From: a virus | Length of the DNA: 40,993 bases | Strand: one strand, 5' to 3' | IMG/VR virus record: IMGVR_UViG_3300044858_001833 | Span: 1 to 40,993 of that record | Part shown: piece after piece, positions 1 through 40,993 of the stretch | Layout: every line of letters starts with the position of its first letter | Position numbering within the stretch: position 1 is the first letter of the stretch | Notes under the pieces: generated by a model | What the model was told of the DNA's origin: nothing | The model's input: the letters and a program-made list of their open reading frames with translations, nothing else | Databases searched by the model: none | Position numbers and translations under genes: made by a program

Positions 1-2
1 AT

Positions 3-74
3 CATATCACCGATAGGCTCTGTGAGAGGTGTCAACCGACATCTCCTTTCTTCTTTTTATTGGAGCCTTTATGA
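3..74 (+). CDS. C-terminal end of an unknown gene, cut by the window edge
   Basis: This frame is open from the left edge to a TGA that overlaps the next ATG (ATGA), the same junction used by many genes further along this strand. About 23 residues are visible, with a CxxC pair (CERC) and a hydrophobic FFFLLEPL end. Nothing about function can be said. It may be a chance open frame, because only 72 bases are visible. Confidence 0.35.
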   Translation, partial: HITDRLCERCQPTSPFFFLLEPL

Positions 75-187
75 CTATCGACCGTACCTGCACAGGAGTG
101 GACATTCGGATCGGGCGCATCTGCGCTACAATCAACCTCTTCTGTCCTTCCCCGCTTGTCCCTCTTCTCAAGATTTGGAGAATCTAA
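71..187 (+). CDS. Very small unknown protein (38 aa)
   Basis: A short frame starts MTIDRTCTGV and ends KIWRI. GGAG lies 5 bases before the ATG, and the start overlaps the stop of the preceding frame. Its own stop is one base before the next small gene, so it fits a translationally coupled chain. There are three cysteines and no recognisable domain. Support comes only from spacing and ribosome binding site. Confidence 0.45.
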   Translation: MTIDRTCTGVDIRIGRICATINLFCPSPLVPLLKIWRI

Positions 188-188
188 C

Positions 189-275
189 ATGTCTTGGTCT
201 ACGCTAGCAATTGTTGCTTGTTGTTCCATGGCGTTGTTCGCTGACGCTATTGTTCTTCTTTTCTTTGGAGGTTAA
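189..275 (+). CDS. Very small hydrophobic protein (28 aa), probable membrane peptide
   Basis: MSWSTLAIVACCSMALFADA continues into IVLLFFGG, one hydrophobic stretch long enough to cross a membrane. GGAG sits about 8 bases upstream of the ATG. The stop is followed after one base by the ATG of the next gene. Such peptides are common in phage early regions; the function is unknown. No charged tail or holin-type topology can be argued from so short a chain. Confidence 0.45.
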   Translation: MSWSTLAIVACCSMALFADAIVLLFFGG

Positions 276-276
276 C

Positions 277-600
277 ATGCGCTGCCAAACAGTTACCAAT
301 TATCAGCTTCGCTCTGATCAAAAGTGGATTGACCTTCTCCACTCCCATGGCTTTGACCAGGATCAAATCTTCAGGGTAGATTGCCTCTCTGATCGTTTAT
401 TCTCTCTTGGGTTTCGCATCGTCAATCCCGAGTTCAACGATTACGACAGCCGTATCCGCTCCGATCTTGAAACCCTTGGGGATATTCTCCAAGATTGGGA
501 TAGCCTCGATTACGATGCGTTCCACAACTACAAGACCAACGCTTCTTTCACTCCCAAACAACGAGCAATTCACCGCTCCACCACCGGAGAAGACCGCTAA
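277..600 (+). CDS. Hypothetical early protein (107 aa)
   Basis: The chosen start, MRCQTVTNYQ, has TTTGGAGG placed 5 bases upstream. A longer in-frame start 66 bases earlier would run through the preceding small gene and lacks a comparable site. The protein is soluble and rich in Asp and aromatic residues, including a WIDLLHSHGFDQDQIFRVD segment. No known domain was recognised. It is the last member of the chain of tiny coupled genes at the left end. Confidence 0.7.
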   Translation: MRCQTVTNYQLRSDQKWIDLLHSHGFDQDQIFRVDCLSDRLFSLGFRIVNPEFNDYDSRIRSDLETLGDILQDWDSLDYDAFHNYKTNASFTPKQRAIHRSTTGEDR

Positions 601-613
601 CGCGGTTTTTGAA

Positions 614-627
614 GCTTCTTCGGGAGC
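614..627 (+). other. Small hairpin with a UUCG tetraloop
   Basis: GCTTC and GGAGC flank TTCG, giving a 5-bp stem (one G-T pair) closed by the very stable C(UUCG)G loop. It lies in the gap between two genes, a few bases before a copy of the repeated GGTCTATCAT word. No T run follows, so it is not a standard terminator. It could stabilise or process the message. Confidence 0.3.
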
Positions 628-630
628 CTG

Positions 631-640
631 GGTCTATCAT
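631..640 (+). repeat. GGTCTATCAT motif, copy 1 (intergenic)
   Basis: This is the first of five exact copies on the + strand within 12.2 kb, and the only one outside a gene. The other copies fall in coding sequence in two different reading frames (GLSS and VYH), so protein conservation does not explain them. Role unknown. Confidence 0.6.
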
Positions 641-660
641 TTCCAAAGGAAACAGACATA

Positions 661-855
661 ATGAAATTCCTTCTACTTATTCTAACTCTATCCTGGACAG
701 TCTTTGTCATCTTGATAGCTTACAATCATCTAAGACCCGCTCCCCTTTCTCCTTGCATTGAACAAAAACAAGAACATCCAATGCCCAAAACCAAAAAAGA
801 AATAAATAGCTTGACAAAACAATACAACAATCAAGACAAAGGATGGATAAAATAA
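661..855 (+). CDS. Small protein with N-terminal membrane anchor or signal (64 aa)
   Basis: The first 22 residues (MKFLLLILTLSWTVFVILIA) form a clear hydrophobic segment with Lys2, as in a signal anchor. A polar, Lys-rich tail follows, ending NNQDKGWIK. No lipobox cysteine is placed as in an o-spanin. AAAGGA lies about 10 bases before the ATG. The stop overlaps the next start (TAATG), so the two are likely coupled. It is probably an inner-membrane protein with a tail outside or inside the cell; function unknown. Confidence 0.7.
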   Translation: MKFLLLILTLSWTVFVILIAYNHLRPAPLSPCIEQKQEHPMPKTKKEINSLTKQYNNQDKGWIK

Positions 856-1286
856 TGGAAACATTCGAGCAGATGGTACGAAACCTGCACACCAAGATGC
901 CAATGGCAACACAGGAAGATGCTATTGCCTTCGCCACCCGCATCCGTGACGAACTGTGCAAGGGGCGGGAGCCGGTGGCAGTTGTCGATGAGAACGACGA
1001 AGGCGAGAACTTCGACACGCTTGCCAGAATATCAAAGGAAGAACTCGCCGCTTCTCAAGCCCGTGAGCAGCAGTTGCGGGAGGCGTTAGCCCTTTACGCT
1101 GCCGAAAGACACACCGGAAACCACGCCAAGGAAGCACTCGCCCTCCCCCACGACGATACCTGCTTGCGGCGGTACGGAGCGAAGCTGTTGCGGGATGCTG
1201 CTAATGAGGCTACGCGAGTGGCTCAGTATGTACCGAGTATTGAGGGGTGGCTTCGCCGCATGGCCGACGAACTGGAGAAGAAATGA
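855..1286 (+). CDS. Helical, Ala/Glu-rich phage protein (143 aa) of foreign composition
   Basis: The start METFEQ overlaps the previous stop (TAATG); an in-frame ATG 12 bases upstream sits directly against its own AAGG and is less likely. The chain looks almost wholly alpha-helical and ends in LRRMADELEKK. Segments such as PHDDTCLRRYGAKLLRDAA resemble small accessory proteins common in phages of GC-rich hosts. The coding sequence is visibly GC-richer than both neighbours, which suggests recent acquisition. No enzymatic motif is seen. Confidence 0.8.
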   Translation: METFEQMVRNLHTKMPMATQEDAIAFATRIRDELCKGREPVAVVDENDEGENFDTLARISKEELAASQAREQQLREALALYAAERHTGNHAKEALALPHDDTCLRRYGAKLLRDAANEATRVAQYVPSIEGWLRRMADELEKK

Positions 1287-1294
1287 TTCTTACA

Positions 1295-1402
1295 ATGCCA
1301 AGATCTCACCTTGATAACATCTATGCCATGTATGGCTGTATGAATGGTTATCGCCTACGCATGAACAGATTCTATCTATTCTATGATGAGAATCGCAAAT
1401 AA
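1295..1402 (+). CDS. Possible very small protein (35 aa) ahead of the deaminase
   Basis: A frame beginning MPRSHLDNIYAMYGCMNGYR overlaps the deaminase start by 20 bases in another frame. The deaminase lacks a good ribosome binding site, so translation of this frame could deliver ribosomes to it. It has Tyr and Met in excess and no known domain. It is proposed only as a coupling leader and could be spurious. Confidence 0.3.
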   Translation: MPRSHLDNIYAMYGCMNGYRLRMNRFYLFYDENRK

Positions 1403-1742
1403 AGAAGCTACCAAGTCCAGGTTCTATTTCCGTCTTGGTGCTGTTATTGTAAAGGGCAATCGTGTCCTTAGCACCGGACATAACAGGATAGGATATTGTG
1501 AACTCAATGATTTCAAATGTAGCAAACACGCAGAGATGGATGCAATCCTTAAGCTACTTAGAAAGGAAGATGGTCTATCATCACTATCCGGCTCTGCAAT
1601 TTACGTTTCACGAATCAACCACAAAGGAGAAACCCTTCTCGCAAAACCATGTAAAAAGTGTAGAAAACTCATTGAATCCGTGGGAATAAAGCGGATTGTT
1701 TTCACAACCAACGACAAGAACACAGAGACAATAAAATGTTGA
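1383..1742 (+). CDS. Cytidine/deoxycytidylate deaminase family protein
   Basis: Zinc-dependent deaminase of the CMP/dCMP fold (119 aa). The zinc ligands and catalytic Glu are visible: His49-Ala-Glu51 in KHAEMDA, and Cys90 and Cys93 in PCKKC. In phages this family usually turns dCMP into dUMP to feed dTTP synthesis, which fits the ribonucleotide reductase and NTP-pyrophosphatase genes downstream. The protein is shorter than T4 dCMP deaminase and lacks the extra regulatory zinc site, so the exact substrate (CMP, dCMP or another cytosine compound) is not fixed. The start is the first ATG after an in-frame stop; the binding site is weak. Confidence 0.85.
   Translation: MMRIANKEATKSRFYFRLGAVIVKGNRVLSTGHNRIGYCELNDFKCSKHAEMDAILKLLRKEDGLSSLSGSAIYVSRINHKGETLLAKPCKKCRKLIESVGIKRIVFTTNDKNTETIKC
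1572..1581 (+). repeat. GGTCTATCAT motif, copy 2 (in the deaminase gene)
   Basis: Exact copy, followed by CA. Here it is read as Gly-Leu-Ser within the deaminase gene. Confidence 0.6.
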
Positions 1743-1801
1743 AAATAACACCAGAAATTTTGTTGCTCCTAACCTGTTTCATTCTCATTGTCCTTTTCTA
1801 A
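1736..1801 (+). CDS. Possible hydrophobic micropeptide (21 aa)
   Basis: ATG TTG overlaps the deaminase stop and opens a frame MLKITPEILLLLTCFILIVL, then Phe and stop: essentially one membrane segment. The next gene starts 10 bases later with its own AGGAG. The frame fills the gap exactly, which supports it, but its binding site is poor and it could be chance. Confidence 0.35.
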   Translation: MLKITPEILLLLTCFILIVLF

Positions 1802-1810
1802 GGAGAAGCC

Positions 1811-2179
1811 GTGAACTGCAATACACAAGAAGATTGTTGCTCTCTCTTTGCATTGGGAAATTTCTACTTCTACAACAATGGCAATGGCCCCAACACCATT
1901 GAGAAGGCAAAAGAAGAAATTCTCACCACCATCAAAAAAACCATCCTAGATGATTACATCTATGATGTCAACAAAGAAATTCCATCAGCATTCATTGCAA
2001 GCACTCTGGAGCACCAACAAGCTATCTATGGTGATGCTCTAAAAGCCCTTGGCTTCACCAAAAGACGATTTAAATCCCGTCATCCAGAACAAGATGATTT
2101 GTTCCTGTGGTTCAAAGCAACATATCCACCGGGAATAAAGATATGGATGAAACAAAAATGGAAGGAATTTAACAAATGA
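1811..2179 (+). CDS. Hypothetical protein (122 aa), GTG start
   Basis: The GTG start is preceded by a strong AAGGAGAAGCC. The protein is soluble and mixed alpha/beta, with a basic, aromatic C-terminus (WFKATYPPGIKIWMKQKWKEF) that could contact nucleic acid or membrane. A Cys pair (DCCSLF) is near the N-terminus. No family was recognised. It overlaps the next gene by ATGA, so the two are probably coupled. Confidence 0.8.
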   Translation: MNCNTQEDCCSLFALGNFYFYNNGNGPNTIEKAKEEILTTIKKTILDDYIYDVNKEIPSAFIASTLEHQQAIYGDALKALGFTKRRFKSRHPEQDDLFLWFKATYPPGIKIWMKQKWKEFNK

Positions 2180-2655
2180 TCACCGGAAAAATCCAGTTGT
2201 ACGAAGAACCAGTTCGTTACACACCACCCACCACAACCTATCACAACTACAGAAATTATGGTGGTTTCGGTGGGATGTACCAAGATGATAGCAACGACAC
2301 TTGGAATACGAATTCAAAACTTTCTGCTGATGAGCAGGAAAAAGCAGTATTGCTGGCTGCCAGTGCCGGAACAATGCTTGGCTTTACTCAAGGTGCACGG
2401 GTGAAACGAGCAGCTGGTTTCGGAAAACATGGAACCATCATCCACATCCATCGTTCTTACACGATGGCCTACAACCACAGCTCTGGCTTAATTGAGCCTT
2501 TCAAGGTTCAATGGGATGCAGAGCAGTATTCATCAGGAGGTACGTACGACTACTCGATGGACGATCTAGTCTTGGTTGAAGAAGCAAAACAACTTCCCGT
2601 TCTTTTACAAGGCAACAAGGAGCAACAAAATGAAAGTATACCAGATCTTTGCTAG
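2176..2655 (+). CDS. Hypothetical protein (159 aa) with possible SH3-like C-terminal part
   Basis: The N-terminal 45 residues are rich in Tyr, Thr and Gly and look disordered. The remainder has short strands (GTIIHIHRSYTM, EPFKVQWDAE, DDLVLVEE) spaced as in small beta-barrel (KOW/SH3-like) domains, with the usual ending in which an acidic 'DLVLVE' strand closes the barrel. This assignment is by eye only. The gene starts inside the previous stop (ATGA) and overlaps the next gene. Confidence 0.8.
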   Translation: MITGKIQLYEEPVRYTPPTTTYHNYRNYGGFGGMYQDDSNDTWNTNSKLSADEQEKAVLLAASAGTMLGFTQGARVKRAAGFGKHGTIIHIHRSYTMAYNHSSGLIEPFKVQWDAEQYSSGGTYDYSMDDLVLVEEAKQLPVLLQGNKEQQNESIPDLC

Positions 2656-2809
2656 TCTCATTGATGTATTCCTCGACGATGGCTGGCTCAATTGGAGCCG
2701 GTGGCGTCTCATCAAAGGACATTGGGTGCAAGTGGGTGGCCCAACAATTAAACACCCAGCTCTCATCATTAAACAACTGACGGAGGTATGCAATGGCAGC
2801 AAGGCGTAG
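2630..2809 (+). CDS. Small hypothetical protein (59 aa)
   Basis: The start MKVYQIFASL was chosen over an in-frame ATG 54 bases upstream because AAGGAG lies 8 bases before it. The chain is Trp-rich (DDGWLNWSRWRLIKGHWVQVGG) and compact, without membrane segments. It overlaps both neighbours by a few bases. Function unknown. Confidence 0.72.
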   Translation: MKVYQIFASLIDVFLDDGWLNWSRWRLIKGHWVQVGGPTIKHPALIIKQLTEVCNGSKA

Positions 2810-3071
2810 TTGGATGGTCTTTGTTGACCACGGAGATGCAATCGTGTCCTGTGATAATTACTCAGGACGCTACAAGCAGTACAAAGATGAAATGATTCTC
2901 TCGGTATTCTTCCGAGAGGCTCATGCAGAAGCTTTCGCAAAGGCAATTGCCAGCAAATACCCAGGAAGGGATGTTCATGTTTTTAAACAATCACACGGTT
3001 ACACCGCCACCCCAAGCCCCGTCTCTACAAAAGTCTGGACAGACGACGGTCAGTTCATCCCACAAAAGTAG
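2793..3071 (+). CDS. Hypothetical protein (92 aa)
   Basis: The start MAARRSWMVFVDHGD has GGAGG 6 bases upstream. There are predicted strands at the N-terminus and an Ala-rich helix (REAHAEAFAKAIASKYP) in the middle. No family was recognised. The downstream glutamine amidotransferase begins inside its last third in another frame, so the two are likely translated together. Confidence 0.78.
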   Translation: MAARRSWMVFVDHGDAIVSCDNYSGRYKQYKDEMILSVFFREAHAEAFAKAIASKYPGRDVHVFKQSHGYTATPSPVSTKVWTDDGQFIPQK

Positions 3072-3696
3072 GAAGATTTACTCAGCTCTCTATCATGACT
3101 CAGCACATCTTCATGAATTCGGAGATGTGGACGTTGTCCATCATCCAGCAGAATTGCTAACGGACAATGCAATCTTGATTCTACATGGTGGTGCTGACAT
3201 CTCTCCTTCCATCTACCATCATGTCCCATCAAAACGAACTGGGGCTGAAGAAAAACTTTCTTCTCGTGACTTGAGCGAAGTACTCCTTGCTCAACGTGCA
3301 ATCGAACTCGGCATTCCCATCTTTGGGATTTGCCGGGGAGCACAGCTTGTTTGTGCTCTAGCAGGAGGAAGTTTGATTCAACACGTGGATAACCACATTG
3401 GCGGTGAACATCTGGTTGTTAACACAAAGGGGACAATCTTCTCCACTACCACATGCCACCATCAGATGATGAATCCGTGGGAAGTGGATCACGAACTGAT
3501 TGCTTGGGCTGCACCAGCAAGGAGCAATCGGTACATCGTGGAACACGAGAAAGAAATAGAAATGCCTGTTGAACCTGAAGTTGTTTTCTTCCCAAAAATT
3601 AAGGCATTGGGGGTACAAGGACACCCTGAGTGGATGCGAAACTCAGCCCCCTTCGTGCAGTATTGCCTTCAACTCGTCAAAGAAAGGCTCATCTAA
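2977..3696 (+). CDS. Class I glutamine amidotransferase (peptidase C26, PuuD-like)
   Basis: Cytoplasmic enzyme of the gamma-glutamyl-GABA hydrolase type, which cleaves gamma-glutamyl amides or glutamine. Numbered from this start, the nucleophile is Cys119 in GICRGAQ and the His216/Glu218 pair is in GHPEW; the HHQ motif typical of PuuD-like members is present (CHHQMM). AGGAAGGG ends 6 bases before this ATG; another ATG 6 bases earlier has no spacing. The start lies inside the preceding gene, an overlap of about 95 bases, and the first ~30 residues look unlike the family, so translation could begin later at a non-standard codon. It heads the amide-ligase cassette and may trim a gamma-glutamyl product or supply ammonia. 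Confidence 0.9.
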   Translation: MFLNNHTVTPPPQAPSLQKSGQTTVSSSHKSRKIYSALYHDSAHLHEFGDVDVVHHPAELLTDNAILILHGGADISPSIYHHVPSKRTGAEEKLSSRDLSEVLLAQRAIELGIPIFGICRGAQLVCALAGGSLIQHVDNHIGGEHLVVNTKGTIFSTTTCHHQMMNPWEVDHELIAWAAPARSNRYIVEHEKEIEMPVEPEVVFFPKIKALGVQGHPEWMRNSAPFVQYCLQLVKERLI

Positions 3697-4337
3697 TGTT
3701 ATACCAAGATGTGTATCTGGCTGATTCAAACAGCTACAAAAATCCATACAATGGACACAGTGGCAAACTGGTTGCCCCAACCTATGAAGAATTAGAGAGA
3801 GCCATGGCAACTGTTCTCTCTCAATTTGGAACAGATTGGATTCCAGCAAAAGCCCCTGTATTCGGGGTAAACCGAGAAGTCAACGGAGCTGCCATTTGGC
3901 TTGAAGTGTATGTAGCCAAAGGAACACAAACAGAAACAGTTACTGTTGCTTCTCTGCAGATCAATTGCATTGCAAACAACTGTGGTACTCTACAGATTAC
4001 AAACATCAATGGACTATACAAAGGATTTGCAAAGTTTTTAGTAGCTGCTGTGATTAACTGGGCCAAGTTTGCTGGTTATACCAATCTGATTGGCAACACA
4101 GCTGGGACATACCAGAATGGATATCCTCTCACATGGCTGAGAAACAAGTTTGGTGCTCTTGATTGGGGAACCCCCTACAAGAATGCACGTTCCGGGAATG
4201 TCAACGTCTGGTTTACCATCCCCCTTATTCTTGTGGAACAAGCGGAAATTCCTCCAGAAGAATTGGTGGATGAAGATCCTGATTACCCAGACGACGACGA
4301 AGATGACTATTCTTACGACGAAGAGGAGGAGTTTTAA
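3696..4337 (+). CDS. Cassette protein with possible GNAT-like core and very acidic C-terminal tail (213 aa)
   Basis: The start overlaps the previous stop (TAATG) and has AAAGG upstream. The core has strands (AIWLEVYVAKG, TVTVASLQINCIA) followed by a helix and a G-Y-x-x-L-I-G-N turn that recall the acetyl-CoA/acyl-transferase fold, although the canonical QxxGxG/A loop is not clear. The last ~35 residues are almost all Asp, Glu and Tyr (PDYPDDDEDDYSYDEEEEF). FemX/GNAT-type peptide ligases are known partners of amidoligases, so this may be the acyltransferase of the cassette. Alternatively the acidic tail may be the substrate that is modified. Both ideas are inference. Confidence 0.82.
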   Translation: MLYQDVYLADSNSYKNPYNGHSGKLVAPTYEELERAMATVLSQFGTDWIPAKAPVFGVNREVNGAAIWLEVYVAKGTQTETVTVASLQINCIANNCGTLQITNINGLYKGFAKFLVAAVINWAKFAGYTNLIGNTAGTYQNGYPLTWLRNKFGALDWGTPYKNARSGNVNVWFTIPLILVEQAEIPPEELVDEDPDYPDDDEDDYSYDEEEEF

Positions 4338-4339
4338 AC

Positions 4340-5107
4340 ATGTTTACAATCGGTGCTGATCCAGAGCTCTTCCTGAAAAATCACGATAACAAACTCATCT
4401 CAGTTGTGGGTTTGATTGGTGGAACCAAGCAACAACCAATGCCCATCGGCAATGGTTGTGCCGTGCAAGAAGACAATGTAGCAGCAGAGTTCTGTATTCC
4501 TGCTTGTTATTCCGTCAATGAATTTATCAACAGCATTCAATATTCTCTTGGTGACATTCAAGTACGAGCTGACAAGCTCGGCCTCACCCTCGCCAGCATG
4601 GTGGCTAGTGCCTCCTTCGATCCTGACCAACTGAAGACACGGAAGGCAAGGGAGTTTGGATGTGATCCAGACTTCAATGCCTACACGATGGAAGCAAACC
4701 CAAGGCCACGTGCCGATGACAAAACCCTGCGTAGTGCAGGAGGGCATGTTCACATTGGTACTGACAAGCCTGTTGATCAGGTGATCCGTACCATGGATCT
4801 GATGCTGGGTGTCCCATCGGTTCTTCTCGACCCTGATGAACGTCGTCGTCAGCTCTACGGCAAAGCCGGATGCTTCCGCCAGAAGCCATATGGTGCTGAA
4901 TATCGCACCCTATCCAACTACTGGATCTGGAGCGAGAAGACTATTAAATGGGTCTATCATCAAGTCAAGGAAGGTCTCACCTTCTCTGATGAATTCAACA
5001 AAGAAGCAACTCGTGAAACCTACGACGAGATCATCCACTGTATCAACAACAACGACAAGAGCTATGCAGAGAAACTTGTCAACCAATGGAGCCTTGCACT
5101 TCCATGA
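4340..5107 (+). CDS. phiEco32-type COOH-NH2 ligase (amidoligase, GCS-like fold)
   Basis: 255 aa. Matches the phage family of carboxylate-amine ligases related to gamma-glutamylcysteine synthetase. Hallmarks are GADPEL at residues 5-10, the acidic strand EDNVAAEF at 44-51 (metal/ATP binding), GGHVHIG at 134-140 and YGAEYRTLSN at 184-193. It should form an amide bond between a carboxylate and an amine using ATP. The substrate is unknown. It lies two bases after the acidic-tailed protein and overlaps the next gene by ATGA. A second, different amidoligase is encoded two genes later. Confidence 0.94.
   Translation: MFTIGADPELFLKNHDNKLISVVGLIGGTKQQPMPIGNGCAVQEDNVAAEFCIPACYSVNEFINSIQYSLGDIQVRADKLGLTLASMVASASFDPDQLKTRKAREFGCDPDFNAYTMEANPRPRADDKTLRSAGGHVHIGTDKPVDQVIRTMDLMLGVPSVLLDPDERRRQLYGKAGCFRQKPYGAEYRTLSNYWIWSEKTIKWVYHQVKEGLTFSDEFNKEATRETYDEIIHCINNNDKSYAEKLVNQWSLALP
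4951..4960 (+). repeat. GGTCTATCAT motif, copy 3 (in the COOH-NH2 ligase gene)
   Basis: Exact copy, followed by CA. Here it is read in the other frame, as Val-Tyr-His. Confidence 0.6.
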
Positions 5108-5736
5108 TTCAAGAATCCATCGAAGACTTTCGCAAACGGTATAAAGGAACCTTTGTGTTCCTGAATATCGAGGGCAAAGAACAACTTGTCTACTATGAGC
5201 ATGATGAGGAAGAATCTTTCTCATTCTGGTCTCCAGTCTATGGTGACATTCTAGTAGACAAAGAATGTGCAATGAGCAGATTGTCTTTCATCTTCCCTGA
5301 AAATGGTTTGTATAACATTGGAGGGACTTGCTGGGAATTCAACAGGAACCCAGCACGTCAATGGAAACGTGCTCCATGCCATGAGAACACTGTTTTCTCC
5401 AACCCACTCCATCTCCTTGGTGTCCTTGGGAGAGAACGTCTCAGTCTCACCAGCGGTACAGCACAGGAACTATTCTTCCCTAGCTATCCAAACAGTATTG
5501 AGGAAGCAATTGAAAACCTCAAGCCAATGGTTGCTTTGAACTTAAAGTTTGGTATATCTTGTTCAGCAACCAAAGACAAGAACAAACTCATTCTGTGGTA
5601 TAAGAATGATCCTATTGGGTATGCAAACCCAGAAACAAAGACGATTGAAGTTTATGTTAAGCAACTCTATCAAGAAGTTGTTGACTTCATCAAACGTGAA
5701 GCTTGGACATGGAGCCTTGTGAATAAATGTCAATGA
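5104..5736 (+). CDS. Unknown protein inside the amidoligase cassette (210 aa)
   Basis: It starts inside the previous stop (ATGA); a start 18 bases earlier is possible but unnecessary. The protein is soluble alpha/beta with several aromatic strands (GTFVFLNIEGKEQLVYYEHD, ENGLYNIGGTCWEFN) and no motif of a known ligase, transferase or protease. Its place between the two amidoligases, with overlap on both sides, argues that it belongs to the same pathway, perhaps as a substrate-binding or accessory subunit. That is inference. Confidence 0.85.
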   Translation: MIQESIEDFRKRYKGTFVFLNIEGKEQLVYYEHDEEESFSFWSPVYGDILVDKECAMSRLSFIFPENGLYNIGGTCWEFNRNPARQWKRAPCHENTVFSNPLHLLGVLGRERLSLTSGTAQELFFPSYPNSIEEAIENLKPMVALNLKFGISCSATKDKNKLILWYKNDPIGYANPETKTIEVYVKQLYQEVVDFIKREAWTWSLVNKCQ

Positions 5737-6914
5737 CCATTGCAAAAATTTTGGACGGTCTTCCCAGACTACGTGTCTTCGATGAAGACCTCAAAACATT
5801 TGAAGACGTCAACCCTTTCGTTCCACTCTACCCTGTTGTGGATAAAACTACCTATCTGGGTATTGAGGTAGAAATAGAGAATGTCCGTACTTGGGGAGAA
5901 GGAGCAGGTACACGCTCCCCATACTGGAACACCGTTGAGGATGGTTCTCTACGAAATCATGGGGCTGAATTCATCACCCCACCAATTCGTGCTTGGCGTA
6001 CTGAACATGCCCTCAACCGCCTGTTCTCTGAGGTCAACAAAGACATTGAGTTCACTGAACGAACCTCAGTACATGTTCACATGAACATCAGGACGCTTAC
6101 AATCGAGCAGCTTGAAGCTTTCTTAATCACCTATTTGGTGTTTGAAAAGCTTCTCTTCGATTTCATCGGACAAGATCGTTCAAAGAACATCTTCTGTGTG
6201 CCACTAACAGAAACAAACAACGGACTGGTGATTCAATCCATCATCCGAAACAAAAACCTTTCATTCCCATGGTCTAAGTATACAGCTCTGAATCTTCTCC
6301 CTATCCGGGAAAAGGGAACTGTTGAATTCCGGCACATGCATGGAACGAAAGACATCAAGAAGCTCATGACTTGGATTAACATCATCCTCTGTCTGAAGGT
6401 GTTTGCTCTGAAAAACCCCCCAGAATACATCTGGGAACAAGTAAGAGCTCTAAACACTTCATCTCAGTATGAGCTATTTGCTCAAGAAGTATTCGGAGAT
6501 CTGGCTCAAACCCTATGGTCAACTGACAAACCACAAAGCAAGATTGCAGAATGTGTGTCTTACATCAAGAACAAATGCATTCAAAACACATTCAAACAAA
6601 CTATCTTTGTAGAGGGAGAATCTCCTTTAGCAAACTACATTGGGGAAAAACCTACTTCTTATGAAAGAGATTTAAATGGAACTCCCTTAAGTGCTATGCT
6701 AGAAAGAACAGTTATAAATTCTTTTGAAGATGAAGAACCCATTGTTGATAATGAAAGTATTACTTGGAATCTCACAACACAAGATGCCCTAAATAGAATT
6801 AGAGAAAGTAACATGAGAGAAATGGCAGGGACGGAGGCTCCCCAAAGGACATCGGTCCCCTCAATGGCAGAAATCCTAGCAACCCGACCAATTGTACGAC
6901 CACGGAGAATCTAA
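5727..6914 (+). CDS. Amidoligase_2 family protein
   Basis: 395 aa, glutamine-synthetase/GCS-like fold. Visible motifs are GIEVEIE at 45-51 (metal-binding Glu residues), DGSL at 72-75, GAEFITPP at 79-86, SVHVHMN at 114-120 and EFRHMHGT at 200-207, the usual order in this family. It is expected to join a carboxylate to an amine with ATP. About 100 C-terminal residues past the catalytic core are low in motifs and may be a recognition tail. GGAG lies 12 bases before the ATG; a second ATG six bases on overlaps the previous stop. Confidence 0.93.
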   Translation: MSMTIAKILDGLPRLRVFDEDLKTFEDVNPFVPLYPVVDKTTYLGIEVEIENVRTWGEGAGTRSPYWNTVEDGSLRNHGAEFITPPIRAWRTEHALNRLFSEVNKDIEFTERTSVHVHMNIRTLTIEQLEAFLITYLVFEKLLFDFIGQDRSKNIFCVPLTETNNGLVIQSIIRNKNLSFPWSKYTALNLLPIREKGTVEFRHMHGTKDIKKLMTWINIILCLKVFALKNPPEYIWEQVRALNTSSQYELFAQEVFGDLAQTLWSTDKPQSKIAECVSYIKNKCIQNTFKQTIFVEGESPLANYIGEKPTSYERDLNGTPLSAMLERTVINSFEDEEPIVDNESITWNLTTQDALNRIRESNMREMAGTEAPQRTSVPSMAEILATRPIVRPRRI

Positions 6915-6916
6915 AC

Positions 6917-8179
6917 ATGTGTGGAATTGTTGGAATGGTAACATCAAATACGTATGGCTTCAATGCAAGTAACAGGAAGCTATTTGAACAACTTCTCTGG
7001 GCCAATACACTACGAGGCTCAGACTCCACAGGCATCTTCGGAGTAACCAAGGTAGGAAACGTTGAGTACATGAAAGTGGTGGGAGATCCCACAAACATCC
7101 TGAAACATGAGGACTACAAGGAATTTCATGAAAAGATCTATGATTCCTTCCACATGGTGGTGGGTCACAATCGCAAATCAACACGTGGTGCAACCACTGA
7201 TGAGAATGCCCATCCATTCGTGGAAGAGAATTCCATTCTGGTACACAATGGTACTCTAACCAACCATGCTTCCCTGACCGATCAGATTGTAGAAGTAGAC
7301 AGCCATGCAATTCTCCACAGTATTGTAGAGAGGGGCTATGAAGAAACTCTAAAGAGCATCCAAGGAGCCTTCACTCTGGTGTGGTACACTGCTGAAGACA
7401 AAACCCTTCGCATCATCCGTAACCACGAACGTCCTCTCTACATTGCCAGCACTGTTGGTGCATGGTATTTTGCCAGTGAAAAAGAAATGCTCACTTGGAT
7501 TCTTGGTCGAGACAACGAACAGATCAAGGATATAACCAACTGCAAGCCCGGCACTTTGTACTCCTTCAAACTGGAAGACAAAGAGAACATGTGGTATCAA
7601 CCTATGGAACTATGGAGCCCTCCTAAAAGCACCGGAAAAATTATTATCCCGGATAAAAAGGAAACGACAAAGACAACTGAACCAGAGAAGAAAGATGTCT
7701 ACATCAATGCAGACTTCATCATCGGAACAGACATCACCATTGTCTGTAAAGAGATTCACAATGTAAAGGCCAACTTTGAAGGACAAGACAGGCTTGTCAG
7801 TGGTCATTGGTTCTATGACCCCTCTGTCCAAATAAAAGTATGGACAAACGATAACGAGCTTGAAGCCATCGAAGCCGCAATGGACGACAATGCTGCTGAC
7901 ACAGCAGGAGTGTTGTTCAAAGCAAAGATTCACACAGTAATGCAAAGCAAGGGCAAGTTCACCCTTGTCTGTAAAAAACCAACCCCGTATGAATTGATGT
8001 TCGATCTACAGAAGAATGAAATTACAGATGATCAGTTCATGTTCACAAATGCCAAGTGTAGCTGGTGTGATAGCGATGTCACTCTCCCTGAACTACAGAA
8101 GGGTGTATTCAAATTCACATCAGCAGATGATTATGAAATTTGTTGTCCAACCTGTGCCTCACAATATGGATACAATTAA
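6917..8179 (+). CDS. Class II glutamine amidotransferase with C-terminal zinc ribbon
   Basis: 420 aa. An N-terminal-nucleophile (Ntn) glutaminase domain as in GlmS, PurF and asparagine synthetase: Cys2 (MCGIVG) becomes the nucleophile after Met removal. RGSDSTG (33-39), GHNRKSTRG (83-91) and HNGTLTN (110-116) form the glutamine pocket. It frees ammonia from glutamine. No synthetase or sugar-isomerase domain follows; the last 40 residues carry Cys381-x2-Cys384 and Cys410-x2-Cys413, a probable zinc ribbon that may bind a partner or substrate. The ammonia acceptor must therefore be another protein, most simply a ligase in this cassette. Confidence 0.94.
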   Translation: MCGIVGMVTSNTYGFNASNRKLFEQLLWANTLRGSDSTGIFGVTKVGNVEYMKVVGDPTNILKHEDYKEFHEKIYDSFHMVVGHNRKSTRGATTDENAHPFVEENSILVHNGTLTNHASLTDQIVEVDSHAILHSIVERGYEETLKSIQGAFTLVWYTAEDKTLRIIRNHERPLYIASTVGAWYFASEKEMLTWILGRDNEQIKDITNCKPGTLYSFKLEDKENMWYQPMELWSPPKSTGKIIIPDKKETTKTTEPEKKDVYINADFIIGTDITIVCKEIHNVKANFEGQDRLVSGHWFYDPSVQIKVWTNDNELEAIEAAMDDNAADTAGVLFKAKIHTVMQSKGKFTLVCKKPTPYELMFDLQKNEITDDQFMFTNAKCSWCDSDVTLPELQKGVFKFTSADDYEICCPTCASQYGYN

Positions 8180-8950
8180 ATGAGCCTCTACATCTACCCA
8201 TACAAAATGGCTAGCCAAAGTGCTAGGAATCTAAGGGATGGTCTATCATCTATCTTAGGCTACCGTATAAAGCTTGTACGGCCTGACGGCCATTTCCGCC
8301 CACGGCCCACTGATACTACAATTAATTGGGGAAACTCACAAACTCCAGAAGCTTGGCGATGGAGTACAAAAGTTGATATAAACCACCCTGCTTTTGTACA
8401 AGCTGCCTGTAACAAACTCTCCTCATTCCAAAGATTTAAAGCAAAAGAAGTTTCTACACCTGACTGGACAATTGACCAAGATGAAGCTCAAACCTGGATT
8501 AACGACGGCTATACTATTGTTGTACGGCATTCTCTTACTGGACACAGCGGTCAAGGCATCGAGGTGGTATCGGAGGGTGAACTCCCACATGCCCCTCTTT
8601 ACACCAAGTATAAAAAGAAACGGCACGAATATCGTGTGCACGTATGGAAAGGAGAAGTAATTGATACCCAACAAAAGAGAAAGTCTAGGGAAGCTAATAA
8701 CTCTGGTGCTGTTAATACTCTTATTCGCAATCATTCTAACGGTTGGGTTTTTTGTCATAATGATGTTACTCCCGATATTCGCCGCGATACTCTGGCTATC
8801 CAATCGGTACAAGCCCTCGGACTAAGCTTCGGTGGAGTTGACATCATCTACAATGAACATGAAGACCAGTATTACACCTTAGAGGTTAATTCAGCTCCAG
8901 GTCTTGAAGGAAGTACTGTAAACAAATACGTACAAGCAATTCTGTCATGA
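8180..8950 (+). CDS. ATP-grasp ligase (RimK-like)
   Basis: 256 aa, starting directly after the previous stop. Features of the ATP-grasp fold are a Gly-rich loop GHSGQGI (121-127), a Lys-rich adenine-side segment YKKKRHEYRVHVW (144-156), and metal ligands Asp221 (GGVDIIY) and Glu235-x-Asn237 in LEVNSAPG. These enzymes activate a carboxylate as acyl phosphate and couple it to an amine. The N-terminal domain is short compared with D-Ala-D-Ala ligase, as in RimK-like peptide-tagging enzymes. Its position suggests that it extends or attaches a peptide made with the two amidoligases. Confidence 0.93.
   Translation: MSLYIYPYKMASQSARNLRDGLSSILGYRIKLVRPDGHFRPRPTDTTINWGNSQTPEAWRWSTKVDINHPAFVQAACNKLSSFQRFKAKEVSTPDWTIDQDEAQTWINDGYTIVVRHSLTGHSGQGIEVVSEGELPHAPLYTKYKKKRHEYRVHVWKGEVIDTQQKRKSREANNSGAVNTLIRNHSNGWVFCHNDVTPDIRRDTLAIQSVQALGLSFGGVDIIYNEHEDQYYTLEVNSAPGLEGSTVNKYVQAILS
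8240..8249 (+). repeat. GGTCTATCAT motif, copy 4 (in the ATP-grasp gene)
   Basis: Exact copy, followed by CT, read as Gly-Leu-Ser. The protein is short here and the site lies near its N-terminus. Confidence 0.6.
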
Positions 8951-9144
8951 AAAATAGAGAAGAAATTATTGATTGGTTGGCAGCTTCTATGTACCACCAA
9001 GAAATGAGTGGGGGAACTCCTCAGCTAAGAGAACTTTTCTTTGCTTCGTGGATTCTTGGAGAACACCAGAATGATGTCGAAACCGCTGTGAACAAAAGAG
9101 TAAGGTATTACTGGAAGAACAATAATAAGAAAGGAACAAAATGA
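8947..9144 (+). CDS. Small hypothetical protein closing the cassette (65 aa)
   Basis: It starts inside the ATP-grasp stop (ATGA), so the two are coupled. The sequence is helical (REEIIDWLAASMYHQEM) with a basic C-terminus, ending in Lys/Asn repeats. No family was recognised. By position it could be a carrier or regulator for the ligases, or simply the first gene of the replication block. Confidence 0.78.
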   Translation: MKNREEIIDWLAASMYHQEMSGGTPQLRELFFASWILGEHQNDVETAVNKRVRYYWKNNNKKGTK

Positions 9145-9314
9145 AATGCCTAGCATGTGATAAAATTCTCACCGACCATGAAGCAACACGTCGCTTCAGT
9201 GAATCTAAAGCGTTTGTTGACCTATGTAACCACTGCTTTTACAGTGGAGTTTCTGACGAAGTAAATTTCTCTGAACGAGATGACTTAGCTGACGAAACCG
9301 ATGACCTATGTTAA
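9141..9314 (+). CDS. Small zinc-binding protein (57 aa)
   Basis: MKCLACDKIL has AAGGA 6 bases upstream. Two cysteine pairs, CLAC (3-6) and CNHC (29-32), are spaced like a treble-clef or zinc-ribbon domain; the tail is acidic and ends in Cys. The stop overlaps the primase start by 14 bases. Such small zinc proteins are common next to phage replication genes; the role is unknown. Confidence 0.78.
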   Translation: MKCLACDKILTDHEATRRFSESKAFVDLCNHCFYSGVSDEVNFSERDDLADETDDLC

Positions 9315-10047
9315 ACACCAACCCTGCCCAGCCTGTGGTAGCCGAGACAACCTCGCAGTCTACACCGACCACGAATACTGCTTCGGATGTGGACACATTG
9401 AGTTCTACACCTACCACCCAAGAAGAATTGGTAATGTCAAAGAGTCGAATGAAAAGATTGTCAGTTTACCGGAAGACATTGCCCCCTACATCCCAGCAGT
9501 AGCTGAGTCCTGGATTAAGAAATATGATTTGACTTTACGTGAACTTTATGATAACAATGTAGTGTGGAGTGACTATCGACAGCTCCTCATCTTTCCCTAT
9601 TTTGATGAGAAGCACTTCCTTTGGGGATGGCAAGGCAGGTATTTTGGAGACGATCCTAAGCATCCTAAGTGGACAGGTAAGGGGAATTTCAAGGAACAAA
9701 TCAAAATATACTTGACAAGAAATAAAGAAAGCAGTATAATAGTTTTAACAGAAGACATAATTAGTACAATCAAAATACAAAGACTCTATAACAGTAGTTG
9801 TTTACATGGTAGTTACATAGATATCAATAAATACAGTAAAATCTATAACATCTATAAGCCAAAGGAAGTAGTCCTTTGGCTAGATAAAGACAAACAAAAA
9901 GAATCTTATCTATTTTCTTTACAACTTAACAAGATAGGTATTCCTAGTAGAGTTGTCTCTACGAATTTAGATCCCAAGTGCTACACCACCTCTGAGATAA
10001 AGGAAATCATTGAACCCAAAGCTACTGGTATTACGTCTGTTCCTTAA
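9301..10047 (+). CDS. DNA primase (zinc ribbon plus TOPRIM)
   Basis: 248 aa, primase of the T7/DnaG type without a helicase domain. The zinc ribbon is Cys9-x2-Cys12 ... Cys27-x2-Cys30 (CPACG, CFGCG). The TOPRIM core shows a conserved Glu in VLTEDI (about 150) and the DxD pair in WLDKDK. It makes RNA primers at the fork for the polymerase encoded downstream. The second half is AT-rich and contains a perfect promoter sequence. The helicase gene overlaps its 3' end, so primase and helicase, fused in T7, are separate here. Confidence 0.9.
   Translation: MTYVKHQPCPACGSRDNLAVYTDHEYCFGCGHIEFYTYHPRRIGNVKESNEKIVSLPEDIAPYIPAVAESWIKKYDLTLRELYDNNVVWSDYRQLLIFPYFDEKHFLWGWQGRYFGDDPKHPKWTGKGNFKEQIKIYLTRNKESSIIVLTEDIISTIKIQRLYNSSCLHGSYIDINKYSKIYNIYKPKEVVLWLDKDKQKESYLFSLQLNKIGIPSRVVSTNLDPKCYTTSEIKEIIEPKATGITSVP
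9712..9740 (+). promoter_or_regulatory. Perfect-consensus sigma70 promoter inside the primase gene
   Basis: TTGACA at 9712-9717 and TATAAT at 9735-9740 are separated by exactly 17 bases. It points toward the helicase, whose start is about 260 bases beyond the expected start of transcription. It lies in AT-rich coding sequence, so it is predicted from sequence only. Confidence 0.6.
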
Positions 10048-11239
10048 CCCAGAGATCTGGAAAGAGTACAGGCAGTTTGTCAACCCCAAAGGAGATAAAT
10101 ATCTAGAAACTCTTTATGCCTCTCTAGACGGATTGTTAAGTAGAGTTGATAGGCAGATATCCCTAGATGAATTTAAAGCCAACCTAGAGGCTTCTGGAGC
10201 CCTTGCAAGGGATAAGGACAAGGATGTTTATCTCCAGATGTTGGAAGTGTTGGAAAAAGCTGACGTAAAGGAGGATGTTTTACATGACCTACTGGTGCAA
10301 ATCAAGCAAAAAGAAATTGCCGAGAAGCTGGGTATTGTTTCTTTTGAATTCGCAGAAGGAAAGAAAGATCTTTCTGCTATAAAAGAAATTTATGAGACCT
10401 TCGGTACAGTAGAAAGCAAGCTAAAGGAAATGAAGTTTGTAACTGACGACTTAGAGGAGCTCTATGAACAAGCCGTTGCCACCCCAGGTTTACGATGGAG
10501 ACTTGCTAGCCTTAATCGAATGCTTGGATCTATTAGGAAAGGTGATTTCGGATTTGTATTTGCTCGACCTGAAACCGGGAAAACGACTTTCCTTGCTTCT
10601 GAGGTGGCACATTTTGCGGAGCAATCTAGCAGTCCTATTATCTGGATAAACAACGAAGAGCAGGGCAACAAGGTAATGATGCGCCTGTACCAAGCTAGTC
10701 TTGGTGTTACAGTTCAGGAACTAATGAGGGATAGAAATGCCAGCAAAGAACAGTATTTCAGAAATACCAAAGGAAACATTAGAATTTTTGACGATGCTTC
10801 AATCTTTAAACGACAAATTGAAGATCTTTGCTCCAAATATTCCCCTGGACTGGTTGTTATTGACCAGATTGATAAAATTAAAGGATTTGATGGAGATCGA
10901 GAGGATCTTAAACTCGGAGCAATTTACCAATGGGCTAGAGAGCTTGCGAAACAGTATTGCCCAGTTATCGGAGTGTGTCAGGCTGATGGAAGTGCTGAAG
11001 GAATCAAGTGGCTTAACATGGGACACGTCACCAGCGCCAAAACAAGTAAGCAAGCGGAAGCCGACTTCATTATTGGTATTGGAAAAACTAATGAACAGGG
11101 ACGTGAAAATACACGATACATAAACATCAGCAAGAACAAACTACATGGTGATCCAGACAGTGATCCGTCACAACGTCATGGATTCTGTGAAGTGATTATA
11201 GAGCCTGAACTGGCTCGTTACAGAGAAATTGGAGGGTAG
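10010..11239 (+). CDS. DnaB-like replicative helicase
   Basis: 409 aa RecA-fold ATPase. Walker A is ARPETGKTT (185-193), Walker B is LVVIDQ (281-286), a sensor-like Gln is in GVCQAD, and a basic arm follows at SKNKLHGDPDS. The N-terminal ~150 residues are helical and should mediate hexamer or primase contacts. The chosen start is TTG with AAAGGA about 5 bases upstream, inside the primase gene; no ATG is better placed. It unwinds the fork together with the separate primase. Confidence 0.92.
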   Translation: MNPKLLVLRLFLNPEIWKEYRQFVNPKGDKYLETLYASLDGLLSRVDRQISLDEFKANLEASGALARDKDKDVYLQMLEVLEKADVKEDVLHDLLVQIKQKEIAEKLGIVSFEFAEGKKDLSAIKEIYETFGTVESKLKEMKFVTDDLEELYEQAVATPGLRWRLASLNRMLGSIRKGDFGFVFARPETGKTTFLASEVAHFAEQSSSPIIWINNEEQGNKVMMRLYQASLGVTVQELMRDRNASKEQYFRNTKGNIRIFDDASIFKRQIEDLCSKYSPGLVVIDQIDKIKGFDGDREDLKLGAIYQWARELAKQYCPVIGVCQADGSAEGIKWLNMGHVTSAKTSKQAEADFIIGIGKTNEQGRENTRYINISKNKLHGDPDSDPSQRHGFCEVIIEPELARYREIGG

Positions 11240-11240
11240 C

Positions 11241-11396
11241 ATGACTAAGGAAGAAACCGAAGTCGTAGAGGGTTTGTTCAACATCTGGACACATCTACCA
11301 AGAGAGGGCATACCTACTTGGTTGGAGCTATCTAAGTGGATGTTTAATGTTGGTCGTACATATGAAAGGCAACAACATGAAAGCAATGGACTGTAA
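11241..11396 (+). CDS. Small hypothetical protein (51 aa)
   Basis: MTKEETEVVEGL begins two bases after the helicase stop, with GGAGGG about 5 bases before the ATG. It is acidic and helical with a Trp-rich middle (PTWLELSKWMF). It overlaps the next small gene by 20 bases. The strong binding site and fit between neighbours support it; no family was recognised. Confidence 0.72.
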   Translation: MTKEETEVVEGLFNIWTHLPREGIPTWLELSKWMFNVGRTYERQQHESNGL

Positions 11397-11595
11397 ATAC
11401 GGACAGGTTGTCCGTGTCATCGGAGAGCCAACGGCTCCTCCCGATGCACCAGAAGTGAATGATGGAGAAGTAGTAAAGATCTTCCGTCTAGACGGCATGT
11501 ATGTAAATGGACAGAATGAATATGGAGATAGGGTTTATATTCCAGCATGGCAAGACGTGGAGGTAATAAATGAAATTTCTATTCCTAGCATCTGA
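11377..11595 (+). CDS. Small hypothetical protein (72 aa), SH3-like by eye
   Basis: The start MKAMDCKYGQ follows AAAGG at 8 bases; earlier in-frame starts lie inside the previous gene. Strands such as GQVVRVIGEP, GEVVKIFRLDG and VYIPAWQDVEVI fit a small beta-barrel domain. Function unknown. It overlaps the next gene. Confidence 0.75.
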   Translation: MKAMDCKYGQVVRVIGEPTAPPDAPEVNDGEVVKIFRLDGMYVNGQNEYGDRVYIPAWQDVEVINEISIPSI

Positions 11596-11782
11596 AACAG
11601 ATTTCTTCGGAGATCGCAATTGTAAATCAACACGGAAGTTTGAAGCAGATGAGTTGTCAGAAGTAATTCTGCAAATGGAACTCTTCTTGAAAGGATGTGG
11701 ATATTATGTGGAGAATCTAACCTATGACATACCAAGTGTTGGATGTCGAAACTACGACATTCCAGAAGGGGAACCCTTTTAG
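11570..11782 (+). CDS. Small hypothetical protein (70 aa)
   Basis: MKFLFLASETDFFGDRN has GGAGG 6 bases upstream. It contains a KFEADELSEVILQMELFL helix and several cysteines, without a clear metal site. It overlaps the polymerase start by 59 bases, so its translation probably drives that of the polymerase. No family was recognised. Confidence 0.77.
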   Translation: MKFLFLASETDFFGDRNCKSTRKFEADELSEVILQMELFLKGCGYYVENLTYDIPSVGCRNYDIPEGEPF

Positions 11783-12839
11783 TAGACGTAACAAACTAGT
11801 AGTGGTTGGTGTTGGTGAATATATGGGTATGGACAAACAAGAGATCCAATCCAGAATTGACAACACACAACTGCTTGTTGGATTTAACATTAAGTTTGAC
11901 TTACATTGGATACGCAATTATGAAATTGATTTCAGTCGCTGTGCTGTTTGGGATTGCCAACTCGCTGCCTTTCTTCTTTCTGGGCAGTCTGTCCCCTATC
12001 CATCTCTTGATGGTGTTTCTAGCTTCTACGGGCTCGGTAGCAAGCTTGATGTGGTATCTACAGAGTATTGGGACAAAGGAATTGACACCACGGAAATCCC
12101 CGAAGAAGTGTTGCTCGACTACCTCAAGCAAGACTTGCTGCTGACAGAGCGGGTCTATCATCATCAACTCAAACTCTTTGAATCAGAACCACAGCTCTAC
12201 AAGCTCTTTAAATTACAGTGTCAAGACCTACTCGTTCTCCAAGATATGGAATGGAACGGAATGGATTTCGATGTCGAAAGAGCAGAAGAACTTGCTAAGA
12301 AAGAAACTGAACGAATCCATGAAATTGAGGTAGAACTACAGGAGGGATATGAAGACATACCAATCAATTTCCAAAGCCGTGATCACCTTTCTGCTTACCT
12401 TTATGGCGGCTCTATCTCCAATGATGTACGTATGCCTATTGGAGTCTACAAAACGGGAGCGAAAACCGGACTCCCTCGTTATAAGATTGTAGAATACAAG
12501 TATGAACTACCTCAACTAATCAAACCACCTAAAGGATCGGAGCTTAAAAAAGATGGATTTTTCGCAACGGACGAGGGAACCCTTAGAAGTATTAGCTGTA
12601 ACAGGCAGGCTCGTCGCAGACTTGACCTTATTCTGGAACGATCTCAATCGAGCAAACTTGTGGGGACTTACTACAGAGGAATACCAGAGCTTATCGGAGA
12701 GATGGACTGGTCTGATGGGAAGATTCACGGAACTTTCAACCAATGTGTTGCTGCTACTGGGAGGCTTTCGAGCAGCAGACCCAACCTCCAAAACTTCGCA
12801 AACGAAGTCGACAAGCTCCTAGTGAGCAGATATAAATAA
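11724..12839 (+). CDS. Family A DNA polymerase, N-terminal part (3'-5' exonuclease and start of polymerase domain)
   Basis: 371 aa. Exonuclease motifs are DVE at 7-9, GFNIKFD at 53-59 and YLKQD at 133-137. The polymerase domain begins with the TGRLSSSRPNLQN motif near the C-terminus, then stops at SRYK, just before motif A should appear. Motif A and the rest of the palm lie in the same frame 500 bases downstream, after an HNH gene. So the polymerase is probably made as two polypeptides that assemble. Joining base 12832 to 13349 restores an uninterrupted frame (LLVSRY then FVVLVNVDAKALE). Confidence 0.94.
   Translation: MTYQVLDVETTTFQKGNPFSRRNKLVVVGVGEYMGMDKQEIQSRIDNTQLLVGFNIKFDLHWIRNYEIDFSRCAVWDCQLAAFLLSGQSVPYPSLDGVSSFYGLGSKLDVVSTEYWDKGIDTTEIPEEVLLDYLKQDLLLTERVYHHQLKLFESEPQLYKLFKLQCQDLLVLQDMEWNGMDFDVERAEELAKKETERIHEIEVELQEGYEDIPINFQSRDHLSAYLYGGSISNDVRMPIGVYKTGAKTGLPRYKIVEYKYELPQLIKPPKGSELKKDGFFATDEGTLRSISCNRQARRRLDLILERSQSSKLVGTYYRGIPELIGEMDWSDGKIHGTFNQCVAATGRLSSSRPNLQNFANEVDKLLVSRYK
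12152..12161 (+). repeat. GGTCTATCAT motif, copy 5 (in the polymerase gene)
   Basis: Exact copy, followed by CA, read as Val-Tyr-His in the exonuclease domain. This is the last copy seen. Confidence 0.6.
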
Positions 12840-12842
12840 TAC

Positions 12843-12871
12843 TTGACATTGTACTGTATTTATAGTATAAT
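12843..12871 (+). promoter_or_regulatory. Perfect-consensus sigma70 promoter for the HNH gene
   Basis: TTGACA at 12843-12848 and TATAAT at 12866-12871 have a 17-base spacer, only 30 bases before the HNH start and with AAAGGAG in between. It lies in the short inserted stretch after the polymerase stop, so the mobile gene carries its own strong promoter. Confidence 0.8.
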
Positions 12872-12901
12872 AGTACTATACACTACTAAAGGAGTACTAT
12901 T

Positions 12902-13372
12902 ATGGTAAGAGTAAGAACAGAAGAGTACAAAGAAAAACAACGTATTTACAATAAGAAATATCATCAAGAACATAAAGAAGAAAGATTAAAGACAATTAAT
13001 CAGTGGAAAGAGAACAACCCAGAAAAAACTAAACAATATGTAAACAACTATAGAGAACGACATCCCATTGATTATATTCTAAGAAGGGCAAAAATGCGGG
13101 CTAGACAACTAGATCTAGATTTTAATTTAGAAAAAGAAGACATCATTGTTCCAATGATTTGTCCCTATCTTAAAGTACCACTTAAGTTTGAAATGGGAAA
13201 GGGATACCAGGATACTAATATCTCTTTAGATCGTATTAACAATTCAAAAGGATATATTAAAGGAAATGTTGAGGTAATTTCAACATTAGCAAATAAAATG
13301 AAAGCAAATGCAGACTGGAAACAATTAGAAATATTTGCTACTGAGGTACTTCGTCGTGTTGGTGAACGTTGA
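12902..13372 (+). CDS. HNH homing endonuclease splitting the DNA polymerase
   Basis: 156 aa. The N-terminal half is basic with repeated Tyr/Asn/Lys helices (KKYHQEHKEER, QYVNNYRERHP), probably for DNA binding. The nuclease part has CPYLKVPL, SLDRINNSKGYIKGN (Asp110) and the closing LANKMK helix typical of phage HNH enzymes. AAAGGAG is 7 bases upstream. It is AT-rich with its own promoter, sits exactly before polymerase motif A, and its last 5-6 codons overlap the second polymerase gene. Such enzymes cut uninvaded alleles and spread by repair. No ribozyme core fits in the remaining ~45 bases, so this looks like a free-standing insertion and not an intron. Confidence 0.92.
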   Translation: MVRVRTEEYKEKQRIYNKKYHQEHKEERLKTINQWKENNPEKTKQYVNNYRERHPIDYILRRAKMRARQLDLDFNLEKEDIIVPMICPYLKVPLKFEMGKGYQDTNISLDRINNSKGYIKGNVEVISTLANKMKANADWKQLEIFATEVLRRVGER

Positions 13373-14087
13373 TGCAAAAGCCTTAGAGGTTCTTTGTGCT
13401 GCATATCTCAGTAATGATCCTATTCTTTGTAACGAGATAATTACTGGTGTAGATATGCACCAAAATAATCAGAATGATTTCAAACTACCAACAAGATTAA
13501 TAGCGAAGACATTAACCTTCAGAATTTTGTATGGAGGTACTGAATACTCATTCGCGCAAGACCCAGATTTTACTGAAGTCTCTACTAGTAAGAAATATTG
13601 GAAAGAGGTGATTGAAAAGTTCTATGACAAGTATAAAGGGCTTTCTTCATGGCATAGTAAACTTATACAAACAGCTTCCAGTACTAATAAAATAGTAATG
13701 CCTACCGGCAGATTCTATACCTATGAAAGCTATCTTAGGAATGGAGATATCGTTTGGCCTAGAACAACTATTTTAAATTACCCTGTCCAAGGTCTTGGTG
13801 CCGACCTCATGTCAATCATCCGAGTGTCTTTCCACAAACGATTCAAAGCAGCTAGATTTGTGGGACAAGAGATAAGCACCATCCACGATAGCATCGTTGT
13901 AGATGTACCAAAAGAAGAAGTAGAAGCAGTTTGTCGTATGTTTGAGAGTGTGTTTAACGATCTCCCTATGAACTTTGAGCGTGTCTTTGGAGTGCCATTC
14001 AATCTCCCTAGCCGTTGTGAAGTTTCTTACGGAAATGATAAATATTCCTTGCAAACATGGGATGGAAATGGTATAATAATAGTATAG
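13356..14087 (+). CDS. Family A DNA polymerase, C-terminal part (palm and fingers)
   Basis: 243 aa from the GTG start, which follows GAGGT at 8 bases; the frame is also open upstream to a TTG at 13335. Motif A is LVNVDAKALE (Asp6), motif B is RLIAKTLTFRILYGG and motif C is STIHDSIVVD (His177-Asp178). All polymerase catalytic residues are here, while the proofreading exonuclease is on the upstream polypeptide. The start codon and binding site lie inside the end of the HNH gene, so ribosomes finishing the endonuclease can start the polymerase half. Confidence 0.92.
   Translation: MLVNVDAKALEVLCAAYLSNDPILCNEIITGVDMHQNNQNDFKLPTRLIAKTLTFRILYGGTEYSFAQDPDFTEVSTSKKYWKEVIEKFYDKYKGLSSWHSKLIQTASSTNKIVMPTGRFYTYESYLRNGDIVWPRTTILNYPVQGLGADLMSIIRVSFHKRFKAARFVGQEISTIHDSIVVDVPKEEVEAVCRMFESVFNDLPMNFERVFGVPFNLPSRCEVSYGNDKYSLQTWDGNGIIIV
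14050..14078 (+). promoter_or_regulatory. Likely sigma70 promoter for the ssDNA-binding gene
   Basis: TTGCAA at 14050-14055 and TATAAT at 14073-14078 with a 17-base spacer, at the very end of the polymerase gene. Transcription would begin at about 14085 and give a leader of roughly 120 bases. Confidence 0.5.
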
Positions 14088-14104
14088 ACAGCTTGATCTG
14101 TTGG

Positions 14105-14134
14105 CTCCTCTGGGCAACAATCCAGATACAGGAG
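14105..14134 (+). other. Structured leader upstream of the ssDNA-binding gene
   Basis: TCTGG pairs with CCAGA around an 8-base loop, and after a 4-base bulge CTCC pairs with GGAG, forming a two-part stem. The rest of the 119-base gap to the next gene holds the palindrome CCTATAGG against the ribosome binding site. The leader has no convincing reading frame. It may control translation of the downstream protein. Confidence 0.4.
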
Positions 14135-14206
14135 AAAGTCTGCGTAGCGGGCGGCACCAACCCAGTAGTATAGTAAGCTGGATAACCCTATAGGAGAAGT
14201 AGAACC

Positions 14207-14704
14207 ATGCAAGTAAACGTACTCAGTGTTTCAGTTGAAGACAAAGGCAAGTATAAAATGGCAGAGATTGCCTACAAGGATGGAGATGGGAAGGTAGCTA
14301 GTAAAAAGCTCATGTCCTTCACTCATCCTGATGTGTTCAAGCAGCTCTCTACTGCAAAGCAAGGCGATCTTTTCACTGTCAAGAGCGAGAAGAACGACAA
14401 GGGCTATTGGGACTGGGTTCAAGTGTCTCAAGGTGCTGAAGCAGGCTCTGTGAAGGCTCCTAGTGCCGGTAATGCCTCACCCAAGAGCACCTATGAGACC
14501 GCCGAAGAGCGGGCGAATAGGCAGGTTCTTATTGTCCGTCAGTCTTCTCTCTCCAATGCAGTTGCGTATCTTGGTCTAAATGCAAAGAAAGTTCCCACGG
14601 TTCAGGAGGTAGTTGAAGTGGCACGTTACTTCGAGGACTACGTGTTTGGTCGTAAGGAAGAAGTTCCGGGTAACATCGAAGATCTAGAGAGCGACATCAT
14701 CTAA
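14207..14704 (+). CDS. ssDNA-binding-like protein
   Basis: 165 aa, preceded by TAGGAGAAG. The N-terminal ~75 residues look like an OB-fold (VNVLSVSVEDKGKYKMAEIAYKD, then GDLFTVKSEKNDKGYWDWVQV). A flexible Ser/Ala/Lys linker, a helical segment with many Gln and Arg, and a short acidic C-terminus (NIEDLESDII) follow, as in single-stranded-DNA-binding proteins whose acidic tail contacts replication partners. It lies between polymerase and 5'-3' exonuclease. The assignment rests on layout and context and not on a signature motif. Confidence 0.75.
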   Translation: MQVNVLSVSVEDKGKYKMAEIAYKDGDGKVASKKLMSFTHPDVFKQLSTAKQGDLFTVKSEKNDKGYWDWVQVSQGAEAGSVKAPSAGNASPKSTYETAEERANRQVLIVRQSSLSNAVAYLGLNAKKVPTVQEVVEVARYFEDYVFGRKEEVPGNIEDLESDII

Positions 14705-14705
14705 C

Positions 14706-15503
14706 ATGAAGGCTCTTCTGGACGGCGATATTTGTGCCTACAGAACTGCTGCCGCAAGCGAGGAGACGGAGCTTGAATACTGTCTCCTCCGCTTGGATCG
14801 GATGGTTCGTGAAATCTTACATGTAACACAAGCAGACACCTATGAAATCTTCTTGTCTGGTGAAGGTAATTTCAGGTATGACATCTTCCCTGAATATAAA
14901 GCCAACCGTAAAGATACAGTACGTCCTAAGTGGCTCCAACCCTGTAGGGAATATCTAGTAACTGAATGGAAGGCTAAGCTGGCTCATGGCTGTGAAGCAG
15001 ATGATCTTATGGCTATCGAGCAGAGAGGCACCAAAGAAACTGTAATCTGTACCATTGACAAAGACTTGCTCCAAGTGCCGGGACTTCATTACAACTTCGT
15101 AAAGAACGAGTGGTATGAAATCTATCCATTCGGGGGACTAAAGAAGTTCTATACCCAGCTTATTATGGGGGATAGGTCTGATGGTATTCCGGGAATTGCT
15201 GGTCTAGGACCAGTGAAAGCAGGCAAGATGCTAGAGGGTTGCGAGACAGAACAAGAGATGTTCGATGTGTGCCGAGAGGCTTACGACAACGACGCTCTCA
15301 TGATTATGTACGGACAATGCCTCTGGATACAACGTGAAGAAGGGAAAATATGGGATCCTACATCCCTGTTGACTGGACAATCCCAGTCGAGCTCCGAGGC
15401 GGAGGAGCCGTCAGGCTCTACGACGCCGAGGGAGGAGGAGATTATCCAGTCATTGGATCTTATTACACCGGACAAAGATGGATACCTTGCGCATGGAGTT
15501 TAG
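14706..15503 (+). CDS. 5'-3' exonuclease (FEN/PIN family)
   Basis: 265 aa. Metal-binding acids are in LLDGDICAY (6-14), FPEYKANRKD, HGCEADDLM and CTIDKDLLQ, and the helix-3-turn-helix DNA-binding motif is GDRSDGIPGIAGLGPVKA. In T5- and T7-like phages this enzyme removes RNA primers and processes DNA ends. The last ~50 residues (Ser/Glu/Pro-rich) overlap another gene that looks better conserved in the other frame, so the true functional end may be near residue 215. Confidence 0.92.
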   Translation: MKALLDGDICAYRTAAASEETELEYCLLRLDRMVREILHVTQADTYEIFLSGEGNFRYDIFPEYKANRKDTVRPKWLQPCREYLVTEWKAKLAHGCEADDLMAIEQRGTKETVICTIDKDLLQVPGLHYNFVKNEWYEIYPFGGLKKFYTQLIMGDRSDGIPGIAGLGPVKAGKMLEGCETEQEMFDVCREAYDNDALMIMYGQCLWIQREEGKIWDPTSLLTGQSQSSSEAEEPSGSTTPREEEIIQSLDLITPDKDGYLAHGV

Positions 15504-15580
15504 AGGGAAGTTTTCGGCCAGACAAGAAACGGTGTGGATTGGACGTAGTTAATGGCGATACCACGAAAGAAAGCGCCTGA
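15350..15580 (+). CDS. Small conserved-looking phage protein (76 aa) overlapping the exonuclease
   Basis: MGSYIPVDWTIPVELRGGGA resembles small phage proteins that begin with a 'DWxxPVE' strand and end in a charged tail. AAGGG lies before the ATG. It overlaps the exonuclease by 154 bases and the HNH gene by 29. The exonuclease frame in the shared part is low in complexity while this one reads like a folded beta protein, which favours it as the older gene. Function unknown. Confidence 0.65.
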   Translation: MGSYIPVDWTIPVELRGGGAVRLYDAEGGGDYPVIGSYYTGQRWIPCAWSLEGSFRPDKKRCGLDVVNGDTTKESA

Positions 15581-16106
15581 TGCAGACAAACCATACAACG
15601 GAGGGACGTGGACGACAGCTCGCTTCAATGGCTTTGTCAAATCTACTCTGCGATCTGGTTCTCAAAGGTGGCCTCCCAAGTACAAAGCTCTTGGACAAGC
15701 TAAACAGGGTAAAAGGATTAATCCGGCAACAGGAAGACTTGCAGAGCACTACAGATGTGCAGCTTGCAAAGGTGATTTCCCAGCTAAGAATATCCAAGTT
15801 GACCATATTTCTCCAGTCATTGACCCTAATACTGGTTTTACTACTTGGGATGACGTAATCAAACGTATGTTTTGTGAAGAGGATAATTTCCAAATCCTGT
15901 GTCGTGAGTGTCACAAAGAGAAAACGAACTCAGAAAAACAACAATCTCTAGAAAGAACAAATGCAGATAAACTCAGTAGTGGAAACCCCAGAGGGAGCAG
16001 TGGAAGTAAGCGCCAATCTAAGCCCAGAGCAAGTGCAATTCCTTCTGGAAGTAGGGCTAAACGTAGTGTTAGCAAAGGGAGCAAAGCCATTCGTACAAAA
16101 GACTGA
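15552..16106 (+). CDS. HNH endonuclease of phage type
   Basis: 184 aa. The zinc-bound HNH core is Cys69-x2-Cys72 (CAACKGDF), Asp84-His85 in VDHISPV, and Cys117-x2-Cys120-His121 (CRECHKEKT). The N-terminal helix-rich part (ARFNGFVKSTLRSGSQRWPP) matches phage HNH proteins of the replication region. This family nicks or cuts DNA and may act in recombination, replication or homing; which applies here is unknown. The last 48 residues are Ser/Arg/Lys-rich and run over another gene in a second frame, so the enzyme may function without them. Confidence 0.88.
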   Translation: MAIPRKKAPDADKPYNGGTWTTARFNGFVKSTLRSGSQRWPPKYKALGQAKQGKRINPATGRLAEHYRCAACKGDFPAKNIQVDHISPVIDPNTGFTTWDDVIKRMFCEEDNFQILCRECHKEKTNSEKQQSLERTNADKLSSGNPRGSSGSKRQSKPRASAIPSGSRAKRSVSKGSKAIRTKD

Positions 16107-16152
16107 CTTCTCTATTGACCAGCTTCATGCTGGTACGGAGACAACTCAATGA
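15961..16152 (+). CDS. Small hypothetical protein (63 aa) overlapping the HNH gene
   Basis: MQINSVVETPEGAVEVSANL continues with SPEQVQFLLEVGLNVVLAKGA, a regular beta-hairpin then helix pattern seen in small conserved phage proteins. It overlaps the HNH gene by 146 bases and the next gene by ATGA. AGAAAG precedes the ATG. The frame reads as a folded protein, unlike the HNH frame opposite it. Confidence 0.68.
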   Translation: MQINSVVETPEGAVEVSANLSPEQVQFLLEVGLNVVLAKGAKPFVQKTDFSIDQLHAGTETTQ

Positions 16153-16883
16153 AGATACTCTTCTTAGACATTGAGACAAGTCCTAATACAGCATACGTAT
16201 GGAAGCTCTTCAAAGAAACCATTCCCCTTGCTCGTCTTATTGACAGTAGTGAAGTGTTGTGTTGGTCTGCCAAGTGGCAGGGAGATAAGAAAGTAATGTT
16301 CGATAGCGTCTTCCATTCTTCTCCTAAGAAGATGCTGTCCAACATTCATAAGCTGCTAGATGAAGCTGATGCTGTGTGTCATTATAATGGCAAGAGCTTC
16401 GACATTCCTACCCTCAACAAAGAGTTCTTGCTGTACGGCTTCTCTCCACCAGCCCCATATAAGCAGATCGATCTCATCAACACAGCACGAAGCCAGTTCC
16501 GTTTCACTTCCAACAAGCTCGATTACATTTGTCAACGACTTGGACTAGGACAGAAAACAAGCACTGACTTCCAGCTCTGGGTTGATTGTATGAACAAAGA
16601 TCCAAAGGCTTGGCAACAGATGGAGAAATATAACAAGAACGATGTGGTAATGCTGGAGAATTTGTATGACAAGCTTCTTCCATGGATCAAGAATCACCCC
16701 AACCAAGGACTCTACACAACAGAAGAGAACATATGTCCACACTGTGGAGGAACCCACCACCAGAAACGTGGCTTTAGCTACACTAGTACATGTCGTTATC
16801 GTCGCTATCGTTGTGTTGATTGTGGCACTTGGTTCCGGGATCGTAAGAATAACATAGCACAGGAAAGGTATGTCAATGTATGA
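16149..16883 (+). CDS. DnaQ-like 3'-5' exonuclease with C-terminal zinc ribbon
   Basis: 244 aa. RNase H-like exonuclease motifs are FLDIETSP (5-12), HYNGKSFDIPTLNKEF and YNKNDVVMLENLY, which supply the four acidic metal ligands. The C-terminal ~45 residues hold CPHCGG and CVDCGT, a zinc ribbon with a very basic middle (RYRRYR) that probably binds DNA or RNA. The polymerase already has its own proofreading domain, so this is likely a repair, recombination or host-DNA-degrading nuclease. It starts inside the previous stop. Confidence 0.88.
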   Translation: MKILFLDIETSPNTAYVWKLFKETIPLARLIDSSEVLCWSAKWQGDKKVMFDSVFHSSPKKMLSNIHKLLDEADAVCHYNGKSFDIPTLNKEFLLYGFSPPAPYKQIDLINTARSQFRFTSNKLDYICQRLGLGQKTSTDFQLWVDCMNKDPKAWQQMEKYNKNDVVMLENLYDKLLPWIKNHPNQGLYTTEENICPHCGGTHHQKRGFSYTSTCRYRRYRCVDCGTWFRDRKNNIAQERYVNV

Positions 16884-17232
16884 CAAAATACCTAGTAGTG
16901 TTTCTGTTCCTACTCCTAGTTGTCTAGATGCAGCATATGAAAGGAAAGCCATTGACGATGGCTTTGTTTTCGACCCAGAAGATTTGTTCCCAGAGAACAA
17001 GCAGTATTACCTTACAAAGAGAACACATCCTTGCTCTGCCCACGGATCTTTAGATCCAAACGTGGAAGCAGTGAAGGAACAGCTCTCTCAACGTAGTAAG
17101 GTGGGGTTTAAGAAGTATGGAACTCTCACCAACAGAGGTGACTTGACAACAGACCAATGGCTACAACATCTACAAGAAGAACTTATGGATGCCTGTGTTT
17201 ACATCGAAGTATTGAAAGGGAAAATTAAATGA
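16876..17232 (+). CDS. Possible all-alpha NTP pyrophosphatase-like protein
   Basis: 118 aa. The start at the second of two close ATGs has AGGAAAGG 7 bases upstream. The last ~60 residues (KVGFKKYGTLTNRGDLTTD, then a WLQHLQEELMDACVYIEV helix) follow the pattern Glu-Glu-x2-Asp-Ala seen in phage dNTP diphosphohydrolase-like and MazG-related proteins. The N-terminal half has no clear domain. The next gene is a clear MazG protein, so the two may work on the same nucleotide pool. Confidence in the gene is high and in the function moderate. Confidence 0.8.
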   Translation: MYDKIPSSVSVPTPSCLDAAYERKAIDDGFVFDPEDLFPENKQYYLTKRTHPCSAHGSLDPNVEAVKEQLSQRSKVGFKKYGTLTNRGDLTTDQWLQHLQEELMDACVYIEVLKGKIK

Positions 17233-17540
17233 ATCTAGAAGCCTACCAAAAACTAACACGTGAAACCGCAATCTATCCAGAGAATCAAGCTCTTGTCTAC
17301 CTAGGACTGGGACTCGCCAGTGAAGCTGGCGAAGTCACAGGAAAGATTAAGAAGATGATTCGAGACGGTGGTATCAATACAATGGACACCATTGATGAGA
17401 TTGGTGATGTCTTCTGGTATCTCACCCGTCTCTGTGATGAACTTGGCTTCAATGCAGAAGAGGTGTTGCAACGTAATATCCACAAGCTTCTTGATCGAAA
17501 AGAACGTGGGGTTATTAGTGGGTCAGGTGATAAACGATAA
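17229..17540 (+). CDS. mazG: MazG-family nucleotide pyrophosphohydrolase
   Basis: 103 aa. The metal-binding EExxE-DExxD arrangement is visible as SEAGEVTGK (31-39) and DEIGDVFWYL (56-65). The family splits NTPs or dNTPs to NMP and pyrophosphate; in phages it may clean the dNTP pool or lower ppGpp. It overlaps the genes on both sides (ATGA, TAATG), so it is part of one translation chain. Confidence 0.93.
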   Translation: MNLEAYQKLTRETAIYPENQALVYLGLGLASEAGEVTGKIKKMIRDGGINTMDTIDEIGDVFWYLTRLCDELGFNAEEVLQRNIHKLLDRKERGVISGSGDKR

Positions 17541-17833
17541 TGGCTCTTAAGTTTCCACTACAGCTAGTTGAGATTGTATGGCACGATGCCTGTACAGACT
17601 CAGGCTGGGAATCTCATGACAAAACTAGCACCACAGAAGAACTGATGGTAACCATCGGTTTCCTCGTGGCTAGGGGTGAGAATGTAGTAGTTATAGCCTC
17701 TAGTCTAGATCAAGAAACACATGCCATGAGTAACTCACGAATCAAAATTCCAGTTGGAATGATCAAAACAATTAAGGAACTAACAGTATCCTATAAGAAG
17801 AATAAAGAGGTGAAGCAAGATGAAGGGGGATAA
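17540..17833 (+). CDS. Hypothetical protein (97 aa)
   Basis: The start overlaps the MazG stop (TAATG). Beta strands at the N-terminus (PLQLVEIVWHDAC) and a VVVIASSLDQ strand before a PVGMIKTIKEL helix look like a compact alpha/beta protein. It is of the kind often found in phage replication operons without a known role. Confidence 0.78.
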   Translation: MALKFPLQLVEIVWHDACTDSGWESHDKTSTTEELMVTIGFLVARGENVVVIASSLDQETHAMSNSRIKIPVGMIKTIKELTVSYKKNKEVKQDEGG

Positions 17834-18239
17834 AATATATTACACAGATGGTTGGGACTATGTTCTTTCTCGTCCATACTCAGTGTTCACAGGCATCTTT
17901 CCAAAGAGAGAAGTTATTCATGAAGGAGACTTCATACTAACAGTAGGTGGCTGGCTTCACATTGAAGCTGGTTATCCATGGGATGGAGCTTCTGGTGCCT
18001 TTGATACCAAGAATGCCATGCGTGGTAGTTTAGTGCATGACTGCTTCTGTGAGATGATGCGTAGGGGAGACCTTGAGTATGACTTTTTCTCTCCTTTTGT
18101 ACACGATTTGCTTGGGAATATCTGTGAAGAGGATGGGATGTGGGAGTTTAGAGCAGATGCTTGGCGTAAGGCTACTAGGATTGGTCGTGGTGGTCATCCG
18201 TCTCATCCAGATCCCCATCCAGAACTGAAAGCACCATGA
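17820..18239 (+). CDS. DUF1353 family protein
   Basis: 139 aa. The segment YPWDGASGAF followed by RGSLVHDCFCEMMRRG matches the conserved core of DUF1353, small phage proteins of unknown activity with invariant Asp, Ser and His residues that could form an active or metal site. It overlaps the preceding gene by 14 bases and the following one by ATGA. A role cannot be stated. Confidence 0.85.
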   Translation: MKGDKIYYTDGWDYVLSRPYSVFTGIFPKREVIHEGDFILTVGGWLHIEAGYPWDGASGAFDTKNAMRGSLVHDCFCEMMRRGDLEYDFFSPFVHDLLGNICEEDGMWEFRADAWRKATRIGRGGHPSHPDPHPELKAP

Positions 18240-18412
18240 AAACTCTAGCCGATGTTATCAACCATCTTAAAAACATTGATGAAATCTCTCTTCTAGAAGT
18301 GTTAGAAATTAACAGTGAGGAAATTGTAGATCGTTTTGTAGACAGGATTGAGGAAAAGTATGACGCACTTCGAGAAGACTTCGAGCAAGACGAAGACGAA
18401 GAAGAATTATAA
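18236..18412 (+). CDS. Small acidic protein (58 aa)
   Basis: It starts inside the DUF1353 stop. It is helical with a run of acidic residues at the end (EQDEDEEEL) and reads like small conserved phage proteins with an 'I-D-E-I-x-L-L-E-V-L' helix. No known activity. The acidic tail resembles that of the cassette protein at 3696-4337, which may be coincidence. Confidence 0.7.
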   Translation: MKTLADVINHLKNIDEISLLEVLEINSEEIVDRFVDRIEEKYDALREDFEQDEDEEEL

Positions 18413-18425
18413 GGAAAAAGAAAGT

Positions 18426-18452
18426 GAAGCGATGCATGGCAAGCGTCGCTTC
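18426..18452 (+). other. Hairpin upstream of the HNH and reductase genes
   Basis: GAAGCGA and TCGCTTC form a perfect 7-bp stem around a 13-base loop. No T run follows, so it is not a classical terminator. It lies just before a very strong AAGGAGG and may affect message stability or translation of the genes behind it. Confidence 0.35.
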
Positions 18453-18530
18453 CGTCTTCGTAAAACATTAGAGAAAGAAGGAGGGGAACTTGTCAGAGAC
18501 TATAAAAGATACTCCTCAAGAGAGATATAG
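18432..18530 (+). CDS. Doubtful basic micropeptide, possible remnant (32 aa)
   Basis: A frame MHGKRRFRLRKTLEKEGGEL starts in the hairpin and ends inside the HNH gene. It is very basic. It could be the start of a gene interrupted by the HNH insertion or a chance frame; only the gap it fills supports it. Confidence 0.2.
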   Translation: MHGKRRFRLRKTLEKEGGELVRDYKRYSSREI

Positions 18531-18903
18531 AAAAAAGAATCCAAAACTCTATAGGAAAGCTGCTCTAAAATATTATCACAATAATAAAGAAAAATGTTCT
18601 GAACGTGCTAAAAAATATAGAGAAGAAAATAAAGAACACATTAGAGACAAACAAAGGGAAGCCAAAAGAAAGAGAAAACTAGAAGCAATACAGTATCTCG
18701 GAGGTAAATGTATATCCTGTAAAGAAGAATTTCATCCAGCAGTGTATGAATTCCACCATAGAGATCCTAAAACAAAAGATAGAGACCCATCCAAGATGTT
18801 ATCTCTTTCATGGGAAAGAGTAGTAAAAGAACTAGATAACTGTGATCTTCTATGCGCTAATTGCCATAGACTAGAGCACCACAGAGAAAGTTACCAATGT
18901 TAA
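18490..18903 (+). CDS. HNH homing endonuclease in front of the reductase gene
   Basis: 137 aa from a TTG start placed 5 bases after AAGGAGG. The N-terminal half has basic Tyr/Asn/Lys helices (KYYHNNKEKCSERAKKYREE) like those of the polymerase-splitting HNH enzyme. The nuclease core shows Cys74-x2-Cys77, His89-His90 (YEFHHRDP) and Cys122-x2-Cys125-His126 (CANCHRLEHH). It is AT-rich against the background. Its stop overlaps the reductase ATG, so the insertion seems to have landed exactly between that gene and its binding site. Homing next to reductase genes is known in other phages. Confidence 0.88.
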   Translation: MSETIKDTPQERYRKKNPKLYRKAALKYYHNNKEKCSERAKKYREENKEHIRDKQREAKRKRKLEAIQYLGGKCISCKEEFHPAVYEFHHRDPKTKDRDPSKMLSLSWERVVKELDNCDLLCANCHRLEHHRESYQC

Positions 18904-20534
18904 AACAATGTTTTAAAACTTCATTTGCACATAACATCTTTAGAAACAAATATGCCCAAGGACCAGAAGACACTTGGCCTGCTCTATGCGAACGACTAGT
19001 TGAAGATGTGTGTGGTACTAGGTGGGGTACTGATCGTGCTCTTATGTCAGCGGAAGACCGTAAACAACTTGTGCAGTATATGATTGATTTTAAGATGGTA
19101 GCCGGAGGGCGTTATCTATACTATGCAGGAAGACCTAACAAAGCCTACAATAACTGCTACCTTCTACGTGCGGAAGAAGATACAAGAGAAGAGTGGGCAG
19201 CAGTAACTTGGAGGGCAATGAGTTGTCTAATGACAGGAGGTGGGATTGGCATTGATTATTCACGACTTCGACCCTATGGAAAACCGCTATCTCGGACTGG
19301 AGGGATTAGCTCCGGCCCATTGCCTCTTATGTCTGCTGTTAATGAAGTTGGTAGGAGTGTCATGCAAGGAGGATCTAGACGCAGTGCTATCTATGCCTCC
19401 CTCAACTGGCAACATGAAGATATCCCCTCCTTCCTCACAATCAAGAATTGGACAGAGGATGTACGAAGACTGAAGGAAAAGGATTTCAACTTTCCAGCTC
19501 CGCTGGACATGACCAACATCAGCTTGAATTACGATGATGCTTGGGGATGTGAAGCAGGTAATCCAATCTTCCTTGAGAACTGTCGTCAAGCTATGATGAC
19601 AGGAGAACCAGGTTTTAGTTTCAACTTCGGAGATAAAGAAAATGAAACTCTTCGTAACGCTTGTACCGAAGTTACGTCTGAAGATGATTCTGACGTTTGT
19701 AATCTTGGCTCAATCAATATGGGTAATATTAAGTCTCTGGAAGAGTTCAACGAAGTTGTTGCGCTTGGCTCCAAATTCCTGGTCTGTGGGACATTACGTG
19801 CCGACCTTCCCTATGAAAAGGTCTATAAGATTCGGGAGAAAAACCGTCGTCTTGGACTGGGCCTTATGGGTATGCACGAGTGGCTCCTTCAACGAGGACA
19901 GGGATATGAAGTAACTCCAGAATTACACAAATGGCTAGAGGTATACAAGAATGAATCTGAAAGAGCAGCTAACGAACATTGTGAACGACTATACATTAGC
20001 AAGCCAGTTGCTTACAGAGCCATTGCACCAACTGGCAGTATTGGGATCCTTGCAGGCACGACTACTGGAATTGAACCTCTATTTGCAGTCGCTTATAAAC
20101 GAAGGTATCTCACTGATGGAACTAAGTGGAAATACGAATATGTCGTCGACTCCACAGCAGACCTCCTCATCCGTGAGTATGGGCTCAACCCAGACAACAT
20201 CGACACAGCCTACAAACTAAGCCATGACTACGAAAGACGAATCAAGTTCCAAGCAGACGTACAAGATTACGTTGATATGTCAATCTCCTCAACTATTAAC
20301 CTTCCACCCTGGGGAACGAAAGATAATTGTGAAGCCAAGGTACACGAGTTTGCAAGGACTCTTGCCACATATTCTCCAAGGCTTAGGGGATTTACCTGTT
20401 ATCCGGATGGAAGCCGAGGAGGTCAGCCCCTCACAGAAATAAGCTACGAAGAAGCAATGAAGCACAAAGGCACTGTGTTCGAGGAGAACGATGTATGTAT
20501 GATTACAGGAAAGGGTGGCTCATGCGGGGTGTAA
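18897..20534 (+). CDS. nrdJ: Class II (adenosylcobalamin-dependent) ribonucleotide reductase
   Basis: 545 aa, making deoxyribonucleotides without oxygen dependence but requiring vitamin B12. Recognised segments are YNNCYLLRAEEDTREEW (first redox Cys), SCLMTGGGIGIDYSRLRP, DVCNLGSINMGN (second redox Cys), APTGSIGILAGTTTGIEP (phosphate loop) and a C-terminal GGSCGV. It is shorter than many bacterial NrdJ proteins but of usual phage size. The first residues (LKQCFKTSFAHNIF) look complete. The start has no good binding site and overlaps the HNH stop, so it probably depends on translation of that gene. No small subunit is needed or seen. Confidence 0.94.
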   Translation: MLKQCFKTSFAHNIFRNKYAQGPEDTWPALCERLVEDVCGTRWGTDRALMSAEDRKQLVQYMIDFKMVAGGRYLYYAGRPNKAYNNCYLLRAEEDTREEWAAVTWRAMSCLMTGGGIGIDYSRLRPYGKPLSRTGGISSGPLPLMSAVNEVGRSVMQGGSRRSAIYASLNWQHEDIPSFLTIKNWTEDVRRLKEKDFNFPAPLDMTNISLNYDDAWGCEAGNPIFLENCRQAMMTGEPGFSFNFGDKENETLRNACTEVTSEDDSDVCNLGSINMGNIKSLEEFNEVVALGSKFLVCGTLRADLPYEKVYKIREKNRRLGLGLMGMHEWLLQRGQGYEVTPELHKWLEVYKNESERAANEHCERLYISKPVAYRAIAPTGSIGILAGTTTGIEPLFAVAYKRRYLTDGTKWKYEYVVDSTADLLIREYGLNPDNIDTAYKLSHDYERRIKFQADVQDYVDMSISSTINLPPWGTKDNCEAKVHEFARTLATYSPRLRGFTCYPDGSRGGQPLTEISYEEAMKHKGTVFEENDVCMITGKGGSCGV

Positions 20535-20535
20535 C

Positions 20536-20658
20536 GTGGGAATAGTAATTTCATTAATTCCAGGACTGATGTTTGGAATTGAATTCTTATGGGATGAGGG
20601 CATTCTTGTCCTCGATGTTGGCATCATCCGTTTCATGATTGGAAGCATCAACGAGTAA
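20536..20658 (+). CDS. Small hydrophobic protein (40 aa), GTG start
   Basis: MGIVISLIPGLMFGIEFLWD, followed by EGILVLDVGIIRFMIG, has two short apolar stretches around an acidic turn. It follows the reductase stop by one base, with GGGG about 6 bases before the GTG. Similar tiny proteins sit beside reductase genes in other phages. It may be membrane-associated. It is the last gene of this strand. Confidence 0.65.
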   Translation: MGIVISLIPGLMFGIEFLWDEGILVLDVGIIRFMIGSINE

Positions 20659-20681
20659 AGAAAAGCCCCAGTTAAGGGGCC
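20657..20681 (-). terminator. Intrinsic terminator for the late (minus-strand) operon
   Basis: Read on the minus strand, GCCCC and GGGGC pair around TTAACT, followed by TTTTCTTT. The loop ends 120 bases after the last late gene stop. The intervening stretch (20682-20801) holds only weak hairpins and no gene. On the plus strand the same stem lacks a T run. Confidence 0.75.
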
Positions 20682-20801
20682 GTTGGTTAGGTGTTGACTA
20701 CGTTAAAGGAATCAAACACACAATAGGGTGAGAAGCCCTTCTTCAATTACGAGGATTCAAAGAGCTAAAAATAAAAACTAGGCCATCACGAATGCTCGTA
20801 G

Positions 20802-22547
20802 TTAGAAGGGTAGGTCGTTTCTATTAAAGAAGTCACTAAGGATTAAGTGCCTTGCACGTTCTAATACTGCTTCATCAGTTCCTGCTTCTGCCACCATTCT
20901 CCTATATTGCAAGACAGACTGAGCTCCAAAGGTATTCAAGAAGTCAAAGTCTTGTGAAGCTCTCTGAACCCAGTGCTCTTCTATCTCCTTTTTAAGAGCC
21001 ATCTCATCTGTGGTAGCCTGACCTGGATTACGGCCAAGGTGATCAAGAAGCCTTCTAGCATCATCCTCACCAATTTCATCAACTCCTCCTTCAACAGCTC
21101 TACGTTCTAGTTCACCCATCCTCTGGATGTGTCTATCGTGTCTAGCTGCAACAATAGCATCATGCCCTAGGTTTGCTTGGAGTTCCTCTTGATTAGGTTG
21201 TATCCAATCATTAGCATCTTCCGGCATGTCATCAAAATCATCCTCACTTAGTTTGATCTTTGGCTCTTCACTAGCAACAATCCTATCCTTATACTTAGTC
21301 TTAATCTCTTCTGGTAGATACTGACGAGCATCATCCCAAGTGTAACGTGGATGTGCATCAATCTTATACCCAGTAGTTTCAAGGTATTTATCAATAGCTT
21401 TAACCTGTTCAGGAGAGAACTGAGTGTCGTTGTCCAGTCCCTTAATCTGATACACCACACCATTCTTAGCATCCGCTTCAAAAGTAAGCATTGGTCTACC
21501 AGATTTTTGGTCTCTGAGGGAAGTGATGACAACATCCCCACGCTTGATGGCATCCATACCACCACCCAAACCATACTCATTACTACCAGTATATCCTCCT
21601 ACTGAGTGGCGCATCCACTGCCCCTCATGCTTAAGGGCAAAGGGAGTTTTCAAATCTACTAGAGTACCTACTCCTTCTACTTCAACCTTAGGAGTAGTTT
21701 CCTTTCCATAATGCCCTTTCATCTTGCCAAATGTTTGTTTAAATCTGTCAGGGATTGACATTCCTTTTGTATCCATACCAAGCTCTTTAGCAAAATTCTC
21801 AGCTTCATTAAGAGAACGAGGAGTGGCTGGTGCTTGGTAATCTAAAGTTTTGACATTACGATATCTATCTCTAAGAGTAGTTAGAATATCATCAGAAGAA
21901 GATTCTTCCCACATCTTTTTCTCTGCTTCATACTTAGCATCAGTTCTTCTATATCTGCTGTCAGCTTTCCATTGTTCCCTAGAAGGGCCATAATTATCTG
22001 CTAGAGTAGATTCATCTGCAAGATAGTTAGTTCTATTCCTAAGTGTTTCTAAATTAGGATTGTTTAATCGTATAGCTTTATCCCCTTTAACCAAAGGGAT
22101 AAGGGCCTCCGCTTCTGCTCCTTTAAGAGCTTCTGTTTTAGCTCCGGGACTTATAGTAGTATATAGCCTTCTAAGATACTCTTTTTTATCTTGCTCTGAT
22201 CCATTCTGTACAAGATGCTGCCAAACAGGATCATCAGTTCTTCCATACTGATTAGCTAAATACTTCCCTTTTATTGGGTCTTTAAGAACACCTTTGTACA
22301 TTCTATCTAAATTACTACGTTGAAGAGAGTTTATCTGAGCTCCCTTCGGAAAGATTGCCGCCTCTGCTTCTGGTGAATAGCCAGCAAGCATTGCTGAGAC
22401 TGGAGCAAACACTTCTCCTAGCTTTCCACCAGAGCGAAGTAACTTCTCCTGCAAACCAACCCTGTCATCAGACCATAGGTTGTTTAGTGTAGGATTTTCT
22501 TTATAGCTTTCTTGTTCCCAGTAAGGACTCTTTAGGTATTCTGACAT
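20802..22547 (-). CDS. Large protein with PcfJ-like domain at the end of the late operon
   Basis: 581 aa. The middle (about 290-360) carries the pattern DLKTPFALKHEGQWMRHSVGGY, then VVITSLRDQKSGRPMLTFEAD and a QIKG strand, which corresponds to the PcfJ-like domain found in phage and plasmid proteins; the usual 'HCVGGY' has Ser for Cys here. The N-terminal ~250 residues are helical, and the C-terminus is acidic then helical. It overlaps the endolysin by 16 bases. It may be a virion or ejected protein, or act late on host RNA or DNA; the biochemical activity of the domain is not settled. Confidence 0.85.
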   Translation of the reverse strand: MSEYLKSPYWEQESYKENPTLNNLWSDDRVGLQEKLLRSGGKLGEVFAPVSAMLAGYSPEAEAAIFPKGAQINSLQRSNLDRMYKGVLKDPIKGKYLANQYGRTDDPVWQHLVQNGSEQDKKEYLRRLYTTISPGAKTEALKGAEAEALIPLVKGDKAIRLNNPNLETLRNRTNYLADESTLADNYGPSREQWKADSRYRRTDAKYEAEKKMWEESSSDDILTTLRDRYRNVKTLDYQAPATPRSLNEAENFAKELGMDTKGMSIPDRFKQTFGKMKGHYGKETTPKVEVEGVGTLVDLKTPFALKHEGQWMRHSVGGYTGSNEYGLGGGMDAIKRGDVVITSLRDQKSGRPMLTFEADAKNGVVYQIKGLDNDTQFSPEQVKAIDKYLETTGYKIDAHPRYTWDDARQYLPEEIKTKYKDRIVASEEPKIKLSEDDFDDMPEDANDWIQPNQEELQANLGHDAIVAARHDRHIQRMGELERRAVEGGVDEIGEDDARRLLDHLGRNPGQATTDEMALKKEIEEHWVQRASQDFDFLNTFGAQSVLQYRRMVAEAGTDEAVLERARHLILSDFFNRNDLPF

Positions 22548-23011
22548 ACAATATCCACGTACTTAGAAAGATCGTTAACTCTGTTAAGCCAGCCCTTGAT
22601 GTATTTATTCAAGGCTGGCTTTCTTTTTACCAAATCCAAGTAGTACTGGGTGCGACGTTGAATCATCCACCTAGCACTTCTTTGGGGGTTTCTTTCCTTT
22701 TCCTTTTCGAGTTCCACAAGCCATGATCTTGTCCTCCCTACTCCACAGTTTACTGCACTATCGAAGACAGCTATTGCTAGTGCCTTTTCCATTTTATCAC
22801 AACCAGCTTTGAGCCAGTAATCCCTCTCATAGATGAGAAAGGCTTCCTCTTTAGTTAGGCTCTTGATGTCAATATCAGGATAGGCTTTCTTGGATATGCC
22901 CCATTTAGTCTCGCCTCCTGGATCGGAGGCGTCGTTAGTGTAGCCGCCATCCTTACGATTGCTCCATTCCCAGATAGCTATAAAAGCAAATGCTTGTGGT
23001 AGATTACTCAT
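22532..23011 (-). CDS. Endolysin, GH108-type muramidase
   Basis: 159 aa. The catalytic Glu15 lies in AIWEWSNRKDGGYTND and is followed by DPGGETKWGISK, the signature of glycoside hydrolase family 108. A typical helical C-terminal lobe with AVFDSAVNCG follows. It cuts peptidoglycan glycan strands at lysis. No signal peptide is present, so a holin is needed; none is adjacent. It starts inside the stop of the giant virion protein (ATGA). Confidence 0.94.
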   Translation of the reverse strand: MSNLPQAFAFIAIWEWSNRKDGGYTNDASDPGGETKWGISKKAYPDIDIKSLTKEEAFLIYERDYWLKAGCDKMEKALAIAVFDSAVNCGVGRTRSWLVELEKEKERNPQRSARWMIQRRTQYYLDLVKRKPALNKYIKGWLNRVNDLSKYVDIVCQNT

Positions 23012-26000
23012 TGCCTATTCTCCTTGAACTGGTTCCATTGCTGGGTTCTCTTAGCTCCATGTGGAGAGGTGGCACCCTTAGCAAACTGGATATCAAGGGC
23101 AGTGTCAATAGGAATACTCCTAGCCAGAGCATGCCCTTCAATGTATTTTTCAATCTCCTGAGCAGCACCGGGATTGTATTGAATTGCTTGCTTTGCAAGC
23201 CTCTCAAACTTCTCCTTGTCTTTGTTGTCAAAGGCAGAGATTGTTTTAGACACCATGCTCTTAGTAGATTCTTTCCAAGCCATTTCAGACATCTTGTCTA
23301 GCTGTCTCACTTGCTTGCTAGCAAACTCACGTTGAGAGACAACACCAAGAGCAGCAGCCAGCTTCCATTCCTGCTTAGTTCTAGCATAGTGGGTAGGACT
23401 AACGTCATGGATTTGATTAGGATCTATTGTCAAGCCCTTCTCATTGGTCAATCCAAGGTAGTCAACACCATACTTAAGGTTTCCAGGAACAACCTCACGA
23501 GCAAATACAGCTCCTTCTTGCTTGGCAAACCCACTCTTAACCCAGTCACTTCCAGTCTTCATCTTGTTAGTGTAGAATGAAGACAGAGGCCAGATGAAAG
23601 AAGCAAGGTCGTCTGGTATAACATTGTCAGCAGCGAACTTCCTGTGCAAGGCAGCACTAGGAACATTATTATTACCAACAGCCTGTCCAGCCCATTTAGG
23701 AATAGAAGACAAGGGGCCGAAGGCTACCCACTCAGGAGCTTCACGAAGTAGGTATTCCCTTGGAGTGGGGATGTCAACACCCTTACTCTTCAGCCAAGTA
23801 GCTCCAAACTCAGCCTCATCCCCTCCGGGCATACCAAACATACCTGTAGTGAACCAAGAGGTGAGAGCAAGAGCAGTGAGAGCAGTATACATCTTCTTGT
23901 TGGAGAACGTAAACCACTGGTTTAGGTTGTTCATCTTGAAGGTGGACACAGTGCTAGCAAACTTCCCTAGTTCTCCCATACGCTGGAACATCATAGCTCG
24001 TTCCTGACTAGAATAGTCTACGAACAGAACAGAAGTGTCCTTATCAGCACGGATAGCTGCTTCCTTTAGGCTATACCCAGCACTCTTGTAGTAGTGAGCC
24101 ATAGTCATGGCAAATGTACCACGAGTCCAAGCTTCAGGACGTTCAATGGAATACTTACCAATTAAACCTGAGATGCTCTCGGCTCCCTTGAATACACCAT
24201 TAACAGAACCCCACACTGCTTTCTGTACTGGGTTCATACCAGTGGTTGTTACAATCTTACGGTGGATGGTGTGTTCCACAAGGTGAGGATCCATCACCCC
24301 ATTCTTGGTGAAGTAGTCAAAGAAGTAACGCCCTTCGGTAGTCATGTTCTCAAACTTACCAGCAATAGCGTGCACTAAGTCCATGCCACCAAGCATGGCA
24401 GAACCAGCCCTACTACCACCAGTAACACCCGCATCTATAGCCCTTGCAAAGCCCACAGTGAGGGCCTGTGGTACTTGGACTAGTTGAGTGAGAACAAAGC
24501 CACCAGAGACCCCTAGAGTGCCTGTAAGAGCAGTGTTCCTCATGATGGCAGACATCTCACGGAAAGCTGAGGGAGAGATGCCCAGTACTTGGGCTGTGTA
24601 GTCCTGTGCTTTGGAGAACACCTTCACCATATCCTCAGTACGACCAAAGGCATGGTCTAGATACTGAGTTACATACCGCTTAGACTCAGGAAGAGCAATG
24701 GAAGAATCAGTCAGGATTCTATCCATGTCCTTCATAATCTTCTGTTCAGCTAGCCAATGGTAGCCATGGTCAATAACCCCAAGCTGTGCCTCTAGAAGAT
24801 CAAAGGCATTGTTACGAGCATTCTCCCACGGACGAGCCCCTTCACTACCAAACACACCAGTCTTTGTCTTGAAGTGTTGCTTGTACCCCATGTAATTCTC
24901 TTGCACCTTGGAGTAATAGGCAGACAGGTTGTCTTGTAGTAGTTGTGCAGATTCATCTTGGTTCTTTAGAAGCTCCAACACTTCACTAGCTTTGCCATAT
25001 CTAGCGCCAAGAGAACCTGGGCCTTGATCCCATTTAGGATTGTATTCAACCAGATCGAAGATGACATCAGGCATCTTCTCTTTCACATAGTCAAGGGCAG
25101 CAGTGGCTTCTGCCTTAGTACGGCCAGCTACCACACCAATGGTTTTACCATCAGCACTCTTTACAATAGAACGATATGGCCCAAAGAATACACCAGCTAG
25201 GTAGTTGCTCCTCCATTTAAATCCTTCAATCCCTTGTGAGGCTAGCTCTGCTTGTATCTTCTGACCAAGAGTATCCAAGGAGCTACGGATTTTAGTGGCA
25301 AGGAGACGAGCTTCAGGATGGATGTTAGGAGTTTCCTTACCACCTTCTACACGAAGTAGCTCAGTCATAGACTCAACAAAGATCTTGACACCTTCTTGTT
25401 TTCCGCGAAGCTGAGAGAACAAACTACCTGTAATCTTATTAACTTCACCACGAATCTTGTTTTGCTCAGTCTTAATAACTACCTGAGCACGACGAGTTTC
25501 TCCAAGGATGTTTTCAACATTCCAATCAATAAAGGAATTACCTGTACGAGCAGCAGTCATCCTACCGCCAGAAGAGAGGTTCTCACGAAGAGCACGAGCA
25601 GAAGGAGATCCATCCAGATCGGTCTCAGTCTTCCAACGTTCCATCATTGTCTCTAGAGGTTGAAGGTCTGAAGAGACTGTTTCCTTAAGGCCGGGGATCT
25701 TTGCAATAGCAGCTTGAGCTGGAGTAGGTGTCTTGACGCTTTTCCCATAATGTTTCTCATACAGTTGTGCTGTTACTGGATCATTGAGATCTCTCCCAAT
25801 GGCAGTAGCAAACTGTTTCATTGTAGGATTTCTATTATATAGTTTCTTAGCAGCATCAACTACCTTCTCAGAGAAACCAAAGTTGACAGCACCACCCTGT
25901 TTACCACCGGGGCCTTTCCTGAAATTACCTATTCCCCTCAGAGAATTGTTGGGAGATTCAGCTACACCAGCATCCCTAGTAATTTTTCCACGGTTGGCAT

Positions 26001-27414
26001 CATGATTGTTCTTAGCTTGTTCTTGCCAATCCCTACGAGAAATAGTAGGATCTAGTGTAGGATCTTCAAGAGCTAGACGCTCTGCAATGGAGCTTTCACC
26101 GACAGCTTCTGTGGTTTTGTTTCCATACATGTCTGTACCTTCAACTAGCTTACCAACACTAGCATCACGACCAGCTCTCTCTGCTGCTTCAAGGGCATCC
26201 AAGTCTTCCCAAGAAACATTCCTAGCACTATCTGGAATCTCTTCTTTAGAACGACGGAGACGAGGAATCTCGTCAGCCATCAGAGAGTTGTTGATTCTCT
26301 TGTCTACATCAATAGGAGATTCATTCTTCTTAGGAAGAACAGTATTGTGCTTCCTTTCATGGAGCTCAACAAAGGTTTGGAACTCTTCGATTGATTCAAA
26401 CTTAGCTTTGGTTTCTGGTTTTAGATTGTTCCATAGTTCTTCAATACGAACAGGATCAATTAGAGACTTCTCTCCTGTGTTCATTCCAGAGACACGCTTT
26501 CCTTCAGGAGTAACCAAAGGTTCCCTAGCAATCTCTACACCAGGAATAGTTGGAGCAGGATTGGAGAGAGTGTCACGAGCTGGGAGTTCTCTTTCGTTAT
26601 ACAGAGGACGAGTGGGAATCTTTGGTTGCAGAGGGAAATCTACAGCTGGCATTTCAAGAGGAGATGTCTCTCGTCCAATATTACCTTCAGCAAATCCGGG
26701 ATCGTATTCAATAGGTTGTTCATTTGCTTTCTTCTGTTCTTCAGCAGCACGAAGAGCATCTGACTCGGCACGGATTGCATCTAGCTTGGGATCACCAGTT
26801 TTTTCAGCCTTCAACTTGAAGTTAGCCATTCCCTTTACTTGGGAAGGGAGTGCTTTTGCTCCCATTACAAGACCACCCACATTACCAACTACCTCAGTAA
26901 TATTTGGAAGAAGAGCTGTCTTATCAGTCATCTGTTGTTGTGCAGCAGACTGACCACCACCAGAGATAGCACCACCAAGAGCAGCACCAGGAGCACGAAC
27001 AACACTACGGAAACCTTGTCCAAGCATCTCATCAGCAACAGCACCAGACTCAGTAAGAGGAGGAACATGGGGAAACTTAGCTCCCTCCTCTACTGCTAAC
27101 TGGTCATAGGTTTCCCGAAGATTGTCTGGAACCATAAACTTACCAACAGCATCTAGACCAGCTCCATAGGCCATAGAAGGAAGATTAGGAACCATCCTAG
27201 CAATAGACTCTACACCACCAAAGGCATCTTTAAGTGGTTGAGGAATCTTATCTGCAAACGAGGATTGTTCTTGATTCAACCCAGACAGATGTGACAACAC
27301 CTCTTGGTCTGAATATCCAGAGGCTACTGCCCCTTTATAATCAAACTTAAGATGTTGTGAGATCTCCTCTGGAGAATACCCAGCTTTGAGTGCACCTTCA
27401 ATATCAAACGCCAT
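23008..27414 (-). CDS. Giant internal virion / DNA-ejection protein (1468 aa)
   Basis: The largest gene, last of three big virion proteins after the tail connectors, where P22 gp16-type and T7 gp16-type ejection proteins are found. The N-terminus has two tandem GYS-x2-E repeats (LKAGYSPEEISQHL, VASGYSDQEVLSHL). Residues ~200-480 look disordered with many Pro and Glu. The rest is mainly helical, with apolar segments near 970 (LTQLVQVPQALTVGFA) and 1180 (LTALALTSWFTTGMFG) that could insert in the membrane. No lytic transglycosylase or protease motif is visible. AGGAATTCCT lies before the ATG. Confidence 0.88.
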   Translation of the reverse strand: MAFDIEGALKAGYSPEEISQHLKFDYKGAVASGYSDQEVLSHLSGLNQEQSSFADKIPQPLKDAFGGVESIARMVPNLPSMAYGAGLDAVGKFMVPDNLRETYDQLAVEEGAKFPHVPPLTESGAVADEMLGQGFRSVVRAPGAALGGAISGGGQSAAQQQMTDKTALLPNITEVVGNVGGLVMGAKALPSQVKGMANFKLKAEKTGDPKLDAIRAESDALRAAEEQKKANEQPIEYDPGFAEGNIGRETSPLEMPAVDFPLQPKIPTRPLYNERELPARDTLSNPAPTIPGVEIAREPLVTPEGKRVSGMNTGEKSLIDPVRIEELWNNLKPETKAKFESIEEFQTFVELHERKHNTVLPKKNESPIDVDKRINNSLMADEIPRLRRSKEEIPDSARNVSWEDLDALEAAERAGRDASVGKLVEGTDMYGNKTTEAVGESSIAERLALEDPTLDPTISRRDWQEQAKNNHDANRGKITRDAGVAESPNNSLRGIGNFRKGPGGKQGGAVNFGFSEKVVDAAKKLYNRNPTMKQFATAIGRDLNDPVTAQLYEKHYGKSVKTPTPAQAAIAKIPGLKETVSSDLQPLETMMERWKTETDLDGSPSARALRENLSSGGRMTAARTGNSFIDWNVENILGETRRAQVVIKTEQNKIRGEVNKITGSLFSQLRGKQEGVKIFVESMTELLRVEGGKETPNIHPEARLLATKIRSSLDTLGQKIQAELASQGIEGFKWRSNYLAGVFFGPYRSIVKSADGKTIGVVAGRTKAEATAALDYVKEKMPDVIFDLVEYNPKWDQGPGSLGARYGKASEVLELLKNQDESAQLLQDNLSAYYSKVQENYMGYKQHFKTKTGVFGSEGARPWENARNNAFDLLEAQLGVIDHGYHWLAEQKIMKDMDRILTDSSIALPESKRYVTQYLDHAFGRTEDMVKVFSKAQDYTAQVLGISPSAFREMSAIMRNTALTGTLGVSGGFVLTQLVQVPQALTVGFARAIDAGVTGGSRAGSAMLGGMDLVHAIAGKFENMTTEGRYFFDYFTKNGVMDPHLVEHTIHRKIVTTTGMNPVQKAVWGSVNGVFKGAESISGLIGKYSIERPEAWTRGTFAMTMAHYYKSAGYSLKEAAIRADKDTSVLFVDYSSQERAMMFQRMGELGKFASTVSTFKMNNLNQWFTFSNKKMYTALTALALTSWFTTGMFGMPGGDEAEFGATWLKSKGVDIPTPREYLLREAPEWVAFGPLSSIPKWAGQAVGNNNVPSAALHRKFAADNVIPDDLASFIWPLSSFYTNKMKTGSDWVKSGFAKQEGAVFAREVVPGNLKYGVDYLGLTNEKGLTIDPNQIHDVSPTHYARTKQEWKLAAALGVVSQREFASKQVRQLDKMSEMAWKESTKSMVSKTISAFDNKDKEKFERLAKQAIQYNPGAAQEIEKYIEGHALARSIPIDTALDIQFAKGATSPHGAKRTQQWNQFKENRQ

Positions 27415-27422
27415 AGGAATTC

Positions 27423-28424
27423 CTATCTATTAAATGAACCTATCGGGGGACGAGCACCTGGTTGAGCACCACCTTGACCACCTATCAATGAAGGACTCTG
27501 CTGCTGTCCAGGAAGCTGAGCAACAGCAGGAAAATCAATAGCGTTAGGTTTTACAGCACCGGCAGCACGAGCTTGCTTGTCCATCTGTTCATACATAGCA
27601 GCTTGTTGTGTATATTGAGCTTTGAGAGTTTCATCTGGTTCATTCATAGCCATAACAGAGAAGGCAACAGCAGCAGCTTGGTAATTACCTTTCTTGACAG
27701 CTTGTTGGATGTAAGACAATTGTGAGTTCTTAGCAGCAGCCTGAGCTGCACGCATAGCAGCAATACGCTCTTGGCTAGCATTCTGTTCTCTACCAACTTG
27801 CAGCCTACTATCCCTGTCACCACCATGAATTACTTCTTGGTTTTCATACTGGTTATTCTGCTCCGTAATCTTACCACGAACAGCAGGAGAATCAGCAAGG
27901 GTGCTCTTAAACTTATCAGTTACCATGTCGATGAACCCTTTAAACTGTTGAGGTTGCATCTTGGAACCAATTTGCTGAAACTCAGGAGGCATCTGCCGTA
28001 GAATGTTCTGGTAGCTAGCAGGGCCATACTGACCACCACCTTGAAGCAAAGCATCCAAATCAGTGCTAACACGCTGAAGGCCATTGAGCAGGGTTTTGTT
28101 CTCATCCTCAGAACCAGAAGCCCTGTTCTTGGAGTTACCAGCAGCAATGCCAGTATTAAGAGTTCCCATAGCAAGCTGCCCAGCAGCAGAAGCAGACTGA
28201 TCTTTACCCATAATACCTTGCTGACGCAATGCTTCCATACGAGGATCATTGAAGTCAGCAGAGGCACGTTCAGCTTCAATGCTCTTGATGACATTACCAA
28301 GCTGAGATTGTTGGAGCTCAAGCATATTGGCAGCGTCAATATCTGCCTCACGCTTGCCTACCATATTACCGGCAGACATACCCCAAGGTTTGTACTCAGT
28401 TTCTTGCCCTTGCATAATTCCCAT
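27423..28424 (-). CDS. Gln/Ala-rich internal virion protein (333 aa)
   Basis: The start MGIMQGQETEY follows the previous stop by two bases; a TTG 12 bases upstream is also in frame but less likely. The sequence is helical with many Gln, Ala and Met, a coiled-coil-prone middle (EQNASQERIAAMRAAQAAA) and a disordered, Pro/Gly/Gln-rich end. It sits between the other two ejection-type proteins, a position matching P22 gp20 or T7 gp15. No catalytic motif. Confidence 0.85.
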   Translation of the reverse strand: MGIMQGQETEYKPWGMSAGNMVGKREADIDAANMLELQQSQLGNVIKSIEAERASADFNDPRMEALRQQGIMGKDQSASAAGQLAMGTLNTGIAAGNSKNRASGSEDENKTLLNGLQRVSTDLDALLQGGGQYGPASYQNILRQMPPEFQQIGSKMQPQQFKGFIDMVTDKFKSTLADSPAVRGKITEQNNQYENQEVIHGGDRDSRLQVGREQNASQERIAAMRAAQAAAKNSQLSYIQQAVKKGNYQAAAVAFSVMAMNEPDETLKAQYTQQAAMYEQMDKQARAAGAVKPNAIDFPAVAQLPGQQQSPSLIGGQGGAQPGARPPIGSFNR

Positions 28425-28426
28425 AA

Positions 28427-30646
28427 TTAACCCCAACCAAACAAGCTAGACAAAGAAGAAGGCATCTCCGAGAGAGCAAAATCACGGGCAACTCCACCAA
28501 TAGCCTGACCAAATGGAGCATATCTATTACGTTCCATTCCAGCCAGAGGAGCCATGTATTTCATGATTTCAGCTTCATTGTTATTACCTTGTGAGAAGCC
28601 TCCTTGCAGAGTACGCAAGTAGTTATCCTGATCTGCAAGAGAATTCCTACGGAGATCAGTTTCCATCCTACCAGAATTCATATAACCACCACGACGCCCA
28701 CCAGCAGCGCCCTTAGCCGCCATCTGATCACGCATGATGCCACCGGCACCATTCATCCATTCACGGAAACGTGTTTCTGGATCTTGGACATTCTTCTGCC
28801 ATTGTGTATTAGCAAAGTCACCACGAGCACGATTGGGATCAACATAGCCCCGCATCTTCTCAAGCTGGTCTTCATACATCTTCATTGCGTCTTGGTTAGA
28901 CCTATAATCCATGAAGGCATTAACACCACGACCAACAAGATTGGCAGGAGAAGGTGCTTGGAATATTCCCGGACGCTTTCCACCGATTGGATCAAACAAA
29001 TTGTTCAACATATTACTACCTCCTCTTGTTAATTGTCCAGCCGTATCTGGGGTTAATCCAAAATCATCACGAAGCATTTGAGAGAATCTGTCAGGCATTG
29101 AACGCATCCCTTGCCCGTTTGTAAAGTCACCAGCAGCATCTGTCCCGCCGCCCCAGTCATCTAGAAATTGACCGGGATTGTCTGTAATTTCAGGTGGGCC
29201 ATACAAATCAAGAGGGCCAAAGCCACTGCTAGATGTGAATGCCCCTGCTCCACCAGCAGCCAAATCCCCACCCATCATAAGAGTAGGAGAGCCTTCCAAA
29301 GCAGCCCATTGAGAGGCAAGACTACCGGCTCCCTCACCCATAGCACCAAAAGCTGGAGAAAGCATTCCAGCTCCTTCACCCATAGCAGCTCCACCCCAAC
29401 CAGCAAGAGAGCCTAAACCTGCCTCACCAAGAGCACCCCAACCAGCACCAAGTCCAGAACCAGTAAGTCCAGCGGCAGTAGAACCACCAAATCCCATAGA
29501 GCCAAGTCCAGCAACTTCACCAGTCAGGCCAAGACCACCAGCACCTGTAAATCCTAGACCACCACCAAGAGTAGAAGCACCAGCAGCTTCACCAGCAAGA
29601 GCACCAGCTCCTACACCAGCAGCACTTCCCACACCAGCACCAGCCCCCCATAAACCAGCAGCAGCGCCGCCAGTATAAATAGCAAGAGCTGCCATAGCAA
29701 TAGGCATAATCTTGCTCATAAATCCACCAGAGGCCTTGCTGTAGGTGGAAGCATTCGTGTCATTAAAACCAAACTTACCAGTGTCAGACTCTGCTAAGAA
29801 ACCATAATCGTTTCCAATGTCACGGACAATATCCTTGGTGTTAGGATTGAACAGACGCTGCAAGTTCATTGAGCTTTGTACTTTACCACTTGTATCCGCC
29901 GCAACCATACTACCGGGATTTGCATTAATCCTACGTCCTGCAATGTTACCAGAAGGATCAACTAGTGCATCATACCCATAAAGAGCTTTATCACCAGAAA
30001 CTCTAAAGTTTCCCTCAGGCCCGCCAGCAGTGCGGTGATATGTCCAATCAGGAACTTCTCCTTTTAATTGTCCAGAATTATAGGCAGAAAGAACATTATT
30101 GTATTGCTGCTCTATAGGCTGCCTACCATATTTCTCACGAGAATCAAACCTACCCGGTGCTCCGGGAGCATTTATAAAGTCATTATACAATTCTGCTTCA
30201 GTAGCAAAGCTTCTTTGAGGAGGAGCTTCTGGATCTTGTATAGCCAATCCAAGGGAATTTTTTGGAGCCCCATAAAAACTATGGGTCCATTGTCCATCTT
30301 CTGTTTGTGATCTACCAGTGGTGTATGCCATCTTCTGAGTAGCTGTTTTAACATCATCATAGAAGAGTCCACCAAGTTGCTTACCAGTAGGATCGAGCAT
30401 GTTATATGAAGTAGCATATGGATCAGCATACTGACGAGTGTAGCCAGCAGGGTCTTTGCTACTACCACCCATCCATTGATAGCCGGGAGCAAGGCCATTA
30501 GGCCCGCTAAAGAAGCCGGGATCGGATAGAGATGGCTGCATGGAAGTACCACTTACAGAAGGGCCTGAGGTTACGCCAGAGAACCCCGGATCAAGGGTGT
30601 CCTCTTCTTCAAGTTCTCCAGTAGTAGGATTTATTACTTGTGCCAT
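28427..30646 (-). CDS. Virion protein with long Gly/Ala hydrophobic core (739 aa)
   Basis: Residues ~315-450 are almost wholly Gly, Ala, Leu, Ser and Met (IYTGGAAAGLWGAGAGVGSA and onward), a glycine-zipper-like segment suited to membrane insertion or pore formation. The N-terminal 300 residues are polar with repeated Gly-Asn-Pro turns, and the C-terminal 150 are helical and basic. It follows the tail-hub genes and begins the ejection-protein trio. AGGAAATTCT precedes the ATG. It is probably ejected to form the channel across the envelope. Confidence 0.87.
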   Translation of the reverse strand: MAQVINPTTGELEEEDTLDPGFSGVTSGPSVSGTSMQPSLSDPGFFSGPNGLAPGYQWMGGSSKDPAGYTRQYADPYATSYNMLDPTGKQLGGLFYDDVKTATQKMAYTTGRSQTEDGQWTHSFYGAPKNSLGLAIQDPEAPPQRSFATEAELYNDFINAPGAPGRFDSREKYGRQPIEQQYNNVLSAYNSGQLKGEVPDWTYHRTAGGPEGNFRVSGDKALYGYDALVDPSGNIAGRRINANPGSMVAADTSGKVQSSMNLQRLFNPNTKDIVRDIGNDYGFLAESDTGKFGFNDTNASTYSKASGGFMSKIMPIAMAALAIYTGGAAAGLWGAGAGVGSAAGVGAGALAGEAAGASTLGGGLGFTGAGGLGLTGEVAGLGSMGFGGSTAAGLTGSGLGAGWGALGEAGLGSLAGWGGAAMGEGAGMLSPAFGAMGEGAGSLASQWAALEGSPTLMMGGDLAAGGAGAFTSSSGFGPLDLYGPPEITDNPGQFLDDWGGGTDAAGDFTNGQGMRSMPDRFSQMLRDDFGLTPDTAGQLTRGGSNMLNNLFDPIGGKRPGIFQAPSPANLVGRGVNAFMDYRSNQDAMKMYEDQLEKMRGYVDPNRARGDFANTQWQKNVQDPETRFREWMNGAGGIMRDQMAAKGAAGGRRGGYMNSGRMETDLRRNSLADQDNYLRTLQGGFSQGNNNEAEIMKYMAPLAGMERNRYAPFGQAIGGVARDFALSEMPSSLSSLFGWG

Positions 30647-30664
30647 AGAATTTCCTATACAAAA

Positions 30665-31192
30665 TTAAGATGCCATTATTACCCAATTTGTACCATCACT
30701 AGTAAGCCTAGCCCATGCTCCATCTACTGCTGCTAATATTGCTGTCCCAGTAGTTGCAGAGATAATGGGAACTACATCAGAAGAATTAGAATTAACAAGG
30801 TTTGCTGTAATTGTCTTAACATAAATAGTGCGGCCGTCGTACGTAGCCGCAGATGGAAGTGTCAGGGTACAAGTACCAGCAAAGTTTACAACTACATTAG
30901 ATTCAGTTGTAATAGTTCCTGTAGCAGCAGCAATTGTTACACTAGTACTAGTTAGTTCAGAATACTTATTTGCAGTGACATGGTAGTATTCACCAGTGGC
31001 CCCTCCCTGAAGGGACTGAAGAACTTGATGGCTACGACTAGCAATACTAGAGAGAGTAGAGCCAGCAAAATCAATAATGCTCCAAGGAACAGAACCTACA
31101 TTACTAATGTAGGCACGAAGTTGTCTAAACCATTCCAGCCATGCGAATGATCCCTGTGCATCATTTGTCGGTGGAGGAGGAAGTCCGGGCAT
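30665..31192 (-). CDS. Small tail-associated beta protein (175 aa)
   Basis: It starts on the stop of the tail-hub gene (TAATG). The N-terminus is Pro-rich (PGLPPPPTND) then helical; the segment GGATGEYYHVTANKYSEL matches the 'GEYYHLT' linkers of phage tail fibres. The C-terminal ~90 residues are Thr/Val-rich strands (TLPSAATYDGRTIYVKTI) like those of small fibre or decoration domains, and resemble the decoration-like protein at 40162-40635. Probably a tail tip or fibre-adaptor component. Confidence 0.8.
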   Translation of the reverse strand: MPGLPPPPTNDAQGSFAWLEWFRQLRAYISNVGSVPWSIIDFAGSTLSSIASRSHQVLQSLQGGATGEYYHVTANKYSELTSTSVTIAAATGTITTESNVVVNFAGTCTLTLPSAATYDGRTIYVKTITANLVNSNSSDVVPIISATTGTAILAAVDGAWARLTSDGTNWVIMAS

Positions 31193-32829
31193 TAGTGTGT
31201 CCCTACATCAACTTCAAATTCAATTGCTTCAATTCGGAAATCTTCGTTTGCAGTGTGTCTAACATTAAAAGCCCTGCGACGGAAAGACCCTAAACGGGTA
31301 ATGAAGGGCCGTGTTGCATTTAGAGTGAGGAAGCTATTCCAAGTAGTGTAATCGTCATCACTCCATCTAATGGTGTAAGTAGAGTTTTGGTCACTAACCA
31401 CATTAAGGTTGTGCATAAACTTTCTGTTCATCGTACCACCATCATACTTCATTGTGTAGGCATCAGCTAGAATAGCTGTTGCATTGTCTTCGTAAATAAG
31501 AGGCTCCACCGTGTAAATATATCCATCAGTATTGTGTAGCAGAGCTGCTTTACCTGAGCCAATGTCAGTGTGGTAGTTGTAGGTGAAAGTGGTGTGAGCT
31601 GTGGCTACATTAGTACTCCACTCATGCCACACCTTCTCCTCTACATCATATACAAGAGTGCAGGAAGCAAGGTTGATTACGTAGAACAGGTGTCCCTTGG
31701 TGCGAATACCAAAGCCCTTTGCCGTGCTAATAGCACTACCAGCAGCATCTAGAATGCGCTCGATGGCTTCTGTAGAAACCTTCTTAGGGGAAAATCCCTC
31801 AATCATCCAAGCAGCACGACCACCTGATTCTGATTGACCAATGAAGATTAGGAAGCGTTCGTTCTCGTAGATGGCATAGGGAGCCACATTACCAATTTGA
31901 AGCACAGTACCTTCATTACGAGCAAAAGGACTACCGCTAGCAGAAGCAGCATCGTAGAAGAACTCAGTTGAAATTGAGCCAAAAGCAACAAGCTGGTTAT
32001 TCTGCCTAGCCAATGCCACAATGTTATCAGGCCACATTTCAGCACTAACAAAGTTACCACCACCCCATCCGTAGATGTTGTCTACGTCAGAGTTGTAAAT
32101 ATCCATACTGTTAGCTGCTGCAAGTAGCATATAGCCGTCAATGAACTCAGGACGAGGGATGTGAGGAGTGGGGAAACCACCATACTCACCCATACAAGTC
32201 CAAGTTAGTTCATTGTCAACCACCGTGGTTCCAATAGTAATGGGCCAAGTTGGTTGTGTAACTGGAGCTGTAGTGTAAGGAGCAACACCGCTAGTTGCAG
32301 TTACTTCATAGTAGTAACCATTAACTACTGTGGGAATAACACGATCACCTACACTCTTAGCTGTAGCGGCAGCCCAAGCACTGTAGGTTTGATTAACTTG
32401 AGTAACTGTACCAGCAGCATTAATTACATACCCGTCTGTTCCATCACACAAGAATAGATATTCAACACCAGCATTATCAAATAGACAAAACCCTACCTCA
32501 CCTGTAGAGGTAGTTAGGGTTTGTTTTTCTGTACCATTCTCATATAGCTTGTTTCCAATAACAGCGTAGTAGGCACTATCCCAGTAGATTAGTCCCCTTG
32601 CAGTGCCACCGCCAACTAGTATTTGAGTAGAGCGAGTAAGACCCGGACGTTTAACTAGAAACACCTTCTTGGAGTCAGTTACTTCATTCTTGATACTCTC
32701 TTGAAAGCAGTTTATAAAGCGTTGGTCTTTATCCCTAGCAGAACTCCTATACATCAAAGTACCGGCAAGAGGAAGTCTCTCCGGCTGAGATGTTAGTTGA
32801 GTTCCAGCGGTTTGTTGCTGTTTAGCCAA
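31192..32829 (-). CDS. P22 gp10-like tail hub / packaged-DNA stabilisation protein
   Basis: 545 aa, TTG start two bases after the preceding stop. A beta-propeller-like chain with features of the P22 gp10 family: RFINCFQESI near the N-terminus, GRAAWMIEGFSPKKVSTEAIE, LVYDVEEKVWHEW and the closing FNVRHTANEDFRIEAIEFEV. This protein plugs the portal after packaging and carries the tail spikes or needle. It follows the gp4-like adaptor exactly as in P22. Confidence 0.9.
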   Translation of the reverse strand: MAKQQQTAGTQLTSQPERLPLAGTLMYRSSARDKDQRFINCFQESIKNEVTDSKKVFLVKRPGLTRSTQILVGGGTARGLIYWDSAYYAVIGNKLYENGTEKQTLTTSTGEVGFCLFDNAGVEYLFLCDGTDGYVINAAGTVTQVNQTYSAWAAATAKSVGDRVIPTVVNGYYYEVTATSGVAPYTTAPVTQPTWPITIGTTVVDNELTWTCMGEYGGFPTPHIPRPEFIDGYMLLAAANSMDIYNSDVDNIYGWGGGNFVSAEMWPDNIVALARQNNQLVAFGSISTEFFYDAASASGSPFARNEGTVLQIGNVAPYAIYENERFLIFIGQSESGGRAAWMIEGFSPKKVSTEAIERILDAAGSAISTAKGFGIRTKGHLFYVINLASCTLVYDVEEKVWHEWSTNVATAHTTFTYNYHTDIGSGKAALLHNTDGYIYTVEPLIYEDNATAILADAYTMKYDGGTMNRKFMHNLNVVSDQNSTYTIRWSDDDYTTWNSFLTLNATRPFITRLGSFRRRAFNVRHTANEDFRIEAIEFEVDVGTH

Positions 32830-32831
32830 GG

Positions 32832-33545
32832 TTAATAACCCCTGTTGTCAGGCTGGAAGAACATACTACCTTCTTCAGTACCAAAAGACAGAGCTTCTAT
32901 ACGCATCTCTTTAGCACGACGAGACAAATCGCTACGCTCTTGGATAGACAAGCCATGTTCAGGAGCAATTCTATCTGCAAGACCAAACTTCAAACAATCA
33001 TAGTATTCCTGCGGAAAATCAGGTTCATCAGCAGTGGCATCAAAGTCCTCAAAGGGACGCTGGTAAATTATCTTGACTGTATAAGCAGCAGCTATTGTAG
33101 CGTCTGGTACAGGATGGACATGCATCACCCCTGTAGTAATCAGAGGTTCATAATAGAGTTGGTTAGGGAGGCCAACACTAGTCTTATTCCCAAGCATCTC
33201 ATACTCTTGCTTGTTAATCACACGAATAGGAGTGTCAACATCAGAAGAAGTGTTGTGGAGATAGGCTTGTAATACTTTGAGTGGCTTGGGAGTGTTGACT
33301 GTCTGACTAACACCAATAGTGTAGTCTCCAGTAGCAGTGAGGGTCACTTCATATTTCTTCAGAGCCCACAAAGGCATCCCATCAGCCTGCATACTCTTCA
33401 CAAGCATATTAAGAGCTTCTGCTGTTTCTGTGACTAAAGTGGCACTAGGAGTCTCTCCTTGTGCAATAGCTCCAGCAATACGAAGAGCACCAGCGATAAG
33501 CTGATCACGAGTTACAGAGAAGTCAGTAGAATTAGAAGTAGTCAT
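32832..33545 (-). CDS. P22 gp4-like head-to-tail adaptor
   Basis: 237 aa. FSVTRDQLIAGALRIAGAIA, then LNMLVKSMQADGMPLWALKKYEV, is the helical N-terminus of the gp4 tail accessory family; a beta domain (IIYQRPFEDFDATADEPDFP) and a C-terminal helical part follow. It binds below the portal and holds the tail hub. In P22 gp4 also has muramidase activity; no clear catalytic Glu could be chosen here. It begins inside the previous stop (ATGA). Confidence 0.9.
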   Translation of the reverse strand: MTTSNSTDFSVTRDQLIAGALRIAGAIAQGETPSATLVTETAEALNMLVKSMQADGMPLWALKKYEVTLTATGDYTIGVSQTVNTPKPLKVLQAYLHNTSSDVDTPIRVINKQEYEMLGNKTSVGLPNQLYYEPLITTGVMHVHPVPDATIAAAYTVKIIYQRPFEDFDATADEPDFPQEYYDCLKFGLADRIAPEHGLSIQERSDLSRRAKEMRIEALSFGTEEGSMFFQPDNRGY

Positions 33546-34906
33546 GCTGAGATTTCTGCAAAATCTAGATACGACATCAAGGCACCTCCCATTTTTCCAG
33601 CGCCTGCGACTCCATTGATAGTTAGAGTTGCGCCAGTACTACCGCCTGCTCGAACACTGTAAGTAACCGGAGACGTAATTGGACGTGCAAGATCTGAGAC
33701 GTGGGTAAGACAGTCAACTTCTACTTGTGTTATAACTCCAGTGCCAGTAGCCCGCTCTTGATTAGCTGCAATGGCAGAAGTAGCTCCATTGAAGAGGGCT
33801 AAAGTTACAGTAACTGCGGCTGAGTGAGCAAAATTAAGCCGCGCCTTAACTTGATGAAAATTACAAAGACTTGCAGTACCAAAAGTATATGCAATACTGG
33901 TGATATTGTCTCCTTCCGTAATCTGTGGAATCGTGTCATCGTCAGGAATTGCGGTTGTGCCAGTAGAGCCTGTTCCGAATTGACTCCTGCGCGTACACAC
34001 TACTTCTCCGGGGCGAAAGGCCGGGTTAACGTAGGTGGCATTTACTCCGGACAAACTTCCATTGATTACTGTAACATCTATCGCTCCAAGCACGGTAAAA
34101 GGTACGTTTGTTCGCGCACTTGTGGAATAAGCAACACCAATAGAATCTGAACTCGCTGACATTGCCGTGGTACTGATGAGGTAATATGCACTATCCAGTG
34201 GGAAAAAGTTGATTGTTCCGTTAACTGAAGAGGCGAATCCAGCACAGTTTTTCACGGCTAGCTCGACTGCCCCTGCCTGATCCAGCGCAACCAACCAGAC
34301 ACGTCCGTAACTTTGGACAAGTCCCTGAGTTCCAAGGGTTGCCCCGGCTGGAATGGTGAGACTTACTGCCGAGGTAACTGTAATTGAAGTAGATACTCCG
34401 GCGGCTGTTTGGAAAGTTAGGACTACGGGGTTACTAGTGGAAGGTGCGTTACCATCAACTCCCGTCAGTTCAACTGTAATAACCCCCGCATTATAGGTTG
34501 CAGAGAAACCTAAGTTATCCGATTGGCCCACGGCACCAAAAGCAACAGTACCAGCTCCTATCGCACTTCTCGCCGCAGCCGCCGACGCGGCAGTAAACAC
34601 TGCATCTCCAACTGTGGTTGAACCAAGAGTTGTTCTCTGGGTAGCAGCATTAGCATCATCAAGAAGAGCTTTACCAGCAGAAGTTAGAGTGTAAGTAGCC
34701 GCAGTACCAACTCCTGTGAACTGAATGCCTTTATCAGAAGCAGAGGTGAGAGCAGCAATAGCATCAAGATTATCACTATATGCTTGAATAGCTACCCCAA
34801 TATCAGAAGCTTCAAATTTATCATTATTAAGATTTGTGAAGTTGGCATCTCCTTCCGCCCAAGTAAGCTTGCCTCCTTTTCCTGCCCTAGTTACTATAGT
34901 AGTCAT
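33542..34906 (-). CDS. Tail fibre protein (454 aa)
   Basis: The N-terminal ~110 residues carry fibre-type repeats: GKLTWAEGDANFTNLN, then YSDNLDAIAAL, YTLTSAGKALLDD and AATQRTTLG, which usually attach the fibre to the tail. The rest is Thr/Ser/Gly/Val-rich beta structure ending in a small hydrophobic domain, the probable receptor-binding end. The C-terminal coding part looks GC-richer than the N-terminal part, as expected for a swapped host-range tip. ATGA junctions link it to both neighbours. Confidence 0.85.
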   Translation of the reverse strand: MTTIVTRAGKGGKLTWAEGDANFTNLNNDKFEASDIGVAIQAYSDNLDAIAALTSASDKGIQFTGVGTAATYTLTSAGKALLDDANAATQRTTLGSTTVGDAVFTAASAAAARSAIGAGTVAFGAVGQSDNLGFSATYNAGVITVELTGVDGNAPSTSNPVVLTFQTAAGVSTSITVTSAVSLTIPAGATLGTQGLVQSYGRVWLVALDQAGAVELAVKNCAGFASSVNGTINFFPLDSAYYLISTTAMSASSDSIGVAYSTSARTNVPFTVLGAIDVTVINGSLSGVNATYVNPAFRPGEVVCTRRSQFGTGSTGTTAIPDDDTIPQITEGDNITSIAYTFGTASLCNFHQVKARLNFAHSAAVTVTLALFNGATSAIAANQERATGTGVITQVEVDCLTHVSDLARPITSPVTYSVRAGGSTGATLTINGVAGAGKMGGALMSYLDFAEISA

Positions 34907-35190
34907 TCGTCGAAATCCTCAAAGTAGTCATCATCTATATAGCCGTCCTCGATGTAAATAATATAAGGAACGTCAACAAATATATCTGCTGCCCCAGGCC
35001 TGGTAAATGGAACAGACTGTCTATCCACCCTGTGTTTAATAAGTTCCTGTGGATGCCTTGTTTCAAAATCTTCTTTACATACAATCATCCCATCCCAGCG
35101 ATGCTTAGCTTCAGAAGCATATATCTGTTTATCGCAGACATCGCACGATATCCACCATTCTCCAGACTTCCATTCCCATCCTCTAGACAT
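34903..35190 (-). CDS. Small zinc-binding protein with acidic tail (95 aa)
   Basis: The start MSRGWEWKSGEWW has AGGA 5 bases upstream; an in-frame start 39 bases earlier lies in the preceding gene. ISCDVCDKQI gives one Cys pair and IVCKEDFETRH could supply a third ligand and His. The end is acidic and aromatic (YIDDDYFEDFDE). Such proteins occur among phage structural genes; role unknown. The tail is similar in kind to that of the protein at 3696-4337. Confidence 0.78.
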   Translation of the reverse strand: MSRGWEWKSGEWWISCDVCDKQIYASEAKHRWDGMIVCKEDFETRHPQELIKHRVDRQSVPFTRPGAADIFVDVPYIIYIEDGYIDDDYFEDFDE

Positions 35191-35414
35191 TATTCCTGGT
35201 CTCCATGATGTCCATGCATGTAAGAGCATCCAGCTTCAATCTTAGTAACACGCCTGTCAAGCTGTGTAATACCACTACGAAGGTCTTCTTCAAGGCTCCT
35301 AACTGAATTCTTAACATCTTTAATTTCAGCCTTAATCCCATTAAGAACGTAAACAATTAGGAAACCAATTGCGGTTGTAAAATAAGGGAGAACATGTAGA
35401 GCAATAAGTTCCAT
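35190..35414 (-). CDS. Small membrane protein with coiled coil (74 aa), possible lysis protein
   Basis: One N-terminal membrane segment (LPYFTTAIGFLIVYVL) is followed by a heptad-patterned helix (IKDVKNSVRSLEEDLRSGI) and a His/Cys-rich end. The layout, one membrane helix then a coiled coil, occurs in i-spanins and some accessory lysis proteins, and also in tail-associated factors. No o-spanin partner is recognisable, and the endolysin is 12 kb away. AAGGAAC precedes the ATG; it overlaps the next gene by TAATG. Confidence 0.72.
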   Translation of the reverse strand: MELIALHVLPYFTTAIGFLIVYVLNGIKAEIKDVKNSVRSLEEDLRSGITQLDRRVTKIEAGCSYMHGHHGDQE

Positions 35415-35430
35415 AGAATAGTTCCTTTTA

Positions 35431-35979
35431 TTAGAGAGTCATTACTATTCTTGGAGTGATCACTCTTAGTAATTTTCCCAGTTCAACATCATTTTCTATA
35501 TTAGCAGTTTCAGTAGCTTCTGTTTCAAATCCTGTTTCCATTTGTCCGCTTACAATATTAAATCTTATATTATAAGAACCAGAACTTACTGGTGCATACG
35601 TCAGGGTTGCATCGTTTCCTGTGTATGCGTAAGCCCCCGCATCACAGGCTAGAACGTAGTTTTTCTTGACTGTTAGCGTTGCATCGTTGCCGCTGTAACT
35701 GTATGCACCAGCATCACATGCCAGTGTGTAATCCGTCGGTACAACGCCTGAAACATACGTCAGCGTAGCATCATTTCCTGTGTAGCTGTACGCTCCAGCC
35801 GCACAAACTAGCGTGTAATTGGTAGCAACTACGCCACCAGCGGCCCCAACAAACGGCTTGCCTAGATGTGATACATCCAGACGGACGGTGTTACGCACCT
35901 TTGCCTCAACATCGACAAACGGCTTGCCAAGGTGCGAAGTGCCGAGAAGTAGAAGGTCTGCCTTTGTAGGGAGAGCCAT
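35431..35979 (-). CDS. Repeat-containing virion protein (182 aa)
   Basis: SHLGKPFV occurs twice near the N-terminus (15-22, 37-44). Then three 20-residue repeats of the form YTLxCxAGAYxYTGNDATLT follow at 55-74, 84-103 and 108-127, a beta-hairpin repeat seen in phage structural proteins. The last 50 residues are unrelated and acidic, ending TPRIVMTL. The repeat half is GC-richer than the C-terminal half. AGGAGGGG precedes the ATG. Probably a surface decoration or fibre protein. Confidence 0.82.
   Translation of the reverse strand: MALPTKADLLLLGTSHLGKPFVDVEAKVRNTVRLDVSHLGKPFVGAAGGVVATNYTLVCAAGAYSYTGNDATLTYVSGVVPTDYTLACDAGAYSYSGNDATLTVKKNYVLACDAGAYAYTGNDATLTYAPVSSGSYNIRFNIVSGQMETGFETEATETANIENDVELGKLLRVITPRIVMTL
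35599..35817 (-). repeat. Three tandem 20-residue coding repeats
   Basis: Units begin at about 35817, 35730 and 35658 when read on the minus strand and share the core AGAYxYxGNDATLT. Spacers between them differ in length and sequence, so the repeats are protein units and not a simple tandem DNA array. Confidence 0.8.
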
Positions 35980-36252
35980 TTACCCCTCCTGATCTATCTC
36001 TTGCGCCGCCTGTTCTGCAATGCCTTGATCTATTGCTTTCTGCGCGATTCGCTCGGCGATCCTTTCAGCGCGAAGCTGGAGTCGTTGTGCTTCCGTATTC
36101 TTGGCATATTCATCGCGCGCCAAGTCCTTGAGTTCCGCGTTTGTCACCCCCTGCGGACACTTCAGGAACAACCCCTCGCCATCGTTCATCTGGAAGCGCA
36201 CGATCTGCTTACCGTGCATCGTGTTTTCCTTCGAGATAATGTCTATAGCCAT
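35980..36252 (-). CDS. Hypothetical protein (90 aa), helical
   Basis: The N-terminus is beta (KQIVRFQMNDGEGLFLKCP) and is followed by a long charged helix (LRAERIAERIAQKAIDQGIAEQ) likely to form a coiled coil. It lies between the spike gene and the repeat protein in the GC-richer block and could be a chaperone or adaptor for the spike. No family was recognised. Confidence 0.75.
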   Translation of the reverse strand: MAIDIISKENTMHGKQIVRFQMNDGEGLFLKCPQGVTNAELKDLARDEYAKNTEAQRLQLRAERIAERIAQKAIDQGIAEQAAQEIDQEG

Positions 36253-36254
36253 GA

Positions 36255-38636
36255 TTACGCCTGACTGATGGTCATGTCGGAGATATAGCCGTTCAGCGTG
36301 GTGCCACCGTAGAACAGCCCCTCGATCTCAACCACTCCGGCTTCTGACGGGGTGAAGGTGATCGTCAGTTCTTCCCATGTATTGATAGCCGCAGTCATCG
36401 AGGAGGAAACGTCAGCGGAAACTCCAGCTATCTGCCCACCCTTGCACAGCAGTGCTCCTGTGAGGGAAACGCTATCGCGCTGGAACCATGCCTTGATGGT
36501 CACAAGAGCAGAGGCCGCACACGCGACCTTCGCAATGACAAGATTCAGCGGATAATTCGCAGTTCGATTTGCGCTAGTCGGACTGAATTTCCATGCAAGC
36601 GTTGCAGAGCCATGAACTGTAGTGGCCTGCGAAACGATCAGCCCGCCGTCGCAGAAGATTTTTGCGGTCGAACCACCGTCGTGTTTTTCGGAGTAAACGC
36701 GGCCATTGTTCATAGCGGAGAAACCAGAAACCTCTGTTGCTTCATTTATTGTGAAGTTTCGCAAGGTTCCGGTGCCTGTGGATGTTGTTACGCCACTAGC
36801 ATTTCCGGTGCTTGATCCGCCAAGCACCGCCCAGTTCTCTACAGTGGCAACGGCTATCGCAGCGCCAACGTTCGAGGTTGCGGTCAAACTACCAACTACA
36901 GAATTACTGCTTGGCGAATACGCAGCACCCGCATTCCCCTGTGCAACAATCGAACCGATTCTTTCGTGAAAAACCCCGCTTGTAACCCCGATTCCGCCAT
37001 TATTATTGGCCTGTGAAATCGTCCCAATATAACCACTGCCCTGCCCACCGCCGCCAGTTATAGTCACCCCCGCCCCGCCCATTCCGCTGGCTCGGGATAT
37101 TGTGGTTATCTGGTGTACGCTAGACCCGAAATCATTGGTCTGTCCACAACAAACGCCAGATAGCAATGTGGCAGCAAACCTATTACCAACAACAGAAAAT
37201 GCACTACTTGTAGAGTTGCAAATGTGCATCGAGCCAATTGTAATGTCGGCAGCAGGAGAAGAGAGAAAGCTGGTGCCATACCTAGTTAAATTTAATTTAT
37301 CGTAAGAGGTGAAGGTTCCTACGTTTGTAACTATCCCACTCCCTATTCCATTCTGTCCATCCCACCAGGTTTCACCCGTCTGCGTACTCATGTCGGTACG
37401 GTTCCACCCCCCTGAATATGTAATCAGAGAGCCGCTACTTCCCGCCTCCTGTACTGTCTCCACGGACCCACCAGAAGCAGCCATTACCTTTTTTACGGTT
37501 TCGCGTTTGTATGTTGTAACGGTTTCAGTAGTCCCGCTATACCCTCTTTGCGGCGTACCGGCAGGTATAGTATTCGTCGTTCCATCTAGCATCAATCGCG
37601 TTCCGTTGATCGACTGAAGACCATACCAAACTTCATCACCTGTGTTCTTAGAAACAAGACTTGATAATTTAATACTGTTGGCGGAACTGGCCGCATTACT
37701 TGCGGTAATGTTGTCCAGCAAGAATGTCTGCGCTGCATTGTCGGTATTTACAACAAAGCCGACAGACTGAATCGCTGCATTCATGTTCGCAGCATTGTCG
37801 AAAGATATTTGCGCCCATTGGTTTAGGGCGCCAAGGGCTGGGATGTTGATCGTGTGTGCCGGAGTTGCCCCCAAGGCATCCGTACACAGCGTGAGGCTTA
37901 TGCTGCTTGCCGCCCCAATCGTTCCAGCGGTCTGCTTGATCCAGAACGACACCTGCTGCCTAGCAGACAAATCAAGCGACGTGATCGGGATGTACGCGGC
38001 AAGACCAGTTGCGAATCCTGCGGCAATGGCGATCTGCTGGCACTCACCACCTTCCTTGTAGTCGGTAGTATTGACTGTGCAGGTTACGTTTGCCGATGCC
38101 GTCCAGTTGGTCTTGGTGCCTCGATTCCCGCACAGCGCGATGTTCGTAGTCAGGGCTGAAGCAAGTTTCACGCGGCAATTTGTTATTTTCCTAACCGTAC
38201 CAGAAGCGCCGCCCACTCCATTGCCGACTGAATTTGTTCCATCAGCATTGATAAGCGTGATGGTGTTGGCAGCATCGCTGACCGCGCTCAGTTCCCATAC
38301 CCCATTCGCCTTGGTGTTTGTCGTGTGGCCGTTGACGATGATGGTATCACCAACAGCGGGGGCCAACAGCGTCCAGTTGGCGTCTGACAGGGTGATAACA
38401 ATCGGCGTGGCGTTGGTGCTACTGACAATCGCCCTCGTCGCATTCAGCGGGCCGTCAGTCCAAACCCCCGTAATTCCGAGGGACGTAGCATCGGGGCTCG
38501 CCATGATGCGAATCGTGTCGCCCGGAGCGGTTCTGGCCGCTGTCGCCCCCGATGCAAACGTCTTCCACCGGAGGGCGAAGGAAGTCCCGTTGTTGGCGTC
38601 ACTCCCCCCTTCGTAATCCATGTAGAACGTGGTCAT
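36255..38636 (-). CDS. Large tail spike or appendage protein, beta-helix-like (793 aa)
   Basis: The N-terminus FYMDYEGGSDANNGTS, with AAPGDTIRIMAS-type strands shortly after, is the entry segment of right-handed beta-helix phage proteins. The whole chain is Ser/Thr/Gly/Asn/Ala-rich beta structure with a run of short helix-like rungs at ~450-630 and a jelly-roll-like C-terminal ~130 residues (PLNLVIAKVACAASALVTIKAW). A carbohydrate-binding and possibly depolymerising role is likely; no catalytic acid pair could be singled out. GC-richer than the rest of the arm. Confidence 0.85.
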   Translation of the reverse strand: MTTFYMDYEGGSDANNGTSFALRWKTFASGATAARTAPGDTIRIMASPDATSLGITGVWTDGPLNATRAIVSSTNATPIVITLSDANWTLLAPAVGDTIIVNGHTTNTKANGVWELSAVSDAANTITLINADGTNSVGNGVGGASGTVRKITNCRVKLASALTTNIALCGNRGTKTNWTASANVTCTVNTTDYKEGGECQQIAIAAGFATGLAAYIPITSLDLSARQQVSFWIKQTAGTIGAASSISLTLCTDALGATPAHTINIPALGALNQWAQISFDNAANMNAAIQSVGFVVNTDNAAQTFLLDNITASNAASSANSIKLSSLVSKNTGDEVWYGLQSINGTRLMLDGTTNTIPAGTPQRGYSGTTETVTTYKRETVKKVMAASGGSVETVQEAGSSGSLITYSGGWNRTDMSTQTGETWWDGQNGIGSGIVTNVGTFTSYDKLNLTRYGTSFLSSPAADITIGSMHICNSTSSAFSVVGNRFAATLLSGVCCGQTNDFGSSVHQITTISRASGMGGAGVTITGGGGQGSGYIGTISQANNNGGIGVTSGVFHERIGSIVAQGNAGAAYSPSSNSVVGSLTATSNVGAAIAVATVENWAVLGGSSTGNASGVTTSTGTGTLRNFTINEATEVSGFSAMNNGRVYSEKHDGGSTAKIFCDGGLIVSQATTVHGSATLAWKFSPTSANRTANYPLNLVIAKVACAASALVTIKAWFQRDSVSLTGALLCKGGQIAGVSADVSSSMTAAINTWEELTITFTPSEAGVVEIEGLFYGGTTLNGYISDMTISQA

Positions 38637-39061
38637 CAGGTCACCGTGAACGTTCCGCCCACCGCATCAAGCGTCGGCGTGAAGGTGTCTGCGTTGGCCC
38701 CGTTCATCACCACGGCAGAGCCGTAGTTCCAGTAACCAATGCACTGAGTCTGCGTCAGGTTGTAGAGGATTACATATTGGAAAGTGAATCCACCACCGGA
38801 AGCCGTCCAGGTCGGAGATACGGGAGCCGCGAGAGTGAGCTTATAAACGCCAGCAGTCGAAGCAGCTGACGTAACCGTGCAATTTACCCCGCCTGCCGTG
38901 TAGCCGCCAGAAGTGCTGAGTTCAGTAGCACTAGCTGCCGTTGTGTGAGTTGCCACATTCGGCGCGGTGTTGGACAGGATCAACTGCCATGTGTCGGAAC
39001 CGGCGTTACCGGCTTCCATCATCTTTTCGATGCCTAGTTGATATTTGACGTATGCGGCCAT
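38636..39061 (-). CDS. Virion-associated beta protein (141 aa)
   Basis: MAAYVKYQLGIEKMMEAGNA starts a small protein of Thr/Ala/Gly-rich strands with YVILYNLTQTQCIGYWNYGS near the C-terminus, a pattern typical of short phage structural proteins next to spike genes. It overlaps the spike start (ATGA). AAGGA precedes the ATG. Confidence 0.8.
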   Translation of the reverse strand: MAAYVKYQLGIEKMMEAGNAGSDTWQLILSNTAPNVATHTTAASATELSTSGGYTAGGVNCTVTSAASTAGVYKLTLAAPVSPTWTASGGGFTFQYVILYNLTQTQCIGYWNYGSAVVMNGANADTFTPTLDAVGGTFTVT

Positions 39062-39075
39062 TATTATCCTTTTCT

Positions 39076-39300
39076 TTACGAATAGCTAAGAGAAGCTCGG
39101 TTAGTCCAAACATTATCAAAATTACTATTTCCATCTGCCCATAACTTAGAAATAGAAGCAGTTCCAGAATTAGTTAATCTGTAGATACGCCAAATAGCAG
39201 CACCCTCTGAGGAGCCTACAGGAGCTTCTCCTACATAATGATAAGTAGCATCTTCTCCGTCAAAACGGAGTGCTCCCCGAATTGAAGGATTTAATTTCAT
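39076..39300 (-). CDS. Small virion-associated protein (74 aa)
   Basis: The sequence contains RGALRFDGEDATYHYVGEAP and a WRIYRLTNSG strand, with an 'LWADGN...FDNVWTNRASLSY' ending common in small phage structural proteins. It starts inside the stop of the coiled-coil gene (ATGA). Function unknown. Confidence 0.8.
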   Translation of the reverse strand: MKLNPSIRGALRFDGEDATYHYVGEAPVGSSEGAAIWRIYRLTNSGTASISKLWADGNSNFDNVWTNRASLSYS

Positions 39301-39779
39301 TTAAGAGCAGCGGCTAGTTTATCTTGCTTCTCTTTTAGGATAGCCTTCTCAACAGCCAGTTCTTCAGCTTGTCTACGGAGAGCTTCTATCTGCTTGTTGA
39401 CAGTAGTTTGTTTATCAGCAAGGATATTCTCAAGGCTCTCTAAGTCTTTCCTGAGAGCAATTAGTTTATCTTCGTCATACTTCATTTCCTCTTGACGAGC
39501 TTTGAGAGCGTCAGCACTAACCTTAGCATCTTCCCTAGCCTTGGCTTTAATAGCAAAGGCCTCAGCTTTAGCTGCTTCTAGTTCTTGCTTAGATTTCTCT
39601 TCCCTATCACGAATAGACAAAACGTAGTCGTTCACATTAGCAATAGCTACAACTGCTTCTACTGCTTCTTTATACTGAGCAGTAATAGTCTTTACTTCTT
39701 CTACTTTAGCTTTGTACTTTTCAGGATTCTGGATGAGATCGAAGACATTCTGAAAAGATTCTAGTCCTTTAATACTCAT
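39297..39779 (-). CDS. Coiled-coil protein (160 aa)
   Basis: Nearly the whole chain is charged helix rich in Glu, Lys, Ala and Gln (KSKQELEAAKAEAFAIKAKA), predicted as a long coiled coil after a short N-terminal helix. It starts on the previous stop (TAATG). It could be a tail or fibre stalk, a virion linker or a scaffolding-like protein; scaffolds normally precede the capsid gene, so that is less likely here. Confidence 0.82.
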   Translation of the reverse strand: MSIKGLESFQNVFDLIQNPEKYKAKVEEVKTITAQYKEAVEAVVAIANVNDYVLSIRDREEKSKQELEAAKAEAFAIKAKAREDAKVSADALKARQEEMKYDEDKLIALRKDLESLENILADKQTTVNKQIEALRRQAEELAVEKAILKEKQDKLAAALK

Positions 39780-40105
39780 TATCGATTCCTTCCTTGAATT
39801 ACAGTCATTACTGAAGTGCCAGTGCTAGATGCATGGTAGAGTCGGACAGCTCGACACGGAATAGTGATGTTACCTACCTCGTCAGTAGTACCAGCTTCAA
39901 GAGGCGAGGGAGCAGCTACAGCAGTAGGAGTAATAGTGGAGTCAAAAGGATCATCCATAGTCATCTGAACAACCCAAGAAGGGGTGCCGGCCGTAACATC
40001 AACCATAATACCAAGGTTAAAGGGGGTTTGCGTATAGTCAATAGGAATCCAAGCACTTTGGCCGGTAGCTGCTGACGTTGTTACTGTTATACTAGTTGGT
40101 CGCAT
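39779..40105 (-). CDS. Small virion-like protein (108 aa)
   Basis: The start MRPTSITVTTS has AAAGGAACC 6 bases upstream; a longer in-frame start would run back through the terminator. A beta protein (SAWIPIDYTQTPFNLGIMVD) of the type found next to phage capsid genes. It is the first gene after the terminator. Function unknown. Confidence 0.8.
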   Translation of the reverse strand: MRPTSITVTTSAATGQSAWIPIDYTQTPFNLGIMVDVTAGTPSWVVQMTMDDPFDSTITPTAVAAPSPLEAGTTDEVGNITIPCRAVRLYHASSTGTSVMTVIQGRNR

Positions 40106-40120
40106 ATAGAAGGTTCCTTT

Positions 40121-40152
40121 GAGAAAAGAAAAACTGGGGGATTTCTCCCCCA
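40121..40152 (-). terminator. Strong intrinsic terminator behind the decoration gene
   Basis: On the minus strand TGGGGG and CCCCCA pair around AGAAAT and are followed by GTTTTTCTTTTC. It separates the capsid and decoration genes from the rest of the late arm, so downstream genes need read-through or their own promoter. Confidence 0.85.
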
Positions 40153-40161
40153 TGTTTAAAA

Positions 40162-40635
40162 TTAACCAGTAGCGGTAAGTCCACCAACAGTTAAGGCATT
40201 TCCAAAGGTGTGCCAAGAAGTGCCGTCACAGAAAACCTCAACAAAGTCTCCAACGTTCTCGGCAGTGTTAACAAAGGTAATCACATCAGCAGCATCAACG
40301 TCAACCACAGCACCAGCAACAATAACACTTCCTTGCAGATCGTCACCGGCAGTAGAAGTTACAGTCCAACTAGTGGTGGCAAAAGCAGCACCAACAATGA
40401 ACTTAAACTTCAGACCAGCAGACAGAGCAGGAAGAGTGATGTTAGCACCAGCAGCAGCATTCAGGATCAGAGTTTTACCACTGTCAGCAGCCGTTAGAGC
40501 AAGAGCACCAGTTACAGTTTGAACTAGGTTAAGATTCTGTTGAACACCACCAACTTTAAAACCACCACCACCAGAAGCAGAGCCTACTTCGATGTTAGAG
40601 AAATGCGTATATTTAGTACTTTCATTAGCAGCCAT
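40162..40635 (-). CDS. Capsid decoration-like protein (157 aa)
   Basis: First gene after the major capsid protein. After a polar N-terminus, a beta chain (ALTAADSGKTLILNAAAGAN and onward) with Gly/Ala/Thr strands ends in a GTSWHTFGNALTVGG segment typical of phage surface proteins. Position and composition suggest a head decoration or fibre protein. AAAGGAG precedes the ATG. A strong terminator follows, which would make it abundant with the capsid protein. Confidence 0.82.
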   Translation of the reverse strand: MAANESTKYTHFSNIEVGSASGGGGFKVGGVQQNLNLVQTVTGALALTAADSGKTLILNAAAGANITLPALSAGLKFKFIVGAAFATTSWTVTSTAGDDLQGSVIVAGAVVDVDAADVITFVNTAENVGDFVEVFCDGTSWHTFGNALTVGGLTATG

Positions 40636-40668
40636 TTAAATCTCCTTTACCGGGTTGCCCCGTCAATG

Positions 40669-40684
40669 AGTTCTCATTAGAACT
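40669..40684 (-). other. Inverted repeat between capsid and decoration genes
   Basis: AGTTCT and AGAACT pair around CATT, in the 118-base gap after the capsid gene. No T run follows. The same gap also holds GGGGGAGG and CCTCCTCC with TTTTCTTT after it on the minus strand, a possible but long-looped terminator. Likely message processing or partial termination. Confidence 0.35.
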
Positions 40685-40753
40685 CTCTATGTGGAAAGAA
40701 AAGGAGGAGGTCGACCAGGAACCCCTAATCCAACTACCCTCCCCCAGTGTTAC

Positions 40754-40993
40754 TTAGACACCCATCGAGCCATACAGAGCACGAGGATCAGTCCAACCAA
40801 ACGAGTAACGAGCCGTAGCCTTGAACTTAGCGTTCTCGGTATCGAAATCGTTATCCATCTCAAACTGATCACCACGGCGCTCGAAGCACTTCATACCATC
40901 AGGAACATCAGTCCGAACAAACCAAGCATCAGCGTCAGTCAGATAATGATTGACGACGATGTTGGTAAACAGACCACTGTCCTTGAGAGCATT
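40754..40993 (-). CDS. Major capsid protein, C-terminal end (cut by window edge)
   Basis: The last 79 residues are present: DSGLFTNIVV, NHYLTDADAWFVRTDVPDG, FERRGDQFEMDNDFDTENA and KATARYSFGWTDPRALYGS, ending in MGV. This order, especially 'TDADAWF' and 'NDFDTENAKFKATARYSFGWTDPR', is the C-terminal signature of HK97-fold phage major capsid proteins. The gene continues past the window. It is followed by the decoration-like gene after 118 bases. Confidence 0.9.
   Translation of the reverse strand, partial: NALKDSGLFTNIVVNHYLTDADAWFVRTDVPDGMKCFERRGDQFEMDNDFDTENAKFKATARYSFGWTDPRALYGSMGV

Follow-up and report, generated by a model that had tools for sequence, protein, structure and literature searches.

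A phage cassette of amide-bond ligases predicted to combine amide ligation with gamma-glutamyl cleavage

Introduction

Why would a virus encode, in a single row of genes, several enzymes that form amide or peptide bonds together with enzymes that appear to split them? The question is raised by a block at positions 2977-9144 of a 40,993-base virus record (the window, by which we mean the whole stretch of DNA that was analysed), where virion-like genes lie on the minus strand and the replication module on the plus strand. An earlier note on this DNA had proposed an eight-gene, head-to-tail cassette with two amidoligases, two glutaminases and an ATP-grasp ligase, akin to the peptide-modification clusters of Iyer, Aravind and colleagues.

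The cassette is not new, which lowers the novelty that the earlier note implied: two papers (PMC5498523, PMC11945000) already describe it as a predicted peptidoglycan-modification cassette, and the idea is credited in later papers to Iyer et al. 2009. Phages PSA-HP1 and RIO-1 carry what was named a “Peptidoglycan Modification Cassette”, which is reported to occur in phiEco32, 7-11, PA11, tf, MR299-2, LUZ24, PaP3 and CW02 as well (PMC5498523), and the same module was reported in a LUZ24-like phage (PMC11945000). In PSA-HP1 expression of its genes sets in directly upon infection (PMC7082346). The action on peptidoglycan is a prediction in both papers that propose it (PMC5498523, PMC11945000), and our literature search found no demonstrated product or substrate of such a cassette, as the earlier note had also stated.

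Results

All eight open reading frames of the block exist on the plus strand, head to tail, and are separated by very short gaps or joined by overlaps of stop and start. They are listed here with the one-letter names used below.

2977-3696, plus strand: 1 (GAT1), class I glutamine-amidotransferase fold, Peptidase C26 type (PuuD-like), from PF07722
3696-4337, plus strand: GNAT-like candidate of the hypervariable family Y with an acidic C-terminal tail, from its slot and motifs
4340-5107, plus strand: C, phiEco32-like COOH-NH2 ligase type 2, from PF14395 and phrog_3815
5104-5736, plus strand: x, unnamed core protein of the LUZ24 gp17 family, from phrog_11055
5727-6914, plus strand: A, Amidoligase_2, ligase of glutamine-synthetase-like fold, from PF12224
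6917-8179, plus strand: 2, class II (Cys2, Ntn) glutamine amidotransferase, from GATase_6
8180-8950, plus strand: R, RimK-like ATP-grasp ligase, from PF08443 and phrog_2599
8947-9144, plus strand: small protein, an ORF with an ATGA overlap with the end of R, matching no family

The ATG at 2977 of the class I gene is preceded by a good ribosome-binding site, an alternative start being found upstream at 2923; for the GNAT-like gene the most probable start is 3696, in a TAATG overlap, and not 3630. An additional small gene with a CxxC...CxxC pattern (9141-9314) lies between the cassette and the replication module, which adjoins it with a primase/helicase from 9301.

This position next to replication genes, dCMP deaminase and ribonucleotide reductase would suit a pathway that hypermodifies DNA bases via amino acids and amidation. 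We consider such a role very improbable, as no hydroxymethylase, 7-deazaguanine pathway or DNA kinase was recognised among the window ORFs scanned, and we know of no report of hypermodified DNA in LUZ24- or phiEco32-type phages. A PADLOC search gave no match, so that membership of a defence system is unsupported.

Amidoligases of both types (PF14395 and PF12224), an ATP-grasp ligase and a glutamine amidotransferase thus stand in one operon-like block, and the matches to all four families exceed the curated Pfam cut-offs. For C the PF14395 match scores 52.9 bits against a cut-off of 25 (E 3.9e-14), with phrog_3815 at E 8.5e-81; for A the PF12224 match scores 39.7 bits against 22 (E 6.6e-10). 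Conservation was scored over 114-162 relatives per family. The positions of C that are 100% conserved across 128 relatives are intact in the window, as are the invariant Glu and His positions of A, and the two amidoligases together retain their invariant Glu/His/Arg/Asp sets. A search by sequence returned no convincing solved structure for either amidoligase family. The class II enzyme matches GATase_6 with 65.6 bits (cut-off 27, E 5.6e-18), and the Cys2 glutaminase site claimed for it is well founded: Cys2 is conserved in 98% and the Arg/Asn/Gly positions in 100% of 162 relatives, and the window protein has both Cys2 and the glutamine-site Asn/Gly motifs. Its C-terminal end is Cys-rich and zinc-ribbon-like.

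R matches PF08443 (RimK) with 28.5 bits against 21 (E 1.4e-6) and phrog_2599 with E 4.3e-81, and RimK is the nearest solved chain (E 7.5e-10). Its Lys 8414, Lys 8675, Asp 8840 and Glu 8882 are conserved in 100% and Asn 8888 in 98% of relatives. With the alpha-L-glutamate ligases RimK and MptN it shares the ATP-grasp domain and a conserved C-terminal region E-x-N ... PGLEG; unlike them, it stays below all curated NCBIfam cut-offs, the nearest models being MptN (tetrahydromethanopterin:glutamate ligase) and the RimK family. We therefore call R RimK-like and go no further, since it misses the cut-off of the RimK subfamily TIGR00768 (48.9 vs 143.4 bits). The same holds more widely: no window protein reaches an NCBIfam curated cut-off, and relatives thus give no guide to substrate specificity. 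To judge from the alignments, the predicted catalytic residues of the cassette enzymes are intact, with no loss of metal or ATP residues seen.

Related loci were collected by scanning viral sequences with a COOH-NH2 ligase profile and an ATP-grasp profile, each of which gave 80 loci. Profiles built from the first relatives were then iterated over all ORFs of 168 sequences (including the window and its duplicate, L001), and the comparison as a whole comprises about 180 related loci; certain loci share one contig, and the counts are therefore not fully independent. A flanked set holds the 90 loci in which the seed gene has 5 kb or more on either side.

Throughout this flanked set A and 2 are present and the core genes all lie on a single strand (90/90 in each case), and R is found in 84 of the 90. 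Of 167 sequences, 56 show the order 1-C-x-A-2-R and 31 the minimal order A-2-R, followed by 1-2-C-x-A-R (8) and gR1C2A (7), with other orders rarer. In the 15 ATP-grasp-seeded loci that lack C, GAT1, x and gamma-glutamyl cyclotransferase (GGCT) are absent as well. A, 2 and R would form the minimal pathway. A chance grouping of the cassette genes can be excluded, as dozens of diverged phages keep these families together and in this order, and this co-occurrence, along with the Pfam and PHROGs matches, bears out the placing of the block among the multi-ligase amide-bond cassettes of the Iyer and Aravind kind. The COOH-NH2 ligase is present in more than 300 public phage records. Searches of 84,980 species genomes for chromosomal versions gave 12 matches, every one on metagenome-assembled-genome contigs of at most 50 kb that may be misbinned or integrated phage, and plasmids just two weak Amidoligase_2 matches.

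Several described phages allow a closer comparison. Published descriptions of UFV-P2 and tf name the same enzymes, the order agreeing with the UFV-P2 table and the tf record, and LUZ24 and tf have the same families as the window by HMM. Like the window, the early block of LUZ24, tf and UFV-P2 (LUZ24 gp16-gp22) has C-x-A-2-R on one strand upstream of the primase/helicase, with a small gene between 2 and R (C-x-A-2-small-R). In LUZ24 and tf no class I hydrolase is detectable, and R is followed by a BtrG-like GGCT, whereas the window has the hydrolase and lacks a GGCT. The phiEco32-type Escherichia phage Bas86 also has C-x-A-2-R (x by HMM, E 2e-10), but with a GGCT in place of the class I hydrolase and two unknown genes of about 300-400 aa before C. 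PSA-HP1 and RIO-1, like the window, have two amidoligases, an ATP-grasp enzyme and a glutamine amidotransferase amid replication genes (PMC5498523); PSA-HP1, compared here by description, has GGCT and GATase, their function being likewise predicted.

The second “glutaminase” of the earlier note is probably something else. GAT1 matches Peptidase_C26 (PF07722) with 68.3 bits against a cut-off of 20.5 (E 1.1e-18); the nearest solved chains are Lin1909, probable Gln amidotransferases and PuuD, and the nearest NCBIfam models, all weak matches, are gamma-glutamyl-CDP-amidate hydrolase and gamma-glutamyl-GABA hydrolase. It shares with these enzymes the class I fold and a Cys-His-Glu triad (Cys codon at 3331, His 3622, Glu 3628), the latter retained by 99-100% of 114 relatives, but falls far below the equivalog level, with a best score of 38 bits against a cut-off of 250, which confines the assignment to the family. 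As the nearest characterised families are gamma-glutamyl amide hydrolases, GAT1 probably resembles such a hydrolase (C26, PuuD) and not a second ammonia-supplying glutaminase, and we take this C26-type enzyme as the likely gamma-glutamyl-cleaving component of the window, where no GGCT was found.

In the flanked set GAT1 was met only alongside C: all 24 ATP-grasp-seeded loci with GAT1 have C, compared with GAT1 in 0 of the 15 loci without it (p 3e-7). Among 75 C-bearing loci, GGCT is present in 8 of the 10 that lack GAT1 vs 18 of the 65 that have it (Fisher p 0.002), a tendency that is not significant once kinship is considered, as GAT1 changes only about 4 times on the tree, which offers few independent pairs. 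That the two enzymes are partly exchangeable is therefore no more than a suggestion. LUZ24 and Bas86 are C-bearing, GGCT-carrying cases without GAT1; Privateer and pSal-SNUABM-01 have neither gene within 9 kb. A strict mutual exclusion of the two is ruled out by the 18 C-bearing loci that carry both.

The same relationships could fit a small-molecule pathway, whose soluble product, a metabolite resembling a cofactor or an antibiotic or linked to a nucleotide, would be gamma-glutamylated or amidated. Its gamma-glutamyl moiety would serve as a protecting group until GAT1 or GGCT took it off, comparable to butirosin or to the polyamine chemistry of PuuA/PuuD. The nearest NCBIfam models of GAT1 and of R (MptN) point this way, as do the confinement of GAT1 to loci with C and the linkage of a GNAT-fold family to the cassette (see below). 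Those model matches are all weak, however, and the scan of window ORFs turned up no recognisable gene for a carrier protein, cytidylyltransferase or kinase; we regard a soluble product as rather doubtful.

The unnamed protein x, which the earlier note had suspected of belonging to the pathway, is a genuine core member of the cassette, and its core membership is new in this comparison. It matches phrog_11055 (E 4e-9), a family without assigned function. In each of the 95 loci that show the genes on either side of it, x is flanked by C and A, and likewise in Bas86, LUZ24, Privateer, LAh_8 and pSal-SNUABM-01. It went undetected in gR1C2A and 1C2A loci, including crAss-like cr108_1. An AlphaFold2 model from 58 sequences (pLDDT 94.0, pTM 0.88) has two domains. 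In VIA the first 65 residues match SH3/Tudor/Sm-like barrels, a common small fold, with a best Z of about 7; the second domain is alpha/beta and bears an RxPxRQ(W)KR motif. Foldseek gave no confident match in the PDB. The whole chain matches ten viral predicted structures (E <0.001), one of them from Salinivibrio phage CW02, itself named as a carrier of the cassette (PMC5498523). A known fold for the entire protein is thus unsupported, the PDB search being unconvincing and the VIA rows spanning residues 1-65 only.

Such a first domain and the conserved Arg-rich motif would suit a substrate or adaptor protein, and with R nearest to RimK among solved chains and the cassette in the replication/early module beside the primase-helicase, one may think of protein modification: a glutamate or short isopeptide would be put on a host or phage protein (compare RimK on S6), with the purpose of redirecting translation or another machine. 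We find this unlikely, as R, at 48.9 vs 143 bits, comes nowhere near the RimK cut-offs and protein glutamylation would need neither two further ligases nor a gamma-glutamyl hydrolase.

The gene at 3696-4337 and the small gene at 8947-9144 have no family match in Pfam or PHROGs, and the former none in NCBIfam either. The former lies in a slot that in other loci is occupied by family Y, whose 45 members in 32 loci stand before C, before GAT1 or after R, often two per locus, at a median of 15 bases from a core gene, and show the motifs [CN]CG and N-x-[NRK]-[ST]-G-N. A model of a representative (from locus L127; core pLDDT >90) has GNAT acetyltransferases as nearly all of its top PDB matches (Foldseek probability 1.00; best Z 8.0, rmsd 2.8 over 111 residues). 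The family evolves fast, and the model gives it a predicted GNAT fold. In a set of 3255 ORFs of 120 aa or more, the window gene and its L001 duplicate are the sole non-Y ORFs with both motifs, under a pattern that was written after this gene had been seen and that matches only 29 of the 45 Y members. Its comparison with the Y profile HMM was not significant (E 0.5), and neither tblastn in phages nor a pattern scan of viral contigs yielded direct relatives. From slot and motifs it is probably a divergent Y member; the GNAT-like label of the earlier note holds for the apparent family by its fold model, while for the gene itself the profile gives no significant match. Tandem genes of the LUZ24 gp14/gp15 type were considered as homologues of Y or of the class I enzyme, which is unsupported.

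Discussion

Of the possible explanations, we favour a pathway that combines amide ligation with gamma-glutamyl cleavage, to which we give a probability of roughly 55%. In this pathway the Cys2 enzyme 2 would split glutamine and pass the ammonia to the adjacent Amidoligase_2, or work jointly with it, and the latter would then form a carboxamide or isopeptide bond; the RimK-like R would add an amino acid, probably glutamate, onto a carboxylate. In larger versions such as that of the window, the COOH-NH2 ligase C would make a gamma-glutamyl-type amide and the C26 hydrolase (GGCT in other phages) would cleave gamma-glutamyl amides, so that a group may be added and removed or edited. Protein x and the GNAT-like protein would be non-ligase partners, probably for binding or carrying the substrate and for acyl transfer. 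The analysis itself establishes which genes are present and in what order, how their residues are conserved, how they are linked and which folds are predicted; every reaction is inferred from families and residues, the pairing of enzymes from linkage, and the target is an inference too.

The target is the weakest step of this proposal. A peptide on a cell-wall precursor, so that the wall would be changed during infection, is placed first, a small molecule or a protein next, and a DNA base last. The cell wall is the proposal of the earlier authors, and we adopt it tentatively, at less than even odds; no feature of the window points to it over a protein or a metabolite. A more speculative version, which we hold to be improbable, is an assembly line in which a gamma-glutamyl-protected amide would be built on x as carrier or adaptor, elaborated by Y and deprotected interchangeably by the C26 enzyme or the cyclotransferase, unlike known amidoligase products and targets.

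What the comparison yields is a minimal set (A, 2 and R), the place of x in the core, and a probable hydrolase where a second glutaminase had been assumed. The same genes are carried by the E. coli phage Bas86 and by LUZ24, both of which are tractable. The recurrence of the block across very diverse phages implies wide use of its chemistry during infection.

Genes accompanying the cassette

In phages where Y, the hypervariable family with a GNAT fold, was not detected, a pair of genes of ~300–400 aa each lies directly before the gene for C, the phiEco32-type COOH-NH2 ligase; in the crAss-like phage cr108_1 the pair directly precedes GAT1, the class I hydrolase gene.

L180: 8711-10887 (-), gene pair
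L181: 5443-7380, gene pair
L184: 6448-8349, gene pair
L185: 7144-8975, gene pair
L186: 7225-8990, gene pair

The genes at these five loci matched no known family, and HMM comparison did not support assigning them to Y or GAT1. The two members are paralogues in LAh_8 and cr108_1.

Further features concern the window itself.

1811-2179 (+): 122-aa ORF; its DCCSLFALGNF stretch is similar to the first Y motif
6917-8179 (+): class II enzyme (Cys2 glutamine amidotransferase)
9141-9314 (+): small protein MKCLACDKILTDHEATRR..., encoded between cassette and primase; CxxC...CxxC pattern

The first is possibly a second Y-like copy in the window, scoring weakly against the Y profile (E 0.3). Within the last ~40 residues of the class II enzyme, cysteine positions are kept in relatives, which suggests a zinc-binding tail. 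Look-alikes of the small protein form a neighbour family at 18 full and 8 minimal (A-2-R) loci among those compared.

Ribonucleotide reductase and DNA polymerase genes

18490-18903: HNH-like ORF, immediately upstream of the following gene
18897-20534 (+): barrel domain of the ribonucleotide reductase large chain (PF02867)
11724-14087 (+): gene of the DNA polymerase I type, apparently two pieces (11724-12839, 13335-14087)
12902-13372: ORF between these pieces

An intron has been reported in the LUZ24 polymerase gene (PMC3517423). Here the polymerase gene appears to be split around the intervening ORF, which looks like a homing endonuclease.

Follow-up and report, generated by a model that had tools for sequence, protein, structure and literature searches.

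How does a phage come to encode its family A DNA polymerase as two polypeptides, parted just before a catalytic aspartate and with the gene of an HNH endonuclease between them, and which came first, the division or the endonuclease? These questions are raised by a locus in the window, by which we mean the whole 40,993-nt stretch analysed here, IMG/VR record IMGVR_UViG_3300044858_001833. Its relevant features are the following.

9301..11239, + strand: primase-like and DnaB-like helicase genes, ordered as in MEP401 and MEP402
11724..12839, + strand: polymerase N-half, 371 aa (3'-5' exonuclease, thumb, first part of the palm)
12843..12871, + strand: predicted promoter of the HNH gene, TTGACA-17-TATAAT, a perfect sigma-70-like match (12/12)
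12890..12894, + strand: ribosome-binding site AGGAG of the HNH gene, read from the sequence
12902..13372, + strand: HNH/endonuclease VII-like gene, free-standing, 156 aa, in the slot between the halves
13343..13346, + strand: probable ribosome-binding site GAGG of the C-half, read from the sequence, inside the HNH gene
13356..14087, + strand: polymerase C-half, 243 aa from GTG (remaining palm and fingers, with motifs A, B and C)
13371..13388, + strand: motif A codons DAKALE with the catalytic Asp, intact in the window and broken in 12 relatives
13494..13538, + strand: motif B (RLIAKTLTFRILYGG), from alignment
13884..13889, + strand: motif C His-Asp, from alignment
14706..15503, + strand: 5'-3' exonuclease gene, downstream, again in the MEP401/MEP402 order

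A sequence-only reading of this DNA had described a polymerase made as two polypeptides in one frame with an HNH gene between them, and this description stands: the offset from 12840 to 13356 is 516 bases, a multiple of three, so both halves lie in one frame. The same reading placed the N-half stop four residues after SRYK, which needs correction, as the stop codon directly follows SRYK in the open reading frame (ending LLVSRYK). The C-half frame is open in the ORF list from a TTG at 13335 to 14087, and the GTG at 13356 is the likely start codon because it aligns with the ATG of relatives. The overlap previously noted between the HNH gene and the second half is also present, with the HNH stop codon (13370-13372) lying over the C-half start.

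Together the two products make up a family A polymerase. The PF00476 (DNA_pol_A) profile of 381 positions is matched by the N-half at positions 53-132 and by the C-half at 154-360, and this match and the alignment place what we take to be motifs A, B and C, with the catalytic Asp residues, all in the C-half. In the N-half, D7, E9, N55, K57-D59 and D137, which presumably correspond to the Exo motifs, are invariant in nine aligned rows. AlphaFold models built on alignments of 27 rows (N-half) and 29 rows (C-half) reach mean pLDDT values of 90.7 and 94.2 and resemble complementary ranges of Bst Pol I, residues 313-645 for the N-half (Z 19.0, rmsd 3.5, 314 aligned) and 648-876 for the C-half (Z 23.5, rmsd 2.0, 218 aligned); thus, both chains add up to an almost gap-free Klenow-like enzyme. 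The break falls between Taq 585 and 606 by sequence and, in the predicted models, just before the strand carrying the motif A aspartate. The models suggest that the halves reassemble into one enzyme: each chain would fold separately, one giving the exonuclease, thumb and first palm strands and the other the catalytic palm and fingers, and the two would join without a covalent bond and rebuild the palm.

Relatives of this locus, taken from the closest phage records and from IMG/VR scans, speak to the age of the division; scans of bacterial genomes found no relative. A first set of 161 loci including the window contained 158 with both halves, which come down to 135 distinct loci. In 134 of these the N-half ends after SRY or its counterpart, and the C-half begins roughly five codons ahead of the motif A aspartate. 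When the set was enlarged, both halves could be read in 154 relatives, of which 153 are divided at the same codons, with a gap of -17 to 3598 bases, and this common split point excludes a chance arrangement. The window, split after SRY and with its C-half starting just before motif A, follows this MEP401-type pattern, and all of the closest phage records share its split point. The slot itself holds nothing, other genes or an HNH gene, depending on the relative. The isolated Alcaligenes phage QDWS535 has no insert and halves that overlap by one base, and L006 is also split without an insert; MEP401 and MEP402 have a 77-78-aa ORF between the halves; and of two Manatee Spring phages, one has a 69-aa ORF and the other 3.6 kb of other genes. 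In L002 (3903-7500), the halves lie 3.6 kb apart with seven annotated genes between them, including a cytosine methyltransferase, and HNH-like ORFs of another type were seen by eye in the slots of L043 (6535-7008) and L036 (702-1202), whose C-half frames are intact.

Most split relatives have no HNH gene, so a window-type HNH is not the maker of the present split. The earlier claim that the HNH gene had split the polymerase is not supported: insert-free relatives, some with overlapping genes, share the split codons. Nor is there support for the supposition that the GTG was newly gained inside the HNH gene, since the C-half of insert-free relatives starts at the same place or within 1-2 codons of it. 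The arrangement was also thought unusual, but according to the accessible part of a report published in 2023, most MEP401-type (group I) genomes have split DNA polymerases, for which its authors suspected an intron (PMC10580990). In a 115-row tree, HNH-bearing rows are dispersed among HNH-free split rows, with 10 changes of HNH state; the analysis turned up no close relative of the window whose slot is empty, and the highest identity within the tree is 52% (L094). The single unsplit relative, L011, is placed by the tree inside the split group (100% SH-aLRT), which suggests that its halves were re-fused; L011 sits on a long branch, however, which leaves the dating of the split to one quick tree.

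The endonuclease gene of the window matches PHROG 3322 endonuclease (E 6.4e-30) and PHROG 1035 endonuclease VII (E 1e-15), in keeping with the homing-type gene recognized before, and its product can be aligned with HNHs of sister phages; a Pfam search gave no match, and the HNH profile found nothing significant in the PDB. With this family match and its position outside any intron or intein, the gene is free-standing. Its predicted promoter has counterparts in sister cassettes, with 10-12 of 12 matches at a spacing of 17 in L041, L075, L086, L087, L244 and L276 and only 9 of 12 in L078, L218 and L275; promoter consensus matches in the region are no commoner than in shuffles.

The best explanation, to which we assign a probability of about 0.82, is that the ancestor of this phage group already had separate genes for the two halves of its family A polymerase, that the two chains rejoin, that the slot between the genes has been reused, and that the HNH of the window is a later, free-standing homing endonuclease. 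The spacer would be a slot that is filled according to lineage with nothing, small genes or homing endonucleases, and the HNH gene of the window, with its own promoter, would have settled there later. From the analogy with sister phages we infer that its product probably cleaves or nicks empty alleles close to their motif A codons and that repair then spreads the gene. The split, its age and ubiquity, the predicted two-part full fold, and the occupied and empty alleles in relatives are established in this analysis.

Alternatively, a homing endonuclease may have made the original split in the ancestor and later been lost or replaced in most lineages, in which case the HNH of the window could descend from it. 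The split point adjoins codons that repeatedly receive HNH cassettes belonging to the same family as the window's, the icepoviruses, which are split separately about 20 residues upstream, have an HNH there too in ICP2 and JPW, and mobE/nrdA and mobA/topoisomerase provide precedents. We nevertheless consider this origin unlikely, given that most split relatives are HNH-free and that HNH states are scattered as late gains; moreover, short overlaps such as TAATG could come from a simple nonsense mutation and restart.

An origin in a self-splicing intron, which would carry the HNH gene and leave an mRNA joined into one polymerase, was proposed by the authors for MEP401 and MEP402, and it would suit both the single frame on the two sides and the HNH ORFs at motif B of L011 and L218, whose ends look group-I-like by eye. 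We reject it here as highly improbable, in agreement with the sequence-only reading, which saw no sign of an intron: in the window, Rfam gives no family at or above its gathering score, and relaxing the threshold brings out no group I intron. This silence is weak evidence because Rfam also missed the probable intron of L011, but outside the HNH ORF there are only 62 bases upstream and none downstream, and relatives are split without an insert or with overlapping genes instead of having an uninterrupted exon. Two pieces, a GTG start and an overlap with the HNH gene might also be the marks of a dead relic, yet the motif A, B and C and exonuclease residues are kept, the predicted fold is full, and dN/dS after motif A is at most 0.14 where defined in relatives, so we regard this as very improbable. 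There is a negligible chance that the stop separating the halves arose from an error in sequencing or assembly, as might be suspected of an uncultured virus record; the common split point in 153 of 154 relatives, including the cultured MEP401, MEP402 and QDWS535, refutes this for the group.

Reuse of the slot, as the two-gene ancestry leads us to envisage it, can be followed in sister phages. Of 180 distinct C-half loci, 12 have a member of the HNH family upstream of the C-half according to a profile made from the HNH of the window and five sisters; one of the 12 (L245) is a remnant, and a further remnant was recognized by eye in L282. The HNH gene overlaps the C-half start in the window, L218 and L275, where the frame at motif A is intact. 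In eight loci (L041, L075, L078, L086, L087, L124, L244 and L276), reading by eye shows that the HNH is preceded by a stub of the C-half start and followed by another copy of that start in different codons. Among 87 HNH loci tested, the repeat score exceeds that of their own shuffles in loci of the L086, L124 and L075 type and, by a small margin, in a few loci unrelated to them (L191, L194 and others); it is not above shuffles in L078, L041 and L276, and the stubs of these three therefore rest on reading by eye. L062 is a near-identical phage to L086 with an empty slot and flanks that are mostly 85-100% identical. L086 and L242 share 97-99% identity in the 200 bases that lead up to the break, compared with roughly 67-83% in the 5' part of the HNH gene and 86-95% in the right flank, a pattern that exchange around the break site would leave. 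These comparisons point to the HNH family as a mobile cassette that lands at the C-half start, beside the motif A codons. Occupied and empty alleles are seen for the L086/L062 and ICP2/Saratov-15 pairs, that is, in sisters and not for the window's own HNH. L011 (6333-7006) and L218 (approximately 5340-6002) have a second insertion, another HNH ORF, at motif B (after FR), and its ends look like those of a group I intron by eye.

In 12 of the 177 loci with the C-half start present (180 minus L055, L082 and L314, which are cut by a contig end), the C-half frame is broken within the DAKxL^E codons. Seven different changes make up these breaks, namely +6 with a TAA (L075), +6 with a TAG (L078), +4 (L086, L087 and L124), -1 (L041, L244 and L245), +2 (L276 and L282), +2 (L302) and +1 (L001). 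Breaks occur in 10 of 13 loci with an HNH gene or remnant compared with 2 of 164 others (Fisher p 2.8e-12, with rows that are not independent); on the tree, nine independent pairs differ in HNH on starred branches, and the break is concordant in 7.0 of them on average (median p 0.016). Only three other frame disruptions are present in the 180 loci, two in the C-half (L131 and L090) and one in the N-half (L113), and the further stops of L246 and L276 lie at the natural C-terminus.

At each break, realignment on a like codon would restore the expected residues exactly (AAA to AAA in L001), and the like-codon sites are CTG-TAA-CTG, CTT-TAG-CTA, CTT-T-CTT, CTT to TTA, CTC to CTT, and A-AAG. Past the break, those break-bearing pairs whose dS can be measured have dN/dS values of 0.03-0.14, and the value for L276 vs L282 is 0.04. 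A search for a second polymerase that could act as backup covered 9 of the 13 known break-bearing contigs and found one C-half match only in each; these contigs may be incomplete. Furthermore, the +4 form recurs in four contigs from four metagenomes and the -1 form in three contigs from three metagenomes. Exact restoration, low dN/dS, a single C-half and recurrence argue that the gene is used by way of recoding. Against efficient programmed recoding counts the lack of a stimulating RNA structure downstream (z -1.1 to +1.6 in 10 break loci, compared with -1.6 to +2.1 in four intact controls), and because the cassettes move, purifying selection may have acted in large part before the breaks arose. 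Each +6 site was found, among other IMG/VR contigs, only in its own contig, so a single-contig error is possible for both; L276 and L282 come from one metagenome, and the L001 break could be a homopolymer error.

We tentatively suggest, at somewhat less than even odds, that HNH cassettes repeatedly invade the C-half start and leave breaks in motif A (DAKxL^E) that destroy their DNA target, that slips and hops leave the protein unchanged, and that the window is a settled form. The HNH-linked breaks would spare the protein through slips or hops of the ribosome from one codon to a like one, and two of them would be natural stop-hops. In the settled form the interruption would never have been made, or would since have been resolved; the C-half of the window, open from 13335 to 14087, has no frame interruption of the gene 60 bypass type. 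CUU-UAG-CUA is an early laboratory hop site. Stop-hops have been described in synthetic constructs, and the accessible part of a 2016 recoding review knows of no natural in-frame stop hopping (PMC5009743). In the literature covered, largely outside subscription journals, we came across no description of frame breaks of this kind in family A polymerases.

The icepoviruses offer a parallel. In ICP2 and its kin (Zobellviridae), the N-half ends with NLQNISN and a stop and the C-half begins with MSDIKRCI, about 20 residues upstream of the MEP401-type split point, and this split (L318, which is ICP2, and L322-L325, including VP41s3) is independent of the MEP401-type one. As in the window's group, the family A polymerase of icepoviruses is divided and some members have an HNH in the slot: it is present in ICP2 and JPW, whereas Saratov-15 and ICP2_2013 lack an insert and VP41s3 has a small ORF. 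Unlike in the window, the HNH is of another type, and in the GenBank annotation of ICP2 a single CDS is joined from the two halves across the HNH gene. Compared with Saratov-15, the flanks of ICP2 and JPW are mostly 92-100% identical and drop to 70-80% in the 50 bases beside the slot, as expected of a cassette with foreign flanks homing into an already split gene.

Our findings can be set beside other divided phage enzymes. In Aeh1 nrdA/mobE, as in the window, an HNH gene separates the coding regions for two parts of an essential enzyme; there, however, the split is attributed to the HNH insertion, whereas the split of the window is older than its HNH. T4 mobA/gene 60, like the sister phages, combines a homing endonuclease beside a split enzyme gene with a nearby frame interruption; T4 gene 60 uses a 50-nt translational bypass, whereas the breaks in the sisters amount to -1 to +6 bases, with presumed recoding, and the window has no interruption. 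The seg43 endonuclease of Aeromonas phage 25 is presumably of the GIY-YIG type, from the seg family. According to the accessible part of PMC2988022, gene 43 of phage 25 (with seg43 between) and of 44RR encodes a two-gene replicative polymerase like that of the window, the endonuclease of phage 25 may likewise have entered an already split gene, and the two parts of gp43 from phage 25 purify together and are active as a polymerase; this is a family B polymerase (PolB), whereas that of the window is family A. Thus, a split polymerase with a homing endonuclease between its parts is already known from gp43, as far as that source describes it, and the window is its family A counterpart with an HNH; what is new is the age and ubiquity of the split, the icepovirus parallel, and the motif A breaks in sisters. 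MEP401/MEP402-type phages (Zobellviridae), in the accessible part of their description (PMC10580990), resemble the window in their halves, split point and replication-module gene order but have the 77-78-aa ORF and no HNH gene between the halves. Homing endonuclease genes near essential genes are common, as the part of PMC10448857 available to us notes.

The stable split shows that members of a large phage group can keep a replicative family A polymerase cut in two close to the catalytic centre, and that homing endonucleases reuse the resulting gene slot. If the breaks in sister phages are translated, they would represent a natural, repeated use of short ribosomal hops, and a selfish gene could target codons whose change would kill the enzyme. 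Both points could be tested at the bench with short pieces of DNA.

Other genes of the window also touch on this subject. A separate RNase H-fold gene at 16149-16883 matches PHROG 403, DNA polymerase exonuclease subunit (E 1.9e-89), and so adds another proofreading-type exonuclease to the neighbourhood of the split polymerase. Next to the 5'-3' exonuclease gene, positions 15552-16106 encode a further HNH-type endonuclease (PHROG 3106, E 5e-27), and in the ribonucleotide reductase gene at 18897-20534 the PF02867 match falls into three stretches.
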